Assembly (NCBI GenBank): GCA_030427585.1 | Contig: JAUIBW010000007.1 | Span: 1-64,000, forward strand | Source: Bacteroidia bacterium | GTDB lineage: Bacteria; Bacteroidota; Bacteroidia; Flavobacteriales; Flavobacteriaceae | DNA length: 64,000 nt | Direction: 5' to 3' | The notes under the pieces: generated by a model | The model's database searches: none | What the model was told of the DNA's origin: nothing | The model's input: only the letters and a program-made list of their open reading frames with translations | Program-made: the position numbers and the translations under genes | Shown: positions 1-64,000 of the stretch, one piece after another | Layout of the letters: each line of letters starts with the position of its first letter | Numbering within the stretch: the first letter of the stretch is position 1

Positions 1-170
1 CACGTCTTTTTGTCTAATATTTCAAAATAAAACACAACCGTAGCCCTGCTATGCTTGAATTTTCTTTTTCATCTAAGCCAAAAATTCATCATTTTTCTTA
101 TGAGTAAATTTAAATCAGAACTGGTATTAAATATGTGCCTTACACTTATCTAAAATTTAGTACATAAAAA

Positions 171-203
171 AAACCTGTTAAGCTTAAACAGGCTAACAGG
201 TTT
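171..203 (-). terminator. minus-strand intrinsic terminator
   Basis: Minus strand reads AAACCTGTTA-N13-TAACAGGTTTTTTTT. Confidence 0.65.
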
Positions 204-704
204 CATTCATCGCGACTTGGGGAGGTTGCGATTAATTAACAACAAAAAATCACATCAACAAAAATACTTTTTTCGCCACATATACACAGTTTGAAATCAA
301 TTCTATTGTAGGTTTGATCGATTTCTGTAGACGATTTATACGTTTTTTCATAATAGGGGAAACTTGTGTGGGTTAATAATTTTTTTAATCCTTTATAAAA
401 TAATGTTTATAGGAACATTATTTTTTATCGGGACACTAATATGCAAATTATTTTCAACAATTACGTTTAAATACACGAAAAAATCGACAAAATACTCAAA
501 ATTTTAACATTTAAATGCATATTGTTAGTTTTTAAGGCTTAAAGCAAAGGTTTAAGGGCATAGAAGTGCTGTTGAAAGCGTAGTATTTTTCTTTCAAAAA
601 CAAGATAATCTAATCTTGCTATATCAAAACGACTCTTTTGTTGATTTATTATTCGTAGAGGTTTAATTATTATTCGTTGCTATATTTATAGAATTAGATT
701 TAAA

Positions 705-1361
705 TCAATCTAATATCATTTCGGGAATATCCCCTTCAATTATGAGGTTTCCTTCTGTGGCATTCTTAATTTCTTCTACAGATACTCCCGGAGCTCTTTC
801 TAAAAGTTTAAATCCTTTATCAGTAACTTCTAGATAAGCCAGGTTTGTAACTATTTTTTTTACGCAGTTAACTCCAGTAAGTGGAAGTGAACATTTTTTT
901 AGCAATTTAGATGCTCCTGCCTTATTAGTATGCATCATGGCTACAATAATATTCTCTGCGCTAGCTACTAGGTCCATTGCCCCTCCCATTCCTTTGACCA
1001 TCTTACCAGGGATTTTCCAGTTTGCTATATCTCCATTTTCAGAAACTTCCATTGCTCCCAAAATTGTTAAGTCAACGTGTTGCCCTCGAATCATACCAAA
1101 ACTCATTGCAGAGTCAAAAAATGAAGCTCCTGGCATTGTAGTAATTGTTTGTTTTCCTGCATTTATAATATCGGCATCTTCTTCTCCTTCATAAGGAAAA
1201 GGTCCCATTCCCAGAACTCCGTTTTCGCTTTGAAACTCTACTTCTATACCTTGAGGGATATAATTGGCCACTAATGTAGGTATTCCTATTCCCAGGTTTA
1301 CAAAATATCCGTCCTGTAGTTCTTTAGCAATACGCTTTGCAATTCCGTTTTTATCTAACAT
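705..1361 (-). CDS. scoB: 3-oxoacid CoA-transferase subunit B
   Basis: Translation MLDKNGIAKRIAKELQDGYFVNLGIGIPTLVANYI...SENGVLGMGPFP is typical of CoA-transferase subunit B. Start trimmed to the internal Met. Confidence 0.93.
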   Translation of the reverse strand: MLDKNGIAKRIAKELQDGYFVNLGIGIPTLVANYIPQGIEVEFQSENGVLGMGPFPYEGEEDADIINAGKQTITTMPGASFFDSAMSFGMIRGQHVDLTILGAMEVSENGDIANWKIPGKMVKGMGGAMDLVASAENIIVAMMHTNKAGASKLLKKCSLPLTGVNCVKKIVTNLAYLEVTDKGFKLLERAPGVSVEEIKNATEGNLIIEGDIPEMILD

Positions 1362-1623
1362 AATTATTTCTTCTAATCTTATATAAATTAAAATGATTGG
1401 TTGACTCACTGTCCTGAATCCATATTAATAAAGGTATAAAGATCACAGCCAAAGCTATAAGACCATAAAAACTTAAAAGAACAATAGTAACTATCCCACT
1501 TATTATAAATGCAAAGTGTATTTTTCTATTATCAACAACCGCATCTATTCTATTAAAAATATACTTTTTATCTTCTTTATTACAATACTTACACATACCC
1601 TGTACTTCGTCACCAATTTTCAT
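1351..1623 (-). CDS. small membrane protein with N-terminal CxxC motif
   Basis: 90-aa ORF with CKYC motif and two hydrophobic segments; its 3' end overlaps the scoB start. Confidence 0.6.
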   Translation of the reverse strand: MKIGDEVQGMCKYCNKEDKKYIFNRIDAVVDNRKIHFAFIISGIVTIVLLSFYGLIALAVIFIPLLIWIQDSESTNHFNLYKIRRNNYVR

Positions 1624-1709
1624 TTGTAATTCGCCTCTGGTTGCTGCTACTGGTTTAAATTTATTTTGAATCTTACGTTGAGAGCATGTAAACTCTAATT
1701 TTATACTTA

Positions 1710-2351
1710 CTAATTTAAATTAGGTTGAGGTGTCATCCTTAAATAAGGTTTTATCTCTTTATACCCTTTTGGGAATAATTCAGCTATTTCTTCATTAGGT
1801 ACAGAGGGCACAATAACGCAATCTTCTCCAGAGGTCCAATTTGCCGGTGTGGCCACTTTATGATATGCTGTTAACTGAAGCGAATCAATAACGCGTAATA
1901 GCTCATCAAAATTTCTTCCTGTAGAAGCTGGATATGTTATTGTAAGTTTGATTTTTTTATCTGGTGCTATTACAAAAACAGAACGCACTGTTAGTTGACT
2001 ATCCGCATTGGGATGAATCATATCATATAATTCTGATACCTTTCTATCCTCATCGGCGATGATCGGAAAATTAACTGTTGTGTCTTGTGTTTCATTAATA
2101 TCTTTAATCCACCCGTGATGAGATTCTAAGCCATCTACACTTAATGCAGCAACTTTTACATTGCGTTTCTTAAATTCATTTGCGTATTTTGATACTGTAC
2201 CCAATTCTGTAGTACAAACAGGAGTATAATCTGCCGGATGTGAAAATAGAATTCCCCAGTCTTCTCCCAACCAATTATGAAAATCTATTTCTCCTTCTGT
2301 AGTTTGTGCAATGAAGTTTGGTGCTTCATCTCCTAATCGTAATGCAGCCAT
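1710..2351 (-). CDS. peroxiredoxin (AhpC/TSA, Prx6/1-Cys-like)
   Basis: LFSHPADYTPVCTTELG active-site motif and Prx6-like C-terminal region. Confidence 0.95.
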   Translation of the reverse strand: MAALRLGDEAPNFIAQTTEGEIDFHNWLGEDWGILFSHPADYTPVCTTELGTVSKYANEFKKRNVKVAALSVDGLESHHGWIKDINETQDTTVNFPIIADEDRKVSELYDMIHPNADSQLTVRSVFVIAPDKKIKLTITYPASTGRNFDELLRVIDSLQLTAYHKVATPANWTSGEDCVIVPSVPNEEIAELFPKGYKEIKPYLRMTPQPNLN

Positions 2352-2455
2352 AATTTGTGTGTATTTAAGGTTTTAAAAACAAATAGTATTAATTTGAAGT
2401 AATATACTCTTTTTTCAATAGGCTATAAAAAATGATTTTTACATCTATTAAAAGA

Positions 2456-3163
2456 TTAAGCTTTTTCTTTTTTACGAACCGTACGTTGTTCGATTCTTTT
2501 TTCATAATCTTGTCCTTGAAAAATTCGTTGAACAAATATTCCCGGAATATGTATATGATCTGGGTTTAGGGCTCCTGCAGGAACTAATTCTTCTACCTCG
2601 GCCACTGTTATTTTTGCAGCACCACACATACAAGGATTAAAGTTTCTTGCCGTTCCTTTAAAGATCAAATTACCAGCCTCATCACCTTTCCAGGCTTTTA
2701 CAAATGCAAAATCAGCTTTAAATGCATGCTCTAACACATACATTTTTCCATTAAATTCTCGAGTTTCTTTTCCTTCGGCTACTTCGGTACCGTAACCTGC
2801 TGGAGTATAAATTGCAGGAAAACCTCCCTGGGCCGCACGACATCTTTCTGCCAACGTTCCTTGTGGGATAAGTTCTACATCCAATTCGCCACTAAGCATT
2901 TGGCGTTCGAATTCATCATTTTCTCCCACATAAGAAGAGATCATTTTTTTGATTTGCTTTTTTTGAAGTAAAAGCCCTAATCCAAAATCATCAACTCCTG
3001 CATTATTGGATATACAGGTAAGACCTTTGATATTTGATTTTACAAGTTCTGTAATAGTATTTTCGGGAATACCACATAGGCCAAACCCTCCTAGCATAAA
3101 GGTCATATCATCTTTGATACCAACCAAAGCTTCGGTAACATTGGATACCGTTTTACGAATCAT
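2456..3163 (-). CDS. scoA: 3-oxoacid CoA-transferase subunit A
   Basis: [12 protein letters not shown]...[16 protein letters not shown] typical of CoA-transferase subunit A. Confidence 0.94.
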
Positions 3164-3264
3164 AGTGTTCTAATTTTAGCAGACTAAAAGTACTAAAAAA
3201 AACAGTATTTTATCTTTTGAAATTAGATAGTTTTAAGAATCTTTTAAACCAGGTAAGGCCTATT

Positions 3265-5595
3265 TTAAAGACTGAACTCATCTATATTCTCATCCTGAAT
3301 ACTATTTCTCTTAAAAGCCTTACAATCTACTTCGATAGTTAAGTTTTCTGGCTTTGAAAAAGCTTCTTTAGAAATTTTTAATGTTTTATCGTCATAGCAT
3401 TTTCTCATAAATAGTGCCCATACCGGTAATGCCATTGTAGCTCCTTGCCCAAAAGTAGTTGTTCTAAAATGCGTAGCTCTATCGTCTCCTCCAACCCAAA
3501 CTCCTGTACAAAGGTTAGGAACAATACCCATAAACCAACCATCACTTTGATTTTGTGTTGTTCCTGTTTTACCAGCTATAGGGTTTGTAAACTTATATGG
3601 GTGACCGGTGACTACATTTTTTATATCATATCTTGATGAAGGTCCTGTACGTAAACGTACTCCAGAACCAGATTGAGTAACACCCTCCATTAGATTAATA
3701 GTCACATAAGCAGCTTCTTTACTAATCACATCACGTGTTTCGGGAACAAATTGATACAAAACAGTTCCGTTTTTATCTTCAATACTAGTAATGGTTACTG
3801 GTTTGGTATATATCCCTTGGTTAGCAAATGTACTATAGGCTCCTACCATTTCTGACAATTTCAAATCTACTGACCCTAATGCTATAGAAGCTACCTCAAG
3901 AATATCTGATTCTACTCCCATTTTCTTTGCCAGACGAACAATAGGTTCTGGTCCTATTCTATCCATTAAACGTGCAGAAATTGTATTCACAGATTTGGCT
4001 AACGCTTCTTTAAGACTCATATACCCTGTATAATCAGCATCACTATTTTTTGGTGTCCAGTCATTATCGATTACACCGTGAGAGCCTGCCGAAATTGTTA
4101 TTTGAGATTTTGGTATCGTATCACAAGGAGAGAGCTTAAGTTGGTCTATTGCAGTTGCATACACAAAAGGTTTAAACGTAGACCCTACCTGTCTTGCTCC
4201 CTGATATACATGATCATATTGAAAATGTTTATAATTTACCCCTCCTACCCAAGCTTTAACATGCCCGGTTTGTGGTTCCATAGACATTAATCCCGAGCGT
4301 AAAAACTTTTTATAATATAAGATAGAATCTTTAGGAGTCATGATTGTGTCTATTTCTCCTTTCCAACTAAATATGCTCATCTCTGTCTTTTCATCAAAAG
4401 ATTTTTTTATTTCTTTTTCACTTTTACCTTGGCTAAGCATCTTTTTCCATCTGGCAGAAGATTTAATACTTCGATTCAATATTCTTTCTACTTCGGCCTC
4501 TGTTAAGTCTCTAAAAGGAGTAGTTTTATTATCTTTTTCTTGTTTATCAAATTCTTTTTGAAGATTTGCCATATGTTCCTGTACTGCTTCTTCTGCATAT
4601 TTTTGCATACGAGAATCTATAGTTACATTAATTCGTAATCCATCTCTATAAATATCAAAATATTCGGGATCGCCCTCGGCATTTTCTTCTTTAGGATTTT
4701 CTTTTACCCATTTTGACATCCAACTTCTTACGTACTCTCTAAAATAAGTTGCAGTCCCATCATTATGACCTTCTGGAGAGTAATCTAGTTTAAGTGGTAA
4801 TTGTTTTAAACTATCTCTTTGTTTTTCTGTGATGTACTCATATTTCTCCATCTGATTAAGAACCACATCTCTTCTTGTTTTTACCATTTCTGGTCTACGA
4901 AGCGGATTATAAAGTGATGAATTTTTTAACATCCCTACCAATACAGCTGCTTCTTCTACAGTAAGGTCTTTAGGGTTCTTTCCGAAATAAATTCTCGATG
5001 CAGAACTTATACCAATTGCTTGATTAAGAAAATCATATTTATTAAGATACATCGTTACAATTTCTTTCTTGGTATATTGTCTTTCTAAACGAGTTGCAAT
5101 TACCCATTCCTGTATTTTTTGCAAATATCGCTCGATCTTATTCTTTGATCCTCCAGTAAATAATTGCTTTGCCAACTGTTGTGATATCGTACTTGCCCCG
5201 CCTTTGGTTCCTAAAAAAACAAATGCTCTTAATGTTCCTCTGGCATCTATCCCAGAGTGGTCATAATATCTTGCATCTTCTGTAGCTACCAGGGCGTCAA
5301 CCAAATGTTGTGGTAGATCTTCATAACTTACAGGGGTACGGTTTTCTTTAAAAAAGGTTCCTATTTGTACCCCATCTGAAGAGATAATTTGGGTTGCCAA
5401 ATCATTTTGTGGATTTTCTAATTCTTCAAATTTAGGCATTTCTCCATAAACTCCCCAACTAGCCAGAAGAAAGAGTAAGGTTATTAAAAACAATCCCGAT
5501 CCAAATAGTATCCAAAATGCTTTTATGTATTTTATGGTATTACTCGCAGGAGTTTTTGCTCTTTTTTTTGTTGATTTGGGTTTTGCCTTTGCCAT
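3265..5595 (-). CDS. penicillin-binding protein 1A (transglycosylase/transpeptidase)
   Basis: GT51 motif ATEDARYYDHSGID, QQLAKQLF; transpeptidase STFKPF, SVNT, KTGTT motifs. Confidence 0.96.
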   Translation of the reverse strand: MAKAKPKSTKKRAKTPASNTIKYIKAFWILFGSGLFLITLLFLLASWGVYGEMPKFEELENPQNDLATQIISSDGVQIGTFFKENRTPVSYEDLPQHLVDALVATEDARYYDHSGIDARGTLRAFVFLGTKGGASTISQQLAKQLFTGGSKNKIERYLQKIQEWVIATRLERQYTKKEIVTMYLNKYDFLNQAIGISSASRIYFGKNPKDLTVEEAAVLVGMLKNSSLYNPLRRPEMVKTRRDVVLNQMEKYEYITEKQRDSLKQLPLKLDYSPEGHNDGTATYFREYVRSWMSKWVKENPKEENAEGDPEYFDIYRDGLRINVTIDSRMQKYAEEAVQEHMANLQKEFDKQEKDNKTTPFRDLTEAEVERILNRSIKSSARWKKMLSQGKSEKEIKKSFDEKTEMSIFSWKGEIDTIMTPKDSILYYKKFLRSGLMSMEPQTGHVKAWVGGVNYKHFQYDHVYQGARQVGSTFKPFVYATAIDQLKLSPCDTIPKSQITISAGSHGVIDNDWTPKNSDADYTGYMSLKEALAKSVNTISARLMDRIGPEPIVRLAKKMGVESDILEVASIALGSVDLKLSEMVGAYSTFANQGIYTKPVTITSIEDKNGTVLYQFVPETRDVISKEAAYVTINLMEGVTQSGSGVRLRTGPSSRYDIKNVVTGHPYKFTNPIAGKTGTTQNQSDGWFMGIVPNLCTGVWVGGDDRATHFRTTTFGQGATMALPVWALFMRKCYDDKTLKISKEAFSKPENLTIEVDCKAFKRNSIQDENIDEFSL

Positions 5596-5752
5596 ATTTC
5601 AGCTATTTAAATCTATTTTTTTTAAGATCAGAGAACGTTTTTCCCCTTTTGTCAATACCTTCCTTATCCAGATCTTTCTCTAAAAATCTTTTAATGATAT
5701 TTTTTGTCTATATCTAATTGGGTAGAAGATAGATCCTATTTTTTATAATTTA

Positions 5753-6244
5753 TCAGGGATTTTGAATATTTTCTATCCTAAATCCTATATCTGTAATTCC
5801 TTTTAATGACGATATCCCATTTACTTCACCATTTTTTCTCATGGCGTGTTCTATCGTTATCGTATAATTTCCCTTTTCTTTAAAACTTACATTTTCTTTA
5901 TACCACAATTTATTTTCTTTAAGATCAGAAAAACCTGTTCCTAACCATTTTCCATCAGGGGCTGCAAGACGATATTCTAAGGTATCAGTAACTATCTTAC
6001 CATTTGGAAATTTCATTTCACTAATTAAAAACAAATTACTGTATTTGTATTCATTATTGTTACGAACATTTATAAATAAATTATAGGATTGTGTTGTGTC
6101 GAGTTCTGGAAGTGTAAAACTCACTTTCTCATCTATTTCCCATGCATCAGCTACTGTATGATAAGTATCGAAAACCTGTTTATCATCACAAGAGATCATC
6201 CCAACTATAATACATACTATTAAAAAAAACCTAAGTTTTATCAT
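5753..6244 (-). CDS. gldH: gliding motility lipoprotein GldH
   Basis: Start trimmed to MIKLRFFLIVCIIVGMISCDD (lipobox); GldH-like sequence next to a PSP1/RicT gene, the usual Bacteroidota context. Confidence 0.85.
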   Translation of the reverse strand: MIKLRFFLIVCIIVGMISCDDKQVFDTYHTVADAWEIDEKVSFTLPELDTTQSYNLFINVRNNNEYKYSNLFLISEMKFPNGKIVTDTLEYRLAAPDGKWLGTGFSDLKENKLWYKENVSFKEKGNYTITIEHAMRKNGEVNGISSLKGITDIGFRIENIQNP

Positions 6245-7499
6245 TATTCCTATTACGAGACCTACGTTTTTTATTACCTCGATTATTTGATTTATTTGTT
6301 TTACCAGAATTCCCTTCTTTTGGTTTGTTTGAAACTGCCACTTGCTTATCTGAAGATCTTCTGTTTTTATTTTTTCGTTTGTTACGATTCCTTCTTTTAT
6401 TACGTTTAGGCTGATCAAATCGGGTTAAGCTATCTTGTCCTACAACGTTCTCAAAATCTGTTTTAGTATCTTCTATTAATTCTGAAGCAAAATCTTCTAA
6501 GCTTGTTACTTTTTCATTGTTCTTGTTCGCCGCAATAATTTCATTAACATCTTCGACAGATATTCTATGCCAATTCATCCATTCCCCTTCGTAAGCATAC
6601 CACAGCAATCCTTTAAAAATATCTATTTTTTGACATACAGCAGTCCCTTTATCGGTTTTAAGCTTTATGTCTGTCTTAGGAAAATTATTAAGTGCATCGA
6701 TATATGCATCTAATTCATAATTAAGACAGCATTTTAGTTTTCCGCATTGACCGGCAAGTTTTTGCGGATTTAAAGATAATTGCTGGTACCTGGCTGCACT
6801 AGTATTTACCGATCTAAAATCGGTAAGCCAGGTAGAGCAACATAGTTCCCTTCCACACGAACCAATACCTCCCAATCGCGCAGCTTCTTGCCTAAAGCCT
6901 ACTTGTCGCATTTCTATACGAGTATTAAATTCGTGTGCAAACTCTTTTATTAACTGCCTAAAGTCTACTCGCTCTTCTGCTGTATAATAAAAAGTAGCTT
7001 TAGATCCATCACCCTGAAATTCGATATCAGAAATCTTCATTTGCAGTTCTAATCTAATTGCGATTTCCCGAGCACGAACCTTCATAGCTTCTTCTCTGTC
7101 TCGAGCTTTCTGCCATATATCTATATCTTTTTGAGATGCTTTTCGATATATTTTTTTTATCTCTTCGCTATCCAATTCTACTTTCTTTTTTTTCATTTGG
7201 ATACGAACTAACTCCCCGGTAAGAGTAACAATTCCTACATCATGACCAGGAGAGGACTCTGTTGCAACAATATCTCCAATACTTAAAGAAAGATTTTCTG
7301 TATTTTTAAAGAAGTTTTTTCTACCGTTCTTAAATCGTATTTCAACATAAGAAAAAGGTAATGATCCACTAGGAAGTGACATATTGGATAACCAATCAAA
7401 AACCGTTAATTTATTGCAACCATCTGTACCACAGGTACCATTATTCTTACAACCCTTAGGTTGCCCGTCTTTTGCGGAGGAACAACTGTTACACCCCAT
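6231..7499 (-). CDS. ricT: PSP1 domain / RicT (YaaT)-like protein
   Basis: PSP1 core ...GGIGSCGRELCCSTWL...QCGKLKCCLNYE; Cys-rich N-terminus; basic C-terminal tail. Confidence 0.88.
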   Translation of the reverse strand: MGCNSCSSAKDGQPKGCKNNGTCGTDGCNKLTVFDWLSNMSLPSGSLPFSYVEIRFKNGRKNFFKNTENLSLSIGDIVATESSPGHDVGIVTLTGELVRIQMKKKKVELDSEEIKKIYRKASQKDIDIWQKARDREEAMKVRAREIAIRLELQMKISDIEFQGDGSKATFYYTAEERVDFRQLIKEFAHEFNTRIEMRQVGFRQEAARLGGIGSCGRELCCSTWLTDFRSVNTSAARYQQLSLNPQKLAGQCGKLKCCLNYELDAYIDALNNFPKTDIKLKTDKGTAVCQKIDIFKGLLWYAYEGEWMNWHRISVEDVNEIIAANKNNEKVTSLEDFASELIEDTKTDFENVVGQDSLTRFDQPKRNKRRNRNKRKNKNRRSSDKQVAVSNKPKEGNSGKTNKSNNRGNKKRRSRNRNNDKT

Positions 7500-7659
7500 A
7501 TTTTTTGTCTATATTGAAATTTGTCTGCGATCATAATCGCAACAAATATGGTTCTTACTAAGTTAGAAATATATCATTTCTAACGTATCAATCGTTAAAG
7601 ATACTATGAAATGAGGATAAAAAAAACTATCTGCTATAGTATCTTCACCTTTTTAAGTG

Positions 7660-8691
7660 TTACTTCTTATATTTTAATGCTTCAGAGCGACCTTTTTTAA
7701 AGATTTTATTACTATTTCCTTTACCTTTTCGTAATGCTTTTTGTTCTTCAAACGATAATCTATTAATCTCCATACATTGTGTCGAGCAACAGTTTTCTAA
7801 TTCTGCCGCGCAATTTTCACACTGTATAAACAATAAGTGGCATGCTTCATTTTCACAATTCACGTGGGTATCACACGGGGTGCCACATTGATGGCAATTA
7901 GCTATCACATCGTTAGAAATACGCTCTGCTCTTCTATGATCAAATACAAAGTTTTTACCCAAAAATTTATTTTCTAAACCCTGAGCTTCGACCTGTCTTG
8001 CATATTCTATAATACCTCCTTCTAATTGAAATACATTTTTAAATCCTTTGTGCTTATAATATGCGCTGGCTTTCTCACAGCGTATACCCCCAGTACAATA
8101 CATTACCAGTTTTTTATCTTCTTTATGATCTTTAAGATCTTCTTCGATAATGTCCAAAGAGTCTCTAAACGTATCTACATCGGGTGTAACAGCTCCTTTA
8201 AAATGGCCTATTTCACTTTCATAATGATTACGCATATCGACCAGTACTGTATCAGGATCTTCGATAAGTTTATTAAATGCAGAAGCATCAACATGTACTC
8301 CTTTATTGGTTACATCAAATGTATCATCATCTAATCCATCGGCTACAATCTTTTTACGAATTTTTACTTTTAGCTTCAAAAAGGATTTTGCGTTTTGCTC
8401 TCTTGCGATATTGAGGCGCACATTTTCTAGAAAAGAAATACTATCCAGATGTTTTTTAAAAGCTTCAAAATTAGGTGCCGGGACAGATAATTGCCCATTT
8501 ATACCTTCTTTAGCCACATAAATACGCCCCAAAACCTCGAGTTCATTCCAATGAATAAAAAGATGATTTCTAAAAATTTGTGGATTACCAATATGTGCAT
8601 ATTTGTAGAAAGATAGCGTAAGTCGGTCTGTACCGGCTTCATCGATAAGAGCTGCTCTTTCTTTTGCACTTAATTTGTTGTACAGTTGCAT
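7660..8691 (-). CDS. trhO: tRNA uridine(34) hydroxylase, rhodanese family
   Basis: Acylphosphatase-like N-terminus, rhodanese active site YCTGGIRCEKAS, Cys-rich C-terminus. Confidence 0.92.
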   Translation of the reverse strand: MQLYNKLSAKERAALIDEAGTDRLTLSFYKYAHIGNPQIFRNHLFIHWNELEVLGRIYVAKEGINGQLSVPAPNFEAFKKHLDSISFLENVRLNIAREQNAKSFLKLKVKIRKKIVADGLDDDTFDVTNKGVHVDASAFNKLIEDPDTVLVDMRNHYESEIGHFKGAVTPDVDTFRDSLDIIEEDLKDHKEDKKLVMYCTGGIRCEKASAYYKHKGFKNVFQLEGGIIEYARQVEAQGLENKFLGKNFVFDHRRAERISNDVIANCHQCGTPCDTHVNCENEACHLLFIQCENCAAELENCCSTQCMEINRLSFEEQKALRKGKGNSNKIFKKGRSEALKYKK

Positions 8692-8925
8692 GCTATACTT
8701 ACGTTTTAAGTTAGCCCCAAATACTATGTTTTTGAGGTAAAAGAAATTTTTTTCCAAAAATACAAATCATAAAGTAATATACAAAAACTGCTATTTGAGT
8801 TTTAGATGGTGGGTATATTACCAAAAGCGGTAATTGTGATGATTATTCTATAATTCCATTATACAAACCTAGAGACATGGATAATTCAGATAATGCAAAT
8901 CAATAAATTCTAATTTCAGAATATA

Positions 8926-8961
8926 AAAAATGCCTTAAAAATTATTCTAAGGCATTTTTTG
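8926..8961. terminator. bidirectional intrinsic terminator-like hairpin
   Basis: AAAAAATGCCTTA-N10-TAAGGCATTTTTT. Confidence 0.7.
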
Positions 8962-9323
8962 GGCTAATTCGTTATTAAATAATTTAACGATTAAAAAATA
9001 TAATAACGAAGCTAGCCACCTTCTACTATACAATTACTAATTTTAGTAATTGTGCAGCCATCAAGATGATGTCTTACGACCTTTTTAAGAAATTTCATCT
9101 TTCTCTTTCCTTCTGCTTTTGTTCATGTTTGCTTTTTATGTAGATGCTATAAAAACAAAAGGGTTGCGCTATACGCTTAAAAAAATGTAATCGTTGTCTG
9201 CCTCCAGTTTAAAAACACCAAATCTTACTAGATAAAGTGCAGATATTTGTTGTTAATAATGATTTTAGAATCTGTATCCCAACTACAAAAAGAAATAGTA
9301 CTTTAGCAAAAAGTTTATTATCA

Positions 9324-10361
9324 ATGTCAAATCCCGATATATTTGAACAACAAATGAGTACAGAGAAAGACGCAAAATTAAAAGCATTAAAACTTACCCT
9401 AGATAAATTAGATAAAGCCTACGGAAAAGGAACTGTAATGAAGATGAGTGACAGTTCTGTGCAGGAAGTAGATGTGATCCCTACAGGCTCTCTTGGTTTA
9501 GACCTTGCATTAGGTGTTGGTGGGTATCCAAAAGGAAGAGTCATCGAAATTTACGGGCCAGAATCTTCTGGTAAAACGACACTTACCTTACATGCCATTG
9601 CCCAGGCACAGAAAGCTGGCGGTATTGCAGCATTTATTGATGCAGAGCACGCTTTTGATCGTTTTTATGCAGAAAAATTAGGTGTTGACATAGATAATTT
9701 AATTATTTCTCAGCCAGATCATGGGGAGCAGGCTTTAGAAATTGCTGATAACCTGATCAGATCTGGAGCTATCGATATTATCGTTATTGATTCTGTGGCA
9801 GCACTTACTCCTAAAAGCGAAATCGAAGGTGAAATGGGAGATTCTAAAATGGGACTTCATGCACGGTTAATGTCCCAGGCCCTTCGAAAATTAACCAGTT
9901 CAATTAGCAAAACCAATTGTACCGTAATTTTTATTAATCAGCTTCGTGAAAAAATCGGGGTAATGTTTGGAAATCCTGAAACGACCACTGGTGGTAACGC
10001 CTTAAAATTTTATGCTTCGGTACGTTTAGATATTCGTCGTTCTACACAGATCAAAGATAGTAATAGTGAAGTACAAGGAAACAAAACGCGGGTTAAAGTA
10101 GTAAAAAACAAAGTGGCACCCCCTTTTAGAACTGCAGAATTTGACATCATGTATGGAGAAGGGATTTCTAAAAATGGAGAAATCATCGATATTGGTGTAG
10201 ATTACGAGATTATCAAGAAAAGTGGTTCCTGGTTTAGTTATCAAGATACCAAATTAGGACAAGGACGGGATGCAGTAAAATCGTTACTTAATGATAATCC
10301 AGAACTTATGGAAGAACTTGAACAAAAAATCAAAGAAGCCATAAAAATTGCAAAAGAATAA
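9324..10361 (+). CDS. recA: recombinase RecA
   Basis: Walker [40 protein letters not shown]. Start chosen at [14 protein letters not shown] (9354) is an alternative. Confidence 0.98.
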
Positions 10362-10382
10362 AACTTTCTTAATAAAAATACT

Positions 10383-10407
10383 AAAATCCCGAAGCTTCGG
10401 GATTTTT
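10383..10407 (+). terminator. recA terminator
   Basis: AAAATCCCGAAGCTTCGGGATTTTTTT hairpin plus T-tract. Confidence 0.85.
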
Positions 10408-10487
10408 TTATACCTTAAAAGCAACCTTATCTGTATTAGAGCATCTACCTAATGGATGTATATACGATCTCTCAAAACCCCAAGAAA

Positions 10488-10904
10488 ATGAGAAGGATAA
10501 AAACAGTTTTAATATTTTTTATAGCAGTTATCTTAACTGGATGTTCTGACGACGATGATGGAACGAGTTTCTTTTATGAATTAGCTACTGTACAGGAAGC
10601 TTCACTGCCCGATCAGTTTAATCGAGAAGAAATCTATACCATTACTGTATCTTACTACAGACCAACAAATTGTCACTCTTTTGCAGGATTTGATTATAAC
10701 AGATTAGGAAATGAACGAACGGTATCTGTAGTCAATTTGGTAGTTAATGAAGGTAATTGTAAAGATTTAGAAACAACAGATCTAGTTGAGGTATCTTTTG
10801 ATTTTTTGGTAGGAAATGAAGATTCTTACATCTTTAGATTCTGGCAAGGAAGAGACGAAAATGGAAATAATCAATTTTTAACCGTAGAAGTACCTGTATT
10901 ATAA
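10488..10904 (+). CDS. hypothetical lipoprotein
   Basis: Lipobox VILTGC after signal peptide; start trimmed to MRRIKTV. Confidence 0.7.
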   Translation: MRRIKTVLIFFIAVILTGCSDDDDGTSFFYELATVQEASLPDQFNREEIYTITVSYYRPTNCHSFAGFDYNRLGNERTVSVVNLVVNEGNCKDLETTDLVEVSFDFLVGNEDSYIFRFWQGRDENGNNQFLTVEVPVL

Positions 10905-10956
10905 ATTAAACCCGTTTTTATACATTAAAAAATGGGTAAACTAAAAATAGCTGTTA

Positions 10957-11508
10957 GTGGGTTTAGACCAACTCATAAAAAGATGTAAGAAAAAAAATGC
11001 TCAGGCACAAGAACAATTGTATAGATTATACAGCAGTAAATTGTTTTCGATTTGCTTAAAATATTCTAGTGATGTTTCAAGTGCAGAAGATACCTTGCAA
11101 GATGCTTTTATAACTATTTTTGATAAAATTGGTCAATATAAAAATCAAGGCTCTTTTGAAGGGTGGATAAAACGAGTAACTATTAATACAGCATTACAGA
11201 AATATCGAAAACAAAAAGTTTTTGATATCATTAATGAAGAACAGATTGAAGAAGTTGAAGTTGAAGTCGATGAAGAAGAGATCTCTATGGATTATCTTTT
11301 AGAGATTATACAGCAATTACCCGATCGATATCGATTAGTGTTTAATCTATATGTGTTAGATGGTTATTCCCATAAAGAAGTTTCAGAAATGTTAGAAATA
11401 TCTGTAGGAACCTCTAAATCTAATCTGGCAAGAGCAAGAAATATTTTGAAAGAAAAAATACAAACCAACCAAGAGCTTTATGTTCGACCAATTGAAGAAC
11501 GAAGATGA
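10957..11508 (+). CDS. ECF RNA polymerase sigma factor
   Basis: Sigma70 r2/r4 regions: SSAEDTLQDAFITIFDKIGQYKNQGSFEGWIKRVTINTA, DGYSHKEVSEMLEISVGTSKSNLARAR; GTG start. Confidence 0.92.
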   Translation: MGLDQLIKRCKKKNAQAQEQLYRLYSSKLFSICLKYSSDVSSAEDTLQDAFITIFDKIGQYKNQGSFEGWIKRVTINTALQKYRKQKVFDIINEEQIEEVEVEVDEEEISMDYLLEIIQQLPDRYRLVFNLYVLDGYSHKEVSEMLEISVGTSKSNLARARNILKEKIQTNQELYVRPIEERR

Positions 11509-13106
11509 GTGATAAAAAAAATATAGATCGTTTATTTCAGGAAAAATTCAAAGATTTTGAAGTCATTCCCGATGAAATAGTATGGGAAAAAATAAAGGCA
11601 CATCAAAATAAAAACAAAAAAAGAGTTTTTCTGATCCCATTTTGGTATAGAGTTGCTGGGGTAGCAGCATTAATTGCCCTTATATTAGGTATAAGCTCTT
11701 TACCTTTTAGTACTAGCATAGAACAAAATGATATCATCACCGATTCTGATACTCAAAATACAATTGAACATACAAAAACGACACCTAACAAGCAGGTCAA
11801 ACCGTCTTTAGAAGATGTTATAGTCACTACAGAAGAAAAAGAAGCCAACCCGACTAATCAAAAAACAAAAAACACTAATCTTGATGAGGATAATGATGCT
11901 GGTCAACATAATTATTTTGAGCCTTCTGCTACAAAAGAAAATGCGGTTGCTAAAACTCTGGAGCAAGTGCCTTCGCAACCCAAAAACAGTGATAAATTAA
12001 GCCCTGCTCCCCATTCTGCAACTAAAAACAGAATTGCAAATCATACTGAATCAAATAATAGCAATACGGCACAAATCCCTTCTAATCCAAAAGAAGGGCC
12101 TGGTACTACACAAGATAATACCATCGAAAAAACCACTATAGCTGACCAAAAGGACAAAAAATCCATTTCAGAAAAAGAACCTCCTTTTTTTGTAACACCA
12201 AATGAGAAAAGTAACACAACCACTCAAGGTTTAGCCGAAAATAGTATTGATAATGATACAAAGAACAAAACCCCCGAAGAAGATGTTGAGAATACAAATG
12301 ACAACGGTAAGAAATCCATCTTTGATGTTATACATAAAGATGGTAATGAAGAAATAGCTAAAGAATCCTCATCAACCAAAAAATGGAATGTTGCGCCTAA
12401 TGTCGCCCCTGTATATTATAGTTCTATCGGAAGCGGATCTTCGATTGATGCCCAATTTGCAGATAATAACAAAAACGGACAAGTAAATATGAGTTATGGT
12501 GTGCATGTTTCTTATGCCATAAACAAAAGATTTAGTGTGCGTTCTGGAGTAAATAAAGTAGATCTTAGTTATAATACCAAAGGTATTGGTTTTTCTCCAT
12601 CAGCAGTTGGGCAAAACCTAGAAAATGTAAACTATAACGCTACTGCCGGAGCCATTTTGATTTCTGATATCGGAAACGTAAGAAATACTGATATCGGGTC
12701 TGAATTCTCTGATCTTAACAGAAATGCGATAGAACAAAAACAAAATGTAGGATTACTTAATCAAAGTATTGCCTATTTAGAAGTTCCGGTTGAAATGAAA
12801 TATGCTTTGGTTGATAAAAAAATTGGAGTAAATATGATTGGAGGTATCAGTACATTATTCTTACAGGGCAACGAAATTTCTATAGAGGCTGGTGATTTTG
12901 AAACTCCTATAGGAGAAGCCAATAATCTTAATGATGTAAGTTTTAGTGGTAATATAGGGATAGGTGTCGATTATAATATATCAGATCAATTTGAGATTAA
13001 TCTCGAGCCTATTTTTAAGTATCAGTTTAATGCCTTTAATGACAATGCCAATAATTTTAAGCCTTATTATTTTGGTGTATATACTGGAGTAAGTATCAAA
13101 TTTTAA
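11505..13106 (+). CDS. predicted dual-membrane-spanning anti-sigma-like protein (N-terminal cytoplasmic domain, single TM, disordered linker, C-terminal outer-membrane beta-barrel)
   Basis: Overlaps the sigma gene stop by 4 nt; TM RVAGVAALIALILGISSLPF; about 225-aa polar linker; beta-barrel-like end ...YYFGVYTGVSIKF. Confidence 0.75.
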   Translation: MSDKKNIDRLFQEKFKDFEVIPDEIVWEKIKAHQNKNKKRVFLIPFWYRVAGVAALIALILGISSLPFSTSIEQNDIITDSDTQNTIEHTKTTPNKQVKPSLEDVIVTTEEKEANPTNQKTKNTNLDEDNDAGQHNYFEPSATKENAVAKTLEQVPSQPKNSDKLSPAPHSATKNRIANHTESNNSNTAQIPSNPKEGPGTTQDNTIEKTTIADQKDKKSISEKEPPFFVTPNEKSNTTTQGLAENSIDNDTKNKTPEEDVENTNDNGKKSIFDVIHKDGNEEIAKESSSTKKWNVAPNVAPVYYSSIGSGSSIDAQFADNNKNGQVNMSYGVHVSYAINKRFSVRSGVNKVDLSYNTKGIGFSPSAVGQNLENVNYNATAGAILISDIGNVRNTDIGSEFSDLNRNAIEQKQNVGLLNQSIAYLEVPVEMKYALVDKKIGVNMIGGISTLFLQGNEISIEAGDFETPIGEANNLNDVSFSGNIGIGVDYNISDQFEINLEPIFKYQFNAFNDNANNFKPYYFGVYTGVSIKF

Positions 13107-13140
13107 GAAACATAACGATTTTTTAGTTGGTTAGGTAGTT

Positions 13141-13328
13141 ATTGCTTTAAAACCCGGCTTATGTATTAAAAAATCTATTACAGTTTCCAACTACTGCAAA
13201 ATATAGCGCTTCGCTACATTTTTAAGTATAACCATAGCGATGCTATGCTGAAACTAATAAAATGTTATATTTTATGGTAATTGAAACCTTCATAACGAAG
13301 TTTTAATACATAAGCCGGGTAAAGCAAT
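13141..13328. repeat. ~188-bp imperfect palindrome, MITE-like
   Basis: Terminal arms ATTGCTTTAAAACCCGGCTTATGTATTAAAA / TTTTAATACATAAGCCGGGTAAAGCAAT are complementary apart from a 3-nt indel; internal arms also pair. Confidence 0.75.
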
Positions 13329-13335
13329 GATGAAC

Positions 13336-13363
13336 AAAGCCGTTTCTGGGGAGAAACGGCTTT
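13336..13363. terminator. hairpin terminator-like
   Basis: AAAGCCGTTTCT-GGGG-AGAAACGGCTTT. Confidence 0.7.
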
Positions 13364-13512
13364 CGGTTTTTCATAAAATGAGATTTGCTTCTAATTTAAA
13401 ATAGGATCTCTTTTTTTTCTTTTAGCTCTTTTTAATAAGCTCACAATCCACGTCACAACCGAAAAGACATTTCTTCTTTATCTTTAATGGTTTAGGCTCT
13501 TTCATGTCTATT

Positions 13513-13911
13513 TTATTTATTTTCCTTTACAAGTCTTCTGTGTTCTTGTGATATCTTAGACAAAATTTCGATTATGCTTTTTAATTTCAAACTATACTTA
13601 GATGATCGTAAATGTTTATCTGTGATTTTGCTTAATAATTTAGATTCATTTTTAACTCTTTTAATTAAGTCTTTATCGGTTAGCACAATATTCAACACAG
13701 TAATCGAGTCTTGTGCTCGTGTAAAATCCTCTATGTTCTTTTCATAAACACTCATTGATTTATCATTAGATTCTAAAGGAACTGAAGTGCCTAATAAAAC
13801 TGAAGTAATCCTTTTTGTGCCTACTACCTGTTTAGCTTGAGCAACAACAAAGTTTAAGGAGCATAATAATAGAAGGGTTGCTATTGGTTTTAAGAGGCCG
13901 GCTTTTTTCAT
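13513..13911 (-). CDS. hypothetical secreted protein
   Basis: Signal peptide MKKAGLLKPIATLLLLCSLNFVVAQA; ATGA overlap with upstream plsC. Confidence 0.6.
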   Translation of the reverse strand: MKKAGLLKPIATLLLLCSLNFVVAQAKQVVGTKRITSVLLGTSVPLESNDKSMSVYEKNIEDFTRAQDSITVLNIVLTDKDLIKRVKNESKLLSKITDKHLRSSKYSLKLKSIIEILSKISQEHRRLVKENK

Positions 13912-14651
13912 AAAGTGAGATCTTTTTCTAATTTTTTTAAAATAAGAGTATGTGTTTTTTCTTTCAGCTCTTTTTTGTGCTCTTGTGTTAATCCTTCTGT
14001 AGGGACCTCTTTAAGAACACGAGCTCTCATAATTCCCGGGCTCCCGCTAAAAAAAGTGTACGAAAATCGTTTTTTATTATCTAAAAACACTAACGGCACT
14101 ATAGGAATTTGGTGATCTATCGCTAATCTGAAGGCTCCATCTTTAAATTCGTCCAAAATCACAGATTCATCATCGGGAACTCCTCCTTCTGGAAAAATAC
14201 AAATACTTGTACCATCATGTAACCTTGCCTGTGCACGATCAAATACTTCTTTCCTGCTTCGCTGGCTACTTCGATCTACCAATATACAAGTGCGTTTATA
14301 GAAAAATCCAAAAATCGGGATTTTTGCCAGCTCTTTTTTCCCTACAAATACAAAAGGGTTTTTTATGGCATATAGCATTAACATAATGTCGGTCATCGAG
14401 GTATGATTAGCAACAAACATGTAACTTTTTTTACGATCGGGTTCTGCTTCTTTGGTAACTTTGGGTAAAAAACCTGATCCATACAACACGATTTTTGCCC
14501 ATAACCTGGCAACTACAAAAAATTGTGAATACCATTCTTCTCTCGACGAAAGCACTAATAACACAGGAAACATAACAAGTATAGGAATACCCATAACGAT
14601 ATAAAACCAGATACGCCATAGTAGGATAAGTATGTTTCTAAGTATATACAT
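13908..14651 (-). CDS. plsC: 1-acyl-sn-glycerol-3-phosphate acyltransferase
   Basis: NHTSMTD (NHxxxxD) and FPEGGVPDD motifs. Start uncertain; MYILRNILILL favoured over the ORF start at 14669. Confidence 0.88.
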   Translation of the reverse strand: MYILRNILILLWRIWFYIVMGIPILVMFPVLLVLSSREEWYSQFFVVARLWAKIVLYGSGFLPKVTKEAEPDRKKSYMFVANHTSMTDIMLMLYAIKNPFVFVGKKELAKIPIFGFFYKRTCILVDRSSQRSRKEVFDRAQARLHDGTSICIFPEGGVPDDESVILDEFKDGAFRLAIDHQIPIVPLVFLDNKKRFSYTFFSGSPGIMRARVLKEVPTEGLTQEHKKELKEKTHTLILKKLEKDLTL

Positions 14652-14864
14652 CTCCTCAAAAATACACAATTGGTTTGAGCTATGTGAACAAAAAAATTAC
14701 CTTTGCCGAAAATAGTATAGTTATATACTTGAAGTATAAGCAGGCAGAACATTATTTATTATACTAAAATCTGTAAACTAAATACTTCATTAATTTTTAG
14801 AAATCAATAAGATACGTAACCAACGTTTAAAACGTAAAACCGTAATAAAAGATAATATATTACC

Positions 14865-15833
14865 ATGTCCAGAATTCTAACAGGAATACAGAGTACAGGC
14901 ACTCCGCATTTAGGAAACCTATTAGGAGCTATAATTCCGGCAATTCAAATGGCCAATGAGCCAGAAAACGATTCGTTTTTGTTTATTGCCAATATGCACT
15001 CGCTTACACAAATAAAGGATGCCAAGACATTACGAGAAAACACCTATTCTACTGCTGCTGCCTGGTTGGCTTGTGGGCTGGATATAGAAAAAACTGTTTT
15101 TTATCGACAGAGTGATATCCCGCAGGTCACAGAATTATCGTGGTATCTAAGCTGTTTTTTCCCTTATCAACGACTAACGCTTGCACATTCGTTTAAGGAT
15201 AAAGCAGATCGTCTCGAAGATGTAAATGCTGGATTATTTACCTATCCTATGCTAATGGCGGCCGATATCCTGCTCTATGATGCAGAGATTATTCCTGTAG
15301 GAAAAGATCAGCTACAACATCTTGAAATGACTCGCGATGTAGCTTCGCGAATGCATAACCAAATGGGTGAAATGTTTGTAATACCCGAAGCCCAGGTGCA
15401 AAAAGAAACCATGTATGTGCCGGGAACAGATGGTGGTAAGATGAGTAAATCAAAAGGAAATATCATTAACCTGTTTTTACCAGATAAAAAACTGCGTAAG
15501 CAGATTATGTCTATCGAGACCGATAGTACTCCGCTAGAAGAACCAAAAGATCCCGATACCTGTAACTTATTTGCGCTATATAAACTTATCGCTACCGTAG
15601 AACAGCAAGAAGAAATGCGTAAGAATTATCAGGGAGGAAACTACGGATATGGACATGCAAAACAAGCTTTTTATGAACTATTAATCGAAAAATTTGCTTC
15701 TGAACGCGAACGTTATGCCTATTATATGGATAACCTTAATGAAATAGACGAAGCCCTGGCTATTGGGGCCCAAAAAGCTACTGCTATTGCCGATACTGTA
15801 TTAGCAAGAGTTAGGGAGAAGGTTGGGTATTAG
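14865..15833 (+). CDS. trpS: tryptophanyl-tRNA synthetase
   Basis: GIQSTGTPHLGNLLGA (HIGH-like) and KMSKSKGN. Confidence 0.97.
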   Translation: MSRILTGIQSTGTPHLGNLLGAIIPAIQMANEPENDSFLFIANMHSLTQIKDAKTLRENTYSTAAAWLACGLDIEKTVFYRQSDIPQVTELSWYLSCFFPYQRLTLAHSFKDKADRLEDVNAGLFTYPMLMAADILLYDAEIIPVGKDQLQHLEMTRDVASRMHNQMGEMFVIPEAQVQKETMYVPGTDGGKMSKSKGNIINLFLPDKKLRKQIMSIETDSTPLEEPKDPDTCNLFALYKLIATVEQQEEMRKNYQGGNYGYGHAKQAFYELLIEKFASERERYAYYMDNLNEIDEALAIGAQKATAIADTVLARVREKVGY

Positions 15834-15950
15834 TTTAACAAATAGCTAGTTACAAAGTCTAAAAGAAGCAAAGTTGCAAAGTTTTTGATAACTAATATTA
15901 TTTATTGATGATTTGTTTTTATGCCAGTAGCACAAAAAAACACTTTCGTA

Positions 15951-15981
15951 GACCTTCAAGGTTTTAAAAACCTTGAAGGTC
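15951..15981. repeat. GACCT-type perfect hairpin
   Basis: GACCTTCAAGGTTTT-A-AAAACCTTGAAGGTC, 15-bp arms. Confidence 0.8.
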
Positions 15982-16352
15982 TAGGCCAAAGACATGACAG
16001 TTATGAACTATCATAAGGTTATTTTCTTAAGAAACTGTAAAACAGTTAATAACTCTCTTTATAAACTATAAACCCAGCACCAATAATACCTAGCCTTGGT
16101 AACAAAGAAAAATCGCTATAATCTCTGTGGTAAATCATTATTGGTTTTACCATTTTTCTTTTTAAATTAGTCTTCTCAAATTTTTCTATCCAGAAAAATT
16201 TAAAAATTACACTGCTTTTATAAATCATAAACTGGTAGGCCTTATTGGGTTTATATTGTTGTTATAAGCAATCACAAGAATGCTAAACTCAAGTAACATT
16301 TTCATTCTCTAAGACATATACTAAAAACCGAAACATAAAATACTTAATTCAA

Positions 16353-17930
16353 ATGACTAAAATACTCACAGCATTATTAATACTATCATCATTTATTTCA
16401 TTAGGACAGCAAACAACAGAATTTATTATTTCTGGTGGAATACAAGACAATAATCCAAATATTAATAACATTTTATCTGATGCAATTACAAGTCTTAATG
16501 GCAATGGTACTATTACAATAAAGGGAGATATAGAAATTCTTACTGATTTCGAAATTCCAAAAGGAATAGAACTTAATTTTTTTAAAGGAAATTTTCTAAA
16601 GATATATAGCAATGTAAAATTAACTCTTAATTGCAGTATCGATGCAGGTATGTATCAAATATTTGATTTTATATCTGATAACGATCCTTTAACAGAAGAT
16701 GGCAAAATAATAGGTAAACCAATTGTTCAAAATATCAATGTGAAATGGTTTGGAGCAAAGGGAGATAATATAACCGATGATACAGACGCTATTCAAAAAG
16801 CAATCTTTTTATCTCAACTAAACCATAAAATTGTTTTTCTCCCAAGAGGAGGTTATATGATTAAAAAATCTCTCACAATTGACACAAGTGATAACCGTTT
16901 TTTATTTTTAAGAATCCAAGGGGAAACAGCAAGAGGGTCAATAATAAGAACCGATTCTAACATTAAAGCTATTTTCAATCTCGAAATGCCTAGTACTGAT
17001 ACAATAAATGATATGATTATAAAAGATTTGACTCTTATATTTTATAATCCCAACTATAACCCGGTTTATAATATATATAACCCCGATGATCCAACCAACC
17101 AAGATGATTTTAAATCTATTTTGGTAACTGGAATCAAAATAAGTCAAAACCAAAGAGGTTTGATTGAAAACATAATTTTCAGGAATCTTCAGTATGATAT
17201 TTATGCAGACCACTTTTGGTCAAGTACTATAAGAAATTGTACTAGTATTTTAGATACGAGATATGACAAGTATGAAGCTCAGCATAAAAACAGATATAGG
17301 TTTAATGAACAATGTAATCAGCTATTAATTGAAAGCTGTGTTTTAAGTAATAGTGCTAAAAAAGATAGTGAATATTTAGTACTTATAAATGGCCCCTCTT
17401 CTAACATAAGTTTTAATAATTGCACTTTTGAATATGGAAAAGGTGTTCATATAGATAATAGACCTGTGTTGGGAGAGTCTATTGCAGATTTAACAAATAT
17501 TTCTTTTATCGGTTGTTATTGGGAATGGTTTCAATATGAAGCTTTAAGCATTAATAATAATGCACATGTGAAAGGTATTACAGTTATGAATAATTATTTC
17601 AATGCTATAAAGCCCGATAAGATTTGTAATAAAGGTATTCCTAATGACCATGCTTTGCCTAATCACGCTATTATTTTAGGAGGAGTTAAAGGAATGTCTA
17701 TCATTAATTCTTATTTTATTGATTGGTTGAAAAACCCTATTTATAATGGAAGTACTTCTTCGGAAAACATTAATATTAATATGAATGAATGGAAATCCAG
17801 AGAAAAGCTAATATCCCATGAAAATTATTGTAATGCAAGTAAAGATGATTATTGGACCAATTCGAAATATCCTATCATCAACAATATTCCTATTGGAAGT
17901 ACTGTAACTAATTCGTCAAAAGTGAACTAA
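16353..17930 (+). CDS. pectate-lyase-like right-handed beta-helix protein, secreted
   Basis: Signal peptide; NVKWFGAKGDNITDDTDAIQKAI motif typical of the Pectate_lyase_3 superfamily. Confidence 0.8.
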   Translation: MTKILTALLILSSFISLGQQTTEFIISGGIQDNNPNINNILSDAITSLNGNGTITIKGDIEILTDFEIPKGIELNFFKGNFLKIYSNVKLTLNCSIDAGMYQIFDFISDNDPLTEDGKIIGKPIVQNINVKWFGAKGDNITDDTDAIQKAIFLSQLNHKIVFLPRGGYMIKKSLTIDTSDNRFLFLRIQGETARGSIIRTDSNIKAIFNLEMPSTDTINDMIIKDLTLIFYNPNYNPVYNIYNPDDPTNQDDFKSILVTGIKISQNQRGLIENIIFRNLQYDIYADHFWSSTIRNCTSILDTRYDKYEAQHKNRYRFNEQCNQLLIESCVLSNSAKKDSEYLVLINGPSSNISFNNCTFEYGKGVHIDNRPVLGESIADLTNISFIGCYWEWFQYEALSINNNAHVKGITVMNNYFNAIKPDKICNKGIPNDHALPNHAIILGGVKGMSIINSYFIDWLKNPIYNGSTSSENININMNEWKSREKLISHENYCNASKDDYWTNSKYPIINNIPIGSTVTNSSKVN

Positions 17931-17980
17931 TTTAAAAAACTTATAAAACGAATGTATGAAGCCATTTCATACATCAATCG

Positions 17981-18892
17981 TTGGCCGTAAGTAAACGAAA
18001 TGAAAACAAAGCTGTTACTGTAATATCAAAAAAAATACAAAAATTGACTTTTGATGTTAATGAAGATTTAACTAAACTTAAACAAGAAACTAATACAATA
18101 AAAACCAACAAACATAATTCATTAACCTTTTTAAAACTCTTAAAACCAATGTTTACTACACCCACTTTTTATAAATTTCGCAATAGCGAGTTTATACAAT
18201 ATCTTACCGATGTAAAAAAAAATGTACTACAGCGAGATCCGCAGGCATTACAAGTTGTAACACAGATCGATGCCTTAAACCAGCAAATCTCTGTTATGGA
18301 TGGGGTATATAAAAAACAACTGGGCAGTACCATCACCCAGGAGCTAGAAGCACTAGATAAGCGCCGAGACCTTGCCATTATAGGGATAAGAACAGCTGTA
18401 GAAGCATACACCTATCATTATGATCAGATCAAACAAGATGCTGGCAAAGACCTATTGCAGAGTATAGACCAATATGGCGGTACTATCGCAAGGCAAAATT
18501 ACCAAACAGAAACCACCAACCTACGTAATCTTATACAAGATTGGTCTACTGTTTCTTCTCTAAAATCCGCGATTACTGCTTTGGGACTTGCCGATTGGGC
18601 AAAAGAACTGGGAGAAAGCAATGATTTGTTTAATACCAAATACCTGGAACGTAATACCGAGTATGCCGTAGATAGTAAGGTAAATGTTACCGAGCTTAGA
18701 GACAAAGCCAAAGAAAGCTATACCATACTAATTAATCATATTACGGCTCATGCCACCCTAAACCCATCTAAAGATTATGATACTGTAGTACAAGAAATCA
18801 ATACACTAACCGAGCAATACAATATCCTTGTAGAAAAAAGAGGGGCAATTAGCACCGATACCGATATAGAAGAAGAAATGATACAAGAGTAG
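17981..18892 (+). CDS. DUF6261-like helical protein
   Basis: FYKFRNSEFIQYLTDVKKNVLQRDPQAL...DKRRDLAIIGIRTAVEAYTYHYD resembles DUF6261 proteins from memory. TTG start; the true start may be internal. Confidence 0.65.
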   Translation: MAVSKRNENKAVTVISKKIQKLTFDVNEDLTKLKQETNTIKTNKHNSLTFLKLLKPMFTTPTFYKFRNSEFIQYLTDVKKNVLQRDPQALQVVTQIDALNQQISVMDGVYKKQLGSTITQELEALDKRRDLAIIGIRTAVEAYTYHYDQIKQDAGKDLLQSIDQYGGTIARQNYQTETTNLRNLIQDWSTVSSLKSAITALGLADWAKELGESNDLFNTKYLERNTEYAVDSKVNVTELRDKAKESYTILINHITAHATLNPSKDYDTVVQEINTLTEQYNILVEKRGAISTDTDIEEEMIQE

Positions 18893-18900
18893 GATGATTA

Positions 18901-19077
18901 CTGCATCATGCAGCAACTCTTACCAGGGTTAAAAAACTTTGTTGCATGATGCAGGAACAAAATCCAGATTTAGAAAAGCGTGCTGCACCATGCAGGGGCA
19001 AAATCTACGGTTAAAAAAGCTTCCTGCATGATGCAGCAATACATTCTAATCATAAAAAACCTTCTTGCATGGTGCAG
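18901..19077 (+). repeat. five-unit 41-bp-period palindrome array (CTGCA-NNN-TGCAG)
   Basis: 13-nt palindromes start at 18901, 18942, 18983, 19024 and 19065, exactly 41 bp apart. Confidence 0.95.
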
Positions 19078-19090
19078 CAGGGTTTTTGAA

Positions 19091-19121
19091 GACCTCACAG
19101 GTTTCGGAAACCTGTGAGGTC
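19091..19121. repeat. GACCT-type perfect hairpin
   Basis: GACCTCACAGGTTT-CGG-AAACCTGTGAGGTC, 14-bp arms. Confidence 0.85.
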
Positions 19122-19561
19122 TATATCAAATATTGGTAAAGAAAGCATTATATCTTGATAGCATTATGGATACAAGGAACCCTAAAAAATATGCAACATC
19201 GAAATGAAGGGGGGATTTACCCCTTATTTTTGAGGGGGCTACAACTAGTTTTACTCATTATTATTAATGTATAATAGTTAAAATACAGTCTCATATAAAA
19301 AAAATTAATATATCCCATACGGGTTCCCGTAAGAATTGTAAGAATTTTCTCCGTAATTTAAGATCAGGAAAAATTCTTAAGAACATGTTTAGAAACCATA
19401 TATATCAAAAATTGGTAGTTTTTAGAAAATACGCTTTTTAAACAGTTTCTTAATTGCGGGATCAATACCTATACCTAGATATAAAGTATATACCTATAGG
19501 TTAGGTTTTTAACAATTTTTAGTACTACAAACTGAGATATAGTTATTCGTATATCCTATTG

Positions 19562-19792
19562 TTAGTATTTGAATTTAAAAAAGTCAGAGAGAGGATACTC
19601 TAATGCATTGCAGAGCAACCTGATTACTTCGACAGAAGGTCTGGTGTCTGCTTTTTCGATATCAATAATAGTTCGGTAACTTACTCCGGATTTTTCGGCT
19701 AATTCTACCAATGTTAATCCAGCGTCTAGCCGTAAACTTCGCAGTCGATTGCCTAATGCTTCTTTGAATTTATCATCTTTAGCCATCCTCAA
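19562..19792 (-). CDS. XRE-family HTH regulator (module 1)
   Basis: LGNRLRSLRLDAGLTLVELAEKSGVSYRTIIDIEKADTRPSVEVIRLLCNAL. Confidence 0.92.
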   Translation of the reverse strand: MRMAKDDKFKEALGNRLRSLRLDAGLTLVELAEKSGVSYRTIIDIEKADTRPSVEVIRLLCNALEYPLSDFFKFKY

Positions 19793-19868
19793 AAATGACT
19801 AATTTCCTGTTAGCAAAAATACAGCAGGTACCTCTATTTTATTAAACACTTGATTATCTGTTATAAAT

Positions 19869-19884
19869 ATGCAGTATATTGCAT
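19869..19884. promoter_or_regulatory. imperfect palindrome in divergent promoter, candidate operator
   Basis: ATGCAGTA|TATTGCAT, 7 of 8 positions symmetric. Confidence 0.4.
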
Positions 19885-19910
19885 AGTAAAATTAAAAGAT
19901 ATCTCAAGTT

Positions 19911-20162
19911 ATGACCAAAGAAGAGTTGTATCACTATATGTTGGCGTATCAAAAAGAACATCTATTTAGTGAAAAAGGCCAAAGCAATTTTATCGCGCTA
20001 TTAAAAACTTTAAAACCTGATAGTAATCCAAAAGAAGAATTATACCACTATATGTTGGCATATCAAAAAGAACATTTGTTTAGCGAAAAAGACCAAAGTA
20101 ATTTTATTAAAATATTAAACACCTTAAAACCTGATAGCAATTCAAAAGAAGAAGAAAAGTGA
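19911..20162 (+). CDS. microprotein A1 (two tandem 38-aa repeats)
   Basis: KEELYHYMLAYQKEHLFSEKGQSNFIALLKTLKPDSNP repeated; 114-nt direct repeat (19917-20030, 20031-20144) with several synonymous differences. Confidence 0.85.
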   Translation: MTKEELYHYMLAYQKEHLFSEKGQSNFIALLKTLKPDSNPKEELYHYMLAYQKEHLFSEKDQSNFIKILNTLKPDSNSKEEEK

Positions 20163-20187
20163 AAATATAAATTAAAAATCAATAGTC

Positions 20188-20340
20188 ATGACAGAGAAAA
20201 AATTATACGAGCGGTTAATGTGTTACAAAAAAAAATATGGTGTAACCCAGGAAATGCTACAACATTATAAGTGGGCTGTAGAGCTACTTAAACAAAGGCA
20301 ACTTACAGTTAATGGTAATAATCCAGAAGAAGGTATTTAG
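20188..20340 (+). CDS. microprotein B1 (50 aa)
   Basis: Manual translation MTEKKLYERLMCYKKKYGVTQEMLQHYKWAVELLKQRQLTVNGNNPEEGI*; homologous ORF in module 2. Confidence 0.8.
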   Translation: MTEKKLYERLMCYKKKYGVTQEMLQHYKWAVELLKQRQLTVNGNNPEEGI

Positions 20341-20379
20341 CATCTTTCATAGATTATTAATGAAAGATGCTAAATACCT
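20331..20379. terminator. 20-bp perfect stem hairpin overlapping the B1 stop codon
   Basis: AGGTATTTAGCATCTTTCAT-N9-ATGAAAGATGCTAAATACCT; no T-tract follows, so the terminator role is uncertain. Confidence 0.6.
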
Positions 20380-20427
20380 CATCAAAAGGAGCGTTTAATA
20401 GCACTTGATTTTATTATTAATGTAATC

Positions 20428-21792
20428 CTAGCGTGTACAATCACTGGCATAACTAGCTGAATCATCTTTTTGCCAATTTGTTAGATATGCAGCAGTAGGG
20501 TCATCTACCTGTATACAAGTGAGGGAAGGATTATCTTTTACATATACTTGATTTAAAGTAGCATTGTTCCCATTTTTTATAGTTAAGGCAGTAAGTTTAT
20601 TTAAGCCACAGCCCAATGTAGTCAACCCAGGGTTATTACTTACATCTAACGAAGTGAGTTGATTTTCATAACAAACCAATGTGGTCAATGTAGTGTTTTT
20701 ACTTACATCTAACGACATGAGTTGATTTCTAAAACAATATAGCCTAGTCAATTCAGTATTTTTACTTACATCTAATGAAGTGAGTTGGTTAACGGTACAA
20801 TCTATACTATCTAATTTAATATTTTTGCTTACATCTAACGAAGTAAGTTGATTAGCAGTACAAGTTAGGCGGGTTAATACAGTATTTTTACTTAAATCCA
20901 TACTAGTAATTTGATTTCCGGGACAATACAATATAGTTAACGCAGTAAAATATTCGATTCCGGAAAGATCAGAAATATTTTTGCTAGCTATACCCATCTT
21001 CGTAACCACTTTAGCTTCTTCTATAGATATTTCTCCATCTGTGTTGGTGTCTATTATAGGGTCGGTATGTGCCAGTAATGCATTCTTAAAGTTAAGATCT
21101 GCAAAAACAATATTTTCATTAACATTATTCAACGTTATGGTTACCTTAGCTTCTTTATTCTGTTTTCCGTTGTTTGCCTGTACTGTTGCGGTAAGGATTG
21201 TCCTGGTTTCATAATCAAACAGTGTAGCGTCTTTTACGGTAAGGTTTCCGGTTTTAGCATCTATAGCAAGAGCCCCGGATGGTTCTTCAGCTGTAAGGCT
21301 ATAAGTTAACTCTCCCTGATCAGTAGTGGCCTCTATAATACCAAGGCCCTGATCGGTATTTGGGTTCTCATCTATGGTAGCTTCAAAATCTTTTACTATA
21401 ATAGAAGCATCATTAACATCATTTAGTGTTATGGATACCCTAGCTTCTTTAGTTATATCCCCATTTCTCACCTGTACTTTTGCAGTAAGGGTTTGCCTGG
21501 TTTCATAATCAAATAGTGTAGCATCTTTTACCTTAAGTTTTCCTGTAGCATCTATAGCAAAAGCTCCGGATGGTTCTTCTGTTTTGATAGTATACACTAA
21601 AGTGCCCTGGTTGGTTGTGGCTTCTACAACTCCCAGTTCTAGCCCCGCAATAGGGTTCTCATCTATACTAATTTCCAGATCCTTTATAACAATAGTAGTT
21701 TCTTCAACAGGAGTTGGAGTATCGTCATCACTAGAACATGAAATAATGATAATACTCGTAAGCAATGCAACAAATAATTTTAAATTTTTCAT
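20428..21792 (-). CDS. lipoprotein with two cadherin-like repeats and leucine-rich repeats
   Basis: Lipobox IIISCSS; repeated ...NPIAGLELGVVEATTNQGTLVYTI...; LTSLDVSKNTxLTxLxCxxNQ repeats. Confidence 0.82.
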   Translation of the reverse strand: MKNLKLFVALLTSIIIISCSSDDDTPTPVEETTIVIKDLEISIDENPIAGLELGVVEATTNQGTLVYTIKTEEPSGAFAIDATGKLKVKDATLFDYETRQTLTAKVQVRNGDITKEARVSITLNDVNDASIIVKDFEATIDENPNTDQGLGIIEATTDQGELTYSLTAEEPSGALAIDAKTGNLTVKDATLFDYETRTILTATVQANNGKQNKEAKVTITLNNVNENIVFADLNFKNALLAHTDPIIDTNTDGEISIEEAKVVTKMGIASKNISDLSGIEYFTALTILYCPGNQITSMDLSKNTVLTRLTCTANQLTSLDVSKNIKLDSIDCTVNQLTSLDVSKNTELTRLYCFRNQLMSLDVSKNTTLTTLVCYENQLTSLDVSNNPGLTTLGCGLNKLTALTIKNGNNATLNQVYVKDNPSLTCIQVDDPTAAYLTNWQKDDSASYASDCTR

Positions 21793-21983
21793 CTTTTTTG
21801 TTTTACTAAAACAGTATTCCAATTAGGATACAAAGATTTAGCATTTTTATAATAAATACTACCCCATTTACAGGGATTTATAGTATACTTTACAGATATT
21901 GTTTACATTATAACTCTACATAGCTGACATACGGTTGTCACCACCTCATTTTATTTTTGTTTCAAATTAATCCACTATTTACA

Positions 21984-23090
21984 ATGGCAGAATTATTGAA
22001 ACATATTTACACTCAGGAGTTTTTTGAAAAATTTACAGGAGCTTTTCAAAAAGTTGTTCCGGATTTTGATACTTCATCTTTTTTTAAGCAAATTTTTGAT
22101 CCCGAATGGCAACACCTAGAATTGAAGCAACGAATGCGCCATATTACTATCACAGTGCGACATCATTTATCACATGATTATACCAAAAACATAAACGTTC
22201 TATTACAGCTTATCAAACAGCTTCAAAAAGAAAGAATTAAAGAAAATGGTTTAGAGTATATGTTTCTGCCGGATTTTGTAGAATATTATGGTATAGATCA
22301 TTATGATACTTCTATGCTTGCCATCGAAAAAATTACTCAATTTACAAGTTGTGAATTTGCTATTCGCCCTTTTCTCATTAAAAATCCTAAAAAAGGGATA
22401 TTACAAATGAAGAAATGGTCAAAACATAGACACCCAATGGTAAGAAGGTTATCATCTGAAGGTTGCAGACCTCGTTTACCTTGGGCTATGGCGCTTCCTT
22501 TCTTAAAAACCGACCCTACACCTATCCTTTCTATTCTCGAACATTTAAAAAATGACACCTCAGAAACTGTACGAAGAAGTGTCGCCAATAATCTAAATGA
22601 TATTGCTAAGGACAACCCCGATATTGTAGTTGACCTTGCAAAAAAATGGTACAAAAAAACAAAAGAAACCGATTGGTTAGTAAAGCATGGGTGCAGAACT
22701 CTTTTGAAACAAGGAAATACAGAAATCATGAAATTGTTTGGTTTTGGTAATATTCAACATATCAAAATAGAAAAACTACAGATTCTTACCCCAAAAGTTA
22801 GGGTTGGAGAGGTGTTAGCATTCACTTTTCGACTTAATAATACCAGTAATTCTGAATCTAAACTACGCTTAGAATATGGGCTTTATTACCAGAAAGCCAA
22901 CGGAAGCTTATCTAAAAAAGTGTTTAAAATAAGTGAAAAAATATATCCCGAGAAATCGATAACGACTATCAACAGAAAACAGCCTTTTAGAATAATTACG
23001 ACCAGAAAATTTCATACCGGATTGCATCAATTGTCTATTATTATTAATGGAAATGAGTTCGAAAAATACGATTTTGAACTTATCGATTAA
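21984..23090 (+). CDS. DNA alkylation repair protein (AlkD-like HEAT repeat)
   Basis: WSKHRHPMVRRLSSEGCRPRLPWAMALPFLKTDPTPILSILEHLKNDTSETVRRSVANNLNDIAKDNPD typical of the family. Confidence 0.88.
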   Translation: MAELLKHIYTQEFFEKFTGAFQKVVPDFDTSSFFKQIFDPEWQHLELKQRMRHITITVRHHLSHDYTKNINVLLQLIKQLQKERIKENGLEYMFLPDFVEYYGIDHYDTSMLAIEKITQFTSCEFAIRPFLIKNPKKGILQMKKWSKHRHPMVRRLSSEGCRPRLPWAMALPFLKTDPTPILSILEHLKNDTSETVRRSVANNLNDIAKDNPDIVVDLAKKWYKKTKETDWLVKHGCRTLLKQGNTEIMKLFGFGNIQHIKIEKLQILTPKVRVGEVLAFTFRLNNTSNSESKLRLEYGLYYQKANGSLSKKVFKISEKIYPEKSITTINRKQPFRIITTRKFHTGLHQLSIIINGNEFEKYDFELID

Positions 23091-23152
23091 ATAGGGTTTT
23101 CTTTAGTATTTTTTACATAGGTAACATTTTGCAATTCTTAATGTGAAACAAT

Positions 23153-23224
23153 ATGTGGGAAGAACGATTAGCATTTTATGACAAACTTATAGCTACCAAT
23201 CCAACCCGCGAAAAAGATATATAG
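23153..23224 (+). pseudogene. 5' gene fragment (MWEERLAFYDKLIATNPTREKDI*)
   Basis: 23-codon ORF with a plausible protein N-terminus that ends abruptly where the opposite-strand gene is also truncated. Confidence 0.45.
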
Positions 23225-23517
23225 AAGCAATTGCGTAGATACCAAATTTTAAGAAAGGAAGTTTTTTAATTTTTTCGCTTGCCGAGAGTCCGTAAAATCC
23301 AAAAATTATAAAGACGAGTGCAACAAAAACCGTTAACAAGTATGGAAGAGAAAAATGAATTTGTGCTAGTGTTTTCATTTCTTCTAGCACACCAGTTTTT
23401 TCGAACATTTGTTCTGGTCAAATGAGTCTGATTAAATGGCCAATGCCAATTAATATATTTATGTATCCACCGATTTTAAGCGGTAGTCTTTGATTTTTTA
23501 ACCCCAATGACCCCCAA
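23205..23517 (-). pseudogene. small membrane protein pseudogene
   Basis: Frame reads LKNQRLPLKIGGYINILIGIGHLIRLI*PEQMFEKTGVLEEMKTLAQIHFSLPYLLTVFVALVFIIFGFYGL...SIYLFRGL; in-frame TGA at 23418-23420; C-terminus appears cut. Confidence 0.7.
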
Positions 23518-23865
23518 TATCCCAATAGGAAGAAGTAAAACCCATTGAGGTGCTAGTATTAATTTATATACACTTGAAAAGATAAAAGCAAATGAAAAAG
23601 TGATGTATAAATAACTTATAAAAGAAACTAATGCTATATCTGCTTTGTTTGTTGGGTTAAAGCCATGTTTAAAATAAAGTATTGAAGAAGTATATAGAAT
23701 GATAGTAACCATATGCCAAACCCCCAATAGTTGAGTTTTTATTTGTAGAGCAATGCTGCTTTCCATCAAAGGATTAATCAAATCTATTTGGCCACCAATT
23801 AGATGTAGGATTGCGGTAAAAATGTTAATTATTCCTGCGATTATCCAATACTTATTTCGCTTCAT
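23476..23865 (-). CDS. four-TM hypothetical membrane protein
   Basis: MKRNKYWIIAGIINIFTAILHLIGGQIDLINP..., hydrophobic segments. Confidence 0.75.
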   Translation of the reverse strand: MKRNKYWIIAGIINIFTAILHLIGGQIDLINPLMESSIALQIKTQLLGVWHMVTIILYTSSILYFKHGFNPTNKADIALVSFISYLYITFSFAFIFSSVYKLILAPQWVLLLPIGILGVIGVKKSKTTA

Positions 23866-23895
23866 TATTTAGTTTATTTGATGTGTTCGTGTGTT

Positions 23896-24288
23896 TTATT
23901 TATGACCTGTGTAAAGCATATAAATCGAGTGTGGTAACATTAAGAAAGTCATACCCGAAAAAGGAATCATATACACCCCAATACCCACAATCATTAGATA
24001 TATCCATATGAAATTTTTGGGAATTTGCTTATTCGTTTTCTCTACATGGTTTACCAGAACCCCAATAGGAATAAGTAAAAGTCCGAAATAGAAAAACCAA
24101 AATGCTGCAAAATTTTCATAATTCATTTGTCCATCGAGTAAAGGAAATTCAAAAAGTCCTTCACTTATTTTGAAAAAGGACTTGCCCATAAACCCTGCAA
24201 ATTGCTTCCAAAATGCCCATGGTGAAACTGCCAATAGTGAGTGAATAATCCCAAAGAATATTAATATTTTCCCGTGTATTGTTTTCAT
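23896..24288 (-). CDS. DUF6463-like membrane protein
   Basis: KILIFFGIIHSLLAVSPWAFWKQF...FWFFYFGLLLIPIGVLV...MLPHSIYML. Family name from memory. Confidence 0.65.
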   Translation of the reverse strand: MKTIHGKILIFFGIIHSLLAVSPWAFWKQFAGFMGKSFFKISEGLFEFPLLDGQMNYENFAAFWFFYFGLLLIPIGVLVNHVEKTNKQIPKNFIWIYLMIVGIGVYMIPFSGMTFLMLPHSIYMLYTGHK

Positions 24289-24836
24289 ATAGTTATAAAA
24301 TGTTTTAATTCCTTTTTTACTTCTATGAGGTAATTTTTGGATTGTTTTTTGTTTTTTATCATTTCGTGATACCCAATTAAGTATTTATAAAAAATACTCG
24401 CTTTTATAGCAGCATCTTTCTTAGAATATCCGATTTCCTGGAACAACTGAGTGGTAAACTCTAATCTTCTAGTATCAATTTCATCTATAATAGCTTGCAC
24501 CTCCTTATTTTTTATAGCATAGCGTTTTAAGAAAAAAATGAATTCTAAATAAGGGTCATTCTTAAAAGTGATTTTCAAAAATTGTTCAATTTTTTCTTCC
24601 GAAGATTTTGCTTTTTCGGTCTGCTGTATAATTTGATCTGTTTCTGAAGTAATCCAAAAATTTATAAGTTCATCAATGAATTTCTTCTTGGACTTAAAAT
24701 GCCAATAAAAGCTTGACTTGTTGCATTCTAATTTTTTAGCAATCTTTTCTATGACAATACCAGAAATTCCCTGCTCAGAAAAGAGTTTGTATCCCAGTTT
24801 TATCCAATCATTCTTTTGTGCTATTACTTTTGGCAT
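24285..24836 (-). CDS. TetR/AcrR-family transcriptional regulator
   Basis: WIKLGYKLFSEQGISGIVIEKIAKKLECNKSSFYWHFKSKKKFIDELINFW (HTH). Confidence 0.92.
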   Translation of the reverse strand: MPKVIAQKNDWIKLGYKLFSEQGISGIVIEKIAKKLECNKSSFYWHFKSKKKFIDELINFWITSETDQIIQQTEKAKSSEEKIEQFLKITFKNDPYLEFIFFLKRYAIKNKEVQAIIDEIDTRRLEFTTQLFQEIGYSKKDAAIKASIFYKYLIGYHEMIKNKKQSKNYLIEVKKELKHFITI

Positions 24837-24837
24837 T

Positions 24838-24902
24838 ATTAGACGGTTTCGTTTAAAAAAACAAATGTACAACAAAATCTTTATTAGACGATGTCGTTTA
24901 AT
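24838..24902. promoter_or_regulatory. two tandem TetR operator candidates
   Basis: ATTAGACGGTTTCGTTTAA (24838-24856) and ATTAGACGATGTCGTTTAA (24883-24901), each a partial palindrome TTAGACG-N4-CGTTTAA. Confidence 0.7.
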
Positions 24903-25124
24903 AAAGGTAATTTTACACAACAATTAATTGAATAGAATAAGGTAGATTAAAATTGGTCTTAGGCATTCTATAAGAGCAAAATTCTTGCTAGAATGAGAAC
25001 TACTAATGCTTAAAATCATATAAAGTAGTGAGACAAGGTTATATGCCAGTACTCAAAAAAATGAATACGGGTTTTGTCTATAAAATCCGATAATAAAAAT
25101 TAAGAAAATTTAAATCATAAAGAT

Positions 25125-25349
25125 TTAGTCAAAGTCTTTGGTGAAGAAATCTTTTGGAGATATTTCAAAATATTGACAGATTTTAAAAAGTGTTGTAAAA
25201 GAAATATCTCGTTTGCCTTGTTCGATTCTTCCAAAGTGAATTCCGGTATCATTAAGCGCATCTTCTTGGGTCAAATCTTTTTTTGACCTCAATTCTTTTA
25301 CACGTTTAGCTAACAAATTAAGTAGCTCTTTTTTATCACATTCTTCCAC
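25125..25349 (-). CDS. XRE-family HTH regulator (module 2)
   Basis: LLAKRVKELRSKKDLTQEDALNDTGIHFGRIEQGKRDISFTTLFKICQYFEISPKDFF. Confidence 0.92.
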   Translation of the reverse strand: MEECDKKELLNLLAKRVKELRSKKDLTQEDALNDTGIHFGRIEQGKRDISFTTLFKICQYFEISPKDFFTKDFD

Positions 25350-25382
25350 AACGGAAAATTCAGCTTAATAAAACACAAATTC

Positions 25383-25400
25383 AATTACCGATCGGTAATT
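25383..25400. promoter_or_regulatory. 18-bp perfect palindrome, candidate XRE operator
   Basis: AATTACCGATCGGTAATT in the divergent promoter, upstream of TATATTTG (25407-25414), which fits the Bacteroidota -7 element. Confidence 0.7.
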
Positions 25401-25433
25401 TTTTACTATATTTGTTGTATCAGATGATTATGT

Positions 25434-25583
25434 ATGACCCAAGAAGAGTTATATCAATATATGTTAGCCTATCAAGAGGAGCATCAGTTTTGTAAAAAAG
25501 AACAAAGCAATTTTATTGCTATGCTAGAAGCACTTAAGCCTGACAACACTGATACAACATCAACAGAGTTTCCGAGTTCGTAA
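25434..25583 (+). CDS. microprotein A2 (49 aa)
   Basis: Manual translation MTQEELYQYMLAYQEEHQFCKKEQSNFIAMLEALKPDNTDTTSTEFPSS*; homologous to A1 repeats. Confidence 0.82.
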   Translation: MTQEELYQYMLAYQEEHQFCKKEQSNFIAMLEALKPDNTDTTSTEFPSS

Positions 25584-25651
25584 GCCTATACATTTTTATC
25601 GATATATAAAAGATACTTAATCAATATAGTTGTTAACCAAAATCAATATAT

Positions 25652-25795
25652 ATGACAGAGAAAAAACTTTATGAACGCCTTATGCTTCACAAAAGTAAGC
25701 ATGGTGTTACCCAAGAAACACAACAACATTATTTGTGGGCATTAGAAACTTTACAAAAAACCAATGCGGCCCGAAAATCTAATCAGAAATTTTAA
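25652..25795 (+). CDS. microprotein B2 (47 aa)
   Basis: Manual translation MTEKKLYERLMLHKSKHGVTQETQQHYLWALETLQKTNAARKSNQKF*; homologous to B1. Confidence 0.82.
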   Translation: MTEKKLYERLMLHKSKHGVTQETQQHYLWALETLQKTNAARKSNQKF

Positions 25796-25800
25796 CCTAC

Positions 25801-25831
25801 AAAGAACCCGTATATTAAATACGGGTTCTTT
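25801..25831. terminator. bidirectional hairpin terminator
   Basis: AAAGAACCCGTAT-ATTAA-ATACGGGTTCTTT. Confidence 0.75.
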
Positions 25832-26330
25832 ACTTTGGTAAGTAACTAGTTTCCTGATGTTTTTTTGAATAAATAAATTTTAGGGTAGTTTCATATCCTA
25901 AATCAGGATCATCATACTCAATGGTAATTACTAAATCTCCATTTTTAACAGTTACATAAGATGTATTAAATAATAAGATTTCACTCTTATCATACATAAA
26001 ATAAAACTTACCATCTGACTCTTTTTTCCAACTCCCATGAGTATCTTCTGTATCCTTTATACATTCTCCTCCTGTTCCAAAATCATTATAATAATTTTTC
26101 TCAATAAATCTACCATTTTTTAACACTTCCAAAGTTGTCATTTTTTCACAAGAGGAAAGCGGGAATTCTTCTAATGGCGCATTTTCTTCTTCATTACTAA
26201 ACTCTTGCTTCAATTGCCATATGCCAACTATCATAATCTTCGAGGCATTAGAATCTCCTTTTCTACAAGAATACATCCCAAAAAGTATCAAGACCAAAAA
26301 CGTAGCATAAGCTGGTAAAAGTCTCTTCAT
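25830..26330 (-). CDS. lipocalin-like lipoprotein
   Basis: Lipobox LFGMYSC; GIWQLKQEF...GSWKKESDGKFYFMYD. Confidence 0.7.
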   Translation of the reverse strand: MKRLLPAYATFLVLILFGMYSCRKGDSNASKIMIVGIWQLKQEFSNEEENAPLEEFPLSSCEKMTTLEVLKNGRFIEKNYYNDFGTGGECIKDTEDTHGSWKKESDGKFYFMYDKSEILLFNTSYVTVKNGDLVITIEYDDPDLGYETTLKFIYSKKHQETSYLPK

Positions 26331-26647
26331 ATGTTGTATTTCCAATTACAGCTACAAAAATCAGAAAAATACTTCTAATTAACAAATGATTAACGTTAAA
26401 ATGGGTATTTTATCGACTATAATAGCTTTTTATCGATATTTATTAGTCTCATCAACTCATCATAACTTACAGTTGTAATTAAAATTAATGGTTATTTGCA
26501 AAAATCTTCTTAAATAAAAACTATCCCTGAAAACTGTGTAGTACGGGTATTGTATTGCATCTACTTTAACCCATTCAAATACCATTTATTTTAATAGTGG
26601 TTTGATAATGTTTCATTTTATAGGTCTTTATGCCAAAAATTAAATTC

Positions 26648-27364
26648 ATGACAAAAAAAATTTTAAAAACAATTACTGTACTAATGATGGCTATTTTTAT
26701 TAGCTGTGAAAATGATGATAACCCCTCTGATTTCTCTGGAGATAAATTAGAGAATGTATCTTCGGAAACTTTATCAAAAGAAGAACTTCAAAATAGCAAT
26801 AATATAGTTACTGTAGCTAATAAATCTTCAGGCTTGTGGAGAGTACTATCGTATAAAGGCTCTGTTACCATACAAAATGGAAATACTATTCCACACACAG
26901 GAACCATTATAACCACAGAAGGTTATCATCCTGGTTTCTTATTCTGGAATGTTAAAGGAGGTTTTAGGATCACAGGTTCGGAATATCAACAAAAGGTAGA
27001 CATCAAAAGGGTAAACAAAAATGCAGGAGTTATTGAATATTATTATTTAAAAGGTGATCACGTTTTAAAAGCTATAAAAAAGTATATTGAAATTCCACCA
27101 CTTGTATTACCTTGTCCCACTTCTGATCTAACTCAAGTAAGAGCATTTCATCTGGGTGCTAGAAGGCCATCTGTTGTAAGTGCTATGAATTATACCATTG
27201 ACTATACTTTTAAATGGGAAGTTATTAATAATAATAGTACCAAAAGATATACAAATATTCATTTTGTAAATCTTAGCCAAGGAGAGTCAAAAGTAACACT
27301 TACCGTACTAAATGAGGGATGTCCTGTTCTAACAAATACACAATATTACTACTCTGAATTTTGA
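26648..27364 (+). CDS. hypothetical lipoprotein
   Basis: MTKKILKTITVLMMAIFISCEN lipobox. Confidence 0.65.
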   Translation: MTKKILKTITVLMMAIFISCENDDNPSDFSGDKLENVSSETLSKEELQNSNNIVTVANKSSGLWRVLSYKGSVTIQNGNTIPHTGTIITTEGYHPGFLFWNVKGGFRITGSEYQQKVDIKRVNKNAGVIEYYYLKGDHVLKAIKKYIEIPPLVLPCPTSDLTQVRAFHLGARRPSVVSAMNYTIDYTFKWEVINNNSTKRYTNIHFVNLSQGESKVTLTVLNEGCPVLTNTQYYYSEF

Positions 27365-27484
27365 TCGTTCTATCCAGTAAAAATTCTTTAAAACTCACTA
27401 GATATCGTACCACAAGTCATATAAGATAGTTATAAAATTCCCCCGGCATTAAAAATGTTGGAGTTTTATAGTATTAAAAAACAT

Positions 27485-27880
27485 TTATTTTACCAATACT
27501 CCCAATTGATCCATTACTGGTAAATTCTGAAAAGCGTTTTCGTTTATCGTATGTTTTCTAAACACGTATTTTTTATCGTACATTTTACTTTCTGCAAAGA
27601 AAGTGACAACAAATTCATTATTCATCCCCAGTAATTCTTCCTGAAGCATTTCGATTTTGGCAGAAGATTTTGCTTCCATAGTTCCTATACCATGACGTAG
27701 TAATGAAGTTTTTCGATCTCCATCATATCCTTTGGTCACAACTAGAACCATCTCTATTGCGGCCTCACGATCATTAATAATATAGGAGTTCCAATGTTGG
27801 GCAAGAAATTCTTCGTCCCATTCTTTGATCACTGCAATATAAACACCTTCCACAATGGGTATTTCAATATCTTTCTTCAT
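27485..27880 (-). CDS. conserved hypothetical protein
   Basis: 131-aa ORF immediately downstream of pheS. Confidence 0.6.
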   Translation of the reverse strand: MKKDIEIPIVEGVYIAVIKEWDEEFLAQHWNSYIINDREAAIEMVLVVTKGYDGDRKTSLLRHGIGTMEAKSSAKIEMLQEELLGMNNEFVVTFFAESKMYDKKYVFRKHTINENAFQNLPVMDQLGVLVK

Positions 27881-27888
27881 GTTGTACC

Positions 27889-28908
27889 CTATAGTGAAGA
27901 TTTAAATTGTTCTAAGAAACGCACATCATTTTCACTAAGCATTCTAATATCAGATACTCCATATAATAAGAGTGCAATACGATCGATTCCCATCCCAAAT
28001 GCAAAACCACTATACTCCTGAGGGTCTATATTACAGTTTTTAAGCACATTAGGATCCACCATTCCGCAGCCCATAATTTCTAACCAACCTGTTCCTTTGG
28101 TCATTTTATAATCGGTTTCTGTTTCTAATCCCCAATATACATCTACTTCTGCACTAGGCTCGGTAAACGGGAAATACGATGGGCGCAATCTAATTCTTGA
28201 TTTACCAAACATCTCTGTAGTAAAGTATTGAAGTGTTTGCTTTAAATCGGCAAAAGACACATCTTTATCAATATACAATCCTTCTACCTGGTGAAAAAAG
28301 CAATGTGACCGTGCAGAAATAGCTTCATTACGATATACCCTTCCTGGAGAAATCGTACGAATTGGCGGTTTATTATTTTCCATATATCGTACTTGAACCG
28401 ATGAGGTATGAGTACGTAACAGAATATCAGGGTCTGTTTGAATAAAAAACGTATCCTGCATATCTCTTGCCGGGTGATATTCTGGTAAATTAAGTGCTGT
28501 AAAGTTATGCCAGTCATCTTCTATCTCTGGGCCTTCGCTTACATTAAATCCTATACGGGAGAAAATATCGATAATTTGATTTTTTACCAAAGAAATAGGG
28601 TGTCTGGATCCTAAAGCAATAGGCTCTGCTGGTCTTGTAAGGTCACCGTAAAGTCCTTTTTCTTCGTCTTTGGATTCTAATTCATCTTTTAAAGATTTTA
28701 CCTTTCCTTCTGCTGCTACTTTAAGAGCATTAATAGCTTGTCCAAATTCTTTTTTCTGATCATTAGCTACATTTCTGAACTCTGCAAAGAATTCATTGAT
28801 CAATCCTTTTTTACCCGAAAATTTAATTCGAAATGCCTCAACATCTTCTTTAGTTTTAGCTTTAAAACTATCAACTTCTTCTATATACTCTTTAATCTTA
28901 TCAATCAT
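27889..28908 (-). CDS. pheS: phenylalanyl-tRNA synthetase alpha subunit
   Basis: HPISLVKNQIIDIFSRIGFNVSEGPEIEDDWHNFTALN...GWLEIMGCGMVDPNVL...GFAFGMGIDRIALLLYG. Confidence 0.97.
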   Translation of the reverse strand: MIDKIKEYIEEVDSFKAKTKEDVEAFRIKFSGKKGLINEFFAEFRNVANDQKKEFGQAINALKVAAEGKVKSLKDELESKDEEKGLYGDLTRPAEPIALGSRHPISLVKNQIIDIFSRIGFNVSEGPEIEDDWHNFTALNLPEYHPARDMQDTFFIQTDPDILLRTHTSSVQVRYMENNKPPIRTISPGRVYRNEAISARSHCFFHQVEGLYIDKDVSFADLKQTLQYFTTEMFGKSRIRLRPSYFPFTEPSAEVDVYWGLETETDYKMTKGTGWLEIMGCGMVDPNVLKNCNIDPQEYSGFAFGMGIDRIALLLYGVSDIRMLSENDVRFLEQFKSSL

Positions 28909-29087
28909 CACTATTTTCTTAATAGAACGGCAAATTTACGCAATTTAGGTTATATAGAATAGTACATTTATATTCTTAATTTCATTTCGTACTGATCAAT
29001 TATGTTTTCGACATGTATCGAGTTCAAATAGGTTATTTTCCGTAAATCGTGATGTTGATATCTTATTTTGTTCTCGATACTATATGA

Positions 29088-29444
29088 TTATGCAATATAT
29101 TTACTTACCAAAAAATAACTTACAATAGCTTCTTTCATCAAAACAGATTGTTCACCTGCTTTAAGATTTGGTAATTGTTCTTTAATCTTATAATGCGGCC
29201 AGCCTTCATCATCATAATAATCAAATTCATAATAACCATAAGGTTCTAAGAGTCGACATATAGCAATATGCATTAAGTCTAATTTTTCTTCTTTTTTAAA
29301 CCTTCTATGCAACTGACCCAATTCTTGTATTCCTATTAGATATATAATCCCATCGAGATCTAAATCTTCTCCATCTGCAAACTGATCCGACAGTTTTTTT
29401 ACCAGATTTTCCCAACGTTCTTTTAATTTTTCGTCTCTTGCCAT
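29088..29444 (-). CDS. conserved hypothetical protein
   Basis: 118-aa acidic ORF with normal coding character. Confidence 0.6.
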   Translation of the reverse strand: MARDEKLKERWENLVKKLSDQFADGEDLDLDGIIYLIGIQELGQLHRRFKKEEKLDLMHIAICRLLEPYGYYEFDYYDDEGWPHYKIKEQLPNLKAGEQSVLMKEAIVSYFLVSKYIA

Positions 29445-29637
29445 TGTCTTTACTTAATTATAGTTTTCAAATCAACTTTTAGATACGTAATAAGAGTTCA
29501 CTTTTAGCAAGATAAGTTAGGCTAATAGTCGAATATTACCAATCTTAATTTTACCAGTTGAATCTTAATTAAAAAGTTAAGCGCTACAAAAGTAACGCTT
29601 AACCAAAAAAACTAACAATAAATAAAGGGGAATAATG

Positions 29638-30771
29638 TTATAATTCCCATAGAACGCCTATTCCTGCATATTGATTTCTATAATTTCTGAAAGAACGGGC
29701 GTCTATATCTGTATAATTTGTACTTCTCACCCTAGAATATAATGTTGCAGTTAATGAAAACCCGTTTCCTATTTGATGTGAAGCGTTAAGATGAAAATTT
29801 GCATATTGATATTTAAGATTTTCTCCTATCGCCATTTCGGTATTTCTGGCTTCAATTTCTTTGTATTTTCTGGTAATAAAAGATAGAGAGGTTCGTACTT
29901 TGGTTACTTTATTTTTATACTTCATATTGATTCCAGGACCAAACTGATTAAATCCAGAACGCCCGGTAGAATTATCAATCCTTGCGTAATACACAAAATT
30001 GGGCTTTATTTTAAATTTTTCACTAAACGGTAATTCATAAAACAAACTTCCTTTTATATAGTCCCAATCTCTTTTGCCGTCGGTATCAATTTCGCTAGCA
30101 TTAAAAGTATCATACTTTCTTTTCTTGAAATATATATTCATTCCTAGTTTATGTTCTAACCGATTTACGGTAAAGGATTGATCACTGTAGAATTGAATTC
30201 CAAACTCATCAAATTGTAGATCTCTTACTCCAAAAGCATCAAAATTTTTGAAGTTATAAAATCCTTCTAATATCATTTCATTAGCATTAAAAGGTATGAT
30301 TTTTATTCCCGCAGTGGCTCCATAGTTTGTATATCCTAGTGGATTAATCAACACATCCTGATCCCCACCCAAACCTTCTCTATTCATTCGCTTAAATCTA
30401 ACTTCGGCCAAAAAAGTAGTTTTTTTAGTAAATCTGTGATCATATTTTGCTCTTGTATCCAAGCTCCAATAACTATCATCAAAATTTTCATAGAATATTC
30501 TTGAAAAAGGATTTAAAAACAATCTCACTCGATTTTTTTCCCATTTATATCGATATTTATAATTAATTGAGAAATCCTGATAAATACTGCTTGATATCAA
30601 ATCCTCTTTTGTAAGTACACTATCATTCACTCTTACTTCTTTAGGGCTTTTAAAATAGTTATATTCATATCCTCCCTGCGTTTCGATATCAAAAGTGTTT
30701 TTACTCTGTGAAAAGCCAATAGTGTATATAAATAAGATGAATGTAGTACGTATTATATTTCTCTTTTCCAT
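29638..30771 (-). CDS. outer-membrane beta-barrel protein
   Basis: Signal peptide MEKRNIIRTTFILFIYTIGFSQ; alternating hydrophobic/aromatic strands. Confidence 0.7.
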   Translation of the reverse strand: MEKRNIIRTTFILFIYTIGFSQSKNTFDIETQGGYEYNYFKSPKEVRVNDSVLTKEDLISSSIYQDFSINYKYRYKWEKNRVRLFLNPFSRIFYENFDDSYWSLDTRAKYDHRFTKKTTFLAEVRFKRMNREGLGGDQDVLINPLGYTNYGATAGIKIIPFNANEMILEGFYNFKNFDAFGVRDLQFDEFGIQFYSDQSFTVNRLEHKLGMNIYFKKRKYDTFNASEIDTDGKRDWDYIKGSLFYELPFSEKFKIKPNFVYYARIDNSTGRSGFNQFGPGINMKYKNKVTKVRTSLSFITRKYKEIEARNTEMAIGENLKYQYANFHLNASHQIGNGFSLTATLYSRVRSTNYTDIDARSFRNYRNQYAGIGVLWEL

Positions 30772-30803
30772 TACAATTTTTCTTCTTTTGTTTAATGTGT
30801 TAT

Positions 30804-31682
30804 TCAAATAGCTTGTTTTATTACTTCTTTTAACCCGGTTTTATTTACTAGCTGAATCCCAAGACCAGGTCGAACATTGATTTCCATAATTTGCGGACCC
30901 TTATTTTTATCAATCACAATATCAATCCCCAGATAGTTTAGTGGAAATGCCTTAGCCGTTGCTACAGATATTTCCAAAATCTCTTTCCAATACGGTATGG
31001 GGGTACCATTAACCAAAAATGTACTATCTGGATGATGATTGCTATATTCTTTGCCATCGTATACTTCTAATAACCTTCCTTCTTTCATGTCGATACCTAT
31101 ACCTACTCCATTTTGATGAAGATTGGCTTTACCATCAGACCTATCTGTGGGCATTCTTAACATTCCCATTAATGGGGTTTTATTAAGTGTTATAATTCTA
31201 AAATCGGGTACTCCCTGCGGATATATTTCATAAAAAAAAGGATGTGGCTCTATGCATTCTTCGATAAGTACCCTGTCGTGAGAACCTAAGGAAAAGAATC
31301 CCATAATAATAGATGCCATATGCTGAAATACTTCTCGATCGGTAATCATCTCACCATTACATGTCCAATTACCTTTTTTATTCTTTTTAAGAATTTTAAT
31401 TCCACCACCCCCACAACCATTTGCTGGTTTTATTGCTACAGAAGAATAATGTTTACAGGATTTCCAAGCTTCTTTAATATCACTATTATATTCGATTACT
31501 GCATAGGTTTCTGCGCAAGGGATATGGTATTGATGTAATATTTCTTTAGTAAGCACTTTATCATCTGCTAAAGGATAATGTCTCTTCGGATTATTGGGAT
31601 AAATGAGTTTTATATTTCTTTCATTCAAACCAATTACGCCAGATGCTACAGTTGATTTCTTGTTGAAAATTATTGAGAACAT
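30804..31682 (-). CDS. ATP-grasp protein (RimK-related alpha-L-glutamate ligase-like)
   Basis: KPANGCGGGGIKIL, LIEECIEPHPFFYEIYPQGVPDFRIITLN, YLGIDIVIDKNKGPQIMEINVRPGLGIQL. Confidence 0.88.
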   Translation of the reverse strand: MFSIIFNKKSTVASGVIGLNERNIKLIYPNNPKRHYPLADDKVLTKEILHQYHIPCAETYAVIEYNSDIKEAWKSCKHYSSVAIKPANGCGGGGIKILKKNKKGNWTCNGEMITDREVFQHMASIIMGFFSLGSHDRVLIEECIEPHPFFYEIYPQGVPDFRIITLNKTPLMGMLRMPTDRSDGKANLHQNGVGIGIDMKEGRLLEVYDGKEYSNHHPDSTFLVNGTPIPYWKEILEISVATAKAFPLNYLGIDIVIDKNKGPQIMEINVRPGLGIQLVNKTGLKEVIKQAI

Positions 31683-31764
31683 ATGTGTATTTTTTAGTAT
31701 TATCTTTTTGTATGCTATAGAAACAGGTGAGTGTTTATATACCCTACCAAAAAAAGATGTTTTT

Positions 31765-33342
31765 TTATTTTTCTGCTTTCAAAAGAGGCTTGAACCTAAA
31801 TAATTCTACCCATCGTATCCCAATATATCTCCCTAATGAAGTGGACAATGCTATTATTAAAAGAGCTACCTCAGGAAATAAAACCAGTACAGATGGTAAC
31901 CATGACCATGATAGTATGAGATAAGAAATTGATGTAGCTATTAATGTTTGAAACAATTTATCTATAGCTTTTATGTATCCATCTTCAAGAGTAGAACGTG
32001 AAAAGCGTTCTGCCGAAATAGTAAGAATAATAATAGGGAAGAATGTTAATTTGGTAAGCCATTCTATATTATTTTTAACTCCAAAATGTGTTGCCAAAAG
32101 GATCACAGATACCATTGTGGTAAGTGAAATTACCACTTTTGGAGTGTACAACAACCCTAGTTTATCAAAAGGGTATGATATTAATCCAATAAACATAATA
32201 AGTCCCACAAAAATTGCAATTCCAGAGATAAAACCTGTATGTAACAAAGAAAAGGCTATCAATACAGGCAGAAATACTCCAAAAGTTTTTAATCCAACAA
32301 TATTTCTTAAAAAAGCTACCAAAAATCCCCCAATAGGCAGTAATAATAAGAGATGTAGAGCTCCTGTTGGTATTACGTTTTTATCGATCAAATGCCAAAG
32401 AGAAAAGCCCGGTAGATTATAAATTTCTTCAGAATTCATTTTTAAGAAAGAAATATGATGTACTTGCTCCATCTTATAGGTATAATCAAACTGAATGCCT
32501 GCAGTATGAGTAATTAAGGATTTATCCCCCCGATACAGCTCTAAATAATTGGCAGGTAAAAACCCAAAATGATTATTTAATGCATCAAAAGGAACCCATG
32601 TTTCATTAATCAATACTTCTACCCAGGCATGTGATGTTCTTTTATCCGTATTTTCTACAATAATCCCACCTTTTATTCTTGCAGGATATCCTAAATTTCT
32701 ACTTAATGCTACAAATAATCTGCTTTTTCCATTGCAAGAGGCTCTATTCTGTTCGATTGTAGTTACCGCATCTGTAAGCGTAATGATTGGTGCCGAAGGA
32801 ATAGCATATACATACTCAAAAATATTTTTGATTACTTCTCTATCATTTTTAGTGTTTTGTCTGAGTTGAGTCGCTAATTCATTGATAATTTCATTATCAG
32901 ATTGGATATCTTCTGTAGGTTTAAGGTATTTTCGATACTTGCCTGATGCAATATTAAAAACTTTTGGGATTCTAAAATGTTTATCTTTTCCTTCAAAAAC
33001 AAATTCATAATCTACAGAATGATATGTATTTCTCTCTACAGTGTTCCAAATTGCTCTTATATTTTCGTCAATTTCTTTTTTCTTGACAAAAGACAGAGTA
33101 CTGTCGTTTTTGATATTTTCATTAGAAATTCTTTGTCTTGAGTTGCTACTGGGGGTATATGTTTTTAATGAAGTGTTTTTATCTTCTGACTTAAAAAAGA
33201 ACTTATAGTTTACTTTATAAACTTTTTCAGGATTAAAATTATCATAGTTATCGAGAATTGGTTTTATTTTTAGTCCTATTGCGATTATGGCAATTATTGA
33301 AATTATAGTTAATGCTATTTTAAGATTTGTTTTCGAATTCAT
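31765..33342 (-). CDS. transglutaminase-like domain fused to 7TM domain
   Basis: NRASCNGKSRLFVALSRNLGYPARIKGG...TSHAWVEVLINETWVPFDALNN followed by a multi-TM C-terminus (7TM_transglut type). Confidence 0.85.
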   Translation of the reverse strand: MNSKTNLKIALTIISIIAIIAIGLKIKPILDNYDNFNPEKVYKVNYKFFFKSEDKNTSLKTYTPSSNSRQRISNENIKNDSTLSFVKKKEIDENIRAIWNTVERNTYHSVDYEFVFEGKDKHFRIPKVFNIASGKYRKYLKPTEDIQSDNEIINELATQLRQNTKNDREVIKNIFEYVYAIPSAPIITLTDAVTTIEQNRASCNGKSRLFVALSRNLGYPARIKGGIIVENTDKRTSHAWVEVLINETWVPFDALNNHFGFLPANYLELYRGDKSLITHTAGIQFDYTYKMEQVHHISFLKMNSEEIYNLPGFSLWHLIDKNVIPTGALHLLLLLPIGGFLVAFLRNIVGLKTFGVFLPVLIAFSLLHTGFISGIAIFVGLIMFIGLISYPFDKLGLLYTPKVVISLTTMVSVILLATHFGVKNNIEWLTKLTFFPIIILTISAERFSRSTLEDGYIKAIDKLFQTLIATSISYLILSWSWLPSVLVLFPEVALLIIALSTSLGRYIGIRWVELFRFKPLLKAEK

Positions 33343-33415
33343 AATCAGCTATTTTTGGATTAATAACAGGTAGGAACCATTTCACCCTACCTCAAATTGA
33401 AAAAATTCCTTTTTT

Positions 33416-33928
33416 ATGACCCAATCCTCAAAATCTGTTTGTGAACAACCCGTATTCACCAAGCTATTCGAGACACATGCTGAGGACATAAGAAATTTTA
33501 TTTACTACAAGTGCGGAGATAAGGAACAAGCAGAAGATATAATGCAAGAGGCATTTATAAAACTTTGGGATAACTGTAAAAAAATAATCTTTGAGAGAAC
33601 AAAAGGTTTTTTGTGTACTGTTGCCAATAATTTATTCTTAAATCAAGTTGCTCATAAGAAAGTAAGGCTAGAATATGCAAAAATACCTCGTAGCACCAAA
33701 AATATTGAGGCTCCGGATTATGTGATGGAAGAAAAGGAGTTCATGGATAAGCTTCAGAATGCGATTTCCGAACTTTCTGATGGCCAAAGAGAGGTTTTTC
33801 TACTCAATAGAATTGATAAAAAAACATATAATGAAATTGCCGAAATGCTAGACATTTCGGTAAAAGCAGTAGAAAAAAGAATGCATAATGCACTAAAGCA
33901 ATTAAGAAAATTGGTTAAAAATATATAA
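33416..33928 (+). CDS. ECF sigma factor
   Basis: QAEDIMQEAFIKLWDN...GQREVFLLNRIDKKTYNEIAEMLDISVKAVEKRMHNALKQLRKL. Confidence 0.93.
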   Translation: MTQSSKSVCEQPVFTKLFETHAEDIRNFIYYKCGDKEQAEDIMQEAFIKLWDNCKKIIFERTKGFLCTVANNLFLNQVAHKKVRLEYAKIPRSTKNIEAPDYVMEEKEFMDKLQNAISELSDGQREVFLLNRIDKKTYNEIAEMLDISVKAVEKRMHNALKQLRKLVKNI

Positions 33929-33985
33929 AAGACGGTAGGGTATTTTACACCTTAGCTGTTATTCTCCTGATACAAGGTAGAAATT

Positions 33986-34888
33986 ATGCTCGACGAAAAG
34001 GAAAATACATATCTGGCAAAGTGGTTAAATAACGATCTTAACCCTGAAGAATTGGAAGAGTTAAAAAAGCTTCCCGAATATGACGATTATAAAAAAATCG
34101 TAGAAGGGCTAACCTATTTTAAAGCTCCTTCTTTTGACCTACAACCTTCATTAACAAAAACTTTAGGTAAAATTTATGGGCTTAAAAAAGCAAAGGTGAT
34201 TAACCTAAAACCAATCATATATACTTTTACGGCAGCAGCTTCTATAGTATTAATTATTGGGCTTTTCTTTAATACAGTGAGCTATACAGCAGATCCTGGA
34301 CAACAATTGGCTGTTGTTTTACCCGATGGGAGCTCTGTAGATCTTAATGCTGCATCAATGCTTACTCATCGACGCTTTTTCTGGTCACAAAATCGAAAAA
34401 TCACCTTAGACGGAGAAGCATATTTTAAAGTAACTTCTGGTACTAATTTTACGGTAGTCACCAAATTAGGGAAAATAGAAGTCTTAGGAACTCAATTTAA
34501 CGTAAAGAGTCGAACTCCCGAATTTAGTGTAGCTTGCTATGAAGGAAAAGTTCGGGTATCAACACAAGATAACCAACAAAAGATATTACAAAAAGGAAAT
34601 GGTGTTTCGTTAAAAAACAAAAAACTTATAGACGAAACTGTAACGAATCAGGAACCCCTATGGAAAAAAGGAGAGAGCATTTTTAATAGTGTTCCATTAA
34701 TACATGTATTGGATGAATTAGAGAGGCAATATGACATAACTTTCAGACGTGATAAAATTAATCAGAATCAATTGTTTACAGGTGGATTTAATTATAATAA
34801 CCTAAATATTGCATTAGAATCAGTACTGGTTCCTATGGGAGTAGAATATCTAGTTAACGGAACCACTGTTTTGCTATCGGCTCCCTAG
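33986..34888 (+). CDS. FecR-family anti-sigma factor
   Basis: VVLPDGSSVDLNAASMLTHRRFFWSQNRKITLDGEAYFKV. Confidence 0.92.
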   Translation: MLDEKENTYLAKWLNNDLNPEELEELKKLPEYDDYKKIVEGLTYFKAPSFDLQPSLTKTLGKIYGLKKAKVINLKPIIYTFTAAASIVLIIGLFFNTVSYTADPGQQLAVVLPDGSSVDLNAASMLTHRRFFWSQNRKITLDGEAYFKVTSGTNFTVVTKLGKIEVLGTQFNVKSRTPEFSVACYEGKVRVSTQDNQQKILQKGNGVSLKNKKLIDETVTNQEPLWKKGESIFNSVPLIHVLDELERQYDITFRRDKINQNQLFTGGFNYNNLNIALESVLVPMGVEYLVNGTTVLLSAP

Positions 34889-34966
34889 TTTCAGAAATCA
34901 ATCAATTCGCACATTAATTATTTAAGAATCTTAACGTTTTAGAATTCTCTAAAACCCAACTATACA

Positions 34967-37543
34967 ATGAAAAAAACTCTGCTACTCTTACTTTTTTACA
35001 CATATTCTCTTTCTCTGCAAGCACAGATCACTAAAAATTACAACGAAACACCTTTACAACAGGTACTTAATGAGTTGTCAGAATCATATGATCTTATTTT
35101 TTCATTCAGTGATGAAACTGTAAAAAACAAGATCATTACATTAGCGATTAACAATACTCCGCTAGACGAGATTTTGGCTACTTTACAAACATTAACTCAC
35201 CTTAATTTTAAAAAAATATCAGATAGACAGGTGATTGTTAGTTCTCCCCGCAATAAAGTTGAAATTTGTGGATATATCTTCGATGAAACTACAAACGAGC
35301 CTCTCTCCTATGCTTCTATAAGTATTGAAAGTACTAAAACGGGGACAATTGCTAATGATGATGGTTTTTTTCAGTTAGGAACTATCGATCTGAACGCATC
35401 GATCACTATACAATATGTTGGTTATAAAGACAAAGTGATGAAAGCTTCCTCTTTTAAAGCTTCGAGTTGTCCCAGAATTTCACTTTTTACAGAAAGCACC
35501 TCTTTGGCAGAAGTACTTATTGTAGAATACATTACTACCGGGATTGACAAAAACATTAATGGCTCATTTAGAATTTCAAATAAAGAACTTGGTATTCTTC
35601 CCGGTCAAAGCGAACCTGATATTTTACAAAGTATCCAACTTATCCCCGGAATAAACAGCCCCGACGAAACTGCAACAGGAGTACAAATTCGAGGTGGATC
35701 TCCAGATCAAAATCTGGTACTTTGGGATGATATAAAAATGTACAATACCGGTCATTTCTTCGGAATGTTTTCTGCTTTTAATCCTAATGTAGTAAAAAAT
35801 GCCAAAATCTTTAAAGGAGGTGCAGATCCAAAATACGGTGATAGAGTATCGGGTGTTATTGATATTTCTAGTGATAAAAAAGTGCCGAAAAAATTTAATG
35901 GTGGTGCAGGAGTCAATGGTACTTATGCCGATATTTTTATGAAGGTTCCTGTAGCAAAACCTCTAGGTTTGATACTTTCTGCTAGACGATCTTATACCGA
36001 TGTTTTTGAAACCCCAACCTATAATGCTCTTTCTGAAAAAGTATTTCAAAATACAAAAATAGTTGAAAACCCCAATCAAACACCTGCAACGGGTGAAGAA
36101 GATGATGATGACGATGAAGAAGAACGTAAAGAAGCAATTGCCAAAAATAATTTTTTCTTTTATGATACCAGCGCCAAACTAATCATTGATGCTTCTGAAA
36201 ATGATAAAATTTTAGCAAGTACCATTTATACCAACAATGATCTTGCTTTCGAAATTAACAATGAAGAAGATTTGATTACCGATGATCTTGAAATTGAAAA
36301 TAAAGGAGCTAGTCTTTCCTGGGAAGGTACTAAACTAAAGGATTTTTGCCATAGCTTAAAAGCATATTATTCTAAGTCTGATTCTGATTATTTGTTTACT
36401 GAAAGACAAGAATTGCAGATAGAAAGACAATCGGTTAGAAAAAATACTGTAAAAGATTTTGGATTAGATTTTAATACCACATATGACCTTAATACCAAAA
36501 ATTCATTCATGTTGGGATATCAATTTTCTAATAGTGAAGTGTTTTACGCAATCACGAGAGAGGCTGAATTTGAAACACCGATAAACGAATCAGACAGAGT
36601 AAAAAACAATGCAAATACCATCTATGCAAACTATAAATTTTTACCAAAAAACAAAAGTTTTATCAATATTGGAATAAGAACTTCTCATTATTCGATAGCG
36701 GATCAATTGTATATTGAACCAAGAGTAAATATTGAATACCCTATTACTAATCTTTTAAGAATAAAAGCAACAGCAGAACTGAGGTACCAACCAATAAGTC
36801 AATTAATCGAGTTTGAAGATACACAACTTCGCCTAGAAAACAAGCTATGGATACATGCCAATGAAGAGGTACCTGTATTAAAAAGTACTCAGCTTTCTAC
36901 AGGGTTATTGTTCTCTAAAAAAGGTTGGAATTTTGAAATTGATAGTTACTATAAAAATATTGATGGTTTAACATCGGTTACCAATGGATTTAATACTATT
37001 AATAATGATTTATCTACAGGTGAAAGTATAATTTATGGAGTAGATATATTATTAAAAAAGAAATTCAAAAATTTTAGAACATGGCTGGGATACACCTTTA
37101 ATGATATCAAATATACGTTTCCAGAAATACAAGAAGCATCATTTCCTGGAAATAATGATATCACCCATAACTTTAGAATTTCTAATACATATGAGATCAA
37201 TGACTGGGAGTTCTCGTTAGGCTGGTTATGGAGATCAGGAGCTCCTTTTACCGATGCTGATCTTATAAACGATGAGATAGAGTATGGAGCTGCCAATGCA
37301 GAGCGTTTACCAGAATATCATAGATTAGATATCTCTGCCATTTATCGATTTGATTTCAACAAAACTAGTAACTGGAGAGGGCAAATAGGAGCTTCAGTAC
37401 AAAATCTATATAATAGACAAATACCAATCTCTATAAGTTATAAGGTAGATGATAATACTTCTACCGGAGAAATAGAATTGGATAGATTGCAACAACAATC
37501 TTTAGGAATTACTCCTAATATAGTTTTAAGAATCTATTTTTAA
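34967..37543 (+). CDS. TonB-dependent receptor with STN and CarboxypepD-reg-like domains
   Basis: N-terminal STN domain, YASISIESTKTGTIANDDGFF, plug GQSEPDILQSIQLIPGIN...IRGGSPDQNLVLWDD. Confidence 0.93.
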   Translation: MKKTLLLLLFYTYSLSLQAQITKNYNETPLQQVLNELSESYDLIFSFSDETVKNKIITLAINNTPLDEILATLQTLTHLNFKKISDRQVIVSSPRNKVEICGYIFDETTNEPLSYASISIESTKTGTIANDDGFFQLGTIDLNASITIQYVGYKDKVMKASSFKASSCPRISLFTESTSLAEVLIVEYITTGIDKNINGSFRISNKELGILPGQSEPDILQSIQLIPGINSPDETATGVQIRGGSPDQNLVLWDDIKMYNTGHFFGMFSAFNPNVVKNAKIFKGGADPKYGDRVSGVIDISSDKKVPKKFNGGAGVNGTYADIFMKVPVAKPLGLILSARRSYTDVFETPTYNALSEKVFQNTKIVENPNQTPATGEEDDDDDEEERKEAIAKNNFFFYDTSAKLIIDASENDKILASTIYTNNDLAFEINNEEDLITDDLEIENKGASLSWEGTKLKDFCHSLKAYYSKSDSDYLFTERQELQIERQSVRKNTVKDFGLDFNTTYDLNTKNSFMLGYQFSNSEVFYAITREAEFETPINESDRVKNNANTIYANYKFLPKNKSFINIGIRTSHYSIADQLYIEPRVNIEYPITNLLRIKATAELRYQPISQLIEFEDTQLRLENKLWIHANEEVPVLKSTQLSTGLLFSKKGWNFEIDSYYKNIDGLTSVTNGFNTINNDLSTGESIIYGVDILLKKKFKNFRTWLGYTFNDIKYTFPEIQEASFPGNNDITHNFRISNTYEINDWEFSLGWLWRSGAPFTDADLINDEIEYGAANAERLPEYHRLDISAIYRFDFNKTSNWRGQIGASVQNLYNRQIPISISYKVDDNTSTGEIELDRLQQQSLGITPNIVLRIYF

Positions 37544-37815
37544 GTGTTTTTAATGACTTGTAGAACCTCATCCCGATGCAATAATCGCATCAATGTTATT
37601 TCATTTTCTGATGTTATAATTCCTACCAAATAATAAAACCCTATACCCATCTTATATGCTTTATCATTACCATTTATTTTTCTGAAATGAGGTATGTCAT
37701 TTACACTTTTGGCTGTTTTTACCGATTCTAGGACATGCTTAAGCTTATGTTGTAATGAAACATCTTTAATGCGTTTAAAATCTATGGCGAATTGTAAAGA
37801 GGTTTTTAGTCTCAT
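37540..37815 (-). CDS. type II toxin, RelE/ParE superfamily
   Basis: YYLVGIITSENEITLMRLLHRDEVLQVIKNT; adjacent antitoxin-like ORF. Confidence 0.75.
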   Translation of the reverse strand: MRLKTSLQFAIDFKRIKDVSLQHKLKHVLESVKTAKSVNDIPHFRKINGNDKAYKMGIGFYYLVGIITSENEITLMRLLHRDEVLQVIKNT

Positions 37816-37820
37816 ACCTG

Positions 37821-38063
37821 TTAAGAATTGAATAATTCTTCTTCACTTATTGTAGATTGTACATTTGCCTGTTGCATTAAAAGTAACAATCCCAAGTCTT
37901 CTTTTTGATCTAAAGACAGTGAATCCATCTGTTCTTTTTGTTTTTGTTCTACATAATGGATAATGGCCTTTTCCATAATTTTTTTCACGCTAGATTCCTC
38001 TATTGCTGCTATAATCTTAAGTTTAGGGATTATTTGCTCATCAATATCTATTATTTTTCTCAT
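37821..38063 (-). CDS. antitoxin (ribbon-helix-helix-like)
   Basis: 80-aa acidic protein directly upstream of the toxin. Confidence 0.7.
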   Translation of the reverse strand: MRKIIDIDEQIIPKLKIIAAIEESSVKKIMEKAIIHYVEQKQKEQMDSLSLDQKEDLGLLLLMQQANVQSTISEEELFNS

Positions 38064-38068
38064 TGTAT

Positions 38069-38086
38069 ATATTATATATATAATAT
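38069..38086. promoter_or_regulatory. 18-bp perfect AT palindrome upstream of the TA operon
   Basis: ATATTATATATATAATAT directly before the antitoxin start. Confidence 0.45.
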
Positions 38087-38235
38087 GCTAAATATATAAA
38101 AAATTTAAAATACCATCTTTTTAGCAATATCACTTATCAAAACAAATTTTGGCAGGAACACATTTTACATAACAAAATTGAATGTGCACTTATACACATA
38201 AAGAATTATATTTGAGATTTAATAATCATTTATTA

Positions 38236-38760
38236 ATGAATTACATCGATATTATTTTAGGAATTCTTTTATTATGGGGTTTAATAAAAGGATTTAACAA
38301 AGGATTGTTTTCCTCATTAGCTTCTCTTGTTGCTCTTATAGTAGGTATATATATTGCCGTTCACTTTTCCCATATAGTAGGGAGATATCTTGAGCAATAT
38401 GTAAATTGGCAAGAAGGAGCTATGAAATTAGTAGCTTTTGCAATAACTTTTATTATAGTAGTTATCCTTGTTTCTTTGGCTGGTAAGATTCTTACCAAAA
38501 TAGCAGATTATGCCGCATTAGGTATTTTAAATAAACTCTTAGGTGGTGCTTTTGGAGTGCTTAAAATGGCATTTATTGCCAGTGTTATTATTATTTTTAT
38601 AGATGCCTTAAATAGAAATATTACAATCATCAAAGAAGAAACGCTTAATTCTTCTTTACTATACACTCCTGTTCGAAAATTAGCACCAATGATATTACCG
38701 GGCATCCTAAAGGAAGAGGATCTTAAAAAAACTGAGGAAGAAACAGAAACTCAAATTTAA
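38236..38760 (+). CDS. CvpA family protein
   Basis: MNYIDIILGILLLWGLIKGFNKGLFSSLASLVALIVGIYIAVHFS. Confidence 0.88.
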   Translation: MNYIDIILGILLLWGLIKGFNKGLFSSLASLVALIVGIYIAVHFSHIVGRYLEQYVNWQEGAMKLVAFAITFIIVVILVSLAGKILTKIADYAALGILNKLLGGAFGVLKMAFIASVIIIFIDALNRNITIIKEETLNSSLLYTPVRKLAPMILPGILKEEDLKKTEEETETQI

Positions 38761-38764
38761 TAGT

Positions 38765-38811
38765 AAAATAAGCAAGCTCTCTGATAAAAAACCAGGAAGC
38801 TTGCTTATTTT
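38765..38811. terminator. bidirectional terminator-like hairpin
   Basis: AAAATAAGCAAGCT...AGCTTGCTTATTTT, 14-bp arms. Confidence 0.6.
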
Positions 38812-38821
38812 AATTTATATA

Positions 38822-40696
38822 CTAACTAGACACTGTATCTTCTACTATATCTCCTAAATAAGCCATACAAGCATCGAAGTATTCAAATATATAATTTGAA
38901 GGAACCAAATCTGGAATGATATCAATTCGTTCCATCATATATCTTGGTTGATCGAGCAACCCGACAAAAAGAACTTTGATGTTCTTTTGTTTCAAATCCA
39001 TAATCATTTCTTCCATTGCATATAAGCCAGATTGATCCATATATTGCATACGATCCAAACGCATAATTACAACAGAAGAGGTATCTGGTATCTGAGCTGC
39101 CAATTGCTGAAAATCACTCGTAGAGCCAAAAAACAAGGGACCTTTAAGATGTTTAATAAACACTTCTTCTCTCAACTTATGAGGGAAACCTTTTTCATCT
39201 TTCCAGGCTTCTTCTTTAAGTGACTTTACATCAGAACGCTCTGCTGTAAGGTCTCCGATTTTTTTCATAAACATAAGCGATGCTATCACCAATCCGATTC
39301 CAACTGCATAGACCAGATTCCAGAAGGTAGATAATACCAGAACGATTAACATAACCAAAACTTCAGAACTTAGGTTAATAGGTCCTACCTTGATATCTCT
39401 TGGTAAACTTGGTATCGCTTTTAACCCTTTATAATCCATTACACCAATCCCTACAGTAATCAATATTCCTGCAAGTACTGCAGCGGGTATTTTTGAAGCT
39501 ATTGGGGCTAGTCCCAACATAACAATAAATAACACTAATCCAGCAATCATCCCAGACAACTTGGTTTTACCACCAGAATTAATATTTACCACTGTTCTAA
39601 TAGTAGCACCAGCGCCAGGAAGACCCCCAAACAACGCAGCGATACTGTTTCCTATTCCTTGCCCTATTAATTCTTTGTTAGGTTTATGTTTGGTCTTGGT
39701 CATATTATCTGCTACGACACTCGTTAAGAGAGAATCAATCGCTCCTAATAACGCCAAGGTAAGTGCTGTAAAAATATAAGGGGTAATACTACTAAGGTTA
39801 AATCCGGTAAATATCTCCCAGTTAGGAATAGGCAATCCACTTGGGATTTCTTCGATAGGTCTGTAATCCAATCCAAAACCATAAGCAATACCAGACATTA
39901 CGATCAAGGCTACCAGAGTACTAGGTATGGTTTTGGTAATACGCTTAAAACCATAAATAATAAAAATGGTACCTATTGCCAATAATAGTTCTAACCAATT
40001 GATATTTCTCATCACTCTGGGAAGTACTTTAATAGCCCCCAAAGCACCTGATGCCTCTTTTGCTGCAAGAGTTTGGGATTCTTTAAGGATATCGGCCTGT
40101 GTAATTTTTTCTGCTCTGGAGATGGTTTCCTTAAAGTCTTCGAGTACTAGAATATCTTCTGCCGCCTCTTCTTTAAGAATGTTTTCAAGAATCACTTCTT
40201 CTGCCAGTGGTTTGAACTGGGCTACAAACTCTGCATCTTCTTTGGGGTAATAACCAAATGAAGGTAATATTTGTGTAAGTAAAATGATAACGCCAATTGC
40301 TGTCATAAAGCCAGAAACCACAGGGTATGGAATATATCTAATGTATTTTCCTAAACCAATAGCTCCTAATCCTATTTGCATTAACCCACAAAGCAAAAAG
40401 ATCGTTAAGATAGCTGGAAGGGCTTTTTCTATACTACCATCATTGGCAGCAATAATTCCAGCAATAACTACCATACTTACCGCTGTCATAGGAGCGGTAG
40501 GGCCAGAAATTTGAGTATTTGTCCCTCCAAATAGTGCTGCAAAAAAACTAATAAAAATAGCACCGTACAATCCTGCTGTAGGGCCTAAACCAGAGGATAC
40601 CCCAAAGGCCAGTGCAAGAGGAAGGGCTACAATACCTGCAGTTAATCCACCAAAAGCATCTCCTTTTACATTACTAAATAAATCTTTAAACTTCAT
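38822..40696 (-). CDS. SulP-family anion permease with STAS domain
   Basis: AGIVALPLALAFGVSSGLGPTAGLYGAI; C-terminal STAS VVIMRLDRMQYMDQSGLYAMEEM. Confidence 0.94.
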   Translation of the reverse strand: MKFKDLFSNVKGDAFGGLTAGIVALPLALAFGVSSGLGPTAGLYGAIFISFFAALFGGTNTQISGPTAPMTAVSMVVIAGIIAANDGSIEKALPAILTIFLLCGLMQIGLGAIGLGKYIRYIPYPVVSGFMTAIGVIILLTQILPSFGYYPKEDAEFVAQFKPLAEEVILENILKEEAAEDILVLEDFKETISRAEKITQADILKESQTLAAKEASGALGAIKVLPRVMRNINWLELLLAIGTIFIIYGFKRITKTIPSTLVALIVMSGIAYGFGLDYRPIEEIPSGLPIPNWEIFTGFNLSSITPYIFTALTLALLGAIDSLLTSVVADNMTKTKHKPNKELIGQGIGNSIAALFGGLPGAGATIRTVVNINSGGKTKLSGMIAGLVLFIVMLGLAPIASKIPAAVLAGILITVGIGVMDYKGLKAIPSLPRDIKVGPINLSSEVLVMLIVLVLSTFWNLVYAVGIGLVIASLMFMKKIGDLTAERSDVKSLKEEAWKDEKGFPHKLREEVFIKHLKGPLFFGSTSDFQQLAAQIPDTSSVVIMRLDRMQYMDQSGLYAMEEMIMDLKQKNIKVLFVGLLDQPRYMMERIDIIPDLVPSNYIFEYFDACMAYLGDIVEDTVSS

Positions 40697-40731
40697 ATTT
40701 TTTTTATTAATCGATAAAAACTAATTCTATC

Positions 40732-41361
40732 TTATACATAAAACTCAACCTTTCCAGAATCTACATGGTACATAGCTCCTATGATTTGAATATCTCCACT
40801 GGCTTCTAATTCTTTCAAAACTTCACTCTCATTTCTTATATTCTCTATGGTTAGCATTACATTTTGTTTAGAAACATTATTTACAAAATCGATATTATCA
40901 GAGTTTCTTAATGATGCCTCTTTTGGTTCCTTGACAGCTGCTACAGCTGGTTTAATTTTGCTTAATAAACTTGTAATATTCCCCAATTTAACATCATCAC
41001 AAGCTCCTTTTACTGCACCACAACTTGTATGACCTAAAACAACCACTAATCTAGATCCGGCTACTTTACAAGCATATTCTATACTTCCTAAAATATCTTT
41101 ATTTACAAAATTACCTGCTACCCTTGCACTAAAAAGATCACCTATACCTTGATCAAAAACAATCTCTACAGGAACTCTTGAATCTATACAACTAAGAACG
41201 GTTGCAAAAGGATATTGCCCACCTTTAGTATCCTTAATCTGATCTAAAAAATTCCTATCAGTCCTTAAGTTTTTTAAAAAACGCTGGTTGCCTTCTTGTA
41301 AATATGTTAATGACGTTTGAGGTGTCATTTCTGATTGTGTTTCTTTAGTTTGTGTTTTCAT
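40732..41361 (-). CDS. beta-class carbonic anhydrase
   Basis: VLSCIDSRVPVEIVFDQGIGDLFSARVAGN, VLGHTSCGAVKGA. Confidence 0.95.
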   Translation of the reverse strand: MKTQTKETQSEMTPQTSLTYLQEGNQRFLKNLRTDRNFLDQIKDTKGGQYPFATVLSCIDSRVPVEIVFDQGIGDLFSARVAGNFVNKDILGSIEYACKVAGSRLVVVLGHTSCGAVKGACDDVKLGNITSLLSKIKPAVAAVKEPKEASLRNSDNIDFVNNVSKQNVMLTIENIRNESEVLKELEASGDIQIIGAMYHVDSGKVEFYV

Positions 41362-41547
41362 ATATGTTTTTTTAAAATCTGCATTATCACAGTTCCTTTT
41401 CAGAAGTAGAGTGTATTAGCTATCTATCAAAAATCAAATCAATACCTGATACGTTTTTAAATTTTGAAAACTATGTATCCTATTCGTTAATTTTTACCTA
41501 CTATAATAATAGTAGACGTACAGAATGGTTTAAAGGTATCTAATCGT

Positions 41548-41865
41548 TTACTGTGATACGATTTCAGGTGGTGGGGTAATATATTCTAAAAATACTGGAG
41601 AGTTTTGAATGTCAAATTCTGGGTAACGTCTAATACTTAGATTGGATATAGAAGTTACCTCATCTAAAAAGTATTGAGAAATTTTATCCTTCTCTTTAAA
41701 ATCTTCTTTTTCTACCGGATCAGAGTTTTCTTCAGTATCTTCAATATTAAATACAATATCGCTTTTACTTCCTTCATATAAATACTTTAACTCAATACCA
41801 TAATCAGCTAGATTCAGAAAAAAACCGAATACTATCAATAATCTGGCTATTTGAAGTTTAATCAT
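41548..41865 (-). CDS. hypothetical protein
   Basis: 105-aa ORF with N-terminal hydrophobic segment. Confidence 0.5.
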   Translation of the reverse strand: MIKLQIARLLIVFGFFLNLADYGIELKYLYEGSKSDIVFNIEDTEENSDPVEKEDFKEKDKISQYFLDEVTSISNLSIRRYPEFDIQNSPVFLEYITPPPEIVSQ

Positions 41866-41947
41866 CTATATAAAGCGGTTTTAGAAAACAAAAATAACAG
41901 TATTGCTTCCAAATGTTGTTAAATGTATTGCAAATTTTATTAACCAA

Positions 41948-42697
41948 TTACAACTCTCTTAAATCGGTTTTAGGAATCCAACCTATTTTACCATCAGCAA
42001 GTTTAATTTTTTTCCAATTATTTACCGTTTCTGTTACCCGTACTTTGGTTCCTTCATGAAGTTCAAAAACTTCTTCACTCCTAAGGTTTGGTTCACTTTT
42101 TACGGTTGTTTCCTGTGCAAAAATGATTGCAAACTGGTTATTCTTAATATAATTGCATTGTGAGAAAGCAAAGAATACTCCAAATAACCCCAAAAGTAAT
42201 ATCGCCCATGACCCTACAAAGAATATTCTCTTTTTTGAAGAGCTATACGCTGTATAGTATAAAATAAAAAGGATAACAAATACAATAATACATATCACCG
42301 AAAACCAGGCCCAGCTATCAAAATCCATCATATTAGTAAATTTCTTAAATGTTCTCGAAATAAAACCTTCTGGGATTACATCTATTGCATCTATTGTCGC
42401 TTTCTGGGCAAAAGCCAAATTGTTTTTGATATCTTCATCATTAGGTGATAATGCTAACGCTTTTTCATAATAAAAAATACTAGGACCTATATTACTTAAT
42501 TTATAGTTTGCGTTACCAAGATTATAATATAGCGAAGCTGATTCCTGACCTGCATTCAATATCGATTTATATGCATCTATAGCCTCCTGATATTTTTCTT
42601 GATTATATAATGAGTTTCCTCTCTGAAATGCTTCCTGATTCTGAGAAAAACCTAATGCTATACTTAAAAAAATAAGTGCTTCAACTATTCTTTTCAT
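41948..42697 (-). CDS. batE: BatE (TPR, TM, SH3 domain)
   Basis: TPR units, TM helices, SH3-like C-terminus; gene order. Confidence 0.85.
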   Translation of the reverse strand: MKRIVEALIFLSIALGFSQNQEAFQRGNSLYNQEKYQEAIDAYKSILNAGQESASLYYNLGNANYKLSNIGPSIFYYEKALALSPNDEDIKNNLAFAQKATIDAIDVIPEGFISRTFKKFTNMMDFDSWAWFSVICIIVFVILFILYYTAYSSSKKRIFFVGSWAILLLGLFGVFFAFSQCNYIKNNQFAIIFAQETTVKSEPNLRSEEVFELHEGTKVRVTETVNNWKKIKLADGKIGWIPKTDLREL

Positions 42698-42700
42698 ACA

Positions 42701-44467
42701 TTATAGTTGTTTATCTATTGAGGCAATTACTCTAGAGGCTTTATCATAATCTTGCTGCATTGCTGAGGTAGAAGATGGAGTATATCTTGCAAACTCACAA
42801 CTCTCTAACAATGCAATAAATTCTATAGATATCGCATCTTCAACATCGCGCTCTTTTAATAGTCTTTGGATACGTTCTTTACTCATATCACTGGTTTGGA
42901 TATGTAGTTTTGCCTTTAAGTAATTATGTAATGCTCGTTCCATTGCAATGTAGAATTCCTTTTGGTTTCCTAGATTTTTTTTAGCTTCAGAAAGATATTT
43001 ACGAGCCAATTTATCTGCTTTGCGAACCCTGTTCCCACTTATATCACTTAATCGTTCTTTCCTTTTTTTACCAAAGAAAAGAAATAGAGGAATTGCTAAT
43101 AAAGGTGCAGTTAATGATAACCAATATGCGGTAGATTTAAAAAAATACTCTCTTTTAATAGGCTGGAGGCCTGCATCTAGTTTTAAAAATCTAAATTGAT
43201 TTCCTGCTTGGGTAACCAGTTTTTTATTTGTTCCTCCCGATTCTGATGTCACTACAGTATCACCGCCATCAGGGCCATTTTTTACATTAATTACAATCTC
43301 ATCAGACGTAATTCTTTTATAGGTTTCTGTTTTCAAATCAAAATAAGAAAATGAGATTGATGGTATTGGATATTTACCTTTATATTGCGGCACTAAGGTA
43401 TACGTGTCAGATATACTGCCCCCCATACCGGTTAGGTTTGTTCGTACTCTTTCATTATGCTGTGGTTCGTATTGTTCTAAACCGTTAGGCACATTAAGCT
43501 TTGGTAAATCAAATAGTTTTAAATTACCATTACCAGTAACCAAAACGTTAGCATCTAGAGATTCTGTAGCATCCAGTTCTGTTTTATTAGTAGTCACCTT
43601 AAAATCAAAATCTCCTACCGCTCCAGAAAAATCATCAGGTTTACCTTGTAGAGGTAAGGGTTTTACCTCTATTGTTCTATTACCTGCTGCTACAGTTTTA
43701 TTAACGGTTGTATACAATCTACCACCAAAAATATCCCTTCTTTTTGTGGGAACATCTACAGAAACAGTTAAAGTGAGGGGTTCTATATTTAATTTACCTG
43801 TCTTTTGTGGATAAAGTACTGTTTTACGAAGCACGACATAACGATATGGCTCTCCTTTATATTCTCCATTTTCAATTTTGAGCTGTTTCATATCGATCGC
43901 CTGACTCCAAAAATCGCTATATTTTGGACTGTCTAACTCTCTCCAGTTACTTACACTTATTCGTGGGCTTACATATAACTTATAAACTACTGTAATTGCT
44001 TCATTTAAATAAGGATTTGCTTTAGAAACCTCTGCTATAAGATGAAGGTTTTCACTTGCAACAAAATCTGTATTATTGCCATCCTTTGGTTTATCTACTG
44101 CACCTGTAACCTCTACTCTAATTGGTAATGTTTTATACGTCTGCCCATCAATCTCTATAGTTGCTTGTTTTATAGTAAATTGCCCTCTACGGGTAGGTTC
44201 AAGAAAATAACTAAATGTTTTGGCATATGATCGTTTTCCATTAATCCATGAATTACTAATAGATTGATTAGGTCCACCTACAACAGTAAACCCCGAAAAG
44301 GAAGGAGGAGTAAAATTGTCTCCATCCTTATTCATTTCAAAATCTACTCGTAATCTTTCATTTACACCTAACTTTTTCTTGCTTACTTTAGCCTCAAACC
44401 TCACCTGCGCCAATGCTAACTGCATTGTGGCCAGAAATAGTGTTAGAAAAATTAGTTTTAGTTTCAT
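42701..44467 (-). CDS. batD: BatD oxygen-tolerance protein
   Basis: FEAKVSKKKLGVNERLRVDFEMN...GPNQSISNSWINGKRSYAKTFSYFLEPTRRG. Confidence 0.92.
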   Translation of the reverse strand: MKLKLIFLTLFLATMQLALAQVRFEAKVSKKKLGVNERLRVDFEMNKDGDNFTPPSFSGFTVVGGPNQSISNSWINGKRSYAKTFSYFLEPTRRGQFTIKQATIEIDGQTYKTLPIRVEVTGAVDKPKDGNNTDFVASENLHLIAEVSKANPYLNEAITVVYKLYVSPRISVSNWRELDSPKYSDFWSQAIDMKQLKIENGEYKGEPYRYVVLRKTVLYPQKTGKLNIEPLTLTVSVDVPTKRRDIFGGRLYTTVNKTVAAGNRTIEVKPLPLQGKPDDFSGAVGDFDFKVTTNKTELDATESLDANVLVTGNGNLKLFDLPKLNVPNGLEQYEPQHNERVRTNLTGMGGSISDTYTLVPQYKGKYPIPSISFSYFDLKTETYKRITSDEIVINVKNGPDGGDTVVTSESGGTNKKLVTQAGNQFRFLKLDAGLQPIKREYFFKSTAYWLSLTAPLLAIPLFLFFGKKRKERLSDISGNRVRKADKLARKYLSEAKKNLGNQKEFYIAMERALHNYLKAKLHIQTSDMSKERIQRLLKERDVEDAISIEFIALLESCEFARYTPSSTSAMQQDYDKASRVIASIDKQL

Positions 44468-44488
44468 TTTTTATTTTATTTCTAAGAC

Positions 44489-44514
44489 CTTGAAGGTTTT
44501 TAAAAACCTTCAAG
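44489..44514. repeat. GACCT-type palindrome
   Basis: CTTGAAGGTTTTTAAAAACCTTCAAG, 26-bp perfect palindrome preceded by GAC. Confidence 0.8.
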
Positions 44515-44525
44515 ATTTATGCTAT

Positions 44526-45392
44526 TTACCAGTCTTTATCTGTTTTAACTTTTGATCCCTGAACTTTTTTGGCGTTAATCTTATCCTGAACTTTCTTTTC
44601 TTGATTATTCATAGCTTCGAGTAAACTTTTAACTTGCTCTGGTGATAATTTACCCTGAACCTGTTGCTGTTGCTGCTGTTGATCTTTAGGTTCGCCTTCC
44701 TGTTCTTTTTGATCTTTTCCTTTATCTTTTTCCTCATCTTTAGGCTCACCTTTGTCATCCTTTTCTTTATCTCCCTCATCTTTTTTATCCTCTCCTTTAT
44801 CTCCTTCTTTATCCTTTTGATCTTCTCCTTTTTCTTTTTCCTTATCTCCATCATCTCCCTTTTTATCTTCTTTATCGTCTCCCTCTTTCTGATCTTTGTT
44901 TTGATCTTTATCCTTATTCTGATCGTTTTGCTGTTGCTGTTGCTCTAGCATTTTCTTAGCTAATGCCAGGTTATACCGTGTTTCATCATCTTTAGGATTA
45001 TTTCTAAGCGCATTTTTATAAGCTTCAACAGCTTCTTTATATTTTTTTTGCTCCATATAGGTATTTCCCTGATTATGAAACGCCTTATGTTTTTCTAACT
45101 TAGCCGAAGCTACCTTAGCTGCTTCTGTATAACGATGGGTTGCCTCATCATATTTTTCAGAATTATAATATGCATTAGCCAGATTGTATTTTGCCGTAGA
45201 ATTTACAGGGTCTTTGGCTATTGCTTTTCTATATTCTCCTTCTGCCTTAGGGAAATTACCATCTTTAACCAAAACCTTATTACCTGTAGCTATTAACTGA
45301 TTTGCTTCGTTAATAATTTGATTACGATTCTCTTCCTGAGAACAGATGATCCCTATCTGAAAACATAATATAACACACAAAATCTTTTTCAT
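44526..45392 (-). CDS. batC: BatC TPR protein with K/D/E/Q-rich tail
   Basis: TPR repeats; low-complexity tail; gene order. Confidence 0.85.
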   Translation of the reverse strand: MKKILCVILCFQIGIICSQEENRNQIINEANQLIATGNKVLVKDGNFPKAEGEYRKAIAKDPVNSTAKYNLANAYYNSEKYDEATHRYTEAAKVASAKLEKHKAFHNQGNTYMEQKKYKEAVEAYKNALRNNPKDDETRYNLALAKKMLEQQQQQNDQNKDKDQNKDQKEGDDKEDKKGDDGDKEKEKGEDQKDKEGDKGEDKKDEGDKEKDDKGEPKDEEKDKGKDQKEQEGEPKDQQQQQQQVQGKLSPEQVKSLLEAMNNQEKKVQDKINAKKVQGSKVKTDKDW

Positions 45393-45398
45393 ACCTCG

Positions 45399-46433
45399 TT
45401 ATTCTTCGTTAAACAGGTTTAATTTTTTTACCCAAGATGTTTTTCTTTCTAATAAGAAAATATCTAAAAATAATAATAACAATCCAGCCAATAGAAACCA
45501 TTGAAATTGATCTTTAAAATCTGCAAACTGCTTGGCTTCAAATTCTTTTTTATCCATATTTTGCAGTATAGTAGTTACTTCTTCTACAACTTTACCTGTA
45601 TTTCTTCCATCAATGTATGTGCCATTTGCTTCATTAGCAATTTCCTGTAAAGTTGTCGGGTTTAATTTGGTAATTACAGTACTTCCCTGACTATTTTTCT
45701 TATACGCTTGTACAATTCCATTTCGCTTTATAGGAATGGGTGCTCCTTTTTCTAATCCTACACCTATTGTAAATATCTTAATTCCTTCTTTGGACGCTTC
45801 TTCTGCAATGGCTTTTACATTACCTTCATGATCTTCTCCATCACTTACAATAAATAAAACTCTATTGGTTTGCTCTTCATCATTAAAATATGTCTTTGCT
45901 AATTCTATAGCTTCATAAATTGCAGTTCCCTGAGAAGATAGCATTTCTGTATTCATAGACTGCAGAAACATCTTTCCTGAAGCGTAATCTGTTGTAATTG
46001 GTAATTGAGGAAAAGCACTACCTGCATATGCAATGATCCCAATGCGATCGCTTGCCAGATTATTGATAATCTGGGTAACCAATTGCTTTGATTTTTCTAA
46101 TCTATTGGGCGCAATATCTTCTGCCAGCATACTTTTAGATACGTCTATTGCAAAAACAACATCTACTCCTTCCCGTTTTACGGTTTCGAGTTTTGTACCT
46201 ACCTTAGGATTAACTAGGGCTATCACCAGGCAAGCCAGAGCTACACTAATTACAATAATCTTTAATACTGATTTAAAGATAGATCGATTGGGGCTCAATT
46301 TTTTAAGAAGTGCTGCATCTGCAAACTTCTTTTGAGCTGTTTTTTGCCATATTAACACTCCCAAAAATAGCAGAATTAGTACCGGAATACCCAATAACAA
46401 CCAGAAATATATTTTCTCTTCTAATATGTACAT
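45399..46433 (-). CDS. batB: BatB (VWA domain)
   Basis: DVVFAIDVSKSMLAEDIAPNRLEKSKQL; MIDAS motif. Confidence 0.92.
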   Translation of the reverse strand: MYILEEKIYFWLLLGIPVLILLFLGVLIWQKTAQKKFADAALLKKLSPNRSIFKSVLKIIVISVALACLVIALVNPKVGTKLETVKREGVDVVFAIDVSKSMLAEDIAPNRLEKSKQLVTQIINNLASDRIGIIAYAGSAFPQLPITTDYASGKMFLQSMNTEMLSSQGTAIYEAIELAKTYFNDEEQTNRVLFIVSDGEDHEGNVKAIAEEASKEGIKIFTIGVGLEKGAPIPIKRNGIVQAYKKNSQGSTVITKLNPTTLQEIANEANGTYIDGRNTGKVVEEVTTILQNMDKKEFEAKQFADFKDQFQWFLLAGLLLLFLDIFLLERKTSWVKKLNLFNEE

Positions 46434-46461
46434 TTTCTTTAACCCTTGAAAGTTTGATTTC

Positions 46462-47466
46462 TTATATAAAGCTTCTAAATATTGTATATCTAAACAAAAA
46501 TTCTACAAAAATTAATAGCCCTGCCAACAATACCAATGATCTAAATTTTTCTTCATAATTATAGAATTTAAACTCTTCGATATCTGTTCTTTCTAATTTA
46601 TCAATTTCCTGATAAATCTGTTGTAATTTTTTGTTATTTGTTGCTCTAAAATATTTACCCCCTGTAACTTTAGCAATTTCTTTTAATAAATCTTCATCAA
46701 TTTCTACCTGCACTCGTCCATATTGAAAAGATCCGTTTGGTAATATAGCAACAGGAGCCAAAGCCATTCCGTTTGTACCAATACCAATTGTATAGGTTTT
46801 AATACCATATTCTACTGCTAGTTCTGAAGCAATCTTAGGGTCGATAAAACCAGCATTGTTAGAACCATCAGTAAGTAAAATAATCACTTTACTCTTAGCT
46901 TTACTGTCTTTAAGTCGATTTACAGATGTTGCCAGTCCCATCCCTATAGCGGTACCATTCTCTAAGACATTATCATATTTTACATCTTTTAAACTCCCTA
47001 GTACAATTGATTTATCACTTGTAATTGGGGTTTTGGTAAAGCTCTCTCCTGCATATACAACCAATCCAATACGGTCATTAGGTCTATCCTTAATAAATTC
47101 TGCAGCTACTTCTTTTAATGCTTCTAATCTGTTTGGCCTAAGGTCTTTTGCCAACATACTGGCAGATACATCTATAGACATTACAATATCGATACCTTTG
47201 GTAGTCTTGGTTTTGGTAGATACATCTACTGTTCTAGGTCTAGCTAATGCAGTAATAATTAAAGATAATGCTATTAGACGTAGAATAAACAGTAATGGTT
47301 TTAGTTTGGTGAGCCAACTTCCTGAAATTTTAAATCCTTTAACACTAGATATTTTTAAGGCAGCTTGCTGCTTATTTCGTTTCCATATATACCATCCTAT
47401 TGCTAATGGAAGTAGTAAAAACAACCAAAAAAACTGTGGATTTTCAAATGTAAAATTTTCAAACAT
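46462..47466 (-). CDS. batA: BatA (VWA domain)
   Basis: DIVMSIDVSASMLAKDLRPNRLEALKEV. Confidence 0.93.
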   Translation of the reverse strand: MFENFTFENPQFFWLFLLLPLAIGWYIWKRNKQQAALKISSVKGFKISGSWLTKLKPLLFILRLIALSLIITALARPRTVDVSTKTKTTKGIDIVMSIDVSASMLAKDLRPNRLEALKEVAAEFIKDRPNDRIGLVVYAGESFTKTPITSDKSIVLGSLKDVKYDNVLENGTAIGMGLATSVNRLKDSKAKSKVIILLTDGSNNAGFIDPKIASELAVEYGIKTYTIGIGTNGMALAPVAILPNGSFQYGRVQVEIDEDLLKEIAKVTGGKYFRATNNKKLQQIYQEIDKLERTDIEEFKFYNYEEKFRSLVLLAGLLIFVEFLFRYTIFRSFI

Positions 47467-47468
47467 CG

Positions 47469-49088
47469 TTATTTGGTATTTCTAAGTTCTACAGAATTAA
47501 TAATACGCTCGGCAACATCTTTCGCATAACGATCTTCAACATCATATACCAAAGTGATTTGTTGAAACCCACCATTTTCTGCAAAATTCAACATTAAGTA
47601 GCTGTTTTTTTGTTTCTTTTTGGTCACAGGATTCACTATTTCCAGGTTTCCAAATACCTTAACTCCTTTTGCTCCACCCAAAGTTTCATATTCTTCATCT
47701 TTTACAGAAATATTCTTCGCTCCCATAGATTCGAATTTTCCTACAACACCTTCTACTACTTTATCTAATTCTATTTCGGTAGGCTGTTTATATTGTACTG
47801 TAGTTACAACTACATAGAAATTTCCTGCCAAACTTCCGTACACAAAAGTTTCATTTCCTTTAAGAATTTGCTTTTGTTCTTCTGTCATTTGATACGCATT
47901 ACGAATCAACACTCTGGGAGTAGCAACAGTAACAGGTGGAGAACCATATGCACTTGTAATCCATTCGGTTTCTGCCAATTCTTTTGTTGGATGCCCAAGT
48001 AGTGTGTCTTTTACAACATCATATCCTTTTACCAAAATAAAGATGAGTAATGTAATTGCAACTACTGCAACAGCTGCAAGGCTACCAAAAATAATTTTCT
48101 TCCTGCGTTTTTTTTCGGTTACTGTTTTTCTATACTCTTCATCTGCCAACAGTTCTTCTTCGGTTGGTTCTGGTATTGCGCTTTTTGTTTTATGAATTAC
48201 CTGTTCGATTACATTACGATCTGCTCTTGCTGTTATGATATCGGGTTTAGATTTGGCGAATTTGGCCATATCTGCAGTTTGTAGCACATTCTTAAGCTCT
48301 TCGATAGTGGTTTTATCCAAATTAAGATTTCCTGATCTAATCTCTTCATCAAGCCTCGTAATCAACTCATCGGTTGTACTCTCCATCGCATGATCATACA
48401 CTTCTTCATCAATATATTTACGAGCGGTATCACTTAACTGTGAATAGTATTCTTTATGTGAATCTTTTTCTAATAAATGAGATTCGTCAATTTTCTGAAG
48501 TGCCAGTATTGCTCTCTCGTAGGGTGGTAATTCATTCTCTTTATTTGCTTTTCGTTTTTTTCTTCTAAATACAAAAAAAGCGATCAATCCTAATATAAGT
48601 AGTGAAATACCAATCCATAAGAGCCATTTCTTCCAGTTAAAAGCAAATTTGGCATCTACATCAACCAGAGGTTTGATCTCGTACATCTTTTGTTTGGTGG
48701 TATCAACCAAAACATCTTTAACCTCAACTTTAAGAGAATCGGTAAAAAAAATCTTATCACCGATCATTACTTTTTGCCTTGGTATGGTATAATGACCAGA
48801 ATCAAATTGAGTTAATGCATATTCTTTGGTAAGATTAAAACGTTTTCCGTTTCTAGAGGTATCTATTTTTTGAGATTCAATTACTTCTAAAGGCATAAAT
48901 GTTTGACCTTCAGGAAAAACAACTATTTGAGTTGAATCTGCTTCGGCTTGCACTTTATATCGAATCTCATCTCCTATTTCTATTGTAGTAGAGTCGATTG
49001 TTGCCGAAACCTGTGCAAAAGCTCCAAATCCACTAAAAACAAAGAATATCACCCAGATAAAAAGCCTAAAAGCTTCTGGTTGTATCAT
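47469..49088 (-). CDS. bat-locus membrane protein (BatD-like N-terminal region)
   Basis: Signal peptide after trimmed start MIQPEAFRLF; TM regions; operon position. Confidence 0.7.
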   Translation of the reverse strand: MIQPEAFRLFIWVIFFVFSGFGAFAQVSATIDSTTIEIGDEIRYKVQAEADSTQIVVFPEGQTFMPLEVIESQKIDTSRNGKRFNLTKEYALTQFDSGHYTIPRQKVMIGDKIFFTDSLKVEVKDVLVDTTKQKMYEIKPLVDVDAKFAFNWKKWLLWIGISLLILGLIAFFVFRRKKRKANKENELPPYERAILALQKIDESHLLEKDSHKEYYSQLSDTARKYIDEEVYDHAMESTTDELITRLDEEIRSGNLNLDKTTIEELKNVLQTADMAKFAKSKPDIITARADRNVIEQVIHKTKSAIPEPTEEELLADEEYRKTVTEKKRRKKIIFGSLAAVAVVAITLLIFILVKGYDVVKDTLLGHPTKELAETEWITSAYGSPPVTVATPRVLIRNAYQMTEEQKQILKGNETFVYGSLAGNFYVVVTTVQYKQPTEIELDKVVEGVVGKFESMGAKNISVKDEEYETLGGAKGVKVFGNLEIVNPVTKKKQKNSYLMLNFAENGGFQQITLVYDVEDRYAKDVAERIINSVELRNTK

Positions 49089-49134
49089 TCTTTTTTCAAA
49101 TCGTAATTCGTAGTTCGTCATTCTTAAATCTTCC

Positions 49135-50001
49135 TTATCCTCTTCTTTTAAAATAGCCTAACAATTTCTTCACATAGCTCTCATCAATCCTACTACTTAA
49201 AGAGCCGGCTCCACTGCGAGTAAAACTATCTTTAAAATACTCTACTCTTTCATGATAATATTTACTGTAATTGGTTCGTGTTTTTTTAGAGGCCGTATTT
49301 ACCAATAAAAGTTCTCCTGTCTCTTCATCTTCCATTTGCACCATTCCCAGGTTAGGGATTTCTTTTTCTCTTCTATCATACACTCTTATCCCGGTAACAT
49401 CGTGTTTTCCTCCTGCAATTTTTAATGTATGTTGATAATCATCTGCAATAAAATCAGATAGTATAAAGACGATCGCTTTCTTTTTCATCACGTTGGATAA
49501 AAACTTCAGTGCTTCTGTAATATTAGTTTTTTTACTTTTGGGTTCGAATTCTAACAGTTCTCTTATAATTCTTAGCACATGGGATCTTCCTTTTTTAGGC
49601 GGAATAAATAGTTCTATTTCATCGGTAAATAAAATCAATCCGATCTTGTCATTATTCTGAGTTGCAGAAAATGCTAAAGTTGCTGCAATTTCGGTAATGA
49701 TTCCTTTTTTAAATTGTTCCTGAGTACCAAAAAGTTGTGATCCCGAAACATCTACCATCAACATCATAGTAAGTTCTCGCTCTTCTTCAAACACTTTTAT
49801 ATAAGGTTCACTATACCGAGCCGTTACATTCCAGTCTATATTACGTACATCATCACCAAATTGATATTGTCGTACTTCGCTAAAAGTCATACCTCGCCCT
49901 TTAAAAGTAGAGTGATACTCTCCTCCAAAGATGTGGTCACTTAAGCGACGCGTCTTAATTTCAATTTTTCGAACTTTTTTTAATAACTCCTTAGTATCCA
50001 T
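49135..50001 (-). CDS. DUF58 / VWA-like protein of bat locus
   Basis: GRGMTFSEVRQYQFGDDVRNIDWNVTARYSEPYIKVFEEERELTMMLMVDVSGS. Confidence 0.93.
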   Translation of the reverse strand: MDTKELLKKVRKIEIKTRRLSDHIFGGEYHSTFKGRGMTFSEVRQYQFGDDVRNIDWNVTARYSEPYIKVFEEERELTMMLMVDVSGSQLFGTQEQFKKGIITEIAATLAFSATQNNDKIGLILFTDEIELFIPPKKGRSHVLRIIRELLEFEPKSKKTNITEALKFLSNVMKKKAIVFILSDFIADDYQHTLKIAGGKHDVTGIRVYDRREKEIPNLGMVQMEDEETGELLLVNTASKKTRTNYSKYYHERVEYFKDSFTRSGAGSLSSRIDESYVKKLLGYFKRRG

Positions 50002-50093
50002 TATTATGATTTACGATTTGATGATTCAGCAATTAACGATTTCGGATTCTCACATATAGAAATCCGAAATCGTAATTCTAAAATCCAAAATCT

Positions 50094-51095
50094 CTATGGT
50101 ACTTCAATTTCGTTTACAATCTTATTAATGATATCCTCTGAAGTTACGTTTTCGGCTTCGGCTTCGTAGGTAATTCCTATACGATGGCGAAGTACATCAA
50201 GAATTACTGCACGAACATCTTCTGGAATCACATATCCTCTTCGCTTAATAAAGGCATAACATTTTGCTGCAGTTGCCAAATTGATACTTCCACGAGGTGA
50301 TGCTCCAAAGTTGATTAAAGGTTTGAGTTCTTCTAAACCATATTTTTCTGGGTAACGTGTGGCAAAAATGATATCGAGAATATATTTTTCGATCTTTTCG
50401 TCCATATATACTTCTCTAACTGCTTTCTGAGCATTAAGAATTTGCTCTAGAGACACCACAGGGTTTACTTGCTCAAAGGATCCTTTGAGGTTAGCACGAA
50501 CAATGAGTTGTTCTTCGTCTAGTTTTGGATAATCAATTACTGTTTTTAGCATAAAACGATCAACTTGAGCTTCTGGTAAAGGATATGTTCCTTCCTGCTC
50601 AACTGGGTTCTGTGTTGCCATTACCAAAAATGGTTTGTCTAACACAAAAGTCTCATCGCCAATGGTTACCTGCTTCTCTTGCATAGCTTCTAATAAAGCA
50701 CTTTGCACTTTTGCCGGAGCACGGTTAATCTCATCTGCCAAAACAAAATTCGCAAAAATTGGTCCTTTTTTAATCGAGAAATCATTCTCTTTCATATTAA
50801 AAATAAGAGTTCCCACTACATCTGCTGGTAATAAATCTGGTGTAAACTGAATACGACTAAAACTACCTTGAACAGCTTTAGACAATGTATTAATAGCTAA
50901 TGTTTTTGCCAAACCAGGAACCCCTTCCAGCAAAATATGACCTTGCCCCAATAGCCCAATGAGTAATCGTTCGACCATATGTTTTTGACCTACAATTACC
51001 TTGTTTATTTCTAGAGTTAGCAGATCTACAAATGCAGATTCTTTCTCTATTTTCTGATTGATTGAAGCAATATCAATAGCATTATTCTCTTCCAT
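50094..51095 (-). CDS. MoxR-family AAA ATPase
   Basis: LLEGVPGLAKTLAI, LLPADVVGTLIFN, NRAPAKVQSALLEAMQEKQVTIG, MATQNPVEQEGTYPLPEAQVDRFM. Confidence 0.96.
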   Translation of the reverse strand: MEENNAIDIASINQKIEKESAFVDLLTLEINKVIVGQKHMVERLLIGLLGQGHILLEGVPGLAKTLAINTLSKAVQGSFSRIQFTPDLLPADVVGTLIFNMKENDFSIKKGPIFANFVLADEINRAPAKVQSALLEAMQEKQVTIGDETFVLDKPFLVMATQNPVEQEGTYPLPEAQVDRFMLKTVIDYPKLDEEQLIVRANLKGSFEQVNPVVSLEQILNAQKAVREVYMDEKIEKYILDIIFATRYPEKYGLEELKPLINFGASPRGSINLATAAKCYAFIKRRGYVIPEDVRAVILDVLRHRIGITYEAEAENVTSEDIINKIVNEIEVP

Positions 51096-51352
51096 CTATT
51101 TTATTTTTTTAAGGCGTGAATTTAACATTCATAATCCAACATTGCAAATTGTAGAATTAATTTTCATACTCTTGTTAATTCTTGGTTAAATCTACACTAT
51201 AAAACCTGTTTTATGCACAAATTTTACAGTATATTTAAACCACTTTTACAAAAAATTGGACATAAAAATTTTCATCGTTTTTACGATGATCTTATCAAAA
51301 AGACGTACCTAATGTAAAGGTGTTGCATTTTTTTAAAATATTAAATTTACTT

Positions 51353-52105
51353 ATGAAAACAGCATTAATCACAGGGGCGACTAGCGGGATTGGAAAATCC
51401 ACTGCAATAGAATTAGCAAAACATAATATAAATCTTATTCTTTGTGGCAGAAGACAAGACCGATTAGATACGCTAAAGGATGAACTAAGTAAAAAAGTGC
51501 AAATACATACACTTTGTTTTGATGTTAGAGATAAAGACAAGGTTTTTTCTATGATTGAAAATCTTCCATCAGAATTTAGTGCAATTGATATTCTAATTAA
51601 TAATGCAGGAAATGCACATGGTCTTGACCCTATTCAGACTGGAGATCTTGATGACTGGGATGCTATGATAGATATTAATGTTAAAGGGTTATTATATGTT
51701 TCTAAAGCTGTTATACCAAAAATGATTGCACAACAATCTGGCCATATTGTTAATATTGGCTCAATTGCAGGAAAAGAAGTCTACCCAAACGGAAACATCT
51801 ATTGTGCAAGTAAACATGCTGTAGATGCTATTAACAAAGGAATGCGTATGGACCTTAACTCATACGGTATTAGAGTAGGTGCTATTCATCCAGGATTAGT
51901 AGAAACCGAGTTTAGTAATGTTAGATTTAAAGGAGATAATCAAAAAGCAGACAATGTGTATAAAGGTTTTGATCCACTTACTCCAGAAGATATTGCAGAT
52001 ATCATAGCTTTTGTGGTTACACGGCCATATCATGTTAATATCGCAGATCTTATTGTGTTTCCTACTGCACAGGCTGGCAGTACAATAGTTAATAAAAGTT
52101 TATAA
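51353..52105 (+). CDS. short-chain dehydrogenase/reductase
   Basis: TGATSGIGKSTA, NNAGNAHG, YCASKHAV. Confidence 0.95.
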   Translation: MKTALITGATSGIGKSTAIELAKHNINLILCGRRQDRLDTLKDELSKKVQIHTLCFDVRDKDKVFSMIENLPSEFSAIDILINNAGNAHGLDPIQTGDLDDWDAMIDINVKGLLYVSKAVIPKMIAQQSGHIVNIGSIAGKEVYPNGNIYCASKHAVDAINKGMRMDLNSYGIRVGAIHPGLVETEFSNVRFKGDNQKADNVYKGFDPLTPEDIADIIAFVVTRPYHVNIADLIVFPTAQAGSTIVNKSL

Positions 52106-52187
52106 TTTCTTTATTCTTATCGCATTGTTGGCCCAATAAAAATAGCTAAGTTTATATTGGGAAAAGTTTCAATTGCTATTTGTAAAC

Positions 52188-53327
52188 GGAATGATCAACA
52201 AACGCCTCCTTATTAAGAACCTACTGGCGCATAATGACGAAAATAGTTTTTATGACAAGAAGCGTAAACTTAATATTGGCGAGAAAGAGGGAAAAGCAAA
52301 ATTCTTAAAGCACATCTGTGCACTGGCAAATTCTAATCCCAAAAATAATTCATATATCGTGATAGGGGTTGAAGATGAAGATAATCAAATTATAGGAGTT
52401 GATTTTTTTGATGATAGTAAAATCCAAAACCTGGTAAATGCATACTTAGACAATCCTCCTATTGTTTCTTATGAAAATATCCCTTTTCCGCATTTGCCAT
52501 CAGATAAAGTAGTAGGATTGGTAACCATTCGCCCTCAGGGAGGACAACTCTGTTCTCTTCGTAAAAATATTTGGAAATACTATGGGGGTAGTGTCTTTTT
52601 TAGAGATGGTAGTATCAGTATGCCCAAAGTTTTTGATATCGAGATTAAAGATGTCAATTCAGAAATTGTAACTGCTATAGAAAGTCACGCCCAGAACAAT
52701 ATTGAACTTACTCTAGATGGGGTTTTTGATTTTATGAACTCCAGAACAGACTACAATCCTACATATAAGGTTTTTAAAGAATATTTTGTAGTCTGCTGGG
52801 CAGCCAAAGAAAAACGACAAAATGGAGAGATATATTACTCCCGTGTAGATATCGAATTAATTAATGAGCATGTAAAGTTGTTCTATTCAGAATTAGACGA
52901 AGTAAGTATATCGTTAACCGATGATCAATTTAAAATTATAGAATATGTGCAATTAGGTCTACAGGATACTTTTAGTTACTATCCTCTAGAAGAAGTTGTA
53001 ATTACCTTTAAGGACAACGCCAGTTATGATATAGAAAATAAACTTCTTTTTGAACCACCACAATTTGATCGTAAAACATTACATCATTTATATAATAGCA
53101 ATAATGCATTAATCGATAAATTAAAAAACAAAATTCCCTTATCAAAAAACGAAGAAAAAGATATTGTAAATCTTCCTGCTACGTATTTGATTTGTTATTT
53201 TAATGATATTAGTGATGCAAAAGAAAAATTAGAAGAGGCAAAACCATATTTAAAACTCTATGACGATACTATATATTCTCTCTGTAAAGAAAGCATTCGA
53301 ATTTTGAGAAAAGTTAGATATAGTTAA
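52188..53327 (+). CDS. AlbA_2/Schlafen-like putative ATP/DNA-binding protein
   Basis: EGKAKFLKHICALANSNPKNNSYIVIGVEDEDNQIIGVDFFDDSKI...VGLVTIRP. Confidence 0.8.
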   Translation, partial: GMINKRLLIKNLLAHNDENSFYDKKRKLNIGEKEGKAKFLKHICALANSNPKNNSYIVIGVEDEDNQIIGVDFFDDSKIQNLVNAYLDNPPIVSYENIPFPHLPSDKVVGLVTIRPQGGQLCSLRKNIWKYYGGSVFFRDGSISMPKVFDIEIKDVNSEIVTAIESHAQNNIELTLDGVFDFMNSRTDYNPTYKVFKEYFVVCWAAKEKRQNGEIYYSRVDIELINEHVKLFYSELDEVSISLTDDQFKIIEYVQLGLQDTFSYYPLEEVVITFKDNASYDIENKLLFEPPQFDRKTLHHLYNSNNALIDKLKNKIPLSKNEEKDIVNLPATYLICYFNDISDAKEKLEEAKPYLKLYDDTIYSLCKESIRILRKVRYS

Positions 53328-53350
53328 AAATGATCAACAATTAACCAACC

Positions 53351-54079
53351 ATGGGAAGAATTTTAGTAATTGGAGATATTCACGGTGCACTAACAGCACT
53401 AGAGCAAATACTTGAAAGAGCGAAGATAAATAAAGACGATACTCTTATATTTCTGGGAGATTATGTAGATGGATGGAGTGATAGTGCCCCATTGATTTCG
53501 TTCCTGATTAAGCTCAAAGTTTCCCACAATTGTATTTTTATTAAAGGAAATCATGATGAACTTTGTTATACCTGGCTTACACAACATACTCACAATCCTG
53601 AGTGGATAAAACATGGTGGTCAAGCAACTATGGATTCATATGCCAAACTATCACAAGAAGAAATTAATACTCATCTTCATTTTTATGAAACTCTCAATAA
53701 CTATCATATAGATACCCACAATCGCTTGTTTCTTCATGCTGGGTTCACCAATCTTCATGGACCACATCAAGAATATTTTAATGAATTATTTTATTGGGAT
53801 AGAACTTTGTGGGAAACTGCATTGGCGACAGATCCTAATCTAAAAAAGACAGATCCAAAATATCCTAAACGGCTGTCACTTTTTGATGAGATATATATTG
53901 GCCACACTCCTGTTACCCGAATTAATCAAACCATCCCGATACAGGCTATTTGCGTATGGAATATGGATACAGGAGCTGCATTTAAAGGCCCTCTTACTAT
54001 AATGGATATTAACACTAAAGAGTTCTGGCAAAGTGATCCTGTATATCAATTATACCCACATGAAAATGGTAGAAACTAA
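53351..54079 (+). CDS. metallophosphoesterase (Ser/Thr phosphatase-like)
   Basis: GDIHGALTAL, FLGDYVDGWSDS, KGNHDELC, HAGF motifs. Confidence 0.94.
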   Translation: MGRILVIGDIHGALTALEQILERAKINKDDTLIFLGDYVDGWSDSAPLISFLIKLKVSHNCIFIKGNHDELCYTWLTQHTHNPEWIKHGGQATMDSYAKLSQEEINTHLHFYETLNNYHIDTHNRLFLHAGFTNLHGPHQEYFNELFYWDRTLWETALATDPNLKKTDPKYPKRLSLFDEIYIGHTPVTRINQTIPIQAICVWNMDTGAAFKGPLTIMDINTKEFWQSDPVYQLYPHENGRN

Positions 54080-54155
54080 AAATTTATCGTAAAAAGGGGT
54101 AACAAAAATTTAAAGCTATTGATCTAAGGTTGTAAATGATAAAAAATCATATATC

Positions 54156-54275
54156 ATGAAAGCAACAATAAAATTTTTAGCGTATTTGTTAATAGCATTT
54201 TCCTTACTATTTATAATTATAAAGGAAAAGATCAATCTACTAGAAAAGTCAATCTTAAATGTTGAGTCTAGCTAA
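54156..54275 (+). CDS. 39-aa single-TM small protein
   Basis: MKATIKFLAYLLIAFSLLFIIIKEKINLLEKSILNVESS*. Confidence 0.4.
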   Translation: MKATIKFLAYLLIAFSLLFIIIKEKINLLEKSILNVESS

Positions 54276-54583
54276 GTAGATATTGAGTACAATTACAACT
54301 CTTCTTTTTGTACTATTCTTCAAAATGAAATAGGTTATAGAACCTAGTAGTATTTTTTTAGATATGAGTTTAAGGCAATACAAATTCAGGAAACAACCCT
54401 TATAAATATATGTCTTATCCTGTCAAAATTAAGGTTTTAACCTCTTAATGGTTTTTTAAGCGCTTTTCACCTTTATAACATAAGGTTGTAATTGTAGAAT
54501 CGATCACTAAAAACACTTCGCAAACAAACAATCGAGTATTCACACAATTAATAATTAATAACATGAAAAGTATGGAAACAATA

Positions 54584-55054
54584 ATGAAATTTTCTAAGTA
54601 TGGTATTTTGGTACTAATCTTATTTTTAAGTGCTTGCGCAGAAGATGGAGTCGATGGTCAAATAGGACCACAGGGACCTGCGGGAGCTGATGGGGCAAAC
54701 GGACAGGATGGAAACGCTAATGTAGTTTCTGTTTTATTCGAAAACCAGACGATATCTAACGGGGATAATGTTTTTGACATTCCCGAATTGACACAGGAAA
54801 TATTTGATACTGGTATTGTTTATGCCTATGTAACCGTAACAGGAAATAATTACTGGGAAGTATTACCGCTTAGTATAGGACAGCAAATCATCCTGGAAAT
54901 TGACAAAATTGAGGTTGGAAAAGCTACATTACGTGCTACTTTTAATCAATCTAATCTTAAACTTCGGTTTGTGCTCGTAGAAGGTAATGATGCTAGCGGC
55001 ATTAATTTTGAAAACTATCTAGAAGTACAATCATTCTATAATCTAACAGATTAA
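54584..55054 (+). CDS. lipoprotein with short collagen-like GXY stretch
   Basis: Lipobox FLSAC; GVDGQIGPQGPAGADGANGQDGNA. Confidence 0.75.
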   Translation: MKFSKYGILVLILFLSACAEDGVDGQIGPQGPAGADGANGQDGNANVVSVLFENQTISNGDNVFDIPELTQEIFDTGIVYAYVTVTGNNYWEVLPLSIGQQIILEIDKIEVGKATLRATFNQSNLKLRFVLVEGNDASGINFENYLEVQSFYNLTD

Positions 55055-55119
55055 CTTCGGCATGTAATAGTCAAATATACGTAACAAAAAAAGTTTTTGA
55101 TTATATAATAAATTATAAA

Positions 55120-55152
55120 TAACCTTTACCCAATTAAATTGGGTAAAGGTTA
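55120..55152. terminator. 16-bp perfect stem hairpin
   Basis: TAACCTTTACCCAATT-A-AATTGGGTAAAGGTTA. Confidence 0.6.
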
Positions 55153-55380
55153 ATCAAAACTAATTTAAAAAAAATTTAATATTTAAAACACTATTCATCT
55201 TCAGTTTAAGTCTCCTAATTCATGAATTTAATATTTTTATGATTCAATAGAATCTATATAATTAGGCATGGACGAGTATCAAAATGTTTAACTATTCTCA
55301 TTTTGAATTAATTTAAAAAAATTTTTCATCAACCATTCAATTTTGTAGCTTTAGAACACAAATTTAAAATCAACTCATCA

Positions 55381-56517
55381 ATGGGAATTTTTGACGAAAT
55401 AAAGAAAAAACTTAGCCACGAATTTATAGATATCATAGAATGGTTAGACTATACCGATGATACAATTGTACATCGGTTTGAACGCTATCAAAATGAAATT
55501 AAAAATGAGGCCAAGCTTATCGTAAGAGAAGGACAAACTGCAGTTTTTATTAATGAAGGACAACTGGCAGATGTATTCACTCCCGGAACATATACCTTAA
55601 ACACACAAAACTTACCTATTTTAGCAACATTAAAAGGTTGGAAATATGGATTTAATAGTCCTTTTAAAGCCGAAGTATATTTTGTAAACACTCATTTATT
55701 TACTGATGAAAAATGGGGGACCAAAAATCCGATTACCTTAAATGATGATCGTTTTGGCCTTGTAGAAATTCGTGCTTTTGGAACTTATGCATTTAAAATT
55801 AATGATGCTGGTAAATTTGTCATTGATATTGTAGGAACAGATGCTAATTTCACCAATTTCGAGATCAATGAGCACCTTAAAAGCTTAATCTCTACGCGAT
55901 TTACAGACACTATTGGTGAAGCTAATTTACCTATCGAGCTATATGCGGCTAATACTACAGAATTATCTGATACCTGTCTCGAAGTAATGCAACCCGAATT
56001 TAATGCCGTGGGCATTTCTCTGGAAAAATTCTTTATCGAGAATGTTTCGATGCCAGAGGAATTGAAAAAGGAAATATTTGAATACAGTAGAATTGATAAG
56101 CTCGATCTCGATAAATTAACCAAATTTAAAACTGCAAAAGCTATTGAAGCTGCAGCAGCAAATGAAGGAGGTACAGCAGGAGCTGGAATGGGAATGGGAA
56201 TGGGATTTGTTCTAGCGCAACAAATGGGAGGCATGATGAATCCAATGGCAGGACAACAACAAATGCAACCTCAGCAAACTACTCCGGTGGCCCCACCTCC
56301 AATGCCCGTGCAAGTACACTATTTTTATGCTCAAAACGGACAACAGGCAGGCCCCGTATCCTTCGAGCAATTAAAAACACTATTTGCCAATAGGACCATA
56401 AATAAAGATTCTTTGGTATGGAAACAGGGAATGGATAGCTGGGCTGCCTTAAAAGATATAGAAGAGCTAAAATCGTTTCTAGGTGGAAGCACTCCCCCTC
56501 CATTGCCCGGGAATTAA
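55381..56517 (+). CDS. SPFH-domain protein with C-terminal GYF_2 domain (YdjI-like)
   Basis: LIVREGQTAVFINEGQLADVFTPGTYTL; HYFYAQNGQQAGPVSFEQLKTLFANRTINKDSLVWKQGMDSWAAL. Confidence 0.88.
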   Translation: MGIFDEIKKKLSHEFIDIIEWLDYTDDTIVHRFERYQNEIKNEAKLIVREGQTAVFINEGQLADVFTPGTYTLNTQNLPILATLKGWKYGFNSPFKAEVYFVNTHLFTDEKWGTKNPITLNDDRFGLVEIRAFGTYAFKINDAGKFVIDIVGTDANFTNFEINEHLKSLISTRFTDTIGEANLPIELYAANTTELSDTCLEVMQPEFNAVGISLEKFFIENVSMPEELKKEIFEYSRIDKLDLDKLTKFKTAKAIEAAAANEGGTAGAGMGMGMGFVLAQQMGGMMNPMAGQQQMQPQQTTPVAPPPMPVQVHYFYAQNGQQAGPVSFEQLKTLFANRTINKDSLVWKQGMDSWAALKDIEELKSFLGGSTPPPLPGN

Positions 56518-56620
56518 AAAATAAAACGCATCCCAAAATTAATTTTGGGACAGGACTTAACCTTCTCCCATACGGGAGAAGAAACCATTCTATATAACAT
56601 CTAGTATTATTAGTTCCTAA

Positions 56621-57724
56621 ATGGAAGAAGAAAAAAAAGCAGTTTCAGAACGTAAAAAATCCTGTACTAATTGTGGTGCAGAATTAAAATATAAACCTGG
56701 AACGACTGAGATTACTTGCGAATATTGCGGTCATCATGAAACAATTATAAATGACCAAAATGGATTTCAAGAATTAGAACTTAAACCCTATCTCGAAGAA
56801 ATGGGTTCTCAATCGCATTCTGAAGAAATCATGATGCTACATTGCAAAAATTGTGGTGCAAATCAACATATCGAAGAAAATTACAAATCTTTGCATTGTG
56901 TGTATTGCACAATGCCTTTGATTATAGAAGATGCATATAAAGAGGATTGGATATTACCTGGAGCGGTTCTTCCTTTTCAATTTGACCAGAAAAAATCACA
57001 TCAGATATTTTCAAAATGGGTAAAAGGGTTATGGTTTGCCCCTAATAATTTAAAAAAAGCAGCACTAGATCCACAAAACACCAAAGGCCTCTATTTACCT
57101 TACTGGACCTTTGATGCTCGATTATATGCCAACTATACCGGACAACGTGGAGATTATTATTATATTAATGTTCCGTATACAACAACGGTAAATGGTAAAT
57201 CTGTTACCAAAACCCGACAAGAACGTAGAACGAGATGGTCTCCGGCAAGCGGAAATGTAAATGGTTTTGTTGATGATACTTTAATCAAGGCATCACATCA
57301 AAATAAAAATCCGGTACCAAGAAAAATATCAAATTGGAATTTAGAGGCTCTTGCTCCCTTTAATACCAGTTTTTTAGCAGGTTTTGTTACCGAAAAATAT
57401 ACGATTCCATTAAAAGATGGTCATTTAGCCTCTACCAAAGAAGCCGAACGTATTGCTACATCCTGGGCCAGACGTGATATAGCAGGAGATACTCAAAGAG
57501 TACATCATATAGATATGAGTTTAAGCGAAGAAACCTTTAAACATATTCTGCTTCCGGTATATATTAGTGCCTACCGATTTAATGGTAAAAAGTATAATTT
57601 CTTTATCAATGGTCAAACAGGAGCTATTTCGGGAAATAGGCCCTACTCTTTCTGGAAGATATTCTTCTTTGTATTGTTTATACTCATTATTATTGCAATA
57701 ATCGTGTGGTTTGCCGAGCAATAA
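56621..57724 (+). CDS. zinc-ribbon protein with C-terminal TM (YdjG-like)
   Basis: CTNCGAELKYKPGTTEITCEYCGH; CKNCGANQHIEENYKSLHCVYC; C-terminal TM. Confidence 0.85.
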   Translation: MEEEKKAVSERKKSCTNCGAELKYKPGTTEITCEYCGHHETIINDQNGFQELELKPYLEEMGSQSHSEEIMMLHCKNCGANQHIEENYKSLHCVYCTMPLIIEDAYKEDWILPGAVLPFQFDQKKSHQIFSKWVKGLWFAPNNLKKAALDPQNTKGLYLPYWTFDARLYANYTGQRGDYYYINVPYTTTVNGKSVTKTRQERRTRWSPASGNVNGFVDDTLIKASHQNKNPVPRKISNWNLEALAPFNTSFLAGFVTEKYTIPLKDGHLASTKEAERIATSWARRDIAGDTQRVHHIDMSLSEETFKHILLPVYISAYRFNGKKYNFFINGQTGAISGNRPYSFWKIFFFVLFILIIIAIIVWFAEQ

Positions 57725-57753
57725 TTTCACATACGAAAGAAAATTTAATTCAT

Positions 57754-57788
57754 AAAAAAGAGACTGGTCAAAAACCAGTCTCTTTTTT
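57754..57788. terminator. intrinsic terminator
   Basis: AAAAAAGAGACTGGT-CAAAA-ACCAGTCTCTTTTTT. Confidence 0.85.
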
Positions 57789-57831
57789 TAATCTTATTAT
57801 TAAAAATAATCCTATCGTAAAATCAGAGTTT

Positions 57832-58293
57832 CTAATACTTAGTTTTAAACCCAATAACTTCATAGACCGTCTTACTCATATCGGGGCATAGGTTTTCTCT
57901 AATTTTAAAAGAAACCTCCTTATCCTTAGGTAATCGTTGTTTTAGCGTATCAAAATCATTTGCTGGTGAGTTCATAAAACCAAAAGTAATCTCCTGCCCG
58001 GGAGAAATCATATTTGTAATACCCGAACCAGAATTTATAATTTGTTTCACTTTTACTGTCGCAATCGTTTTAAAATTCTTCTCACAGATAGATGCATTCT
58101 TAGTTACACTTTGCATTACAACAATCAAATGTAATGTATTAGGATCGATTGTAGTATCCTGAAGGTCGCTAAACTTAGGTTTTTCTATTTTAGGCTTAGG
58201 GTTTGTTTTTTCGGCTTCCTTTTCCTGGGCAATACTATTTGATTTGCACGAAAATAGACCAATTACAATTAATATATATAGCATTTTATCCAT
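57832..58293 (-). CDS. hypothetical lipoprotein
   Basis: MDKMLYILIVIGLFSCKS lipobox after start trimming. Confidence 0.6.
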   Translation of the reverse strand: MDKMLYILIVIGLFSCKSNSIAQEKEAEKTNPKPKIEKPKFSDLQDTTIDPNTLHLIVVMQSVTKNASICEKNFKTIATVKVKQIINSGSGITNMISPGQEITFGFMNSPANDFDTLKQRLPKDKEVSFKIRENLCPDMSKTVYEVIGFKTKY

Positions 58294-58307
58294 TGTATAA
58301 AAATAAA

Positions 58308-58336
58308 AAAAGGAGTTGAAAATTTCAACTCCTTTT
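58308..58336. terminator. hairpin terminator downstream of the T9SS substrate gene
   Basis: AAAAGGAGTTGAAA-A-TTTCAACTCCTTTT. Confidence 0.75.
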
Positions 58337-58356
58337 AAGTTTATCACTATTGTAAC

Positions 58357-61300
58357 TTATTTCTTAATAAGTTTAAGAGTACTTTGATTTCCATCTTCTG
58401 TAATTCTTGCAAAATATAATCCAGATCTTGCATTTGAAGCATCCCAGGTTATGTTATCACCAACATTACTATTAGAATACAACCTATTACCCATAGAATC
58501 AAAGATCTCGATAGATCTGGAAGTATTTCCATTAGATTTTAATACGGGATCTTTAAAATTAAACGAGAACATCCCATTAGATGGATTTGGTGAAGCTGTA
58601 GTATTTTTTGACACTTCTATTATGGCCAAAGGATCTACTGAAGTTTGAGGCTCACCTGCACCACCGTCATCTACCATTCCATAAATCTGGAATACCTGAT
58701 CAAGAGGATCTCTACCAAATGCAACCGAAACTGGAGTCCAATCTGTAGCTCCTGTACCAAATAAGTTTAAATTATCTTTAAAATGTGGTTCCTGACCAAT
58801 CCCGCCATTTTGCGAAGACCAGAACCATTGTTCCTGCCCTGCACCAAAAGCTAAGTTAGCATAAACTGATAACCAATAATTACCACTCTCTAACGTTACC
58901 GTAGCTGGAAGCACCAGATTTAAGTTTGTATCTGTTGGGTTAGAGATTGGAGTTATCTCTCCACTATTGTAAACCTCATCACCAGGAACTCCTGCATTAT
59001 CACTATATATTACAACAGTAGCATTAGTTAGTGCTGGTGAGTTATTAGCTCCACCAAAAGCTACAATTCTCTCTAATGTCCACGTATTTCCTGCAGGAAT
59101 AACAAAGTCATCTGCAGATTGTGCCAGACCACCAAAATCTACAAAGAATTGAGATGGCAATGATGATGTAGCACCAGCAATTTGTTCATAAATCGCAAGC
59201 TCAGTTACAGATACTGTAAATCCTTCTGCAACTTGCTCATTTCCAGAAGTAGCTATAAGACCGATTGTTGCCTTACCCAAGCTATCTGGTGCAAAAGAAA
59301 GCGTGATCGTATTTCCTTCTAATGTAGCTGTTACTAATTCTGGGTTAGAATTCGTAAATTCTATATCTATTGGGTTTCCATTAGAGTGAATAAATAAATC
59401 TGTTACATCTATTTCTACATCCTCACTATTTTCTGCTACAAGAAGATCATCTAGCAAATAAGCAACACTTAATGAAGATTCTGGTAATTCATTAAATACC
59501 GGGAATCTTGCACTATACAATCCACTACCGTGAGCAGCTACTGCGATAAATCCATCTTTACGAGTTTTTACCTCATCGGTTACAGCATTACCAATAGCAA
59601 AAGGTTCTTTAATCCAACGGGTTCTTTCTCCATTTAATCTATTTGTATAGTATAATCCTGTACTTGTTGCTGCATATACTTTTTGTAATCTAGAACCAAA
59701 GAATCCTTGGCTACTTCCTAAAAATGCAGTACTTCTTACAGATGGCCCATTTCCTGATCCATCAGCATTTTCTTCTAAATTACCACTAATATTTGTCCAA
59801 GTATCTCCTCCATCGGTTGTTAAGAATACACTTATTACTCTGTAATTTGAAAAGGTAACAATTACTCTGTCAGAATCAGAAGGGTCTACATTAATGTCAT
59901 TTACAAATCCTTCTGGTAATCCTTTTCCTGTAGAAATATCTACTACTTCTTGATCATCAAGATTAGCATTATCCATTCTATATATGCCTCCTGTATTAGT
60001 ACCATAATATAGTCTATTTGCAACTGGATATTTAGAAACATCTAAAGAAGATATTGAAGTTCCTGCCGGAGTATCGGTATTAGGAAGATCTACCCAATTT
60101 ACCGTTGCGAATGCATTTGAGAAAAGAGGGATTTCATCCAGATTGTTATTTCTCCAAATTCTATTACCTGCAGGTAAATACATAATGTTATCATTATTTG
60201 GATCTAGAATAAATGGTGTAATAAAAGCAAGGTTGTTAGCTCCTGCTGGTCTTACTCTGGTAAATGATTGAAATTCTCCAGCTTCATCAAAATTAAATCT
60301 ATATACATTTCCTCTCTGTGAAGATACATACCTTGTTCTTCCGTTATCTGCAATTGCACTATAAGCACCATCACCTCCAAAATCTTCTATCCATGGCTCT
60401 ATAGAGCTTGTAGAAGATGTAAACCAAGTACCGTTATCCTGAAAACCAGCTAGTAAATCATCACTATTTGGTTCTGGATCAAAAGACACATGATATGGCT
60501 GTGTTGTTACATATCCATTATTTAAAGAAATCCAATCTACAGGTTCTGCAGCAGATGTAGAAGTAGTAACATCCTCGGTTACAAATACACCCCCATCATT
60601 ACCAGATAATACTTTGTTAGGATTAGATGGATAAAAAAGTAATGCATGCTGATCTGGATGTTGATCTGGATATACACTTACGTTGTTTAGAGGAGAATAC
60701 CCTGCAATCCAGCTTTCTTGTCCTGCCGGAGTCGTAAATCCAGTCGTAGATCTGTATATATTGGTTCCTCCTACAAACATTAAGTTAGGATCTGCCGGAC
60801 TAACCTTAACGATCATATTATATCCACCCTGAAGATTTAAGTTTCCTACTCTTCCGCCAATTGCAGTAGGCAGATTAGTACTTAAATCGGTCCAGGTTTC
60901 TTCTGATGTAGTTGCAGTAGCATCATATTTAAATAAAAACGCTGGCCCACCCGCACTTAAATTCTGTGTAAAGAAATATACAATGTTTTCATTAGAAGGA
61001 TCTATCCCCATAACAGTTCTACCATAATCTGCTGGTAAAAGTTCTGGTGATATTTCTGTCCAGGTATCAGCATCTCCGTTTGTAGATGTAAAATATCCAT
61101 TATTAGGATCTCCTCCAGAGTCGATAGTTGCATAGATCTGACCTGTACTTGTAACAGCAACTTCGGCAGTATTATCAAAACCACCTGCTAATACTTCTTC
61201 AAATGATTTTCCGCCATCTTTAGATTTGTGTACGCCATTAAAAGTACCTACAAAAATATCTCCATTAGTTGGATTAATCACGATAGAGTTAATCAAATCA

Positions 61301-62046
61301 AAAGGAGAAAATGTCCTTACATCATTATCGTTGGTAGCTTCAAGAAGTTTCCAGGTTCTTCCACCGTTGATAGATTTATAAACTCCAGTTCCTTGAAAAA
61401 AGGCCCCTCCTGCTCCTGCAGAATTACCAAAACGTTCTCCTGATCCATAATACCAGGTATTATGTTTACCAGGCCTAGGATCTTGTACAATACAGGTAAT
61501 ACTTGGTGATTGTCTGCGAGACGTTACTTTTTTCCAAGACTCTCCACCATTAGTAGAGCGCCATAATCCTCCCGAAACTCCTCCAGCCAAGATTACATTC
61601 TCGTTTGTACGATCAATAGCCAAAGCTCTTGTTCTTCCTCCTACATTGTAAGGGCCTCTGTTTTTCCAATACGAAAAACGACCGGCTTTCGAAGATTTTG
61701 CAGCATTGCTAATTAATTGTTTCGAATCATTTCCTTCTGAAATCTTACTAGAGAAGCTTATTTCTTTGTCTCTAATTCCGAAAGGAATTTCGTTAGTGTT
61801 CGGGTCTTTGAGTCTTTCAAATTCCCATTTCATTCTTTCTAATGCTTTATCCCCAACTTTTTTTACATCCGACTTAGATCCATATTTACTATCGTAAATT
61901 TTGGATTGTTTGTAAAGCGAATGACCCCTAGGCTTATCCTGTTGATCCGCCTGATTTTTAAGTTGTTGTGCATTTACTGAAGTAATGGTTCCCACAAGAG
62001 AAACCGCCCAAACAGAACGTTTGAGATAAAATAAAAGTGTTTTCAT
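58357..62046 (-). CDS. secreted BNR/VPS10-type beta-propeller protein with T9SS type A sorting domain
   Basis: WRSTNGGESWKKVTS, VYKSINGGRTWKLLEA repeats; C-terminal SPNPSNGMFSFNF...IFDSMGNRLY...GLYFARITEDGNQSTLKLIKK. Confidence 0.92.
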   Translation of the reverse strand: MKTLLFYLKRSVWAVSLVGTITSVNAQQLKNQADQQDKPRGHSLYKQSKIYDSKYGSKSDVKKVGDKALERMKWEFERLKDPNTNEIPFGIRDKEISFSSKISEGNDSKQLISNAAKSSKAGRFSYWKNRGPYNVGGRTRALAIDRTNENVILAGGVSGGLWRSTNGGESWKKVTSRRQSPSITCIVQDPRPGKHNTWYYGSGERFGNSAGAGGAFFQGTGVYKSINGGRTWKLLEATNDNDVRTFSPFDLINSIVINPTNGDIFVGTFNGVHKSKDGGKSFEEVLAGGFDNTAEVAVTSTGQIYATIDSGGDPNNGYFTSTNGDADTWTEISPELLPADYGRTVMGIDPSNENIVYFFTQNLSAGGPAFLFKYDATATTSEETWTDLSTNLPTAIGGRVGNLNLQGGYNMIVKVSPADPNLMFVGGTNIYRSTTGFTTPAGQESWIAGYSPLNNVSVYPDQHPDQHALLFYPSNPNKVLSGNDGGVFVTEDVTTSTSAAEPVDWISLNNGYVTTQPYHVSFDPEPNSDDLLAGFQDNGTWFTSSTSSIEPWIEDFGGDGAYSAIADNGRTRYVSSQRGNVYRFNFDEAGEFQSFTRVRPAGANNLAFITPFILDPNNDNIMYLPAGNRIWRNNNLDEIPLFSNAFATVNWVDLPNTDTPAGTSISSLDVSKYPVANRLYYGTNTGGIYRMDNANLDDQEVVDISTGKGLPEGFVNDINVDPSDSDRVIVTFSNYRVISVFLTTDGGDTWTNISGNLEENADGSGNGPSVRSTAFLGSSQGFFGSRLQKVYAATSTGLYYTNRLNGERTRWIKEPFAIGNAVTDEVKTRKDGFIAVAAHGSGLYSARFPVFNELPESSLSVAYLLDDLLVAENSEDVEIDVTDLFIHSNGNPIDIEFTNSNPELVTATLEGNTITLSFAPDSLGKATIGLIATSGNEQVAEGFTVSVTELAIYEQIAGATSSLPSQFFVDFGGLAQSADDFVIPAGNTWTLERIVAFGGANNSPALTNATVVIYSDNAGVPGDEVYNSGEITPISNPTDTNLNLVLPATVTLESGNYWLSVYANLAFGAGQEQWFWSSQNGGIGQEPHFKDNLNLFGTGATDWTPVSVAFGRDPLDQVFQIYGMVDDGGAGEPQTSVDPLAIIEVSKNTTASPNPSNGMFSFNFKDPVLKSNGNTSRSIEIFDSMGNRLYSNSNVGDNITWDASNARSGLYFARITEDGNQSTLKLIKK

Positions 62047-62133
62047 TTTTAAGCTGATTTGTGAGTGATTTTTTCAAAACTAGCTTAAATTTTTGAATTT
62101 TTTTCTTAAATCTTATGGAAATTTACGATTTTT

Positions 62134-62502
62134 TTACTTTTTCTCTAATAAAATCTCTAAACTCTTAGTAATTACATGACATATATCATCTGTTACTATA
62201 ATTGGATCGCTTGTAATTGTTGTGTAACCTGTTTTACTCACCGTAATTACATAAGTACCAGTACGTTCATAAGCTCCAACAAAAATAGTAGTCCCTGATA
62301 TATTCTTAAGGGTTTCTTTATATTCATTATCTGTGGCTACTACAGTAATACCCTCTACCAAAAATCCAGCATCCATAGTATCTTTAATCGTTACTTCTAA
62401 ACCGGGTCTAGCCTCTAGTGTACACAAAACTGGATCTTCAGTCTTATCATCATCATTACAAGCTACACAGAGTAATAATAAAAGTAAAAAAACCTTTTTC
62501 AT
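62134..62502 (-). CDS. lipoprotein with carboxypeptidase-regulatory-like fold
   Basis: LLLCVACNDD lipobox; GTYVITVSKTGYTTITSDPIIV. Confidence 0.65.
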   Translation of the reverse strand: MKKVFLLLLLLCVACNDDDKTEDPVLCTLEARPGLEVTIKDTMDAGFLVEGITVVATDNEYKETLKNISGTTIFVGAYERTGTYVITVSKTGYTTITSDPIIVTDDICHVITKSLEILLEKK

Positions 62503-62633
62503 TTATTTTATACGTTATTGTTTGTACATAAGATGCTTTTAAAAAGCTATGGTTGCGTTTTTTTAACACGCTCTGTACACTATTCATCACAATACATAAA
62601 CCGAAAAAATTACATATTAGTACACCATATAAT

Positions 62634-62664
62634 AAAAAAGCATCCCAATATGAGATGCTTTTTT
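62634..62664. terminator. terminator downstream of ALDH
   Basis: AAAAAAGCATC-N9-GATGCTTTTTT. Confidence 0.75.
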
Positions 62665-62689
62665 TATTATATATCACAAAATTATCTAA

Positions 62690-64000
62690 CTATAAATCGA
62701 ATTTAATTCCTTGAGCCAGTGGTAATTCTGTCGTATAATTTATAGTATTGGTTTGACGTCGCATATAAACTTTCCATGCATCTGATCCAGACTCTCGCCC
62801 CCCACCTGTTTCTTTTTCACCACCAAAGGCACCACCGATCTCGGCACCAGAAGTTCCTATATTTACATTAGCAATCCCACAATCAGACCCTGCATGTGAT
62901 AGAAAACGTTCTGCTTCACGTAAATTATTGGTCATAATTGCAGAGGATAATCCTTGCGCTACTCCGTTTTGAGTTTCAATAGCATTTTCTACATCACCAC
63001 TATACTTTAATAAGTATAATACTGGTGCAAATGTTTCGTGTTGTACAATTTCAAACGAATTATCTGCTTCTGCAATAGCAGGTTTTACATAACATCCGCT
63101 TTCGTAACCTTCTCCAGAAAGCACAGCTCCGTCTACCACAATGTTCCCCCCTTCTTCTACTACTTTTTGTAATGCATTTTGATAACCTTTTACCGCATCT
63201 ATATCTATTAATGGTCCCACATGATTATTTTCATCTAGAGGATTACCGATTCTCAACTGTCCATATGCAGCTACCACTGCATTTTTTACTTTATCATAAA
63301 TAGATTCATGTATAATTAAACGACGTGTAGAGGTACAGCGTTGACCTGCCGTTCCTACTGCCCCAAACACAGCTCCAATCACTGTCATTTTGATATCTGC
63401 ATCGGGCGTAACAATAATTGCATTATTTCCTCCTAGTTCTAAAAGTGATTTTCCTAAACGTTGCCCCACAGTTGCTCCTACAATTTTACCCATTCTGGTA
63501 GAACCTGTAGCAGAAATTAAAGGAATTCTTTTATCTGTTGTCATCATCTCTCCTACCTTATAATCTCCATTAATCAAACAAGAAATTCCTTCTGGCAGGT
63601 TATTATCTTTTAAAACTTTAGCTATAATATTTTGACATGCTATTCCACAAAGTGGTGTTTTCTCACTAGGTTTCCATACACATACATCTCCACAAATCCA
63701 TGCTAAAGCAGTGTTCCAGGCCCATACTGCTACCGGGAAATTAAATGCAGAAATTATTCCCACAATCCCAAGCGGATGATACTGCTCATACATTCTATGG
63801 CCAGGGCGTTCAGAATGCATTGTTAACCCATGTAATTGTCTGGATAATCCAACGGCAAAATCACAGATATCGATCATTTCTTGTACTTCACCTAAACCTT
63901 CCTGGTAAGATTTTCCCATTTCATAAGAAACCAATTTTCCAAGAGGTTCTTTTAATTCTCGTAAAGCTTCTCCAAACTGTCTTACAATTTCTCCTCGTTG
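62690..64000 (-). CDS. aldehyde dehydrogenase (ALDH7/aminoadipate-semialdehyde-dehydrogenase-like), 5' end beyond window
   Basis: Frame stays open to the window edge (QRGEIVRQFGEALRELKEPLGKLVSYEMGKSYQEGLGEVQEMIDI); ELGGNNAIIV, GTAGQRCTS motifs. Confidence 0.93.
   Translation of the reverse strand, partial: QRGEIVRQFGEALRELKEPLGKLVSYEMGKSYQEGLGEVQEMIDICDFAVGLSRQLHGLTMHSERPGHRMYEQYHPLGIVGIISAFNFPVAVWAWNTALAWICGDVCVWKPSEKTPLCGIACQNIIAKVLKDNNLPEGISCLINGDYKVGEMMTTDKRIPLISATGSTRMGKIVGATVGQRLGKSLLELGGNNAIIVTPDADIKMTVIGAVFGAVGTAGQRCTSTRRLIIHESIYDKVKNAVVAAYGQLRIGNPLDENNHVGPLIDIDAVKGYQNALQKVVEEGGNIVVDGAVLSGEGYESGCYVKPAIAEADNSFEIVQHETFAPVLYLLKYSGDVENAIETQNGVAQGLSSAIMTNNLREAERFLSHAGSDCGIANVNIGTSGAEIGGAFGGEKETGGGRESGSDAWKVYMRRQTNTINYTTELPLAQGIKFDL

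Follow-up and report, generated by a model that had tools for sequence, protein, structure and literature searches.

In the window (the whole stretch of 64,000 nucleotides that was analysed) an ECF sigma factor gene is found between a gene for a small lipoprotein and a long open reading frame encoding a predicted dual-membrane-spanning anti-sigma (Dma) protein, and an ECF-type promoter motif precedes the three genes (Table 1). The sigma factor was recognized by the Pfam domains Sigma70_r2 (E 8.6e-14) and r4_2 (E 8.2e-17) and by TIGR02937, which scored above its cut-off; the best NCBIfam matches were under their specific cut-offs. A sigma gene and a next ORF overlapping it by 4 nt had been noticed in the original prediction, and the ORF coordinates and the ATGA shared by the two frames agree with this. 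A perfect 20-nt inverted repeat with copies 129 nt apart is located 3' of dma, at 13152-13320, and a related copy (79%) at G000:C41:47660-47821 in the same genome suggests a small repeat element.

Table 1. Features of the sigma-Dma operon and of other sites in the window that carry the promoter motif
Feature	Position	Strand	Basis
Candidate short transcript (about 210 nt)	8915-9134	-	RNA folding, conservation
Hairpin of the transcript; terminator	9017-9004/8974-8962; about 8960-8925	-	
28-aa ORF MKFLKKVVRHHLDGCTITKISNCIVEGG	9012-9098	-	coding constraint
Second exact promoter motif copy, near recA	9141-9167	-	motif search
ECF-type promoter GCAACC-N15-CATCTA, 5' of the lipoprotein-sigma-Dma operon	10421-10447	+	conservation
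Small lipoprotein opening the operon; lipobox LTGC followed by SDDDD, a stretch like an export signal	10488-10904	+	
ECF sigma factor, 183 aa, GTG start	10957-11508	+	Pfam Sigma70_r2, r4_2; TIGR02937
Dma-type dual-membrane-spanning anti-sigma protein (predicted), 533 aa	11505-13106	+	ORF, Pfam, alignment, AlphaFold, Foldseek, hhalign
Cytoplasmic sigma-binding domain (predicted), residues 1-46, helices 7-14 and 24-34	11505-11642	+	conservation, homology
Inner-membrane helix (predicted), residues 47-68	11643-11708	+	hydropathy 2.27 over 19 residues, positive-inside flanks
Disordered periplasmic tether (predicted), residues 71-292, 222 aa	11715-12380	+	pLDDT, length, hypervariability
Conserved island KKSIFDVI, residues 269-276, within the tether just ahead of the barrel	12309-12332	+	
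C-terminal 8-stranded outer-membrane barrel (predicted), residues 293-533	12381-13103	+	Pfam, AlphaFold, Foldseek
Terminator-like hairpin, 3' of the operon	13336-13363	+	
Lipoprotein (CNDDD), candidate regulon member, 28 nt 3' of the CATCTT site	62134-62502	-	
Promoter motif, one mismatch (CATCTT)	62530-62556	-	

The sigma-Dma unit is not a chance arrangement, since it is carried with identical domain order by 31 of 33 genomes of the same genus, the two without a match being incomplete (78% and 89%), and since at all 80 loci in named genomes the sigma gene adjoins dma and both end domains lie in a single ORF. The nearest named-genome homologues are those of Aquimarina megaterium (89%) and A. 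atlantica (86%), which places the window in Aquimarina, and others extend to Aequorivita, Winogradskyella, Algibacter, Zobellia, Leeuwenhoekiella and further genera.

The lipoprotein, promoter and candidate regulon were not covered by the original prediction. An orthologue of the lipoprotein lies directly 5' of the sigma gene at 59 of the 80 named-genome loci; its ORF could start at 10452, the conserved Met being at 10488. The lipobox is followed by SDDDD, resembling the surface-export signals SDDDD of B. fragilis and SDDFE of F. johnsoniae (PMC5080379), and at least two acidic residues occupy positions +2 to +6 in 31 of 34 scored homologues. AlphaFold produced an Ig-like beta-sandwich (pLDDT 90), and a fold search of the PDB with this model gave no match at E<=0.001. 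Identification as NigD was considered and rejected, as the NigD profile aligns with the signal-peptide end only (39 columns). The order lipoprotein-sigma-Dma recurs with unrelated lipoproteins in the genus g22, in a paralogous cluster of this genome (L098:3761-7104, G000:C53), where the first gene is lipoprotein-like, and in Bacteroidales. In g22 the unrelated lipoprotein has about 290 aa, and one that was scanned contains a PrcB_C domain. From this recurrence the lipoprotein would seem to belong to the circuit.

Anatomy of the predicted anti-sigma protein

The long ORF had originally been described as having a charged N-terminus, one transmembrane segment, a linker of about 225 aa and a C-terminal barrel ending in ...GVSIKF. 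The alignment and Pfam agree with this, the linker having 222 aa, and an AlphaFold model, the check proposed at that time, was built on an alignment of 31 homologues and predicted the helices, a disordered linker and an 8-strand barrel. No PDB sequence was matched significantly by the Dma profile.

Residues 1-47 are among the most conserved parts of the alignment (mean majority residue 0.77 in the 31 homologues), and AlphaFold confidence for the two N-terminal helices is low, about 50. The hydrophobic helix, modelled by AlphaFold at 47-64, has a net charge of +4 immediately before it and of -5 immediately after it. The hydrophobic segment in front of the barrel could also be a cleaved signal peptide, the reading which the original prediction had set against its own, in which case the ORF would encode no anti-sigma but a common secreted outer-membrane protein that shares a transcript with the sigma factor. 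We regard this as very improbable, because the 47 residues ahead of the helix are so strongly conserved. The 46 residues which precede the helix are also far beyond the usual n-region, the flanks obey the positive-inside rule, and a second anti-sigma of this genome has the same N-terminus joined to a FecR sensor.

This second protein belongs to a sigma/anti-sigma pair (L097:2302-3988, G000:C2) and combines a Dma-like N-terminus with FecR and FecR_C sensor domains, so that the N-terminal domain behaves as a separable sigma-side module. Class-level homologues (L051, L054-L059, L061) keep the N-terminus and have C-terminal tails of about 180 residues that are not barrels. Taken together with the FecR-bearing protein, these tails indicate a module joined to various sensors. 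Searched against a phylum-wide sample, the N-terminal profile found matches in 62 of 299 genomes.

The tether consists to 75% of N, T, K, E, D, S, Q and P. It ranges from 186 to 291 aa in the 31 homologues and is hypervariable (mean majority residue 0.37), the exception being residues 266-277 around the KKSIFD island, where the mean rises to 0.70. The pLDDT is about 30 up to residue 260, and the chain stays unstructured to about residue 290. Judged from its length, the linker would be long enough for crossing a periplasm.

All Pfam matches of the protein are to outer-membrane barrel families, among them OMP_b-brl_2 (residues 310-508, E 2.6e-8). In the model eight long strands were found at 294-531, with pLDDT mostly 73-92 and about 40 in the loop 391-411, and Foldseek matched them to OmpA, OmpW, OmpX, NspA and similar 8-stranded barrels (TM-score by target 0.57-0.68). 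The length of the domain is near-constant among the homologues (239 +/- 7) and the C-terminal residue is aromatic in nearly all of them. The class-level homologues with their short tails could speak for a conventional single-membrane anti-sigma whose C-terminal beta domain would be periplasmic and respond to a soluble ligand, but the barrel family, the eight modelled strands, the Foldseek matches, the aromatic C-terminus, the near-constant length and the long tether all point to the outer membrane, and we consider the periplasmic alternative highly unlikely.

Dma proteins are defined by an N-terminal anti-sigma domain, a membrane helix, a disordered tether and a C-terminal barrel, with an ECF21 sigma factor adjacent (PMC13088901). 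All four parts of this architecture were found in 11505-13106, the anti-sigma domain by homology only, and at every named locus dma adjoins a gene for an ECF sigma factor. The periplasmic FecR domain that marks FecR-type anti-sigmas had no Pfam match within 11505-13106. For comparison by hhalign, Bacteroidales loci found via NigD-family genes served in place of the B. thetaiotaomicron Dma proteins; several of these loci have a sigma factor and a Dma-like protein adjoining nigD. The Flavobacteriaceae and Bacteroidales nigD-linked families aligned over the N-terminus and helix (54 columns, probability 94) and over the barrel (151 columns, probability 96). Specificity comes from the N-terminal match, the barrel match by itself being weak evidence because such barrels are common. 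As a control, 15 unrelated membrane proteins from the window scored no higher than 3.9 with the N-terminal profile, compared with 4-74 for single Bacteroidales sequences. The proposal of a flavobacterial Dma counterpart thus gained support from the four-part architecture and from the profile matches of both end domains, and on sequence and model we file the protein as a Dma-type anti-sigma representing a new, family-wide flavobacterial branch.

Promoter motif, candidate regulon and a candidate structured transcript

In the upstream regions of the operons both hexamers of GCAACC-N15-CATCTA and their 15-nt spacing are constant and the spacer sequence is variable. The motif was found by a strict or relaxed pattern at 54 of the 59 named loci having the lipoprotein, and also 5' of six g22 operons with their different lipoprotein, four of the sites being exact and two degenerate. 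Exact sites number 3 in the 5.08 Mb of this genome (0 for the reversed control) and about 180 in 55 genomes of the genus (6 for the control; both figures are sums). With one mismatch allowed, the whole-genome search gave 14 sites against 14 for the control, and only exact or relative-supported sites were therefore used.

Nearby ORFs follow 44 unique sites, and 29 of these ORFs have a lipobox, compared with a background of about 10% (binomial p 6e-19, a value which overstates independence because several sites are orthologous). The lipoproteins look to be of many kinds. Ten of the remaining fifteen ORFs form one family of single-helix proteins of about 60 aa, and a 60-aa protein with a single helix, MVTFLIILASLIVFNFVLLKLSMQSVD..., conserved genus-wide, stands behind the third exact site of this genome (L181:1550-1732, G000:C20). 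The CATCTT variant in the window is also present 5' of one lipoprotein-sigma-Dma operon of another genus (L272). The lipoprotein behind it in the window resembles, by eye, one that follows an exact site in L203.

The motif occurs also in genomes of the family that lack a close orthologue, and inspection of such genomes led to the operons of genus g22, with a 47-50% identical sigma factor and its own Dma. The motif may be read by more than one ECF. In g22 (L227, L232 and similar loci) the sites, some of them tandem, are followed about 70-250 nt on by a conserved 34-aa basic ORF, MKEKIELLYNKNRRKTKLKFKKVLRFISEKIIHR. We infer from conservation that the sigma factor studied here reads GCAACC-N15-CATCTA. 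If the motif were read mainly by a different ECF, the lipoprotein link would not be an output of this pair. The genomes do encode many ECF sigma factors (8-22 matches each), and in the paralogous cluster L098 a GCAACC element of similar form is paired with another -10, which is GTCTA-like, suggesting that the promoter specificity of this cluster has diverged. However, in different genera the motif fronts the operon of this very sigma factor, also when the lipoprotein gene at its start is unrelated, and a different main reader appears unlikely. The Aquimarina motif was not recognised 5' of Bacteroidales nigD genes; by eye, a GATGCAAGATT/GTGCAAGATT-like element recurs there (L092, L093, L062).

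The exact site near recA, whose position is conserved within the genus, precedes the candidate short transcript. Folding of 8915-9134 gave a z-score of -7.1, none of 200 shuffles being equally stable, and the hairpin and terminator are conserved in 27 sequences. The 28-aa ORF shows coding constraint, with 833, 983 and 1853 differences at codon positions 1, 2 and 3 and a synonymous fraction of 0.57 (0.20-0.21 in the other frames). An Rfam search of 8915-9134 returned no family above its gathering score. The region 8915-9167 could possibly specify a sigma-driven dual-function RNA or micropeptide. In the genus g25 (L275) a similarly arranged site precedes a different short ORF (...ADGG) and a hairpin, the arms of which differ in sequence yet, by eye, still pair.

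Proposed mechanism and comparison with known systems

We think it likely, from the sequences and the model, that this is a Dma-type sigma/anti-sigma pair in which the freed sigma factor would read GCAACC-N15-CATCTA for envelope genes. The N-terminal 46 residues of Dma would hold the sigma factor at the inner membrane, where the protein would be anchored by its uncleaved helix, and the disordered tether would cross the periplasm to the 8-stranded barrel, the putative sensor in the outer membrane. Misinsertion of the barrel or a disturbance around it would inactivate the anti-sigma, by proteolysis or conformational release, and the sigma factor set free would raise its own lipoprotein-sigma-Dma operon together with a small envelope set, mainly surface lipoproteins, the 60-aa single-helix protein and the structured RNA with its 28-aa peptide.

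Instead of reporting barrel assembly or the state of the outer membrane, the barrel could be the receptor of a specific ligand such as a glycan. A ligand hypothesis exists for Dma2 (PMC13088901) and the barrel loops differ among the aligned homologues, but no PUL genes were seen beside the locus in the stretch read, and the EcfO-Reo pair of P. vulgatus, which has a design like that of Dma (PMC13114119), responds to membrane-active toxins (PMC9308784). By analogy with this response we prefer assembly or membrane-state sensing, and a ligand receptor seems possible though doubtful.

More tentatively, the Dma-coupled ECFs of Flavobacteriaceae might generally command a surface-lipoprotein response, with one promoter, a fixed first lipoprotein gene and a structured RNA/28-aa peptide message. 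If true, an envelope stress system specific to the phylum would exist outside Proteobacteria and would include an RNA or micropeptide arm of its own. The protein itself fits the known Dma kind; what is newer lies in the promoter, its link to lipoproteins and the structured short transcript, all three of them predictions. Sensing of the outer membrane is rarely solved by a single polypeptide that joins the cell surface to a sigma factor, and work on Dma, to date concerned with gut Bacteroides and Phocaeicola, is now extended to a large marine family that is accessible to genetics. The sharp promoter motif and small predicted regulon, mostly absent from Dma studies, make the sensing question testable.

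The envelope ECF sigma factor RpoE acts with the small RNAs MicA and RybB, which are short terminator-ended transcripts behind its promoters. The candidate transcript near recA would be alike in being short, terminator-ended and behind the predicted promoter of an envelope ECF, but it would also encode a conserved 28-aa peptide. In FecR-type cell-surface signalling, with an anti-sigma and a TonB-dependent transducer, the state of the outer membrane is likewise relayed to an ECF sigma factor, and the N-terminal module is common to Dma and the FecR paralogue of this genome. In contrast to that system, receptor and anti-sigma would here be one polypeptide, which lacks a FecR domain, and no TonB-dependent receptor gene was found among the ORFs adjoining the sigma-Dma operon.

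Closer parallels are known from Bacteroidales. The anti-sigma of EcfO-Reo in Phocaeicola vulgatus and Bacteroides fragilis is likewise predicted to reach from the cytoplasm to the surface (PMC13114119, PMC9308784). The P. vulgatus pair controls NigD surface lipoproteins (PMC13114119), the regulon includes surface lipoproteins, and the locus number of nigD (M0N98_03762) adjoins those of the sigma and anti-sigma genes; the lipoprotein of the Aquimarina operon belongs to a different family. Although the Flavobacteriaceae protein is barely alike in sequence to Dma1 and Dma2 of Bacteroides thetaiotaomicron outside the profiles, and the lipoprotein of its operon is not NigD, it has in common with these proteins and their partners Das1 and Das2 the predicted anti-sigma domain, helix, disordered tether and barrel and the adjacent ECF sigma factor, and Dma2 too lies in a three-gene operon (PMC13088901).
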